Assembly (NCBI GenBank): GCA_002728195.1
Contig: PBWI01000070.1
Coordinates: forward strand, 68,075 to 103,971
Length of the DNA stretch: 35,897 bases
Source of the DNA: Chloroflexota bacterium
GTDB taxonomy: Bacteria > Chloroflexota > Dehalococcoidia > Lucifugimonadales > UBA826
Reading direction: 5' to 3'
Part shown: one piece after another, positions 1 to 35,897 of the stretch
Position numbering within the stretch: position 1 is the stretch's first letter
How the letters are laid out: each line of letters opens with the position of its first letter
Translations under genes and position numbers: made by a program
The notes under the pieces: generated by a model
Seen by the model: only the letters and a program-made list of their open reading frames with translations
The model's database searches: none
Told to the model about the DNA's origin: nothing

Positions 1-537
1 GGAGCGTCTAGTCAAGGAGTTCTCCATGAATCAATGAATCTAGCTGGTATATGGAAATTGCCGGTAATTTTCGTCTGCGAGAATAACAGGTACGCTGAAG
101 CAACCCCATTTGAATATTCAGTATCGGGTGGATCAGTGGCCAACAGAGCCGATGGGTATGGTATTCCGGGAGTTACTGTTGATGGGCAATCAGTTCTAGA
201 TATCTATGAAGTAGGGAAAGAAGCTGTGCAGAGAGCTCGTATGGGAGAAGGTCCCACGTTAATTGAGGCCCAAACATATCGATATCAGGGACATTTTGGG
301 GCTGATGACCCTCTTGGGTACAGGAGTAGGGAAGAGCAGGACTACTATATGTCAAGGGACTGCATTCTAATGTTAAAGCAGCATATTTTAGATGGTGGTT
401 ATGCTGATGAAACAGAACTTGATAGTATCGATAAACAATGCGTAGAAGCGGTAACCGCAGCTACAGAATTTGCTAATGACAGTCCGTTTCCAGACCCCGA
501 GGAATTGAATACAGATGTATATGTAGCGTATAGGTAA
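1..537 (+). CDS. 2-oxoacid (pyruvate-type) dehydrogenase E1 component, alpha subunit, 3' part
   Basis: This is the C-terminal 178 residues of a thiamine-diphosphate-dependent E1 alpha subunit. It decarboxylates a 2-oxoacid (pyruvate or a branched-chain/acetoin-type substrate) and passes the acyl group to E2. The frame is open from base 1, and the first codons read GASSQGVLHESMNLAG, the conserved stretch that follows the ThDP-binding GDG motif in this family. It continues with IWKLPVIFVCENN and the later YRYQGHFGADDP segment (phosphorylation-loop region). An ATG at 34 is internal and not the true start. The N-terminal half lies outside the window. E1 beta follows after 17 bases with its own AGGAG ribosome site, so the two are co-transcribed. 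Substrate (pyruvate versus other 2-oxoacid) cannot be fixed from this sequence. Confidence 0.93.
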   Translation, partial: GASSQGVLHESMNLAGIWKLPVIFVCENNRYAEATPFEYSVSGGSVANRADGYGIPGVTVDGQSVLDIYEVGKEAVQRARMGEGPTLIEAQTYRYQGHFGADDPLGYRSREEQDYYMSRDCILMLKQHILDGGYADETELDSIDKQCVEAVTAATEFANDSPFPDPEELNTDVYVAYR

Positions 538-554
538 ATCAGGAGAAGAAAAAA

Positions 555-1583
555 ATGACACAGACTCAATCTACCAGGCAAATAAGTTTTATACAGGCCA
601 TTAACGAGGCTCTAAGGCAGGAAATGACTCGAGATCCCGACGTTATTGTGATGGGAGAAGATATTGCTGGAGGAGGGGAGAGAGAAGATTTTCAAGACGC
701 TTGGGGTGGCCCTATGAGATTAACTAAGGGGTTGGTTAACGATTTTGGCCGTCTACGGGTGAGAGACACACCTATATCAGAAGCTGGATTCGTAGGTGCA
801 GGAGTTGGTGCTGCAGCTTCGGGGTTAAGACCTGTAGTCGACTTAATGTATGTGAGTTTTTATGGTGTATGTGCAGATCAAATTACCAATAATGCTGCCA
901 AGATGCACTACATGTTTGGAGGGAAAGTTAAGGTTCCTTTGACCATAATGACAGGAATTGGAGCAGGAACTAATTCCGCCGCACAGCATTCTGAGACTTT
1001 ATATTCAATTTTTACGCATTTCCCGGGACTTAAGTGTGTTGTGCCATCAAATCCATATAACGCAAAAGGACTGATGACGGCGGCGATAAGAGATGATGAT
1101 CCGGTTATTGTCTTCAATAACCGGCAACTGATGGGGTTCAGATTTGAAGACCACGTGCCAGAAGATTCATACGTCGTAGAGATAGGTAAATCAGATTTTA
1201 AGACTCAAGGGGAAGATATAACATTGTTGGGAATTGGTTATACCACTAGGGTTTGTATGGAGGCTGCCTCCATATTAGAAGAACAGGGATATTCGGTAGA
1301 AGTATTAGATTTATTGTCTCTCTCTCCGATGGATGAAGATGCAATACTTTCGTCTGTCCAAAAGACTAGGAAAATAGTTATTGTCGATGAAGATTATCCT
1401 AGGTGCAGTATTGCTAGTGATATATCTGCCTTAGTGGCTGAAGAGGCATTTGATTACCTAGACGCCCCGCCAAAAAGGGTTACCGCTCCACATACTCAAG
1501 TTCCTTACAGTAGGCCTTTAGAAGCTTTGTTTGTACCTACTAAAGAGAAAGTGGTCGCTGCAGCTTTGGAAGTACTTGAATAG
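555..1583 (+). CDS. 2-oxoacid (pyruvate-type) dehydrogenase E1 component, beta subunit
   Basis: This 342-residue protein has the normal length for a stand-alone E1 beta subunit, which pairs with E1 alpha as an alpha2beta2 ThDP enzyme. The sequence shows the N-terminal transketolase-like pyrimidine-binding domain (VMGEDIAGGGERE near residue 32, RDTPISEAGFVGAGVGAA near residue 72) and the C-terminal transketolase domain (LGIGYTTRVCMEAA, IVDEDYPRCSI). The ATG at 555 is preceded by AGGAGAAG at a suitable distance. It sits between E1 alpha and E2 with gaps of 17 and 14 bases, a typical operon. No E3 (lipoamide dehydrogenase) gene is present in the window, so E3 is either downstream of another operon or shared with other complexes. 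Confidence 0.95.
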   Translation: MTQTQSTRQISFIQAINEALRQEMTRDPDVIVMGEDIAGGGEREDFQDAWGGPMRLTKGLVNDFGRLRVRDTPISEAGFVGAGVGAAASGLRPVVDLMYVSFYGVCADQITNNAAKMHYMFGGKVKVPLTIMTGIGAGTNSAAQHSETLYSIFTHFPGLKCVVPSNPYNAKGLMTAAIRDDDPVIVFNNRQLMGFRFEDHVPEDSYVVEIGKSDFKTQGEDITLLGIGYTTRVCMEAASILEEQGYSVEVLDLLSLSPMDEDAILSSVQKTRKIVIVDEDYPRCSIASDISALVAEEAFDYLDAPPKRVTAPHTQVPYSRPLEALFVPTKEKVVAAALEVLE

Positions 1584-1597
1584 GAGAGAGGATTTTT

Positions 1598-2764
1598 ATG
1601 GCAATACCTATAGTTATGCCTAGGTTAGGCGACTTTATGACCGAAGGTATCGTAACTCGATTTACTAAAACCGCCGGTGATTCTGTGACTCAAGGGGAAG
1701 TTATAGCTGAAATAGAGACCGAAAAGGTAAATTACGATTTAGAGGCCACGAATTCTGGGGTTTTCCATCCGGTGGTGGATCAAGGCGATACCGTTCTAGT
1801 CGATGATGTCATGGGATATTTACTTGAAAAGGGGGAACTTCCTCCTAAAGTAGAGAAAACGACTGATAAAGATGCAGCAAATGAAAATATTACTATTGCA
1901 CCTAAAAGATCTCGGGAGACCAACTCCAATAGAAAAGGTGCTGCAGTGCCGTCCACTCCAGGTGCTAGAAAACTCGCAGCCAAATTAGGGATAGATCTTG
2001 AAAAAGTTGTACCTACTGGACCTAGAGGACGTGTAGTTGAGGCGGATGTAAAGGCTTTAGCAGAGGTTCCTGTAAACTCAAAACCTCAGACTCCACAGGG
2101 GTTGCCTCGCCCTATATCCGAAACTCCACTACAGGGAATGAGAAAGAGTATCGCCGCGAACATGAGGAATAGCTTAGCTGATACCGCGCAGTTATCCTAT
2201 TTCCTTGAGGTTGATGTAACTGAAGCCCAAAACCTTAGGCGTGAACAAGGTTTAGGTATGGCCGAATTTTTGATAAAAGCTACAAGTGAGGCATTGATAA
2301 GGGTTCCAACGCTCAATAGTGTGTTGGTGGGCGACTCAATTCTCAAATTCGATAGGGTTAACATGGCTTTTGCTGTGGCTTTGGACGACGGTTTGGTAGT
2401 ACCAGTTATCAGAGAGAGTAATTCAAAATCTATTCAAGAGATATCAAAAGAAGTAAAAAGCCTCTCAGAAGCTGCAAAGAACAGTGACCTAGGCCCAGAT
2501 GATTTTATGGGTGGAACTTTCACCATATCAATTTTAGGATCAGTTGATGGATTCACCCCAATACTCAATCAGGCGCAGGTTGGATTATTGGGTGTCGGCC
2601 GCTCCCTCCAAAAGCCTGTTGTGCGGGATGGAGAAGTAGTTGTAAGAGAAATGATGACATTAAGCCTAACTGGAGATCATCAAGTGGTTGATGGTGCCGT
2701 CGCGGCAAGCTTTTTTAGAAGACTGCAACGTTTAATAGAAAGCCCGGCGAAACTGTTTTCTTAG
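1598..2764 (+). CDS. 2-oxoacid dehydrogenase E2 component (dihydrolipoamide acyltransferase)
   Basis: This 388-residue E2 core takes the acyl group from E1 onto a lipoyl arm and then to CoA. Domains in order are: a single lipoyl domain (about 1-78) with the lipoylated lysine at about K43 in the motif EIETEKVNYDLEA; a charged linker; a peripheral-subunit (E1/E3) binding domain starting with PSTPGARKLAAKLGI (about 118-153); and the catalytic chloramphenicol-acetyltransferase-like domain (about 170-388) ending with the active-site HQVVDG motif (H361, D365). The start ATG follows AGGAGAGAGG. Its stop codon overlaps the stop of the convergent rhomboid gene by a few bases, so there is no room for a terminator between them. 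Confidence 0.95.
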   Translation: MAIPIVMPRLGDFMTEGIVTRFTKTAGDSVTQGEVIAEIETEKVNYDLEATNSGVFHPVVDQGDTVLVDDVMGYLLEKGELPPKVEKTTDKDAANENITIAPKRSRETNSNRKGAAVPSTPGARKLAAKLGIDLEKVVPTGPRGRVVEADVKALAEVPVNSKPQTPQGLPRPISETPLQGMRKSIAANMRNSLADTAQLSYFLEVDVTEAQNLRREQGLGMAEFLIKATSEALIRVPTLNSVLVGDSILKFDRVNMAFAVALDDGLVVPVIRESNSKSIQEISKEVKSLSEAAKNSDLGPDDFMGGTFTISILGSVDGFTPILNQAQVGLLGVGRSLQKPVVRDGEVVVREMMTLSLTGDHQVVDGAVAASFFRRLQRLIESPAKLFS

Positions 2765-3492
2765 AATACTGAAATAATATTTTGTGGTTCGTAAAGCCAA
2801 TGACCTATTCCCATTAAAGAAATAAGTATTAGCAACCCCACTATAACGACATAGATTAATTGTGTTGACTTTCCATTCTGTATTATCTTGTAATCGGTAT
2901 CAAATGTGGGAGTTTTTGGGGGAACCAAAAAGTATCCTGAGAGCAGTCCAGAAATAAAGCCGCCAATATGAGCCCAGTTATCCACCGCTGGTATAACGAA
3001 TCCGAATGCAAGGTTCACTATTGCTAATATTATTAGTCCGTTGAACGTTTGTTTCCCAGATTTCCCAAACCTGTGTTTCCTGACATAAAAATAAGAAACG
3101 AGACTGCCAAGGCATCCAAATATAGCACCGCTAGCTCCTGCGCCAACAACTCCGTTTGCAATATTCAAATAGCTTGCAGAGCTCCCTATCAGTCCAGTAA
3201 TTAAGAAAATAGAAAGGAAATTCCAGTGTCCATATAAACGCTCGGTTAGGCCCCCCATAATAACGAGACTTATGGAGTTTATTGCAAGATGGGAAGCGCC
3301 AACATGGAGGAAAATTGCCGTAGCGAGTCTCCAATATTCTCCTGACCAGATGAGATAGGAATCAATTGCTCCTAATCTGCGAAGGTTTGAGGGGTTTGTA
3401 CTTCCTCCATAGACCTCTAAAATTATCCAAAGGGATATATTGATAGCTGCTATAGCGTAGACAAAAATTGGTTTTTTTGAAGAGGTTATTAT
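2761..3492 (-). CDS. Rhomboid-family intramembrane serine protease, start codon unclear
   Basis: Membrane protease of the rhomboid fold. The catalytic serine lies in the GASG motif of VGAGASGAIFG and the catalytic histidine in NWAHIGGFISG. The family's conserved N-terminal part, GEYWRLATAIFLHVGASHL then INSISL, is also present. That part lies upstream of the first in-frame ATG (3256-3258), so that ATG cannot be the true start. Between the lysA stop TAG (3514-3516) and 3259 the frame is open but has no ATG, GTG or TTG. The coordinate given uses an ATA at 3490-3492, seven bases after an AGGGA; this is a guess. The reading frame is the same as lysA, so a readthrough product is formally possible. 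At least five hydrophobic membrane segments are visible. It is the last gene of the operon. Confidence 0.8.
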   Translation of the reverse strand: MITSSKKPIFVYAIAAINISLWIILEVYGGSTNPSNLRRLGAIDSYLIWSGEYWRLATAIFLHVGASHLAINSISLVIMGGLTERLYGHWNFLSIFLITGLIGSSASYLNIANGVVGAGASGAIFGCLGSLVSYFYVRKHRFGKSGKQTFNGLIILAIVNLAFGFVIPAVDNWAHIGGFISGLLSGYFLVPPKTPTFDTDYKIIQNGKSTQLIYVVIVGLLILISLMGIGHWLYEPQNIISVF

Positions 3493-3513
3493 GTCTTGGT
3501 CCCTATTGATTGG

Positions 3514-4827
3514 CTACGGTAAATCTAGCGCCATTAAATCTCGATAAGTCTCTCTTTTTCTAATCACTCTAGCTTTACCTTCTGAAACCATTACAATTTC
3601 GGGACGTGGGTTCATGTTGTAATTGCTGGACATTGCTATGCAGTATGCACCGGATGCTGGTATAGCAACTATGTCTCCTGCATCTAGTTTGGGTAGGTCA
3701 ATATCTTTTACTAAAATATCCCCTGTTTCACAATATTTGCCCGCGAGGGTAACAATGTTGACATTCTCTCCAGACATTTTGTTCGCAGCTACGGCTTCAT
3801 ATTGAGCATCGTACAAGGCTGGCCTTATGTTATCTCCCATGCCTCCATCTAAAGATACATAAGTTCGAACATTTGGGATTTCTTTTGTGACACCCACCGT
3901 ATATATAGCAACCCCGGCCCTTCCTACTATGGACCTTCCAGGCTCAATGATCAATTCAGGATATTCAATCCCTAAATCTTCACATTTGTTTTTCAGCATG
4001 GAGGTGATCACATCAGCATAATCTGACACCGAAGGAGGTAGCTGCTGCTGAAGATATCCGATTGCGAATCCCCCGCCTGGACTGAATTTTTTTAATTCTA
4101 GACCTTGGCTAAAAAATGGCTTCAAATACTCAAGCACTGTGTCTATTGCAGTTGAATAAGGTTCCAATTCGAAAATTGGAGACCCTAGATGGAAATGTAT
4201 TCCTTGGAGGTCAAGATTAGTGGAATCTATTGCTTGCTTGATGGCGATGCTACTTTCACCAGTTTCTATTGAGAATCCAAATTTCACATCCAGTATGCCT
4301 GTTGTGGTATGTGCATGGGTATGAGCATCGACAGATGGAGACAGTCTCAACATGATTCCTTGTACAGCGTTTTTAGATTTAGCTATTGAGTTCAATAAAT
4401 CCAGTTCTTGGAAACCGTCTACCACTATGGTTCCAACACCCAAATCTATCGCTTCAGAAAGTTCCTGTGGGGTTTTGTTGTTTCCGTGAAAGTACATTTT
4501 GCTACAGGGGAATCCTGCTGCGTTTGCGACTGCCACCTCTCCTCCTGAAACAACGTCGAGTGAGAGGTTCTCTTCGGTGGCTATTTTGGCCATTGCTAAA
4601 TTAAGAAAAGCTTTTGAGGCGTATGCGACAGAAGTTTTTGAGTATCTAGACGTAAATTCACCTACAAAAGCACGTGCCATGCTCCTTATGGTGTTTTCAT
4701 CGTAAACATAAAGCGGGGTTCCATGTGTTTTAGCGAGAGAAACAATGTCACATCCTCCTATTTCAAGAACTCCTTTAGAGTTGACTGTAGTTCCCATAGG
4801 AAAAACATCGGCATTTGAAAAAGTCAT
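3514..4827 (-). CDS. lysA: Diaminopimelate decarboxylase
   Basis: PLP-dependent enzyme that converts meso-diaminopimelate to L-lysine and CO2, the last step of lysine synthesis. The 437-residue length is usual for the family. The PLP-binding lysine is about K72 in AYASKAFLN. The glycine-rich phosphate-binding loop SPGGGFAIGY and the EPGRSIVGRAG motif are present, and the C-terminal SGAYCIAMSSNYN contains the active-site cysteine that comes from the partner subunit. ATG at 4827 is preceded by GGAGATACCCT. It lies 14 bases after the MBL hydrolase gene in the same operon, and the rhomboid protease follows directly in the same frame. A fused or separate ornithine-decarboxylase-type function is unlikely given the motifs. 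Confidence 0.95.
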   Translation of the reverse strand: MTFSNADVFPMGTTVNSKGVLEIGGCDIVSLAKTHGTPLYVYDENTIRSMARAFVGEFTSRYSKTSVAYASKAFLNLAMAKIATEENLSLDVVSGGEVAVANAAGFPCSKMYFHGNNKTPQELSEAIDLGVGTIVVDGFQELDLLNSIAKSKNAVQGIMLRLSPSVDAHTHAHTTTGILDVKFGFSIETGESSIAIKQAIDSTNLDLQGIHFHLGSPIFELEPYSTAIDTVLEYLKPFFSQGLELKKFSPGGGFAIGYLQQQLPPSVSDYADVITSMLKNKCEDLGIEYPELIIEPGRSIVGRAGVAIYTVGVTKEIPNVRTYVSLDGGMGDNIRPALYDAQYEAVAANKMSGENVNIVTLAGKYCETGDILVKDIDLPKLDAGDIVAIPASGAYCIAMSSNYNMNPRPEIVMVSEGKARVIRKRETYRDLMALDLP

Positions 4828-4841
4828 AGGGTATCTCCAAT

Positions 4842-5678
4842 TTAATGAACTATTCGGTAAATATTACCGGTTTGTTCAATCTTTTTCTCTTCCACTAATT
4901 TATTAATATGGGCTTGTATTTGTCGTCTTGCAGTGTTGTGAAGACCTGGGTGTATATCTCTGTATATGGCGCTGAAAATATCGTCCATAGAATTCTTTCC
5001 AGAACCGATTAAATCAAGCATTTGTAATTCACGTTGGTGTCTATGGTCAATTAATTCGTGAATTTTTTCTATTGGAGCATCTATTTCAGGACCGTGTCCA
5101 GGACATATTTTTTCAATGTCATAATTCAACATTTTGTGAAGGGATTTGATGTAGGAAGTCATGTCCCCTTCATCTGGAGAAATAACGGTGGTTCCTAATC
5201 CTAAAATGTTATCGCCTGTGAAAAGTACTTTATCTTCTTTCAAATAAATACACAGACTACCCATCGTGTGGCCCGGGGTGTGGATAAATTCTAAGGTTGT
5301 CTCCCCTAAATCCAGTTGCTCTCCATCCTGAGGGGTTATACCAACAGTTGCAGTTGATTCTTTTTCTATGGCGATTTTTTCTACAGAAGTAGATATCACT
5401 GGTGCGGTTATTTGCTAACTTAATGCTTGCGCTCCACCTATATGGTCACTATGCCTGTGAGTTAAAATAATTCCGGCCATTTCAGGATTACCTTCCGACT
5501 CCCAAACAGAAATATGTGCTTGAATTTCCTCGGGTTTTCCGTGTGCAGTGTCAATAAAGACGGATCTATTTTTCCCACGTACTAGATAAACATTCGGTGG
5601 GTATACCCCTCCATATTTAAATGGGTCTGGCTCGTTCTCGCCTACGACTATTTTTGTTATTCTGTCTGTAATTTTCAA
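4842..5678 (-). pseudogene. MBL-fold metallohydrolase (LACTB2/glyoxalase II-like) interrupted by in-frame TAG
   Basis: One 278-codon reading frame encodes a complete metallo-beta-lactamase-fold hydrolase, but codon 88 is TAG (5415-5417). Upstream of it is the metal-binding THRHSDHIGG motif; downstream, in the same frame, are FIHTPGHTMGS (His ligand), LFTGDNILG (bridging Asp) and CPGHGP (final His). A C-terminal winged-helix region follows, as in LACTB2-like proteins. The best start is TTG at 5678, six bases after AAAGGA. A GTG at 5399 could restart translation but would leave the HxHxDH motif on a separate chain. Because all metal ligands and the fold are otherwise intact, the stop is a recent mutation, a base error, or is read through. 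TAG ends several other genes here, so it is not reassigned generally. Confidence 0.78.
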
Positions 5679-5695
5679 TTTGTATCCTTTTATTT

Positions 5696-6358
5696 TTAAT
5701 GTGGTAATTTCACAGTACAAACCTTACGAGTCTCTGCACAGCAGAACCATATGTCGTCTTCGTAAATTGTCATCCCGTGTATTTCAGGTTCAGGAACGTC
5801 GATTTCACCTCGAATTTCACCATTTTCTGGGTCCATTTTATATATTTTGCAGTTCTGGGTGTCTGCAAGCCATAGGTTTCCATTATCTATAAAAAGACCG
5901 TGCGGTCTTACCCCAGGAGTTGGGATAGAGTGTTTCACTTCCATGTTTGTTGGGTTCAATAGGAACACTTTTTGAGCTGGAGGGACTGCTACCCACATAT
6001 TTTCCTCGTCGACCCATTCCATACCATGAGCACCGGTTATTTGAGGGTTCTCGGAAGATCCATATTGAGTAACTACCCCTTTCCCGGGTGTGTCAAAAAC
6101 CGCTGCAGTACTACCATCCATATTCAATTGGTAAAGCTCTGCACTATAGGTAGATGCAACCCAAAGGTATCCTCCTCCTTTTGTAACACCGCTCGATTTT
6201 GAGGTTTCGGTTTCCAAATCTTCTATGATAGATCCGTCGGAATAGGACAATTTGTATAGATGATCGTTACCTTGATCTATTGCCCAAAGTCCATCCGAAT
6301 CCGCTTGTAAACCATTTGGTTGTGGGCCAGGGTGAATCCATCTTTCCTCTGCCTGCAT
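5696..6358 (-). CDS. Beta-propeller (NHL/SMP-30/streptogramin-lyase-like) protein
   Basis: This 220-residue protein is built from about five repeats, each with a G-L/M-x-x-D...W core: PNGLQADSDGLWAID, SSGVTKGGGYLWVAS, AHGMEWVDEENMWVA, PHGLFIDNGNLWLAD and IHGMTIYEDDIWFCC. This pattern is typical of six-bladed propellers such as NHL repeats, SMP-30 or virginiamycin B lyase. No signal peptide is seen, so it is probably cytoplasmic. ATG at 6358 follows AAGGAGGAACTT. It is the first gene of the minus-strand operon, with the MBL hydrolase starting 17 bases after its stop. A lactonase or sugar-acid hydrolase role is possible, but no catalytic residues could be assigned with confidence. Confidence 0.8.
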   Translation of the reverse strand: MQAEERWIHPGPQPNGLQADSDGLWAIDQGNDHLYKLSYSDGSIIEDLETETSKSSGVTKGGGYLWVASTYSAELYQLNMDGSTAAVFDTPGKGVVTQYGSSENPQITGAHGMEWVDEENMWVAVPPAQKVFLLNPTNMEVKHSIPTPGVRPHGLFIDNGNLWLADTQNCKIYKMDPENGEIRGEIDVPEPEIHGMTIYEDDIWFCCAETRKVCTVKLPH

Positions 6359-6454
6359 AAGTTCCTCCTTAGCTAAGAGTGGATTTGAAATTTCATGTCG
6401 AATTTAACCTCATCAAAAAGTATTTTAGTATTGATTCGAAAGTTTGTTAAATTA

Positions 6455-6482
6455 TTGACATGTGTAGGAAGGAATGCTAACC
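6455..6482 (+). promoter_or_regulatory. Possible sigma-70-type promoter for the DUF362 gene
   Basis: A perfect TTGACA at 6455-6460 is followed 17 bases later by TAACCT, a weak match to the -10 consensus. It lies in the 189-base divergent intergenic region between the beta-propeller gene and the DUF362 gene, about 65 bases before the latter's start. Assignment rests on the -35 box and the position only. Confidence 0.35.
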
Positions 6483-6547
6483 TCAGCACTACATGATTAG
6501 CTAGGGAAATTGTACCTATTTACTCAAAGAAAGGAGTGGAGGGAAAT

Positions 6548-7960
6548 ATGTCTGACTCAACAGTTTATTATATGGATGCGCACTCGGAGTCTACTGAGAC
6601 TGCACTTGCAGCAAAGATGATCACAGTTTTTGATGCCGCCGGTTTGGATGAAATTGTGAAGCCAAACGATATTGTGGCTATAAAAGTCCACTGCGGAGAA
6701 TGGAATAACTCTGCATATTTGAGACCCCTTTATGCCCGGCAGTTGGCAGATAGGATTAAGGAGTTAGGTGGTCGCCCATTTGTTTGCGATACAACTACTT
6801 CTTCATACTCGCCATGGGGCTCAAGAACTTCTGAAATAGATATATTGTTGACAGCAGAAAGAAATGGCTACAGCTCAGCGACATTAGGCTGCCCATTCAT
6901 TTGTGCTGATGGTTTTATCGGCACTAGTGATTTCGTAGTTGACATCCCAGAGGGTTATATCCTCAAAGAGGCTTATGTTGCTCAAGCCATTGCAGCAGCC
7001 GATGCTCTCATAGCACTGACTCACTTCAAGGGCCACAGTATGGGTGTTATCGGTGGAGCTCTAAAGAATCTTGGTATTGGAGCGCAATCGAAGAGAGGTA
7101 AATTCAATGTACATATGGGCGGGCACCCGACATATGGTTTGGGTGCAGCTGGAGTTTTCCATCCAGAAAACTTTAAAGGCAAGGCCAATACACCTGACTG
7201 GGAAATATTGGAAGATTGCTGCCCATTCAACCTCTACAACATAAACGAAAATGATGAGCTAGAGTGGGATGGAGATAAATGCGCGAATTGCCTAGGGTGT
7301 TTCGGTGTAATGGGACCAAGAGGATTGATGGATATTCCTCCAGTCCAGTTTGATGCGGTTGACGCAGCCATCGCAGACGCTTGTCTAGGTGTAGAGAAAG
7401 CAGTGGGTAGGGACAAAGTAGGGTATATAAATATGGCGTTGGATGTATCTCCTCGGTGTGACTGTGCCAATCATGCTGATGTGCCAATAGTCCCACACCT
7501 AGGAGTTTTTGCTAGCAAGGACCCAGTAGCCATAGATATGGCCTGTGTAGATAAAGCTAGAGAAGCTGAAGGTATAAAGGGATCTGCAGCTGAAATGATG
7601 GAAGCACATCATGCTGGAGATAAGAAATTTGAGGCCGCCGCAGCAACATTCCACGGCCAAAGTGAAGTGACTAGTATCAATACAGGTCATGAGATTGGTC
7701 TTGGTAGTAGAGACTATGAACTGATTGAATGTGAACCTGATAGTCCAGAACGCTTTAGGTTCCCTTACGATACTAGGCCAAGCAGGCAGAGATTCGGAGA
7801 ACGATTCGAGAAGTTCCAGCCATTCCCATACGATAAATACGATGGCAAAGGCTTTAACAGACTGGATGTTGTAGATCTAGATAAAGTGAAACATCATTAT
7901 GAAGATTCGCCAGAAGTGACAGAAATAGGTGAGTCAGTTCATGCTGATGGCGATGACTAA
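6548..7960 (+). CDS. DUF362 domain iron-sulfur protein
   Basis: This 470-residue protein matches the DUF362 family, whose members often carry ferredoxin-like clusters and whose biochemical role is mostly unknown. Visible family features are the N-terminal VAIKVHCGEWNN, the central ALIALTHFKGHSMGVIGGALKN, and the C-terminal CDCANHADVPIVPHLG followed by FASKDPVAID. A cluster-binding segment DKCANCLGCFGVMGP is inserted at residues 243-257. It has CxxCxxC, but where a fourth cysteine normally follows there is Met255. The start is taken as ATG 6548 with GGAGGG just before it; an in-frame GTG at 6536 is less likely because it overlaps the ribosome site. It is a single-gene unit, closed by a strong terminator. 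Confidence 0.85.
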   Translation: MSDSTVYYMDAHSESTETALAAKMITVFDAAGLDEIVKPNDIVAIKVHCGEWNNSAYLRPLYARQLADRIKELGGRPFVCDTTTSSYSPWGSRTSEIDILLTAERNGYSSATLGCPFICADGFIGTSDFVVDIPEGYILKEAYVAQAIAAADALIALTHFKGHSMGVIGGALKNLGIGAQSKRGKFNVHMGGHPTYGLGAAGVFHPENFKGKANTPDWEILEDCCPFNLYNINENDELEWDGDKCANCLGCFGVMGPRGLMDIPPVQFDAVDAAIADACLGVEKAVGRDKVGYINMALDVSPRCDCANHADVPIVPHLGVFASKDPVAIDMACVDKAREAEGIKGSAAEMMEAHHAGDKKFEAAAATFHGQSEVTSINTGHEIGLGSRDYELIECEPDSPERFRFPYDTRPSRQRFGERFEKFQPFPYDKYDGKGFNRLDVVDLDKVKHHYEDSPEVTEIGESVHADGDD

Positions 7961-7991
7961 GGTAGCTCACTGCTTTTAGGAATCGAACACA

Positions 7992-8028
7992 AAAAGGGCG
8001 ACCACTTAGTGGCCGCCCTTTAATTTTT
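7992..8028 (+). terminator. Rho-independent terminator after the DUF362 gene
   Basis: An AAAGGGCG-A-CCAC stem pairs with GTGG-C-CGCCCTTT around a short TTA-type loop and is followed by TTTAATTTTT. It sits about 30 bases after the DUF362 stop and before the ribosome site of the next gene, so the downstream genes need their own promoter. Confidence 0.85.
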
Positions 8029-8059
8029 ATCAAAAACCATATTGGGAGGAATTCTGTAA

Positions 8060-8383
8060 ATGCCGCAATCAGGACAAGAAATGCTTGATGAGACGATATC
8101 TACCTGCAAATCTTTAGCGGATGGCCTTGGTACTCAAAATCAAGATTGGGAAAATTCAGTTGTAGAAATAATAGAGAAGTTTGAAGAAGTAAGTGGAACT
8201 TTTTTCTTTAAAACGATGCCAAGTGTTCCAGTGACTAGAACGGCTATGAGAGATGCTGCATCAGCCTTGGAATTAAAAGAAGCCAATGACTGGGGAGAGA
8301 TGCCTACCGCAGTTGAAACATTGATAGCTAGCTCCCAAAACCTAATTGAGAAAGCTGGAATGAAAGGAACTACGTTAACTTGA
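8060..8383 (+). CDS. Hypothetical protein, 107 residues
   Basis: The function is not recognised. The protein is mostly predicted helical and acidic, with no signal peptide or membrane segment. An N-terminal helix-rich part (residues 1-46, ending IIEKFEEVSG) is followed by a Pro/Val/Thr turn and a second helical part. ATG at 8060 follows GGGAGGA at a slightly long distance. The stop codon overlaps the TTG start of the next gene (TTGA), so the two are likely translationally coupled and may share a function. Absence of a competing frame and the tight overlap support it as a real gene. Confidence 0.65.
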   Translation: MPQSGQEMLDETISTCKSLADGLGTQNQDWENSVVEIIEKFEEVSGTFFFKTMPSVPVTRTAMRDAASALELKEANDWGEMPTAVETLIASSQNLIEKAGMKGTTLT

Positions 8384-9255
8384 ACAGCCCAATATTGATA
8401 ACGGGTGGAGCAGGGAGTGTCGGTAGACAATTAGCCGGTATGTTTTTGGCTGAAGGAAGAAACGTACGTATTTTTGATTTGCCATTTATGGATTTTACAG
8501 GATTGGAAGGTCAGCCAAATGTTGAGGTCTTGAAAGGGGATATTACTGACAAGGAATCAGTAAATGAGGCTGTTCGGGATGTGGGGGGGATTCTACATTT
8601 GGCGGCACTTTTACCACCGACTAGTGAACGGGATAGAGATAAAACATTTGCAGTAAATGTGGAAGGTACCAGAAGTATAGTGGAGGCTTTAGAATCGCAG
8701 GGTTCGAAAGCTACTTTAGTCTTCACCTCCTCAATCAGCACATACGGAGATACTTCTAAAGAGCCTTCTCCTATTACGATCACTCAACCACAAAATGCTA
8801 TAGACATATATGCGGAGAGCAAAATTGCAGGAGAAAAAATACTCATCGAATCTGGTGTGAATTTTGTGATATTGCGGATAGCAAGCATTGCAGTTCCAGC
8901 GTTTTTGGAACCACCTGAACCTTGGCCTTTCACCTCTGCTCAAAGAGTAGAAATGGTCCATAGAGATGATGTGGCTGATGCTATAAAGGCTTCAGTCGAT
9001 ACCCCAGAGGCGGTAGGGAATGTATTCAACATTGCTGGCGGTTCAACTTGGCGTTTAACTGGAAAAGATTATGTGGAAGATTTTTTTAACTTTATGGGTG
9101 CTCCTGTTGACATGGCGATATATCGGGAAGAACCAGGTTGGAATGATTGGTACGATACAGTTGAGTCCCAGAAGATATTAAAATACCAGAATAGATCCTA
9201 TGAGTTTTATTCAGGAGAGATGAGGTCAATTGTGGAAGAAATGATGGCTGAGTAG
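8380..9255 (+). CDS. NAD(P)-dependent epimerase/dehydratase (extended SDR)
   Basis: This 291-residue extended short-chain dehydrogenase/reductase has the nucleotide-binding GGAGSVG motif (G9, G12, G15), the acidic ribose contact IFDLP, the DVGGILHLAAL segment, and the catalytic YAESK motif (Y144, K148) with TSSIS ahead of it. Members act on nucleotide sugars or other carbonyl/alcohol substrates; the substrate cannot be read from the sequence. The start is TTG at 8380, overlapping the preceding stop. There is no ATG nearby that would keep the glycine motif intact. LarE follows after a 23-base gap. Confidence 0.88.
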   Translation: MNSPILITGGAGSVGRQLAGMFLAEGRNVRIFDLPFMDFTGLEGQPNVEVLKGDITDKESVNEAVRDVGGILHLAALLPPTSERDRDKTFAVNVEGTRSIVEALESQGSKATLVFTSSISTYGDTSKEPSPITITQPQNAIDIYAESKIAGEKILIESGVNFVILRIASIAVPAFLEPPEPWPFTSAQRVEMVHRDDVADAIKASVDTPEAVGNVFNIAGGSTWRLTGKDYVEDFFNFMGAPVDMAIYREEPGWNDWYDTVESQKILKYQNRSYEFYSGEMRSIVEEMMAE

Positions 9256-9278
9256 CATCAAAGTTAAGTGAGGTTGGT

Positions 9279-10121
9279 ATGGTACAGATAACTGAAAAAT
9301 CTGTTGAGGAAAAAAGACAACAACTTGTAAATATCATAAAAGATATGGGCAGTATTATCGTAGCTTACTCAGGTGGCGTTGATAGTGCTTTTCTAGCCGC
9401 TGTCGCCCACGAAGTATTGGGTGATAAGGCCCTGTCGGTAACGGCTAACTCACCTAGCCTTGCCCCTTCTGAACTTGAAGATGCTATAACCCTTGCGACT
9501 GATCAAAAAATCCATTATGAAATTATTGAGACAAAAGAAACTGAGAGGGAAGACTATCAAGCAAATAATCCGGATAGATGTTTTTTCTGTAAAGATGAAC
9601 TGTATTCGCACTTAATCAAATTCGCAGATCAACGAGGCTACGCAGTAATTACCAATGGGACTAATGTAGATGATTTAGGAGATTATAGACCTGGCCTTGA
9701 GGCTGCAAAGCAGTATGGAGTTAGAAGTCCTTTAGTGGAGGCAGATCTTACCAAACAAGACATAAGAGACTTATCTAAAGAAATGGGATTACCGACGTGG
9801 GATAAGCCTGCACAAGCTTGTTTATCATCTCGCATACCGTATGGAACCATGGTGACCGTAGAAGCTCTTACAAGGATCGCGAAGGCAGAACATTTTCTTA
9901 GGTCTAAAGGATTCAAACAATTGCGGGTAAGACATCACGACACGGTAGCCCGTATAGAAATTGAACCTAAGGATTTTGCGGCATTATTGGACGATACTAT
10001 TAGGACTGAAATCACACAATATTTCAAATCGATTGGATACTCATACGTAACAATGGATATGAACGGATTTCGCTCGGGAAGCCTCAACGAAATTTTGACC
10101 ACTTTTAATAAAAAGAAATAG
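9279..10121 (+). CDS. larE: LarE-type ATP-dependent sulfur transferase (PP-loop)
   Basis: This is an adenylating sulfur transferase of the LarE family, which in lactate racemase maturation inserts sulfur into the pyridinium precursor of the nickel-pincer cofactor. The 280-residue protein has the PP-loop SGGVDS at 31-36, NPDRCFFCKDELY with C101 and C104, and KPAQACLSSRIPYG with C181. C181 aligns with the sacrificial cysteine of the lactobacillus enzyme. The added CxxC makes a three-cysteine set, like the LarE class reported to bind a [4Fe-4S] cluster. No larA, larB or larC gene is in the window, so the target is unproven; some LarE-like proteins serve other sulfur-transfer roles. ATG 9279 is preceded by a GAGG. 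Confidence 0.88.
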   Translation: MVQITEKSVEEKRQQLVNIIKDMGSIIVAYSGGVDSAFLAAVAHEVLGDKALSVTANSPSLAPSELEDAITLATDQKIHYEIIETKETEREDYQANNPDRCFFCKDELYSHLIKFADQRGYAVITNGTNVDDLGDYRPGLEAAKQYGVRSPLVEADLTKQDIRDLSKEMGLPTWDKPAQACLSSRIPYGTMVTVEALTRIAKAEHFLRSKGFKQLRVRHHDTVARIEIEPKDFAALLDDTIRTEITQYFKSIGYSYVTMDMNGFRSGSLNEILTTFNKKK

Positions 10122-10206
10122 ATTGCCGTTAGGTGTCCCAAATTACTTTACGGCTGCCAATACAAATCTACCTGTTTAAAAAACTTAAGCTATTGAGGGT
10201 ATAAAC

Positions 10207-11538
10207 ATGTCTACTATCGTTCAAAAAGAGATAGACAAATATGTTGCAAGGACCCAGGGGTCCTACAAAAGGCAAAAAGAGGCAGAAAAGGTCTTACCAG
10301 GAGGAAGTTCGAGGGGGACTGCATATTTTGAACCCTACCCTCATTTTATTGATAGCGGGCATGGTCACTATATTGTTGATGTTGACGGCAATGAGTACCT
10401 GGATTTTATGATTAATGCTACGAGCCTAATACTTGGCCATGCAAACGCTAGTGTGGCTGATGTAATCAAGGATCAAGCTGATAAAGGGGTCGCTTTTAGT
10501 GGACCTACTGATTCACAGATAAGCTTGGCGAAAATACTCACAGACCGTATACCATCCGTTGATACCATTCGGTTCACTAATTCTGGTACAGAAGGTACCT
10601 TGATGGCTATAAGAGCAGCGCGGCAATTTACGAGTAGAGAGAAAATCGTAAAAATTGAAGGCGGATACCACGGTTCACACGAATATGTCGCAGTCAGTGT
10701 ATATCCCAGTAAGCATAGTTTGGACCCCGATAAAACCACTGCTATACCAGAGTATTCAAAGCAGCCTGATTCAGTTTTGGAGGATGTGATAGTCGTACCA
10801 TATAACGACATTGAAGAGACAAAAAGGATGGTGGAGGAAAATTCAGAAACAATTGCCTGTGTGATTATGGAGCCGATAGTCTCATCGTTTGGATACACCC
10901 CAGCGAACTTAGAATACTTGGAGTTTGTAAGAGAAATTACGACTAGGCTGGGAATTGTATTGATATATGATGAAGTGCAGAGTTTCAGGGTTTCCCCAGG
11001 AGGGGCACAAGAATTATTCGGTGTTATTCCAGATATGACTACCTTGGGCAAAATTATAGGTGGTGGGATGCCGGTGGGAGCCTTTGGGGGCCGGAGAGAC
11101 ATAATGGACTTATTTGATCCCACAAATGGTGGAGCGGAAATAGCTCATGCTGGGACTTTTAATGCTAATCCTGTAACCATGAGAGCAGGTGAAGTAGTTA
11201 TGAATGCTTTGACCCCTGAGGTCTATGAGGCTATGAACACTTTAGGTGAAAGACTGAGAAATCAGCTTAAAGCTGTATTTGATGAGTTGGGAGTAAATGC
11301 ACAGGTGACCGGGGTTGGGTCGCTTTTTGGCATACATTTCACGCAAGATAACATACGTAATTACCGAGATGTGGTTAATGCTGATTCAGATATGAAGCGA
11401 GCTTTTTTCGTAGGGATGCTTAATGAAGGAATTTTGTTGCAGACGGGAGCGGCAGGAGCCTTAAATGTGTTTTCTGATGAAAATCATGTTAATCAGTTAG
11501 TGAACTCTGCAAGAAAGGTAATTCAGCGAATACGTTAA
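10207..11538 (+). CDS. Class III PLP aminotransferase, glutamate-1-semialdehyde aminomutase-like
   Basis: This 443-residue fold-type I, class III aminotransferase resembles HemL. Visible motifs are FTNSGTEGTLMAIRAAR, GGYHGSHEYV, LIYDEVQSFR with the PLP-contacting Asp, and TLGKIIGGGMPVGAFGG, whose K282 forms the PLP Schiff base. It is longer than typical HemL (about 425-430), and its neighbours are not haem genes. It may therefore be a paralogous amino-acid or diamine aminotransferase rather than the haem enzyme. ATG follows a GAGGG box. Its TAA overlaps the next ATG by one base (TAATG), indicating coupling to the peptidase gene. Confidence 0.85.
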   Translation: MSTIVQKEIDKYVARTQGSYKRQKEAEKVLPGGSSRGTAYFEPYPHFIDSGHGHYIVDVDGNEYLDFMINATSLILGHANASVADVIKDQADKGVAFSGPTDSQISLAKILTDRIPSVDTIRFTNSGTEGTLMAIRAARQFTSREKIVKIEGGYHGSHEYVAVSVYPSKHSLDPDKTTAIPEYSKQPDSVLEDVIVVPYNDIEETKRMVEENSETIACVIMEPIVSSFGYTPANLEYLEFVREITTRLGIVLIYDEVQSFRVSPGGAQELFGVIPDMTTLGKIIGGGMPVGAFGGRRDIMDLFDPTNGGAEIAHAGTFNANPVTMRAGEVVMNALTPEVYEAMNTLGERLRNQLKAVFDELGVNAQVTGVGSLFGIHFTQDNIRNYRDVVNADSDMKRAFFVGMLNEGILLQTGAAGALNVFSDENHVNQLVNSARKVIQRIR

Positions 11539-13655
11539 TGCCTATACCTATTGAAGAGATTTCCAAATTTCCCCTGCCGGGAATGGATATTCCGATCAGT
11601 TTTTCTTTTAGTCCTGATGGAAAATATTTGACCTATCTAAAATCGGTAGATGAATCAGGGTATAAGGCCTTATACGGACTAGATTTAAAGAGCAAATCTG
11701 AATTTCTAATTGCAGACGGGTTAGGGGATTCATCTGCAAAAGAAACTCTTGAAGAACAGCTCCGTAAGCAAAGGTTACGTCAGATGTCTGGTGGGATTTC
11801 TCAATACTTTTGGACAAAGCATTCAAATATATTGATTCCTCATCAGGGCAATATATATTTGTTGGACGACGCCTTTTCAACTCCTGAGCTACTAATGGCT
11901 CACTCAGAACAGCCATGTTTAGATGTTAAAGCTTCGCCAAATGGGGATTTTATTTCCTTTGTACGAAATGGTGACATTCATTTACTAGAACTTAAATCCA
12001 GGACCTCTTTTAAATTGACTCAAGGGGAGGATGATTCCACTAGAGGGTTGGCAGATTATATAGCGCAAGAAGAAATGGGCAGAAGCACTGGATACTGGTG
12101 GTCTTCAGATAGTCGTTATATCGCATTCACGGAAGTCACCGAGAGGCATATTCCTGAATTTCTCATAAGTCATGTTGCTTCTGATTCAGTAGGGTCTAAT
12201 TCCATTGAATCTCACAGATATCCATTTGCAGGACAGGATAATCCAAAAGTCCAGGTGGGGATCGCAAAAGTGGATTCAAAAGATTGTATATGGGTAGAAC
12301 CCACTGAAGACGAATACATAGCTAGAGTAGATTGGCTTCCAGATAATTCCTTGGCGATTCAAACTGAATCACGTGATCAACAGCATCTCAAAGTTCGTAC
12401 ATTTTCAATCCAAGATTCTACTCTGACCACTGTTTTAGAGGAGCATTCGGAGACCTGGATCAACCTGCATAATATGTTTAAACCTCTGTCCTCGGGTGGA
12501 TTCATATGGGCCAGTGAAAGAACAGGATTCAATCATATTTACCTTTATTCTGAAGGGGATTTGCGAGAGTTAACTGAGGGTGAATGGCAGGTCGATTCAA
12601 TCGAATCAGTTGATGAATTGAGCGACACAATTTATTTCACAGGAAGCAAAGACGGATACACAGAAAAGCATCTTTATAAAATGTCCATGGAAGGAAAAGG
12701 CTTAGAAAAGGTCACATCAGAAAGTGGTATTCATAATGTGTTTATCAATGTTAAGGCTAATTCATTTGTAGATGTTTTCAGCTCTCTGGCCTCTCCTCCT
12801 TCCGTTGTACTGAGATCGTTAGATAACAACCATGATGTGGAAATCGTAATACATGAACATGCAGATGAAAGAATTGATAGATATGAATTAGAACCGCCAG
12901 AAATTTTTGACTTGACGGTGGAAGACGGGACTAAACTTTCAGGAGCCCTATATTATCCAAATTCCGATGAATTTAAGGCCCCGTATCCTACAGTACTCAG
13001 TGTATATGGCGGACCACATGTTCAGTTAGTTACTAATTCATGGGTCATGACAGCTTCGCTAAGAGCGCAGTATTTAAGAAGCAGGGGATATTTAGTAGTT
13101 GTGGTTGATAGTAGAGGTAGCTCTAGAAGAGGGTTAAAATTTGAGTCGCCTATCAAAAATTTGATGGGGAAAGTGGAAGTTCAAGATCAGTCCTTTGCTT
13201 TGAATCACTTAATAGCTAAGGGCCTTGTCGATAAGGATAGAATAGGAGTCTACGGGTGGAGCTATGGCGGTTATATGTCTTTAATGTGTTTAGCCAAGCG
13301 GCCCGAATTATTTAAGGCAGCGGTTGCAGGAGCACCTGTGACTAGTTGGGATGGCTATGATACCCACTACACAGAAAGATATATGGGAACGCCTGATGAT
13401 AATCAAAATGGCTATATTGAAAGTAGCGTAATGTCATATGTGTCTGAAATTCAAGGGAAGCTTTTGCTGGTTCACGGTCTAGTGGATGAGAATGTTCATT
13501 TTAGGCATACCGCGCGATTAATAAACTCTCTCAATAAAGCTGGTAAGGACTATGACCTGCTTGTTTTTCCTGAAGAAAGGCATATGCCGCGCCGTCTTGA
13601 AGACAGAGCATACATGGAGAGGCGTATTTTGGAATTTTTGCAGAATAACGTCTAA
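11538..13655 (+). CDS. S9 family serine peptidase, dipeptidyl-peptidase IV-like
   Basis: This 705-residue peptidase has an N-terminal beta-propeller (about 1-440) and a C-terminal alpha/beta-hydrolase domain. The propeller carries the DPP-IV double-glutamate motif QEEMGRSTGYWW (E178, E179), which binds the free N-terminus of the substrate. The catalytic triad is S575 in GWSYGG, D650 in HGLVDENVH and H682 in PEERHMP. It therefore probably releases N-terminal dipeptides, with preference for Pro or Ala at the second position by family knowledge. There is no signal peptide or membrane anchor, so it should be cytoplasmic. It is translationally coupled to the aminotransferase, which suggests peptide/amino-acid catabolism. 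Confidence 0.9.
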   Translation: MPIPIEEISKFPLPGMDIPISFSFSPDGKYLTYLKSVDESGYKALYGLDLKSKSEFLIADGLGDSSAKETLEEQLRKQRLRQMSGGISQYFWTKHSNILIPHQGNIYLLDDAFSTPELLMAHSEQPCLDVKASPNGDFISFVRNGDIHLLELKSRTSFKLTQGEDDSTRGLADYIAQEEMGRSTGYWWSSDSRYIAFTEVTERHIPEFLISHVASDSVGSNSIESHRYPFAGQDNPKVQVGIAKVDSKDCIWVEPTEDEYIARVDWLPDNSLAIQTESRDQQHLKVRTFSIQDSTLTTVLEEHSETWINLHNMFKPLSSGGFIWASERTGFNHIYLYSEGDLRELTEGEWQVDSIESVDELSDTIYFTGSKDGYTEKHLYKMSMEGKGLEKVTSESGIHNVFINVKANSFVDVFSSLASPPSVVLRSLDNNHDVEIVIHEHADERIDRYELEPPEIFDLTVEDGTKLSGALYYPNSDEFKAPYPTVLSVYGGPHVQLVTNSWVMTASLRAQYLRSRGYLVVVVDSRGSSRRGLKFESPIKNLMGKVEVQDQSFALNHLIAKGLVDKDRIGVYGWSYGGYMSLMCLAKRPELFKAAVAGAPVTSWDGYDTHYTERYMGTPDDNQNGYIESSVMSYVSEIQGKLLLVHGLVDENVHFRHTARLINSLNKAGKDYDLLVFPEERHMPRRLEDRAYMERRILEFLQNNV

Positions 13656-13680
13656 TAGATATATAGGTCCCTAATTTTCT

Positions 13681-14460
13681 CTATATTCCTTGGAAATTTG
13701 GAGGCCTGCGAGATATGAATGCATCTTTGCCCTCCTGGAAATCGGCACTGTCAAAGTTGGTAAATGGAAGTTCTGGATCTAATCCCTCAAGAGACTGGTT
13801 GCTAATCACATTTTGTAAAATCATTTTGTGCCTTTTTTGAGAAAGGGGGGCAAGAGGTGTAATCTCGGTAGCCAGGTTCAAGACAGTATCCTCAAGCATA
13901 GAGTCGTCTACTAGCTGTGTTATCAATCCCATTCGGAAGGCTTCTGAGCTATCAATCAACCTTCCACTCAGTAGAATATATGAGGCATTTCCAGGCCCTA
14001 CCAAATTTACTAATCTTTTCATTTCTCTATATCCAACTAAGATACCCAACTTTGCTACGGGTATCCCAAACCTACTTTTGTTGGATGCGATACGTATGTC
14101 CGTCGCCATGGACAGTTCACATCCGCCTCCAACACAGATGCCACGAATCATTGAGATTGTGGGCACTGATAGAGCTTCAATAGCATCCAGGGCTCCGTCG
14201 AAAGCCGTTGAATATGTTCTAGCGGTTGCCGAATCCTTTCGATGTGTTTCAAAATCTTTGATATCAGCTCCGGCTGAAAATGCCTTTTCTCCTTCACCGG
14301 AGAATATTACTGATCTTATTGATGACTCTTCTTCGATTTTATTAACGATTTCTATCAATCTCAACCAACCTTCATAACTGATAGCGTTATGTTGATCGGG
14401 TCTGTTGAAAGTTACTCTGGCAATCTGATTTTCGACTTTAAATTTAATTGGTTCTGACAT
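13681..14460 (-). CDS. Enoyl-CoA hydratase/isomerase family protein lacking one catalytic Glu
   Basis: This 259-residue crotonase-fold protein has the oxyanion-hole segments KAFSAGADIKDF (about 59-70) and ICVGGGCELSMATD (about 108-121). Crotonase hydratases use two glutamates. The one in GGGCEL (E115) is present, but the one in the usual FGxPE motif is Val135 (FGIPVAKLG). This favours a function other than simple hydration, such as isomerase, thioesterase or decarboxylase chemistry, although related proteins vary. Its stop is 20 bases before the preceding SDR's direction of travel (SDR ends at 14480 and reads into it), so both are co-transcribed. ATG at 14460 is clear, with a GGTAACC leader. 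Confidence 0.88.
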   Translation of the reverse strand: MSEPIKFKVENQIARVTFNRPDQHNAISYEGWLRLIEIVNKIEEESSIRSVIFSGEGEKAFSAGADIKDFETHRKDSATARTYSTAFDGALDAIEALSVPTISMIRGICVGGGCELSMATDIRIASNKSRFGIPVAKLGILVGYREMKRLVNLVGPGNASYILLSGRLIDSSEAFRMGLITQLVDDSMLEDTVLNLATEITPLAPLSQKRHKMILQNVISNQSLEGLDPELPFTNFDSADFQEGKDAFISRRPPNFQGI

Positions 14461-14479
14461 TGGTTACCTTTATATCTAC

Positions 14480-15247
14480 TTAGAAAGATGTATATCCGCC
14501 ATCTACAGGAATGGATACTCCTGTTACATAGTTGGAAGCGTCACTTGCGAGAAAAATAGCGGTGCCTGCAAGGTCTGAGGGTTCTCCCCATCTATTCTCA
14601 GGAATTCTAGAAAGTATATGATCGTACCTATCTTGATAGTTATCTTTAATGCCCTGAGTTAGGTCTGTATGAATCCATCCAGGTAGTATGGAATTGGCTT
14701 GTATACCATCCTTGGCCCAAGATACCGCTAAGGTTTTAGTTAATTGTACAATTCCGCCTTTACTTGATGCATACGCAACTGCCCAATCTAAACCAAATAT
14801 GGATGTCATAGATCCAATATTTATGATCTTTCCCGATCCTCTGTCTCTCATGTTTGTATATACGGCTTTTGAACAGAGAAAAGCACCAGTTAAATTGATG
14901 TCAATAACCTTGTTCCAATCTTCCAGTCTGTATTCGTGGGGTAAATTGCGTATTCCTATTCCTGCATTATTTATTAAAATATCGATCTTACCAAATTTAC
15001 TTAGGGTATCTTGAACCATATTTTCTACAGATTCTTGATCGGACACATCAACCTCCAACCCTAAAAAGTTTGAATGATCATCACCTAAGACTGAAATCGC
15101 ATCTGCAGTTTTATCCTTATTCCGACCAGCTATTGCTATTTCAGCTCCTGATGCTGCAAAGGCCCTGGCTATTCCTAGACCGATCCCGCCGTTCCCACCA
15201 GTTATTAGAGCTGTTTTTCCTTCCAGATTAAATAAATTAGATGACAT
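14480..15247 (-). CDS. Short-chain dehydrogenase/reductase (classical SDR)
   Basis: This 255-residue classical SDR has the cofactor motif TGGNGGIG (16-23), DVSDQESV, NNAGIG at 93-98 and the catalytic triad S146, Y159, K163 (YASSK). The C-terminal DASNYVTGVSIPVDGGYTSF is typical of FabG/gluconate-5-dehydrogenase-like enzymes. The residue after the second cofactor strand (AGRN) suggests NADP(H) use. It probably oxidises or reduces a hydroxy/keto intermediate and is co-transcribed with the crotonase-family gene. It starts at ATG 15247, preceded by AAGGAGATTCT. Confidence 0.92.
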   Translation of the reverse strand: MSSNLFNLEGKTALITGGNGGIGLGIARAFAASGAEIAIAGRNKDKTADAISVLGDDHSNFLGLEVDVSDQESVENMVQDTLSKFGKIDILINNAGIGIRNLPHEYRLEDWNKVIDINLTGAFLCSKAVYTNMRDRGSGKIINIGSMTSIFGLDWAVAYASSKGGIVQLTKTLAVSWAKDGIQANSILPGWIHTDLTQGIKDNYQDRYDHILSRIPENRWGEPSDLAGTAIFLASDASNYVTGVSIPVDGGYTSF

Positions 15248-15279
15248 AGAATCTCCTTACCGTAAATGTGGTTTGGTGA

Positions 15280-15636
15280 TTATAACGCTTGCCTCAATGG
15301 TCCACTTGGCCTGTATTCATTAAGTATCGATCTTGTTTGGGCACTGAGGTTTCCACCGTTTTGTTCTATCGATGATAGAAGATCAAGAGCTAGCTCAGAA
15401 AGAGGTGCGGATGCTTTATCGTTCCCTGGTAGGAATCTGAGACATTTCCTTACAGAAATCTTGGAGGGGTTTTTCGTTTTGTTTACACATTTTCTGGAAA
15501 ACGGGCAGTAATAGGAATAGCAAGTCACCATTGTGACATGATTTTGTTTTTTGTTGCCAATAATATCGGAAAGCGGTTTGGATAGAAGTTTGTCTAATCG
15601 CTCGTTTAGTTCAGGTTCGAAATTTTTCTTTTTCAA
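15280..15636 (-). CDS. Hypothetical Cys-containing small protein
   Basis: The function is not recognised. It is a 118-residue basic protein with a cysteine pattern CYSYYCPFSRKC (spacing CX4CX5C) and a further Cys 15 residues later in VRKCLRF. This could bind zinc or an iron-sulfur cluster. The rest is helical (PLSELALDLLSSIEQ) and ends near EYRPSGPLRQAL. The start shown is a TTG; no strong ribosome site is seen and an internal ATG at residue 36 is possible. It is placed 32 bases before the SDR start on the same strand. The opposite strand has an 81-codon open frame in the same stretch without family resemblance. Confidence 0.5.
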   Translation of the reverse strand: MKKKNFEPELNERLDKLLSKPLSDIIGNKKQNHVTMVTCYSYYCPFSRKCVNKTKNPSKISVRKCLRFLPGNDKASAPLSELALDLLSSIEQNGGNLSAQTRSILNEYRPSGPLRQAL

Positions 15637-15669
15637 ATACAGATCTCACAATTATTAAATGTTGAGAAC

Positions 15670-15689
15670 CGCATTTCCAGAACAATGCG
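15670..15689. repeat. Inverted repeat upstream of the Cys-rich small gene
   Basis: CGCATT and AATGCG are perfect inverted arms separated by eight bases. The repeat lies in the 135-base gap between the ABC ATPase stop and the small Cys-rich gene, 34 bases before the latter's start. It could be a regulator site or a weak hairpin; there is no T-run, so it is not a clear terminator. Confidence 0.35.
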
Positions 15690-15771
15690 TTAGTCTTTAT
15701 ACAAAGGGTTAAGTTAATAATACACCACGATATAGAGCGGATAAATGTATTTTCTATCAAATAAATGACAA

Positions 15772-16482
15772 TTAACGGTATCTTAGCTTATCTGTAATAG
15801 CTGCCTGCAAGGATCCATTTTTAATTTCCTTAACCTCGTCGGCCATCGACAATAAGGAAGAATCGTGCGTTGCTGCAATGATACTCATTCCCTGATCTGC
15901 GACCATATCTTTGAATAATCCAAATATCGACTTAGCGTTATTGGAGTCAAGCTCTCCGGTGGGTTCATCCGCCAATATTAAAGCTGGATTGCCAACGATG
16001 GCTCTCGCTATCGAAACTCTTTGCTGTTCACCTCCTGAGAGCTCGTATGGTCTATGGTTAGAGCGAGCTAAAAGACCCACCATATCTAGTGCATTATTCG
16101 TTTTCTCTAGCCGCTGTGAGTGGTCCATTCCAGAAATCCTTAAAGGTAGTTCGACATTTTCAAAGGCTGAGAGAAGGGGGAGTAGTCCAAAAGATTGGAA
16201 TATAAAACCTATTTTGCTCCGCCTTATTTTGGTTAAAGAATTTTCGTCCATGAGAGCTACATCTTCCCCTTGAAGTAGAACTTCACCACTTGTTGGTTTA
16301 TCTAGTCCTGCCATCACATTTAAAAGTGTTGTTTTCCCTGACCCTGATCTCCCTACAATAGCTATGAATTGTCCTTCGCAGACTGTCATATTGATCTCTT
16401 TCAAAGGTGTTACAGTTTCTGTATCAGACAGATAAGATTTAGATACATTTATGAGTTGCAGTAAATCGTTTTGAGCATTCAT
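15772..16482 (-). CDS. ABC transporter ATP-binding protein (LolD/MacB type)
   Basis: This 236-residue ABC ATPase of the LolD/MacB/FtsE branch typically energises FtsX-like permeases rather than moving substrate through a channel. It has Walker A GRSGSGKT (44-51), a Q-loop in FIFQSFGLLP, the signature LSGGEQQRVSIARA, Walker B LILADEPTGELD and the switch His in AATHDSS. ATG at 16482 lies five bases after the stop of the preceding ABC ATPase gene, so they are co-transcribed. No permease is encoded next to either, which is unusual for this branch. The transported substrate is unknown. Confidence 0.92.
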   Translation of the reverse strand: MNAQNDLLQLINVSKSYLSDTETVTPLKEINMTVCEGQFIAIVGRSGSGKTTLLNVMAGLDKPTSGEVLLQGEDVALMDENSLTKIRRSKIGFIFQSFGLLPLLSAFENVELPLRISGMDHSQRLEKTNNALDMVGLLARSNHRPYELSGGEQQRVSIARAIVGNPALILADEPTGELDSNNAKSIFGLFKDMVADQGMSIIAATHDSSLLSMADEVKEIKNGSLQAAITDKLRYR

Positions 16483-16487
16483 TTAGA

Positions 16488-17384
16488 TTATGTTTGGCGC
16501 TGTGACTCAGAAGGTTTTATGATTATCTCCTGATTTTTAATTTGCGCGCTAACTTTTTCTGCAATCCCTACTGTTTCGATCAAATCTTCTGGTATTTGAA
16601 TTCTTCCGTTAGAATCTACCAATAGAGACTCTTCTAGAGGGGTTTCTTTGTCTACATTCCCGCTAATTTGAACATTTTTATCTTGTCTAGATATCTCAGA
16701 AGAAGTTTTACCATCTTTAATAACTACTACACGTCCTACCTTGTACGCTATATCAGGGTCGTGAGTTACTATCACGATGGTTGTTTTATTTACTTGGTTT
16801 ATCTCTCCTAATAAATCTAGGATATCTGCAGCTGTTTTGTCATCTAATTCGCCGGTTGGCTCATCTGCAAGTATCAAAGAAGGGCTGTTTGCCATACCGA
16901 CTGATATAGCTACCCTTTGTTGTTCTCCACCTGAAAGCTGGTCCGGAGTGTGGGTTAATCTGTGACTCATTCCAACCATGTTTAATAAGTGTTCTGCTCG
17001 TTCTCTTCTTTCCTTGTTTGATGTGTCAGTTAGGAGCATGGGCAGTTCAACATTTTCGATGGACGTCAAATATGGTAAAAGATTTCGGGACGCTTCCTGC
17101 CATATAAAACCAACTTCTTCTCTGTGAAACTGTTCTATTTCACGACCTTTCATGTCGATAAGGTTTTTGCCGTCAATAGTTACTTGCCCGGCTGAGGGAA
17201 GATCGTATCCCGCAAGAATGTTTAATAATGTGCTTTTACCGCTGCCACTTGCTCCCACTAATGCGACTACTTCTGATCTATTGACTATAAGATCTAACCC
17301 CCGTAATGCCACAACTTCAAGGTCAGCGACCTTGAATATCTTAAAAAGATCCTTGCAAATTATATGTGCGTTTTGTAGATTCAT
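16488..17384 (-). CDS. ABC transporter ATP-binding protein with C-terminal AbrB/SpoVT-like domain
   Basis: This 298-residue LolD/MacB-branch ABC ATPase has Walker A GASGSGKST (about 44-52), a Q-loop FIWQEAS, the signature LSGGEQQRVA, Walker B LILADEPTGELDD and switch His VTHDPD. After the ATPase core (about 1-228) comes a polar linker and then about 40 residues, LLVDSNGRIQIPEDLI to SAQIKNQEIIIKP. These have the look of a swapped-hairpin AbrB/MazE/SpoVT domain, normally DNA-binding or a dimerisation module. An upstream in-frame start at 17414 falls inside the terminator of the previous gene, so the ATG at 17384 is preferred. The domain assignment is by eye and needs a profile search. Confidence 0.87.
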   Translation of the reverse strand: MNLQNAHIICKDLFKIFKVADLEVVALRGLDLIVNRSEVVALVGASGSGKSTLLNILAGYDLPSAGQVTIDGKNLIDMKGREIEQFHREEVGFIWQEASRNLLPYLTSIENVELPMLLTDTSNKERRERAEHLLNMVGMSHRLTHTPDQLSGGEQQRVAISVGMANSPSLILADEPTGELDDKTAADILDLLGEINQVNKTTIVIVTHDPDIAYKVGRVVVIKDGKTSSEISRQDKNVQISGNVDKETPLEESLLVDSNGRIQIPEDLIETVGIAEKVSAQIKNQEIIIKPSESQRQT

Positions 17385-17398
17385 AAATCTTATTACCA

Positions 17399-17431
17399 AA
17401 AAAGCCCTTGCCAACCAGACAAGGGCTTTTT
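17399..17431 (-). terminator. Strong terminator after the acyl-CoA dehydrogenase operon
   Basis: A perfect 12-bp stem (AAAAAGCCCTTG with CAAGGGCTTTTT) encloses a nine-base loop. On the minus strand it follows the acyl-CoA dehydrogenase stop by about 24 bases and runs into six Ts. The symmetrical T/A flanks would allow action in both directions. It separates the dehydrogenase operon from the ABC genes. Confidence 0.9.
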
Positions 17432-17454
17432 CAAATTAATAGCGGCTATTGCTT

Positions 17455-18579
17455 CTATAAGCCTATTATCTCTGCGACATTTTCAAGATGGAAATCTGTA
17501 TCTCCAAACATGATTTCAGATGCCTTGGCCCTTCGGGAGTATAGCTGCATATTATGTTCTTTAGTGAAACCAATGGCACCATGGGATTGGTGGCCAAGAG
17601 CGCAAACTCTTCGGTAGGCATCACTTACCCACGCTTTTGCCATAGCCACTTCCCTTTCAGCTGGTAGCCCCTCTGACAATCGCCAGGCTGCTTGGTATGT
17701 GATGAATTTAGAGCCTTCAACATCCGTGGCCATATTCGCACAGTGGTGTTGAATTGCTTGGAAGCTTCCAATTGGGCGTCCAAATTGGGTTCTTTGTTTG
17801 GCGTAGTCAACTGTCATATCTAACACTTGCTGCCCACCGCCAGACATTTCAGCGCATTTACCAATGGCTCCCCACTGCATGACTTTCTTGATGGTTTCCC
17901 ACCCTTTATTCTCATTACCTAATAAGGCACTGGAAGATACTTTGACGTTGTCAAATACAACCTCAGATTGCCTGTCTGAAGCAATGGTTTTTAAAAGAGT
18001 CTGGCTTATTCCATCGGACTGACTTGGAACTACAAATAGGCTTATATCTTCATCTGAACTTCCCGTTTTAGCCGCTACAACCATATAGTCCGATACATGG
18101 GCATTTGGCACAAACAATTTTGTTCCATTCAAAATGTAAGAATCTCCCTCGGCTTTTGCGGTCAGTTCAACACCGGCGGCGTCCCATCTTGCACTAGGCT
18201 CAGTTAATGCTAATGTCATGATTATTTGGCCTTCTGCGATTCTTGGTAAGTATTCTTGCTTTTGCTCTTCACTGCCAGCATCCATTATCGACATGCCGCC
18301 CAGAACAACAGTGGAGAAAAATGGTCCAGGGAGCATATATCGTCCCATCTCTTCTAGGAGAACCACCAAATCCTGAAATTCTAATTCAACCCCCCCGTAT
18401 TGCTCTGGGATTATGAGTCCCAACCATCCCTGTTCAGCTATTTTTGCCCAAAGTTCCGGGGTGTACCCTCTTTCGTCTCCCTCCATTTCTCTAACATATG
18501 TATCGGGACATTCAGTTGAAAGAAAGTCCTGAGCAGTGGTTTTAAGCATCTGCTGTGCTTCGTTTAATCCTAAATCCAT
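17455..18579 (-). CDS. Acyl-CoA dehydrogenase family protein
   Basis: This 374-residue flavoprotein of the acyl-CoA dehydrogenase fold would remove hydrogens from the alpha-beta carbons of an acyl-CoA. It has the N-terminal helical domain, the middle beta domain with ALTEPSARWDAAGVE and LNGTKLFVPNA (FAD contacts), and the C-terminal helical domain with KQRTQFGRPIGSFQAIQH. The tail HGAIGFTKEHNMQLYSRRAK is typical of a branch seen in actinobacterial FadE proteins that act as heteromers. The usual EGT motif carrying the catalytic Glu of medium-chain enzymes is absent. It is the last gene of a three-dehydrogenase operon and may be the partner subunit for the two upstream paralogs (inference). Confidence 0.9.
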   Translation of the reverse strand: MDLGLNEAQQMLKTTAQDFLSTECPDTYVREMEGDERGYTPELWAKIAEQGWLGLIIPEQYGGVELEFQDLVVLLEEMGRYMLPGPFFSTVVLGGMSIMDAGSEEQKQEYLPRIAEGQIIMTLALTEPSARWDAAGVELTAKAEGDSYILNGTKLFVPNAHVSDYMVVAAKTGSSDEDISLFVVPSQSDGISQTLLKTIASDRQSEVVFDNVKVSSSALLGNENKGWETIKKVMQWGAIGKCAEMSGGGQQVLDMTVDYAKQRTQFGRPIGSFQAIQHHCANMATDVEGSKFITYQAAWRLSEGLPAEREVAMAKAWVSDAYRRVCALGHQSHGAIGFTKEHNMQLYSRRAKASEIMFGDTDFHLENVAEIIGL

Positions 18580-18617
18580 TCGATCTCTCCTATATATAAA
18601 AGTTGTTGGAATACCTT

Positions 18618-18651
18618 AAGTATTTACCCTCTTGAAGTATTTACCCTCTTG
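18618..18651. repeat. Exact 17-bp tandem duplication across a stop codon
   Basis: The 17-base unit AAGTATTTACCCTCTTG occurs twice in direct succession (18618-18634 and 18635-18651) with no mismatch. On the minus strand it covers the last codons and stop of the middle acyl-CoA dehydrogenase gene and repeats them just beyond the stop. It looks like a recent slippage or duplication event and is a candidate variable-number locus. Confidence 0.9.
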
Positions 18652-19816
18652 GTAGTTCCAATCCCCTCTGAGCAATAACGTTTCTTTGAATTTCTGAAGT
18701 ACCTGCGGCCACCATACCACCGAATGAACGCAGCCATGCATTTTCGATTCTGCCCTTTAATGGGGCCCATTTGGAATCTGGGTCTAGCTGCCCGTACATG
18801 CCCATAATCTTCACCCCAAGCCCGTAGAGTCTATTTATCATTTCAGTACCATAAACTTTCGTAATAGAGGCCTCTTTGTTTGGTATAAGGTCCTGGCTTT
18901 GCATCCAAGCTACGTTGTAGCACATTAGTCGCGTAGTTTCGATTTGCACAGCGAGGTCAGCTAATTCGTTCCTTATCACAGGATCATCTGCTAGTAGGCG
19001 ACCGTTTTTCTTGTTCTCTTTGCAAAATGCAACCAAATCTTCAAGAACTCTTTTAGCTCTCGCTGGCCTGTCTACTCCAGACCTTTCAAAGTCCAAAAGC
19101 GCAGCCCCGACATACCAGCCCCTGTTTTGTTCTCCAACCAGATTTTTCTTAGGTACCCTTACATTATCGAAAGTTACAAGACCTCGATATGCGTCCCACA
19201 TCATGGGTATTTTTTCAATTGTGACCCCCTCTTGGCCTTCTAGCTCTGTGAGCACAAAGCTAATCCCTCTGTGTTTTGGAGCGTCAGGTTCGGTACGAAC
19301 CAGCATGAACATCCAGTCAGAATCAGCATGGGCAGAGTTCCAAATCTTGGACCCACTCACAACAAAGTCATCACCGTCTTCGACGGCTCTAGTTTGAAGG
19401 GACGCAAGATCAGATCCTGAATCAGGTTCAGAATAGCCTTGTGACCAAGCAATTTCTGCACTGGCAATTTTTGGTAGGAACTGTTCTTTTTGTTCATCAG
19501 TCCCATATAGCATGAGGATAGGCCCAACCATTCTGATACCGGCATCACCCGCTGATATTCCTCTGTATGCCATTTCTTCGTTAAAAACAACTTGTCTCAT
19601 ATGGCTTGCTTGCTGCCCTCCATATTCTTTAGGCCAAGCCATCGTTAACCATCCCTGGTCCCCTAATTTCCTCTTGAATTCTCTGACTAGGATCGAGTCT
19701 TTTTCGTCTTCAGGGTCTAAATCTTGTTCTCTCCAATTCCAAGGAAGTTCTTTTTCAACGAAATCCTTAATTTCTGACCGAAAATCTTCGTCGACGTTTT
19801 CAAATTTAAAATCCAT
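18641..19816 (-). CDS. Acyl-CoA dehydrogenase family protein (paralog of the upstream gene)
   Basis: This 391-residue acyl-CoA dehydrogenase shows the FAD/substrate segment SQGYSEPDSGSDLASLQTRA, VSGSKIWNSAHAD, FDNVRVPKKNLVGEQNRGWY, and the C-terminal AAGTSEIQRNVIAQRG. In the medium-chain family the residue before GT is the catalytic Glu (EGT); here it is Ala, so the base must come from elsewhere or the protein works as one subunit of a heteromer. It is clearly similar to the protein encoded at 19864-21030 along its whole length, so the two arose by tandem duplication. The stop codon lies inside a 17-bp tandem repeat. ATG 19816 is preceded by AAGGAGTAAC. Confidence 0.93.
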   Translation of the reverse strand: MDFKFENVDEDFRSEIKDFVEKELPWNWREQDLDPEDEKDSILVREFKRKLGDQGWLTMAWPKEYGGQQASHMRQVVFNEEMAYRGISAGDAGIRMVGPILMLYGTDEQKEQFLPKIASAEIAWSQGYSEPDSGSDLASLQTRAVEDGDDFVVSGSKIWNSAHADSDWMFMLVRTEPDAPKHRGISFVLTELEGQEGVTIEKIPMMWDAYRGLVTFDNVRVPKKNLVGEQNRGWYVGAALLDFERSGVDRPARAKRVLEDLVAFCKENKKNGRLLADDPVIRNELADLAVQIETTRLMCYNVAWMQSQDLIPNKEASITKVYGTEMINRLYGLGVKIMGMYGQLDPDSKWAPLKGRIENAWLRSFGGMVAAGTSEIQRNVIAQRGLELPRG

Positions 19817-19863
19817 AGTACTGTTACTCCTTCAATCTGAGGTCACTGATTCTACTACTTTAC

Positions 19864-21030
19864 TTACCCTCTGGGTAACCCTAGTCCTCGTGTGGCTATT
19901 ATGTTTCTTTGAATTTCGGAGGTGCCTGCCTGTATTGTTTCAGAAACGTTGGTTAAATGCATATGCTCTATTCTTCCCTCCAGAGGAGCGTATTTCGATC
20001 CTGGTTCCAGTTGTCCGTGCAATCCAAGCATTTGCATACCGGTCTCACTTAGATGCTGCTGAAGCTCCGTCCCGACTACTTTTCCCATGGAAGATTCCTT
20101 GTTAGGTACGAGACCTTCTCCTTGCATCCATGCAATGTTGTACGAAATTAAGCGACTGACTTCAACTTCTATAGCCAGGTTTGCAAGGCGGTTACGCATA
20201 ATTGGATTGTCTGATATCAATGAACCGTTTTGGTTATTGTTCTTAGCATAATCGGTTAATTCTTCAAGGACTCTCCTGCCCCCTGCCGAGTAATCGACAC
20301 CTGACCTTTCAAAGTCAAGCAAAGTGGCTCCCACATACCAACCCCTGTTTTGTTCTCCCACGAGATTCTTTTTAGGAACTCTGACATTGTCAAATGTGAC
20401 CATGTTGAATCCATGGTCTCCAGCCATATTAATTATGGGATTCACTGTTAACCCCGGGGTGTTCATGTCACATAAAAGAAAACTTATTCCTCGATGTTTT
20501 GGAGCATCTGGATCAGTTCGTGTCAAGACCATTATGTGATCTGCCCTATGAGCGCTTGAAGTCCAAATCTTTGTACCGTTTATTATGAAATCATCTCCAT
20601 CTTCCACTGCCCTTGTTTGAAGGGATGCTAGATCAGATCCAGATTCTGGCTCTGAATAACCTTGGCACCACTGAACTTCACCTTTAGACACTGGTGGTAA
20701 GAATTCTTTTTTCTGTTCTTCAGTACCATGAATCATTAAGGTGGGAGCCATCATGCGAGTACCAAAAACGTCCCGACCTGGAGCTCGATGGTAGGACATT
20801 TCCTCTGCGAAAACCACTTGCATCATGTGGGACACGCCTTGCCCTCCGTACTCCTCGGGCCAAGCCATAGTGAGCCAACCTTTATCGGCAAGTTTTTTGC
20901 GCATCTCTAGACCAAAAGCCCATTCTCCGTCTGAATCAGTGTCTTGGGGTCTATCTTTTAATTCGTCTTTTAGCCATGACTGGAGTTCTTTTCTGAAAGA
21001 AACCTCTTCATCTGAAAACTCGAAATTCAT
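19864..21030 (-). CDS. Acyl-CoA dehydrogenase family protein
   Basis: This 388-residue acyl-CoA dehydrogenase is the first of three in the operon. Motifs match its downstream paralog: CQGYSEPESGSDLASLQTRA, INGTKIWTSSAHRADH, FDNVRVPKKNLVGEQNRGWY, the arginine-bearing LDFERSGVD, and QAGTSEIQRNIIATRG. As in the paralog, Ala replaces the catalytic Glu of the EGT motif. The best-known relatives with this layout are FadE-type enzymes acting on steroid or branched acyl-CoAs, so a bulky or unusual substrate is plausible but not shown. Start ATG 21030 follows TTAAGGAATTAAAT. A lone RAM-domain protein precedes it by about 50 bases on the same strand. Confidence 0.93.
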   Translation of the reverse strand: MNFEFSDEEVSFRKELQSWLKDELKDRPQDTDSDGEWAFGLEMRKKLADKGWLTMAWPEEYGGQGVSHMMQVVFAEEMSYHRAPGRDVFGTRMMAPTLMIHGTEEQKKEFLPPVSKGEVQWCQGYSEPESGSDLASLQTRAVEDGDDFIINGTKIWTSSAHRADHIMVLTRTDPDAPKHRGISFLLCDMNTPGLTVNPIINMAGDHGFNMVTFDNVRVPKKNLVGEQNRGWYVGATLLDFERSGVDYSAGGRRVLEELTDYAKNNNQNGSLISDNPIMRNRLANLAIEVEVSRLISYNIAWMQGEGLVPNKESSMGKVVGTELQQHLSETGMQMLGLHGQLEPGSKYAPLEGRIEHMHLTNVSETIQAGTSEIQRNIIATRGLGLPRG

Positions 21031-21081
21031 ATTTAATTCCTTAATGTCGTAACTTATTAGATGAAAATTTTGAAGCTATAT

Positions 21082-21327
21082 TCACTTTGTACTTGGGGTC
21101 ACAGCTAAGCAGGTCACAGTTCGTACGATTCCAGGAATTACGTGTACTTTTGATATTACAAGGTCCCCAACTGTGTTTTGACCTTCTGTATTAGTGACAG
21201 CGATTATGTCATACGGCCCAATCACAGCATCAACTGTAACAACTTCATCAAGGGCGTTTAAGGCATCTGAAACATCCCCCGCTTTGCCTGCAGCCGTCTC
21301 AATTAAAATGTAAGCCGTCGTCGCCAT
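21082..21327 (-). CDS. Stand-alone RAM (Lrp/AsnC ligand-binding) domain protein
   Basis: This 81-residue protein consists only of the Lrp/AsnC-type ligand-binding (RAM) domain: TAYILIETAAGKAGDVSDAL, VVTVDAVIGPYDIIAVT, then GDLVISKVHVIPGIVRTVTC. It has no helix-turn-helix. Such stand-alone RAM proteins form oligomers that bind small amino-acid-like ligands and may modulate other proteins. An upstream in-frame ATG at 21345 is possible, but ATG 21327 has GAAGGA at a good distance and starts directly with the domain. It is transcribed towards the acyl-CoA dehydrogenases and may be their first co-transcribed gene. Confidence 0.87.
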   Translation of the reverse strand: MATTAYILIETAAGKAGDVSDALNALDEVVTVDAVIGPYDIIAVTNTEGQNTVGDLVISKVHVIPGIVRTVTCLAVTPSTK

Positions 21328-21453
21328 ACACCAAGTCCTTCTCATTATTATTGTTGAATTCTATTTGTCCAAAAGAATCGGTGTCAATTGATTGTTGACT
21401 TAGCTCGCAGTTTCGGTGATATCAAATTAATTTGTAGTTTTATATAATTCAGC

Positions 21454-21475
21454 AAACGTACGAGAAACGTACGAG
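21454..21475. repeat. Two perfect 11-bp tandem repeats (candidate operator)
   Basis: AAACGTACGAG is repeated twice with no spacer, so each unit is about one helical turn. Each contains the palindrome CGTACG. It lies just after a TATAAT at 21443-21448 and 40 bases before the flavin reductase start, in the divergent region shared with the RAM gene. This placement suggests a regulator binding site overlapping the transcription start. No -35 match of note is seen for that TATAAT. Confidence 0.6.
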
Positions 21476-21515
21476 AATTGCTAGAGTTTAAAATTAACAA
21501 TATGGAGGCTTCATT

Positions 21516-21995
21516 TTGTCTAATGCAGATCTTTTCAGGCAGGCCTGGGGTAATTTCGCTACTGGGGTATCTCTGATAACCACCGTAGAAGGAGATGGTT
21601 CTGTTCATGGGATGACTGCAAACGGGATAGCCTCTGTTTCTCTTGATCCTATGCTGGCTATGGTTTGTGTCGGTCATTCTGCTAAAACTTTTCCGATTTT
21701 GAAGCAAAGTGGGAGATTTGGCATTAATATTCTGACTGAAGATCAAAAGCCGATAGGTGAATATTATGCCAAATCTGATAATTCAGATGATGACAAAAGC
21801 CCTGCAAGTTTCAAATTAACACGATCTGGCATCCCATTTTTGATAGGCTCTCTAGCTTCGATGGATTGCCATGTTGTTAACGCTCATGTGGAAGGGGATC
21901 ACACAGTTTTTATTGGTCAGGTATCTGAAATAGAGGTGACAAAAGGATCACCACTTTTGTTCTATGGCGGGAAATGGATGACCTTAAACCAATAA
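21516..21995 (+). CDS. Flavin reductase domain (FMN-binding split-barrel) protein
   Basis: This 159-residue protein is of the flavin-reductase-like family (the HpaC/small-component type), which reduces FMN or FAD with NAD(P)H to supply a partner monooxygenase. Family hallmarks are FRQAWGNFATGVSLITT at the N-terminus, HGMTANGIASVSLDP, FGINILTEDQ, and the C-terminal SPLLFYGGKW. The start is TTG 21516, with GGAGG eight bases earlier; no ATG would fit. No monooxygenase gene is adjacent, so its partner lies elsewhere. It is preceded by a striking tandem repeat and followed by groES after 189 bases. Confidence 0.9.
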   Translation: MSNADLFRQAWGNFATGVSLITTVEGDGSVHGMTANGIASVSLDPMLAMVCVGHSAKTFPILKQSGRFGINILTEDQKPIGEYYAKSDNSDDDKSPASFKLTRSGIPFLIGSLASMDCHVVNAHVEGDHTVFIGQVSEIEVTKGSPLLFYGGKWMTLNQ

Positions 21996-22000
21996 CAAAA

Positions 22001-22021
22001 GTTGACATGGCTCGAGTCAAC
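22001..22021 (+). terminator. Possible weak terminator hairpin after the flavin reductase gene
   Basis: GTTGAC and GTCAAC form a perfect six-base stem around nine bases, with AAA/TTT pairing possible beyond one mismatch. It starts six bases after the stop codon. The T-run is short, so it may be only a weak terminator or an inverted-repeat site. Confidence 0.35.
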
Positions 22022-22053
22022 CTTTAACATTCCAGGCTCAGTTGGTTCTGATG

Positions 22054-22083
22054 TTGACAATAATTTTGTAGCTGATTTACCAT
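22054..22083 (+). promoter_or_regulatory. Possible promoter of groES-groEL
   Basis: A perfect TTGACA at 22054-22059 is followed 18 bases later by TACCAT (four of six -10 matches). It lies about 100 bases before groES. I see no CIRCE inverted repeat (TTAGCACTC-N9-GAGTGCTAA) in the 189-base region, so HrcA control is not supported. Confidence 0.35.
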
Positions 22084-22184
22084 TAACTGCGCTTTTTTTA
22101 AACTCTGCTACCAGGGTTTAAATGTGAAGCTGAATTGTATTCATATAAAACAGGTTTAGTAAGTAGATTAGGAGGTTTAATTTC

Positions 22185-22478
22185 ATGACTACTTCTTTCA
22201 AGCCGCTGGGTAATCGAGTAGTTGTGGAGCCCTTAGAAGGTGAAGAAGCGATGAGCTCCGGAGGGATATATATACCCGACACAGCCAAAGAGAAGCCTCA
22301 GGAAGGCACAATCGTTGCTGCCGGACCAGGTAGGCTGACAGATGATGGTACCAGAGTGCCTATGGAACTGGAAGTTGGCGATACTGTCGTTTACTCCAAG
22401 TACGCTGGCACAGAGTACAAAGAGGGCGACATAGAATATTTGGTTCTTAGAGAAGACGACATTTTATTTAAAAAATAA
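22185..22478 (+). CDS. groES: Co-chaperonin GroES (Cpn10)
   Basis: This is a 97-residue co-chaperonin that forms the heptameric lid over GroEL and closes the folding chamber. The full-length family pattern is visible: [17 protein letters not shown], the mobile loop around [15 protein letters not shown], then GTIVAAGPG and [19 protein letters not shown] before the ILFKK end. ATG 22185 follows a strong AGGAGG. The groEL gene starts 49 bases after its stop with its own AGGAGG, which is the standard bicistronic arrangement. Confidence 0.97.
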
Positions 22479-22527
22479 CAATCAAAATAGAAATTAACAT
22501 CTACGAGTGAAAAAGTAGGAGGAAGTA

Positions 22528-24141
22528 ATGGCTAAACAGCTTACTTTCAGCGAAGAAGCCAGAGCTGCAATGAAGCGTGGCATAGACACCATGGCTGAGA
22601 CCGTTGGGGTCACCTTAGGCCCTAGGGGTAGAAATGTTGTCTTGGACAAAAAATTCGGACCACCACAAGTTTGCAGTGATGGTGTGACAATAGCAAAGGA
22701 AATTGAATTAGAAGATGCTTTTGAAAATATGGGCGCCCAACTTTTAAAAGAGGCGGCCAGTAAAACTAATGATGTTGCGGGTGACGGTACAACAACGGCA
22801 ACAGTATTGGCTCAAGCAATCATTCACGAAGGATTTAAGAATATAGCTGCTGGAGCAAATCCCATGGCTATAAAAAGAGGGATTGATAAGGGTGTTGAGA
22901 CACTGCGTTCTGCCGTGCAGGGTATGTCTACCTCAGTTGAGGGGCGAGTCCAGATAGGGCAAGTGGCATCTCTGTCTGCTCATGATGACGATATGGGCAA
23001 TCTCATTGCTGACGTTATGGAGAAAGTTGGTAAGGATGGGGTGATTACTGTTGAAGAGTCGAAAGGGCTCGATTACGAGCAGGAATTCGTAGAAGGGATG
23101 CAGATTGATCGAGGCTACATTTCGCCATATTTCATAAGTGATCAAGATCGGATGGAATCTTCAATTGAAGATCCTTATATATTAATAACCGATAAAAAGG
23201 TTTCTGCCGTATCGGACTTACTTCCAGCGCTTGAGAAAGTACTGCAGATTGGCAAAAACGTGATAATTATCGCGGAAGATATCGAAGGGGAAGCATTGGC
23301 AACCCTAGTGGTTAATAAGTTGAGAGGCACCCTAAATGTATTAGCTGTAAAAGCTCCTGGGTTTGGTGACCGACGAAAAGCCATGTTAGAAGATATGGCG
23401 ATTTTGACTGGAGGGGTTGTAATCAGTGAAGAAGTTGGAAGGAAACTTGATTCAGTAACTGTTGAAGACCTTGGTCGCGCTCGTCGTGTGGTGGCCAGTA
23501 AAGAGGAAACAACCTTCGTAGAAGGCCACGGGGACGAAAGTCAAATTCAAGGGAGAATAAACCAAATAAGGGCTCAGATTGAGGAGACGACTTCCGATTT
23601 CGATAGGGAAAAACTTCAGGAAAGGCTCGCTAAATTATCTGGTGGTGTTGCCATCATAAAAGTTGGCGCTGCTACAGAAGTAGAACTAAAAGAAAAAAAG
23701 AACAGAGTAGAAGATGCTCTTTCAGCAACAAGAGCTGCCGTTGAAGAAGGAATTGTGCCTGGTGGCGGATTAGCCTTGATTAGAGCTCGAGAATCCTTGG
23801 ACGGCGTGGACCTCAAAGGAGATGAGCAAACAGGAGTTAACATACTGAAGGAGGCGCTACTAAAGCCTCTTATGCTGATTTCCGAAAACACGGGTGTTTC
23901 AGGAGAAGTTATATTAGCCGAAACATTGAAGGGTGACGGAGATTATGGGTATGATGCTGAAACTGGAGTTTACGGAAACTTGCTAGAGCAAGGGATTATG
24001 GATCCAGCAAAAGTTACAAGAGCTGCTATAGAGAATGCATCTAGCGTGGCAGCCATGGTGCTTACTACTGAATCCTTGATAAGTGATATTCCGGAAGCAG
24101 CTCCACCAGCAGCACCGGCTATGCCTCCAATGGATTACTAA
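22528..24141 (+). CDS. groEL: Chaperonin GroEL (Cpn60)
   Basis: This 537-residue chaperonin forms the double-heptamer ring that folds proteins in an ATP-dependent cycle with GroES. The equatorial domain contains [13 protein letters not shown] and the ATP loop [15 protein letters not shown] (about residues 82-96). The apical domain includes DRGYISPYF and [21 protein letters not shown]. The C-terminal equatorial half has [16 protein letters not shown] and [19 protein letters not shown]. The tail is Ala/Pro/Met (APAMPPMDY) in place of the Gly-Gly-Met repeats of E. coli, which occurs in several phyla. It is followed by a strong terminator. Confidence 0.98.
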
Positions 24142-24162
24142 GAGAAAATTCTTAGCATATTA

Positions 24163-24198
24163 AAAGGCCTTCAGCTAAACCTGAGGGCCTTTTTTTTT
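24163..24198 (+). terminator. Rho-independent terminator after groEL
   Basis: AAAGGCCTTCAG pairs with CTGAGGGCCTTT (one T-G wobble) around a six-base loop, followed by a run of eight or more Ts. It sits about 22 bases after the groEL stop. Confidence 0.92.
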
Positions 24199-24228
24199 GA
24201 AATTGGACTTTAATTTCATTGGGATACC

Positions 24229-24259
24229 TTGCACATAAAGATACATGTGGCACTATAAT
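24229..24259 (+). promoter_or_regulatory. Possible dnaE promoter
   Basis: A perfect -10 TATAAT at 24254-24259 has TTGCAC (five of six) 19 bases upstream, a slightly long spacer. It is the only good match in the 190-base region between the groEL terminator and dnaE. The predicted transcript would have a leader of about 65 bases. Confidence 0.45.
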
Positions 24260-24262
24260 CAC

Positions 24263-24274
24263 ATTGTATACAAT
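24263..24274. promoter_or_regulatory. Perfect 12-bp palindrome ATTGTATACAAT (candidate operator)
   Basis: A perfect 12-base palindrome begins three bases after the TATAAT of the putative dnaE promoter, i.e. at the expected transcription start. The core TTGTATACAA resembles sites used by some GntR-family repressors. No such regulator is encoded in the window, so this is only a candidate. Confidence 0.45.
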
Positions 24275-24331
24275 TTAGTTGAGATCGAATTTATCGACCA
24301 TACTGACTAAAAAAATTTCAAGGGGCGTTAT

Positions 24332-27300
24332 TTGTTCACTCACTTACACGTGCATACTGAATATAGTATGTTGGATGGACTAGCAAGATTAGACCCCTTA
24401 GTAGATAAGGCCGCGAATCTTGGTATGCATAGTTTGGCCATAACTGATCATGGTGGACTTTACGGAGCGGTTGATTTTTATAGAAAGGCTAAAAACAAAG
24501 GGGTTAAACCAATCATTGGCTGTGAAATGTATGTGGCCACTGGAAGCCGTTTCGATCGTAATCCGGTAGACAAGATTCATCACCTTACAGTTCTAGCTAA
24601 AAACGCGACTGGATATAAAAACCTTGTTAAGTTAGTGACATCCTCCCATCTAGAAGGTTATTACCGACGCCCTAGAGTGGATAGAGACTTGCTTGAATTA
24701 CATTCCTCAGGTTTGACCGTAATGTCAGGTTGCCCGAGTGGTGAAGTGCCGTGGTTAATCGCACAAGGCAGGTATAGTGAGGCGAAAGACGTGGCTGGAT
24801 GGTATAAAGAGGTTTTTGGCACATATTACCTGGAATTGATGCAGCACGGCGGTGTTCCAGAGCTACCTGAGATAAATCAAGGTTTGCTCCAGTTAAATAA
24901 GGAAACAAAAATTCCTTTGGTTGCCACAAACGATTCACATTATGTAAATCAAGAAAATTCCATAGACCATGAAGTTTTATTGTGTATACAAACTAATACA
25001 AATATACAAGATGACCGAAGAATGAGATTTGAAGAAGACTCTTATCATCTCAAGACACATGATGAAATGCAGTTACTTTTTTCAGATACTCCCGAAGCTA
25101 TTACTAACACTGAAATGGTAGCAGAAATGTGCGAATTGGAATTAGATTTCTCCCAGGCACGGCTACCAGAGTTCCCAGTTCCCGAAGGAATGACATCGGA
25201 TCAGTATTTGGCTGAAATCTGCTGGAAAGGATATGAAGAAAAGGTTCGGAATAAAAATAAAGAATATAAATCTAGATTGGAATATGAATTAAAGGTAATA
25301 GAGCAAACCAGTTTCCCGGATTATTTCTTGGTGGTTTGGGATATCGCTAGGTTTGTTAGGGAAAACGACATATTTTTCACAGTAAGAGGCAGTGCGGCAG
25401 CGAGTCTTGTGCTCTATTGTTTGGGGGTGACAGATGTAGATCCGATGCCGTTTAAGTTGGTATTTGAAAGATTCTTGAATATTGAACGTAAAGAAATGCC
25501 AGATATTGATATGGATTTCCAAGATGATAGACGGCAAGAGGTCATTAATTATTGTTCCGCTCGCTATGGGAGAGAACATGTGGCCCACATCATCACCTTT
25601 GGTACCTTTGGGGCTCGTCAATCAGTGAGGGATGCAGGTAGAGCGTTGGGTATGTCTCTTGAAAGTGTAGATAGGGTGGCCAAGATGATTCCTGAACGAC
25701 TTAATATAGATCTTGAATCATCGATGAATGAAAGCCAAGATCTGAACAAGGTATACCAAAGTAATCCTGATGTTCAAAAATTAATGGATACAGCAAAGCA
25801 GCTTGAAGGGGTTACAAGACATAAAAGCCTACACGCTGCAGGTGTTGTGATATCCAAGGAACCACTTAACGATGTGGTACCGCTTGAATTTACCTCACGC
25901 GGGGATGATGAGGGTGCAGTAATGACCCAATATTCTATGGAACCTGTAGCGGCATTGGGGTTACTTAAGATGGATTTTCTTGGCCTTGTTAATCTGACCG
26001 TTTTAGATGAGTGTCTCAAACTCATAAAACTTAATTACGATGAAGATCTAACTCTCCAATCCATACCATTAGATGATCAAATGACCTTCGATATTTTATC
26101 TAGGGGTGAAACAGTTGGAGTATTCCAATTAGAAAGCGCTGGGATGACTAGGCATATAAAGGAACTCAAACCTTCCACTCTTGGTGATGTTGCGGCAATG
26201 ATAGCTCTATTTAGGCCAGGTCCTATGGATCACATTGGTACTTTTATTGATGGAAAGCATGGAAGGAGGCAGGTCACTTACATACACCCTGCTATGGAAG
26301 AGATACTAGAGGAGACATATGGGGTGATTGTCTACCAGGATCAAGTGTTGCATATAGCAAGGGAATTTGCTGGGTACTCCTTGGGGGAGGCCGACATTGT
26401 TAGAAAGGCGATGGGTAAAAAAGCCCCAGAAATAATGGCAGAAGAAAAGACGAAATTCATAACTGGGGCATTGGATAGGGGACACCCCGAAACTTTAGCT
26501 GTTCAAGTATTCGATCTGATAGAGCCTTTTGCTGGGTATGCATTCAATAAAGCACATAGCGTAAGCTACGGGATGGTTTCATATTGGACAGCCTACATGA
26601 AAGCGAATTATCCGGCGGAGTATATGGCATCTTTTATGAATTCATATATGGATAAAAAAGATCGTTTGATTGCTGCAGTGGCTGATTGTCGTAGGATGGG
26701 GATAGAAGTATTACCGCCCGATATAAACAAAAGTTATTCTAAATTTACCATTGAAGATGAATCCGATTCTAAGAAGTCCATCAGGTTTGGGTTAGCTGCC
26801 ATCAAAAATATTGGTTCTGAAGCTCTGGTGCCATTTTTACAGTCACGGGAAGAAAAAGGTCCGTTTGCCACAATTGAGGAATTATGCCATGAAGGGGATA
26901 TAAGCTCACTAAATAAAAAGGCAATTGAGTGTTTGGTAATGTCTGGCGCTTTTGATAGTTTTGGAGACAGGACCGGCGTATTGGAAGTGAGTGATCGGAT
27001 AAATTCTTTGGCTCAGGATGAAGCCAATATAAGGAATTCAAATCAATCGACTATGTTTGAAATGTTGGGCGACTCAGTAGGCAGCTCCTTGTCATCAATA
27101 GAAATACCATTCTCTTCCACCTCCGATCATCAAAAGAGGATTTGGGAGGTAGAGCTAATGGGGATGAGCATTTCAGGTGCTAGTAATCTTGGTAAATTAC
27201 TTGGTGGGTTTGGGGAAGATGTTTCCGTGATGTTGACTCAACTGCAAAGAGTTAATGGTTCAAAATCAGTAACCTTGGCTGGCCAAATTTCTACCGTTGT

Positions 27301-27913
27301 AGATAGGTTTACCAGAGATAATCGTCCATTCAAGGTGATCGGTATGGAAGTATTGGATGGCAGTTTGGAAGCTGTGGTATGGGAAGATGTTTTGAATAAG
27401 ACGTCTGAATTATGGGATCCTGGTCGCATAATTAAGTTGAAAGGTAATTTAAGAGAGAGAGATGGAGAAGTAACAATAAGCGTGACTGAAGCAAATGAAA
27501 TTAATTTGGATAAGATTCTTGAAGAAGGGGAACATAGAACAAAGGAAGCATATACAAATGCTTCCTCGGCATTACTCGGCAATGGCACTGACAATAATGC
27601 AAACATGAATCAAATCCAGAATGGGAATCATAACGAATCCAACAAAACTGTTGCTAATAGGAAAAAACTCATCTTGTCTATCAGAGAGTCTGATGATGCT
27701 GGTAATGACCAAATGCTTCTTGACGATGTAAAAAGACTACTTTTGGGGTCCACTGGTAATGATGAGGTTGGAATTGAAATTGAGACAGAATCCTCGGTTG
27801 TAGTGATGGAATGGCCCCCAGTACGAATAGATGCAACACCGGAACTGGAAACCAGATTGACGGAGGTCATTGGTTCATCAGGTAAGGTTACGATACAGAG
27901 TTTAATGTTTTAG
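24332..27913 (+). CDS. dnaE: DNA polymerase III alpha subunit (replicative polymerase)
   Basis: This 1193-residue replicative polymerase extends DNA at the fork. It begins with a PHP domain, HLHVHTEYSMLDGLARLD then LAITDHGGLYG, whose metal-binding histidines are kept. The polymerase core follows, with catalytic D391 and D393 in MPDIDMDFQDDRR and the third Asp at about D548 in KMDFLGL. Helix-hairpin-helix and beta-binding regions come next, then a C-terminal OB-fold segment (VTLAGQISTVVDRFTRDN). An Asn-rich linker near residues 1087-1108 precedes a final small domain. The start is TTG 24332 with AGGGG upstream; it begins directly at the PHP motif as in other DnaE proteins. Its 3' end overlaps the convergent ogt gene by 12 bases. 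Confidence 0.97.
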   Translation: MFTHLHVHTEYSMLDGLARLDPLVDKAANLGMHSLAITDHGGLYGAVDFYRKAKNKGVKPIIGCEMYVATGSRFDRNPVDKIHHLTVLAKNATGYKNLVKLVTSSHLEGYYRRPRVDRDLLELHSSGLTVMSGCPSGEVPWLIAQGRYSEAKDVAGWYKEVFGTYYLELMQHGGVPELPEINQGLLQLNKETKIPLVATNDSHYVNQENSIDHEVLLCIQTNTNIQDDRRMRFEEDSYHLKTHDEMQLLFSDTPEAITNTEMVAEMCELELDFSQARLPEFPVPEGMTSDQYLAEICWKGYEEKVRNKNKEYKSRLEYELKVIEQTSFPDYFLVVWDIARFVRENDIFFTVRGSAAASLVLYCLGVTDVDPMPFKLVFERFLNIERKEMPDIDMDFQDDRRQEVINYCSARYGREHVAHIITFGTFGARQSVRDAGRALGMSLESVDRVAKMIPERLNIDLESSMNESQDLNKVYQSNPDVQKLMDTAKQLEGVTRHKSLHAAGVVISKEPLNDVVPLEFTSRGDDEGAVMTQYSMEPVAALGLLKMDFLGLVNLTVLDECLKLIKLNYDEDLTLQSIPLDDQMTFDILSRGETVGVFQLESAGMTRHIKELKPSTLGDVAAMIALFRPGPMDHIGTFIDGKHGRRQVTYIHPAMEEILEETYGVIVYQDQVLHIAREFAGYSLGEADIVRKAMGKKAPEIMAEEKTKFITGALDRGHPETLAVQVFDLIEPFAGYAFNKAHSVSYGMVSYWTAYMKANYPAEYMASFMNSYMDKKDRLIAAVADCRRMGIEVLPPDINKSYSKFTIEDESDSKKSIRFGLAAIKNIGSEALVPFLQSREEKGPFATIEELCHEGDISSLNKKAIECLVMSGAFDSFGDRTGVLEVSDRINSLAQDEANIRNSNQSTMFEMLGDSVGSSLSSIEIPFSSTSDHQKRIWEVELMGMSISGASNLGKLLGGFGEDVSVMLTQLQRVNGSKSVTLAGQISTVVDRFTRDNRPFKVIGMEVLDGSLEAVVWEDVLNKTSELWDPGRIIKLKGNLRERDGEVTISVTEANEINLDKILEEGEHRTKEAYTNASSALLGNGTDNNANMNQIQNGNHNESNKTVANRKKLILSIRESDDAGNDQMLLDDVKRLLLGSTGNDEVGIEIETESSVVVMEWPPVRIDATPELETRLTEVIGSSGKVTIQSLMF

Positions 27914-28432
27914 AAGATAATTCTCTTCAAGTTCTAGCAGGGATAATTTTAGATCTAATCTAGTTTTTCCTTTGCCGAATCCCGTCAGATTGCCGTTCGC
28001 CCCTATTACTCTATGACACGGAATTATAAGTGTTATTTTGTTATTGGCCATTGCCTGGCCTACGGCTCTGGCAGCCTTTGGGCTACCACTTTGGGTAGCG
28101 ACCCATTTGTATGATCTCGTGGTACCTATTGGTATTGTTCTGCAGACATTCCAAACCTTTTTATAGAACTTAGGAGCTGTTGAAATATCCAAAGATATGT
28201 CATGGAGGGAAGACTTCCTACCTTCAAGATAGTCATTTAATTCTCTGATTTCTTCGGCAAATAAGGCGGTTCGATTTGTATATTCCGAGCTCCATTCTAG
28301 AGTTTCTTCTATACAGCTATTTTTGTCCGTTTGGGGTAAGGAACAACGGGTAACACCTTTTGGACTCTTCTCTAGAGCTATCCAACCAAAGACGCATTGG
28401 AACTTCGTATTAATTAGATTTGTAGGTGCCAT
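27902..28432 (-). CDS. ogt: Methylated-DNA--protein-cysteine methyltransferase
   Basis: Repairs O6-alkylguanine by moving the alkyl group to its own cysteine. The active-site motif IPCHRVIGANGNLTGFG is complete. It follows the helix-turn-helix-like DNA-binding region KVWNVCRTIPIGTTRSYKW and AARAVGQAMANN. The N-terminal ribonuclease-H-like domain is recognisable but divergent. ATG 28432 gives a 176-residue protein of normal size; a longer TTG start at 28465 lies inside the upstream gene. It overlaps the last bases of the transglutaminase-like gene, so it is the final gene of the moxR operon. Alkylation repair has no known link to the other operon members. Confidence 0.93.
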   Translation of the reverse strand: MAPTNLINTKFQCVFGWIALEKSPKGVTRCSLPQTDKNSCIEETLEWSSEYTNRTALFAEEIRELNDYLEGRKSSLHDISLDISTAPKFYKKVWNVCRTIPIGTTRSYKWVATQSGSPKAARAVGQAMANNKITLIIPCHRVIGANGNLTGFGKGKTRLDLKLSLLELEENYLLKH

Positions 28433-30950
28433 TTTTCTGGGTCCATTGGAAAATACGCATAACAAGATCCTTGATTACATAGGATTTTATATTAGCCCAT
28501 GCTGATTCCAAATCACTGTAATTAGCGGCGTGGCTAGAATATTTTTCTATCATATATGCGTTGGTTATTTTATATATATCTGAGCTTATTATCGGGTATT
28601 TGGTAGACAATAATAGAGAGTACTCTTCTATGGTTTGATAATTATTTTTTGATATGCCAGCTAATTTACCTAAACGGTACATTTTGGTTGTAATTCTTTC
28701 GGTTGGAGATAATCTGGTGAGACCGTATTTCCAAAACGTCGTTATGAACAATAACACGACCGCTGACAAAAATATTAAAGATAGAGGTATCAAAATACTT
28801 TTTTGAGTTAATATATCAATGCTCGTAGTACCAGTGGTGACAGCTTCACCTTCGGGACCCAGTTCATCATAGAAATCGTCTGGTAGTTTTGGGTAATTTC
28901 CATCCTTGTAAATACTTTCAGACCTTATGAATGATGAAGGTGTTTTCTCTCTTAAATCTCTGGAAGGTTTTTCCCAATTTGGAGTTGGTTCAAAATCAAT
29001 CCATCCATAACTGGGGAAATATACTTGAACCCACCCGTGACTGTCTGAATCTTTGATTGTTGAAATATCATCTTCGGAATCATATGATCCGGATGAATAC
29101 CCTGTTGCTAGTCGTGACGGAATTCCCAAATCACGCAACATTACAGTCATGGCGGAAGCAAAATAATCGCTGTATCCGGCTTTGCTAGTGAATAAAAAAT
29201 AATCCACTCCGTCGGCCCCAACAGGAGGCGTGGAAATTTTTTGAGAGTACACATAATTGCCACTTCGTAGATGCTTTTCAATGGCCACAGCTTTGTCATA
29301 TGGGGTTGGTTCTTTAGAAGTTATCTGCTGGGCTAGGTTAGATATTCTACGAGGCATATCTTCAGGCAAATCAAGATAGTGATCTTTTATGAACCCGTGG
29401 TACTTTTGGCTAGAGTTTCTCAGGTCCTCAGGGGTCGATACGGATACATGAGAAACCATCGTTAATTTCTTGTTCGCTGGAATTTGCCGAGATAGGTTCC
29501 AGTCCACAATATCTAAATTCGGTGGCATCTCACGGACTAAATTAATGATTTCTGTATCATTTTCGCTGGATGTGGTGTTTACATATTTGTATTCTTTTGG
29601 CAGGTTGTTGGCCAAAAAGTTTCCATATCTTCCATATTTTATTCCACTAGGGTCTTCTAGGAGAAAGTTTTCTAATTCTAATTCAAACACCTGTAGATCT
29701 TCTGGAACAGATTTGTCGACTATATCGTCTCCAATTGATAACTGAAAGGATTTTGGTTTTAGAGATTCTAGTTCGACGGGTTCACTGACACTAGAAATAC
29801 TTCCACCAGCAAAAAATTGGTCTGAAGGGAATGACATTTGCATCAACTGTTTAACCGGTTTCGTTGATTTTAGTCCTTTTGTATTATCAAAATTGGAATT
29901 TTTTCTGATATCAATAGTATTTGTTTCACCGGATATCCAACCTTCATGAGTGTAGGTGTCATAAGTTCGAGAAATCCAGTAGTTGGGATAATCAGATTTT
30001 GTGGTTAATACCCCCTCTTCTCTAAAGGAAATAGAACCTATAAAAGGCAAAAATTTGCCAAAGAATCGGCCATTTTGTTGGGTTCTTGATGGGACACTTC
30101 CCAAAAGACGAGCAAACTCCTCTTCGATCTGAGCTATTGGGGTTCTAGCGTCCTTCCAGGCATCAGCTACGGGTCTGTACACATAAATTTTCATAGGTAT
30201 GGCAGTGGCAATCACCAATATTGCAAGGCTATACCAGATAGCGGAATTTAAAGTGAGCCAACCATCCCATTTATTGAATGAGGTTCCATTTCTAATCCAG
30301 TCATGTTTTTGTTTTACTGTTGTAATGTGAGTTATCAGAATCATGGCTGTGAATGCATAGAGATAGAATCTTGAACTGTATTCTTGGGGCAGGAAACTTA
30401 GACATGTGAGTATGGATACTCCATTAAGTACGATTGAAATCCAAATGTTATTGTGTTTAAAGGTAAACCATGAGCAAACGTACCCTAGTATCCAAGAGAG
30501 ACTTAACAGAGTAATCGTGTAAGGGATCAAATCAGTGCTGATACCATCGCTAGTTGCTATTCCATACCAATAATCTAACCTCAATTTCAGTTCTGACACC
30601 TTCTCCAAAAATGGCATGTCTTTTATAAGAGTTAGTGTCTGGTAAAGGACGAAACTCATTCCTACTATCAATGAAATTACATGTATAAAAAAAGAATGCA
30701 ATTTGATGCGTGCAAAACATACCGGGATAAAGCTGGAAATCAAAATAGAAGAATAAATGCCAGGAGTCTTTACCCAGTTACCCATAACCACAATATCTAC
30801 TGTGCAAAGAAGTGAAAGTAAAAGAATGAAATAGAGCATAACTCCTTGATCAGGTAAAAAGCTCTTTAAAATATTTAATACAGTACCTTTTTTAGTTGAA
30901 GTCGGTAGCTGTGGCTTCAATAATTCGGCTATTGATACATTCCTGTTCAT
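28410..30950 (-). CDS. Membrane transglutaminase-like protein (TgpA/DUF3488 type) with Ser at the Cys position
   Basis: This 846-residue membrane protein has a hydrophobic N-terminal region with several membrane helices (about 30-280), an extracytoplasmic transglutaminase-like core (about 540-670), one further helix near 735 (IPLSLIFLSAVVLLFITTF) and a cytoplasmic helical tail like DUF4129. The core reads AGYSDYFASAMTVMLRDLGI, then RLATGY, SHGWVQVYF (H638) and WIDFEPTPNWE (D652). Most relatives have Cys where this protein has Ser594 (codon AGC, 29169-29171), so the thiol nucleophile is missing. His and Asp are kept. It overlaps the preceding DUF58 gene by ATGA, and such genes regularly accompany MoxR and DUF58. 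Confidence 0.92.
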   Translation of the reverse strand: MNRNVSIAELLKPQLPTSTKKGTVLNILKSFLPDQGVMLYFILLLSLLCTVDIVVMGNWVKTPGIYSSILISSFIPVCFARIKLHSFFIHVISLIVGMSFVLYQTLTLIKDMPFLEKVSELKLRLDYWYGIATSDGISTDLIPYTITLLSLSWILGYVCSWFTFKHNNIWISIVLNGVSILTCLSFLPQEYSSRFYLYAFTAMILITHITTVKQKHDWIRNGTSFNKWDGWLTLNSAIWYSLAILVIATAIPMKIYVYRPVADAWKDARTPIAQIEEEFARLLGSVPSRTQQNGRFFGKFLPFIGSISFREEGVLTTKSDYPNYWISRTYDTYTHEGWISGETNTIDIRKNSNFDNTKGLKSTKPVKQLMQMSFPSDQFFAGGSISSVSEPVELESLKPKSFQLSIGDDIVDKSVPEDLQVFELELENFLLEDPSGIKYGRYGNFLANNLPKEYKYVNTTSSENDTEIINLVREMPPNLDIVDWNLSRQIPANKKLTMVSHVSVSTPEDLRNSSQKYHGFIKDHYLDLPEDMPRRISNLAQQITSKEPTPYDKAVAIEKHLRSGNYVYSQKISTPPVGADGVDYFLFTSKAGYSDYFASAMTVMLRDLGIPSRLATGYSSGSYDSEDDISTIKDSDSHGWVQVYFPSYGWIDFEPTPNWEKPSRDLREKTPSSFIRSESIYKDGNYPKLPDDFYDELGPEGEAVTTGTTSIDILTQKSILIPLSLIFLSAVVLLFITTFWKYGLTRLSPTERITTKMYRLGKLAGISKNNYQTIEEYSLLLSTKYPIISSDIYKITNAYMIEKYSSHAANYSDLESAWANIKSYVIKDLVMRIFQWTQKNGTYKSN

Positions 30951-31654
30951 CTTGATGATAGTCCGGCTAATTTTGAACTGTCTGCCCGGGAGAAGGACCG
31001 AGATAAAGCAGCTTCCATTGAATCGCCTTTTCTCAATATAAATGGAGATATGCCTATACTGGCTAGGGTGGATATCACATCCGTTTGATCACCGTCACCT
31101 GAAAATGAAATAGGATCGATCAATATCACAGTGATGTTTATGTTGAACTGAGTTAACTCTGAAAGCGCACTAACCCATTCAATGTTATTGGATGGGGTTA
31201 TGACGATAATAGAAGTGTAGTTAATCCATATATTTCTTTCTTCATTCAAAATTTGATGTAATTTCTTATCATCACTAGATTGAGCTTGTGCCAAAATTTC
31301 CATTGTTCTATCAAAATGAGATGACCCTGTGCTGGGAGGTAAATGATAACGTTCTTTTCCATAACTCAGGAATCCGACCGGAGTATTTGAATTGATGTAT
31401 TTTTTGCATAACGAGGCCACCAAGGAGATTGAGAGTTCAATGCTGCTTTCATCTAACTCACCGACATGCACTGAATCATTTAAATCATTCAATATCATGA
31501 CCTCATTGGATGTTCCTACGTCGAATTCTTTCGACATAAGCCTTCCGGATCTGGCCGTACTTTTCCAATGTATGCGACTTAGACTGTCACCATAGGCGTA
31601 TTCTCTTACACTTGAAGCATGTGGAGATAAAATGTTGGACCTTCTTCTCGCCAT
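30947..31654 (-). CDS. DUF58 protein, C-terminal part (split gene)
   Basis: This is the C-terminal 235 residues of a DUF58 protein. It contains the family signature VREYAYGDSLSRIHWKSTAR followed by GRLMSKEFDVG, and then a von Willebrand A-like fold (VMILNDLND with the metal-site Asp). In relatives this continues from the membrane-anchored half now encoded at 31655-32188. Here an in-frame TGA at 31655-31657 separates them, and ATG follows directly, so reinitiation (sequence TGAATG) could give a second chain. The two halves might then reassemble. It overlaps the transglutaminase-like gene by four bases. Function in the family is unresolved. Confidence 0.85.
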   Translation of the reverse strand: MARRRSNILSPHASSVREYAYGDSLSRIHWKSTARSGRLMSKEFDVGTSNEVMILNDLNDSVHVGELDESSIELSISLVASLCKKYINSNTPVGFLSYGKERYHLPPSTGSSHFDRTMEILAQAQSSDDKKLHQILNEERNIWINYTSIIVITPSNNIEWVSALSELTQFNINITVILIDPISFSGDGDQTDVISTLASIGISPFILRKGDSMEAALSRSFSRADSSKLAGLSSR

Positions 31655-32188
31655 TCATTCATTGGTTAAATTACTGTTTCCAGTTTGGAAATTTTTCAAA
31701 TCATGTATCTTGGGATATATCATTATCTTGTCGGGAGAACCGTGAAGTGTATTGGCTCTATAAATACCAAGAAGATCGGTTGTGGATATTTCTACAGGCC
31801 CCATTTGGAATAAACCTCTGTGGTAAGCCTTGTCTGTTGATCGCCAAGACCTGTACCCTTTTGTGGTAAGGCCCAATGCGTATGAACTGGTATATTTGGG
31901 TATTGTCGTGATATCTGTAGCCATTAATAGCGTTTTCGGTATCATGCTGAGATTCCGAATACTTATTCTTTTGTCTATCTGTTCTCCTACGCTAAGTAGG
32001 TGATTTCGTCGATCTATGGTGACCTCAAGTTTTCTAGCATTTAGGTAGACGGAGAGCAGGGATATGATGCAGACCACAGAGATTATGTAACCCAGCCTGA
32101 AGAAAAGTCCAAACCCAGTGGCTAGTCCGGTCACAAGAGTGACAATCAAAATTACAATTATCAGATAAAATCGTGGGGTTGGGACCAA
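31655..32188 (-). CDS. DUF58 protein, N-terminal membrane part (split gene)
   Basis: This is the N-terminal part of a DUF58 protein. Two adjacent hydrophobic helices (FYLIIVILIVTLVTGLATG and FRLGYIISVVCIISLLSVYL) are followed by a beta-rich domain (LLSVGEQIDKRISIRN, DLLGIYRANTL, KIMIYPKIHDL), the usual order before the DUF58 core. The chain stops at a TGA in the linker that precedes the conserved core. The coordinate uses TTG at 32188; an ATT at 32203 has the better placed GGAG and would add MTKIR-type residues. It lies about 19 bases after moxR on the same strand. Confidence 0.82.
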   Translation of the reverse strand: MVPTPRFYLIIVILIVTLVTGLATGFGLFFRLGYIISVVCIISLLSVYLNARKLEVTIDRRNHLLSVGEQIDKRISIRNLSMIPKTLLMATDITTIPKYTSSYALGLTTKGYRSWRSTDKAYHRGLFQMGPVEISTTDLLGIYRANTLHGSPDKIMIYPKIHDLKNFQTGNSNLTNE

Positions 32189-32207
32189 TCTAATTTTTGT
32201 AATTAGC

Positions 32208-33194
32208 CTATCTCCTCAGCCAATTTTGAGATTTTTCTCCAGGAATGGGGATAGTTTTCACTAGATCTTTAATTATCTGTTCCGGTTCCAATCCGTTCAT
32301 TCGTGATGAAGGGGAGGGAATAAGTCGGTGAGACAAGATGGACGGGGCCAACTGTTTGACATCGTCTGGGAGCACATAATCTCTCTCCCGTAATAAAGCC
32401 AGTGCCTGGCTCGCTCTATGCAATGCTATTGAGCCTCTAGGGGAGCTACCCAAGTTTAGTTCCAACATATTTCTAGTTTGAGCAACTATTTTCACAATGT
32501 ATTCTTTTATTAAATTGTCTGAGTATACGGATCTAACAGTGTCTTGCATGTCGGTGACCATTTGAGGAGTTACAACCGCCGAAATATTGTCAATTGGGTG
32601 AATTTGGGATTGGTTATTCAAAATTGAGATTTCCTCAACCTCATCAGGGTAACCTAGATTGACTTTTAGTAAGAATCTGTCTAATTGAGCTTCTGGCAGC
32701 GGAAAGGTTCCTTCATATTCAATAGGGTTTTGTGTTGCGATAACCATAAATGGCCTCGGTAGATTTCTAGTTATGCCTTCCATGGTTACTTGCTTTTCTT
32801 CCATGGCCTCTAGCATCGCAGATTGGGTTTTCGGGGTAGCTCTGTTTATTTCATCTGCCAAAACTACTTGAGAGACTATTGGACCCTCTCTAAATTCAAA
32901 TTCACCGTTTTTTTGGTTGTATATAGAAACCCCACTAACATCCGTAGGGAGTAAATCAGGTGTAAATTGAATCCTTTTGAAAGTACATCCACTAGAAATA
33001 GCCAGACTTCGGGCTAAAATCGTTTTCCCAACTCCTGGGACATCTTCAACTAAAATGTGGCCGCCACTCATCAGTGCGACAGTAGCGAGTTCTATAGAAT
33101 CTTGTTTTCCAATGATGACTCTACTTATATTTTCTGTGATGAGATTAGCTGTTTTTGTTGCTTCCTTATGTACAGTTTTTAGCTCTTCTTTCAA
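32208..33194 (-). CDS. MoxR-family AAA+ ATPase
   Basis: This 328-residue MoxR AAA+ ATPase is a chaperone-like enzyme often found with DUF58/vWA proteins, whose assembly or activation it is thought to aid. Walker A is PGVGKT at 54-59 and Walker B is VVLADEINRA. Sensor-1 ATQNPIEYEGTFPLPEAQLDRF and the C-terminal lid with ALLRERDYVLPDDVK are present. The start is TTG 33194 with AAGGA six bases earlier. It is the first gene of the operon moxR, DUF58 (split), transglutaminase-like, ogt, and its promoter must lie in 33195-33282. Confidence 0.95.
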   Translation of the reverse strand: MKEELKTVHKEATKTANLITENISRVIIGKQDSIELATVALMSGGHILVEDVPGVGKTILARSLAISSGCTFKRIQFTPDLLPTDVSGVSIYNQKNGEFEFREGPIVSQVVLADEINRATPKTQSAMLEAMEEKQVTMEGITRNLPRPFMVIATQNPIEYEGTFPLPEAQLDRFLLKVNLGYPDEVEEISILNNQSQIHPIDNISAVVTPQMVTDMQDTVRSVYSDNLIKEYIVKIVAQTRNMLELNLGSSPRGSIALHRASQALALLRERDYVLPDDVKQLAPSILSHRLIPSPSSRMNGLEPEQIIKDLVKTIPIPGEKSQNWLRR

Positions 33195-33282
33195 GTCTTT
33201 TCCTTAACTTTATTTAACATTATCTATTAATATGATCGCACAAGTGAGTAAGGGTGAATAGATGGGAATGAAGTAGCAATTT

Positions 33283-33336
33283 ATGACATCAAAAGAAGCG
33301 GAATACAAGTTTTTAATTGAAAGGCTGATGGTATGA
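33283..33336 (+). CDS. Possible 17-residue leader peptide
   Basis: A short frame MTSKEAEYKFLIERLMV ends in a TGA that overlaps the ATG of the next small ORF (ATGA). It lies between the divergent moxR start and the convergent cupin gene. Its ribosome site is weak. Only the coupling to the next ORF argues for it. Confidence 0.2.
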   Translation: MTSKEAEYKFLIERLMV

Positions 33337-33416
33337 AGGGATTTCTCAGGGGACTATTATTTGGAGCTGTGGCAATAGGTTTATATTGGCTAGTGGTGGG
33401 TGTTTGTAGCCCTTGA
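33333..33416 (+). CDS. Possible small membrane peptide, 27 residues
   Basis: The 27-residue frame from ATG 33333 begins with the basic MKGFLRG and then has a single hydrophobic helix (LLFGAVAIGLYWLVVGV) ending in CSP. An AAAGG box precedes it, and its ATG overlaps the stop of the upstream 17-residue frame. The N-terminal positive charges fit the positive-inside rule for a one-pass membrane peptide. It ends five bases before the convergent cupin gene's stop. No homology can be assessed at this length. Confidence 0.35.
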   Translation: MKGFLRGLLFGAVAIGLYWLVVGVCSP

Positions 33417-33421
33417 ACCTA

Positions 33422-33889
33422 TTACCCTAGGGGGGGGCCTACAAATTCAACATTGTAACTGTCTGAAATCTCCATAGCCCGTTTGCCAAATTTCTCCCCG
33501 TCAATTTCTTGTTCATCACCTACTATATCGAAGAAAAATTCTTCGAATTCTGGCGGAGAAATTATGACGAGAATTTTGACTGGCTTTTCGTTAGCCTTCC
33601 AAAAGGTGTGTACTATATTTCTTGGTAAGAAAATAAATGAACCTGGCTTAGCAATGAAAATATCATCTCCAAGTTTTACGTTGAGGTCCCCTTCTAGGAC
33701 ATAGATAGCTTCATCTTCGTCGGAATGAACATGCTGTCCAGGACCTCCTCCAATTAAATTTGCTTCAAACAAAGAATAGGCTCCATTTGTTTGATTTTTG
33801 CTGGCTTTGAATGTAAGAGGGTGATCTGAAATTTGTAGAAGTTTCCCCTCGTTTGGCCCGAGTACAAGTGGGTTGTTACTAAACGACAT
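33422..33889 (-). CDS. Cupin domain protein
   Basis: This 155-residue single-domain cupin has the metal-binding motif GQHVHSDEDEAIYVLEG (H53, H55, E60) and the second motif RNIVHTFW (H94), so a metal site is complete. The C-terminal part ending IISPPEFEEFFFDI resembles cupins near quercetinase-type or isomerase proteins, but substrate cannot be told. ATG 33889 is preceded by AAGGGAGAATT. The small peptide ORF converges on its 3' end and a tRNA pair lies upstream. Confidence 0.88.
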   Translation of the reverse strand: MSFSNNPLVLGPNEGKLLQISDHPLTFKASKNQTNGAYSLFEANLIGGGPGQHVHSDEDEAIYVLEGDLNVKLGDDIFIAKPGSFIFLPRNIVHTFWKANEKPVKILVIISPPEFEEFFFDIVGDEQEIDGEKFGKRAMEISDSYNVEFVGPPLG

Positions 33890-33932
33890 TTAATTCTCCC
33901 TTATGAAGGTCTATCAAGATGCCTTTGGTGGA

Positions 33933-34009
33933 TGGTGGGCGATGAGGGACTCGAACCCCCGACTCCCTGCGTGTAAAGCAGGTGCTCTAACCAACTGAGC
34001 TAATCGCCC
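33933..34009 (-). tRNA. tRNA-Val (anticodon UAC)
   Basis: A complete cloverleaf is read on the minus strand: acceptor GGGCGAT/ATCGCCC, D-loop AGTTGGTTA, anticodon stem CCTGC/GCAGG with loop TTTACAC giving UAC, and TTCGAGT T-loop. CCA is encoded after discriminator A. Read as tRNA-Val for GUA and related codons. Confidence 0.97.
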
Positions 34010-34020
34010 TAGACCCAGAG

Positions 34021-34094
34021 CGCGCTTGGCGGGACTTGAACCCACGACCTCAGCCTTCGCAGGGCTGCGCTCTATCCAACTGAGCTACAAGCGC
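34021..34094 (-). tRNA. tRNA-Arg (anticodon GCG)
   Basis: A complete cloverleaf is read on the minus strand: acceptor GCGCTTG/CAAGCGC, D-loop AGTTGGATA, anticodon stem CAGCC/GGCTG with loop CTGCGAA giving GCG, and TTCAAGT T-loop. Discriminator G; no encoded CCA. The anticodon GCG instead of the usual ACG (read as inosine) is uncommon in bacteria. Confidence 0.93.
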
Positions 34095-34170
34095 ATTATA
34101 AAATGTTACGCTCCAGATTAAGACAGTACTTGAATCTGCAGAATAATGTTAGTTCTACTAATAGTAGGAG

Positions 34171-34608
34171 TCAATCACGAATCGGTCTGTATTCAAATCT
34201 GATTACAGGTATAACTCTATCGGTTCTATCTTGATACTTTTGAAAATTAGGGTATAAATTTATTAAGCAATTCCAAGCATTCGCTTTGGCTTCACCTTCC
34301 AATATATGTGCCTTTGCAGCAAATAATTCACCCTCCGCCAATATTTCAACACTGGGATTAGATAAAATATTTGTGTACCATTGGGGAGCTTTATCGCTGC
34401 CTCCAAAAGAGCCTACACAGTAATAATTGGAGTCTACTTTTTTGAACAATAGTGGTGTGTAGCGTTTCTTACCTGTCTTCTTCCCAACTGTAGTTAGAAG
34501 AAGCATATCCAATCCAACTAGCCTTCCCATCAATTTCCCTTTGGTAATACGAAGGACCACGGTATGGAATTTGCTGAAAACAACTATAAGAGTAGATTTA
34601 AATTTCAT
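34171..34608 (-). CDS. Deazaflavin (F420)-dependent oxidoreductase, Ddn/nitroreductase family
   Basis: This 145-residue protein is of the deazaflavin-dependent nitroreductase family (Ddn-like split barrel), which uses reduced F420 to reduce quinones or other acceptors. The family hallmarks are LLLTTVGKKTGKKRYTPLLF (cofactor-phosphate contact), YYCVGSFGG and APQWYTNILSNPSVEI, with a C-terminal basic segment. The start is ATG 34608. Its presence implies F420 in this organism. It is 20 bases downstream of the M42 aminopeptidase on the same strand, so they are probably one transcript. Confidence 0.9.
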   Translation of the reverse strand: MKFKSTLIVVFSKFHTVVLRITKGKLMGRLVGLDMLLLTTVGKKTGKKRYTPLLFKKVDSNYYCVGSFGGSDKAPQWYTNILSNPSVEILAEGELFAAKAHILEGEAKANAWNCLINLYPNFQKYQDRTDRVIPVIRFEYRPIRD

Positions 34609-34628
34609 AGAACCTTTTTGATGTTAGG

Positions 34629-35711
34629 CTAATCAAAGTTTTTCAAACCTTCAACTACAGCAGGATCAAGTTTCAATATGCATGTTTCAACCAGTTTTAT
34701 CGCACTTTCTACGTCCTTCAGGTTGATAAGAGAATTATGACTGTGTAGATACCTTGTCGGTACGGTTATGTTTATTGCGGGAGTCCCTTCAAAGGCTTTT
34801 TGCATTTCTGCCCCATCTTGTCCGTAGCCGCTTAGCACATTGAACTGTAACGGAAGATCGATTTCTTTTGCAGTTTCTATGACGAAGTCACGAAGATTTA
34901 AGTTGGGAAGCATTGACGAATCGTGCAAGAATATTGCGGGTCCAGCCCCGAGTTTTTCCTGAGCTTCGTATTGAGAAATACTAGGGTAGTCGCCTGCCAC
35001 TCCAGATTCTAAATTTAGCCCTATGTCAGGGTGAACAGCATAGCTACTTGTGTGGGCTCCTCGAAGACCAATTTCTTCCTGTACAGTAGCCACAGCGTAT
35101 ACACTGAAAGGCAGATCCTTGTCCTTTATTGAATCCATTACTCCTATCATCACTGCCAGTCCTGCCCTATCGTCCCAGGCTTTGCCCAAAATGAAGTCAC
35201 TTCCATTTAATTTTTCTGCTTTAGCGCAAGGGGCTATTGGGTCGCCAGGTTTTATACCCAACCTATCTTCAGCATCTGATTTGTCTTTAGCTCCAACATC
35301 TATGAAAAGTCCTTCACCTTTGAAAATCTTTCCTCTTTCATCGGCAGACATAACGTGAGGTGTTTTAATGCCTGTTATTCCAAGAACCCCCCCCTTCGAT
35401 GTCATTATTTGCCACCGTTGACCAATTATTGCTTGGTCTAGCCATCCGCCGAGAGTCTGAAATTTGATGAAGCCATCTGGTGTTACATATCGAACCAATA
35501 ACCCAACTTCATCCATATGAGCAGAAAGCATTATTTTGGGAGAATTGGGAGGGCCGGTTTTCAAGCCAATAAGTGATCCGACACCATCTGTTTCCATGGA
35601 GGTAACATATGGTTTCAATTCCTTACGGACTATCTGGCGAACTTCGCTCTCAAATCCAGAGGGCCCTTGGGCGTTTGAGAGTTCTAGTAGTAATGTTTCT
35701 AAATTTAGCAT
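34629..35711 (-). CDS. M42 family metallopeptidase (glutamyl aminopeptidase/endoglucanase-type)
   Basis: This 360-residue cocatalytic zinc aminopeptidase of family M42 (TET-type, often a dodecamer) trims peptides from the N-terminus. The metal-binding histidine and aspartate are in LSAHMDEVGLL, and the bridging Asp is in GKAWDDRAGL. The catalytic Glu pair is in TVQEEIGLRGA, with later NLESG and PTRYLHSHNSL supplying ligands. Although older relatives were called endoglucanase, peptidase activity is the known one. The start is ATG 35711 with GAGGA six bases before; an upstream GTG at 35726 overlaps this site. Likely co-transcribed with the F420 oxidoreductase. Confidence 0.93.
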   Translation of the reverse strand: MLNLETLLLELSNAQGPSGFESEVRQIVRKELKPYVTSMETDGVGSLIGLKTGPPNSPKIMLSAHMDEVGLLVRYVTPDGFIKFQTLGGWLDQAIIGQRWQIMTSKGGVLGITGIKTPHVMSADERGKIFKGEGLFIDVGAKDKSDAEDRLGIKPGDPIAPCAKAEKLNGSDFILGKAWDDRAGLAVMIGVMDSIKDKDLPFSVYAVATVQEEIGLRGAHTSSYAVHPDIGLNLESGVAGDYPSISQYEAQEKLGAGPAIFLHDSSMLPNLNLRDFVIETAKEIDLPLQFNVLSGYGQDGAEMQKAFEGTPAINITVPTRYLHSHNSLINLKDVESAIKLVETCILKLDPAVVEGLKNFD

Positions 35712-35769
35712 AGCGTTCCTCGCCACAATCAGAATTTTGGTTTGGTAGATTTTTGAGAGATAAGTATAG

Positions 35770-35897
35770 TTAAATATCCGCCGGGGGTACTACATTTTTA
35801 ACAGGTTCTGGTATCTTCATAGCTAAATTGCTTATTATTAGGTGTGCTAGGTGAGTATTCGGTGGGTTTTGAATTTGATTTAGAGGTTTTATGGTTG
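35770..35897 (-). CDS. Partial CDS, 3' end of an unidentified gene
   Basis: The frame is open from the window edge to a TAA at 35770-35772. It codes for 42 residues ending ISNLAMKIPEPVKNVVPPADI. The tail is proline-rich and helical before that, with no recognised motif. It lies 58 bases upstream of the M42 gene on the same strand, consistent with one operon. Whether it is a real gene end rests on the absence of stops over 42 codons and plausible composition only. Confidence 0.45.
   Translation of the reverse strand, partial: TIKPLNQIQNPPNTHLAHLIISNLAMKIPEPVKNVVPPADI

Follow-up and report, generated by a model that had tools for sequence, protein, structure and literature searches.

The question raised by this locus is where the translation of a rhomboid gene begins if its frame appears to have no start codon. 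The window analysed here is a stretch of 35,897 nucleotides from the draft genome of a marine SAR202 bacterium (1.7 Mb, 110 contigs, 89% complete, 4% contaminated; the assembly yielded no 16S rRNA). On its minus strand a frame for a rhomboid-family intramembrane protease directly follows the stop codon of lysA, and the first in-frame ATG, GTG or TTG after this stop is only codon 86 of the rhomboid frame. An initial annotation, made from the sequence alone, had offered three explanations, namely initiation at a rare codon, readthrough of the lysA UAG giving a LysA-rhomboid fusion, or a wrong base.

The lysA-rhomboid gene pair in the window

The lysA gene (3514..4827, minus strand) encodes a diaminopimelate decarboxylase with the domains PF02784 and PF00278, starts with ATG and ends with TAG at 3516-3514. 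Its C-terminus, ...RETYRDLMALDLP*, is matched in the congeners, with the TAG at the same place. The rhomboid frame (2761..3513, minus strand) consists of 250 codons (3513-2764) and a TAA stop (2763-2761). It follows the lysA TAG without a gap and in the lysA frame, which confirms the earlier statement that the two frames are the same. Residues 58-197 match the Pfam Rhomboid domain PF01694 with an E-value of 2.8e-32 and 112.3 bits against a curated cut-off of 22.6, covering positions 2-141 of the 143 profile positions. The domain is preceded by a hydrophobic N-terminal stretch, and the active-site motifs GASG (serine) and AHIGG (histidine) are kept in the window and in all congeners. With the full domain, both motifs and the N-terminal stretch, the predicted protein appears to be no different from the GlpG/YqgP-like bacterial rhomboid proteases of PF01694, and the sole departure is the start codon missing in this one sequence. 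The best explanation of lysA and the rhomboid gene is that they form an ordinary gene pair.

The ATG at codon 86 (3256..3258, minus strand) lies too far downstream for a complete rhomboid, as a protein begun at 3258 would lack the N-terminal transmembrane stretch as well as the beginning of the conserved domain. The initial annotation was therefore correct in placing the conserved N-terminal region upstream of the first ATG, and also in finding no ATG, GTG or TTG in frame between the lysA TAG and that region. The 5′ end of a constrained frame is thus without a canonical start. Inside the window genes 6.1% of all codons are ATG, GTG or TTG, and the chance of 85 codons without any of them is about 0.5% per gene. 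Such a start-free run is unusual in one gene, but not across a whole genome.

The remainder of the frame shows the pattern of a maintained gene. In comparison to the closest species the rhomboid gene has a dN of 0.11 and a dS of 1.28 (omega 0.087), and in the conserved core (residues 58-200) 12 nonsynonymous stand against 67 synonymous differences. None of the 250 codons is interrupted by a stop or a frameshift. At rhomboid columns that are otherwise fixed, the window has six changes of its own, most of them conservative, and the sister has four. As judged from these substitutions, purifying selection acted on the rhomboid gene until nearly the present, and the gene would have been translated during most of the period since the species diverged. 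Given an intact and constrained frame, three explanations are left, namely that the codon is an artefact or a minority allele, that the start was lost very recently, or that another start rescues the gene.

The start position in related genomes

The position of the start was sought by alignment with related genomes, the check that had been suggested with the initial annotation. The comparison set comprised eight genomes of the genus, i.e. that of the window and those of seven congener species, and the gene is present in all of them. In the six congeners whose contig includes the end of lysA, the TAG is followed by the rhomboid frame in phase and with zero gap, and the contig of the seventh starts at the lysA TAG itself. 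Codon 4 after this TAG is canonical in all seven congeners (GTG in L003, L004, L006, L007, L008 and L009, and ATG in L005), and in each of them it is the sole ATG, GTG or TTG before codon 26. The check thus gave an ordinary start at the same place in every close relative. What the relatives have in common at the 5′ end of this gene is a GTG or ATG and not a rare start. In the window the same codon, at 3502..3504 on the minus strand, reads AGG. The codons around it vary among the congeners (TIN, SVN, SIK, SII or SIT before, D or R after), whereas codon 4 itself exchanges GTG and ATG only. The probability that unconstrained codons would produce such a column is about 0.004, even when the congeners are counted as three independent lineages and 20 columns are allowed for. 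Because its place is invariant and its exchanges are limited in a way that is improbable without constraint, codon 4, nine bases behind the lysA stop, is by this comparison the normal start of the rhomboid gene in the genus.

Since no SD-like motif stands clearly before the codon 4 start in the congeners, we propose that translation of the rhomboid gene in this genus, beginning nine bases behind the lysA stop, is probably coupled to that of lysA by termination-reinitiation. In E. coli, stop-to-start distances near +10 have been reported for a limited set of genes and gene pairs (PMC10666635). The congeners resemble the closely spaced termination-reinitiation pairs of Huber et al. (PMC6728339, PMC10666635) in their nine-base spacing and in having no clear SD of their own, and it is from this likeness in sequence that we infer coupling here. 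The window differs from such pairs in that its start codon is AGG. In L003, the closest relative, the rhomboid start reads AATGTGG and so forms an AUGUG overlap, in which an ATG in another frame precedes the GTG by two bases. Initiation at AUGUG is a case described for E. coli (PMC9841429).

Codon 4 in the draft consensus

The AGG at codon 4 probably reflects either a fault at the base level or the presence of a minority allele in a metagenome-assembled draft consensus, and the rhomboid frame would then only seem to be without a start. The base at 3504-3502 would accordingly not represent the living population. We arrive at this reading because of the conserved start in the relatives, the intact and constrained frame, other point lesions in the window and the many undetermined bases of the contig. 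The wrong base considered in the initial annotation is thereby supported in so far as a base is wrong or changed, given the canonical codon 4 in seven of seven relatives.

The point lesions were seen when the window was compared gene by gene with three congeners, with reciprocal comparisons in addition. A gene with a metallo-beta-lactamase fold (4842-5720) contains an in-frame TAG at 5415..5417 (minus strand), where the relatives have GAG, GAG and AAG; in all three it is a single frame of 292-293 amino acids. A DUF58 gene (about 30947-32188) contains an in-frame TGA at 31655..31657 (minus strand), which is GGA in G004, the one relative having this gene in the stretch compared. The DUF58 gene adjoins a MoxR-type AAA gene and a transglutaminase gene. 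In the reciprocal comparisons all stops lay close to the ends of genes or in 5′ parts that are doubtful. The gene-by-gene comparison with the three congeners revealed no frameshifts, and all other window genes that were compared have a canonical start where their relatives start. Outside the window, positions 1-68,074 of the contig contain 186 isolated single N (0.27%), and the window begins one base after the last of them. Nonsynonymous changes are in excess on the window branch when compared to the sister, with ratios to synonymous changes of 65:308 and 21:202, respectively (65/373 vs 21/223, p 0.008). Taken together, the nonsense codons, the N in the contig and the nonsynonymous excess suggest either that individual bases of the consensus cannot be relied on or that the lineage is accumulating damage.

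Several observations speak against a faulty base. The window itself is free of N, and the nonsynonymous excess could equally result from relaxed selection or recombination. An error rate estimated from the two nonsense codons (about 0.13%) predicts only about 0.1 lost starts in the window. Furthermore, if the ancestor had GTG as the sister does, AGG differs from it in two bases, a difference that a single random error would be less likely to produce. An excess of transversions is weak evidence for an error signature, as most of those on the window branch (75 of 105) are synonymous, which fits real divergence. About ten window-only transversions lie within 300 bases at 5349-5655, in the metallo-beta-lactamase-fold gene and around its nonsense codon; this cluster is possibly mosaic or faulty sequence. 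A search for other sequences of the same species found none, viral contigs being empty both by protein and by junction pattern.

A fault or minority allele at codon 4 would also carry a caution, in that a striking gene without a start or a readthrough fusion in a metagenome-assembled genome may hinge on one codon, and comparison with a few congeners is enough to place the start. If, on the other hand, AGG were confirmed in the population, the locus would offer an attractive example of a start recently lost or relocated in an uncultured and abundant marine lineage.

Readings in which the AGG codon is real

We consider it rather unlikely that AGG is both real and recent, with the lineage having lost the start and the rhomboid gene being silent or nearly so, i.e. 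a young pseudogene. Such a loss would agree with the replacement of an otherwise invariant start, with the nonsense codons in two further window genes and with the nonsynonymous excess on the window branch. However, the 250 codons have kept free of stops and frameshifts, and the window-specific changes are for the most part conservative and similar in number to those of the sister, so that the loss would have to be very recent.

It is likewise unlikely, and a little more so in our estimate, that AGG is real and that translation starts at a nearby rare codon, either at ATC (codon 2, three bases behind the TAG) or at ATA (codons 8 and 9). The ATA named in the initial annotation lies at 3490..3492 on the minus strand and is indeed preceded, seven bases upstream, by AGGGA (3504-3500). 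An intact and constrained frame would be expected of a gene rescued in this way, the AGGG stands at a workable distance from the ATA, and SD-like 4-mers appear to be used in this genome, where they precede 19 of 30 window genes compared to 14% of random positions. However, the SD-like AGGGA is nothing other than the altered AGG codon followed by GA, and the motif is absent from the congeners. None of the congeners needs a rare start, and the candidate codons themselves are not kept (L004 has GTT as codon 2, and L009 has TTA as codon 8). The other window genes compared all start canonically where their relatives do. The ATA and the motif were thus correctly read, while their role as a start and its ribosome binding site finds no counterpart in the relatives.

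Rare start codons do have precedents in bacteria. In E. coli, infC starts with AUU, a rare start that is conserved among relatives. The rhomboid gene differs from infC in this respect, as every relative has a canonical start. With infC and with Streptomyces sigR, for which a GTC start is described (PMC5472188), the rhomboid gene of the window shares a constrained frame that has no ATG, GTG or TTG near its 5′ end. AGG itself is one of two single-base variants of AUG that were set apart as not used, according to eukaryotic data (PMC4648390). A more specific variant, in which AGG is fixed in the species and the rhomboid start has moved to ATA (or ATC), with the SD made by the same change that removed the old start, seems to us quite improbable; if true, it would be a start-codon relocation caught in the act.

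Readthrough of the lysA UAG into a LysA-rhomboid fusion is the least credible of the readings and very improbable. In its favour, the TAG and the in-frame arrangement with zero gap are found throughout the congeners. However, all of these have a canonical start at the fourth codon behind the TAG, which makes a fusion unnecessary, and the codons between TAG and start vary. Moreover, a phase shared with lysA is expected by chance in one case out of three, and a single inheritance may account for the arrangement throughout the genus. In other genera of this family the gene pair persists without this arrangement, and lysA ends with TAA. In L010 the rhomboid gene starts at an ATG further down from the TAA, in L023 the TAA is directly followed by ATG, and in L011, L018 and L019 the rhomboid gene is in a different frame from lysA. 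Because these genera use TAA, other frames or an ATG of their own, the fusion does not appear to be a conserved product. Beyond the genus neither stop nor phase is conserved, and all seven congeners have a downstream start of their own; the readthrough option of the initial annotation is therefore not supported.

Two further candidates were rejected. Against a frameshift at the run of seven A near 3475, neither of the other frames has a start between the nearest upstream stop and the run, and the N-terminal frame of the window aligns in frame with the congeners. Reassignment of a stop codon was considered for the two in-frame stops, but these are not the same codon, TAG standing at a GAG/AAG position and TGA at a GGA position, and the congeners use TAG as the stop of lysA.
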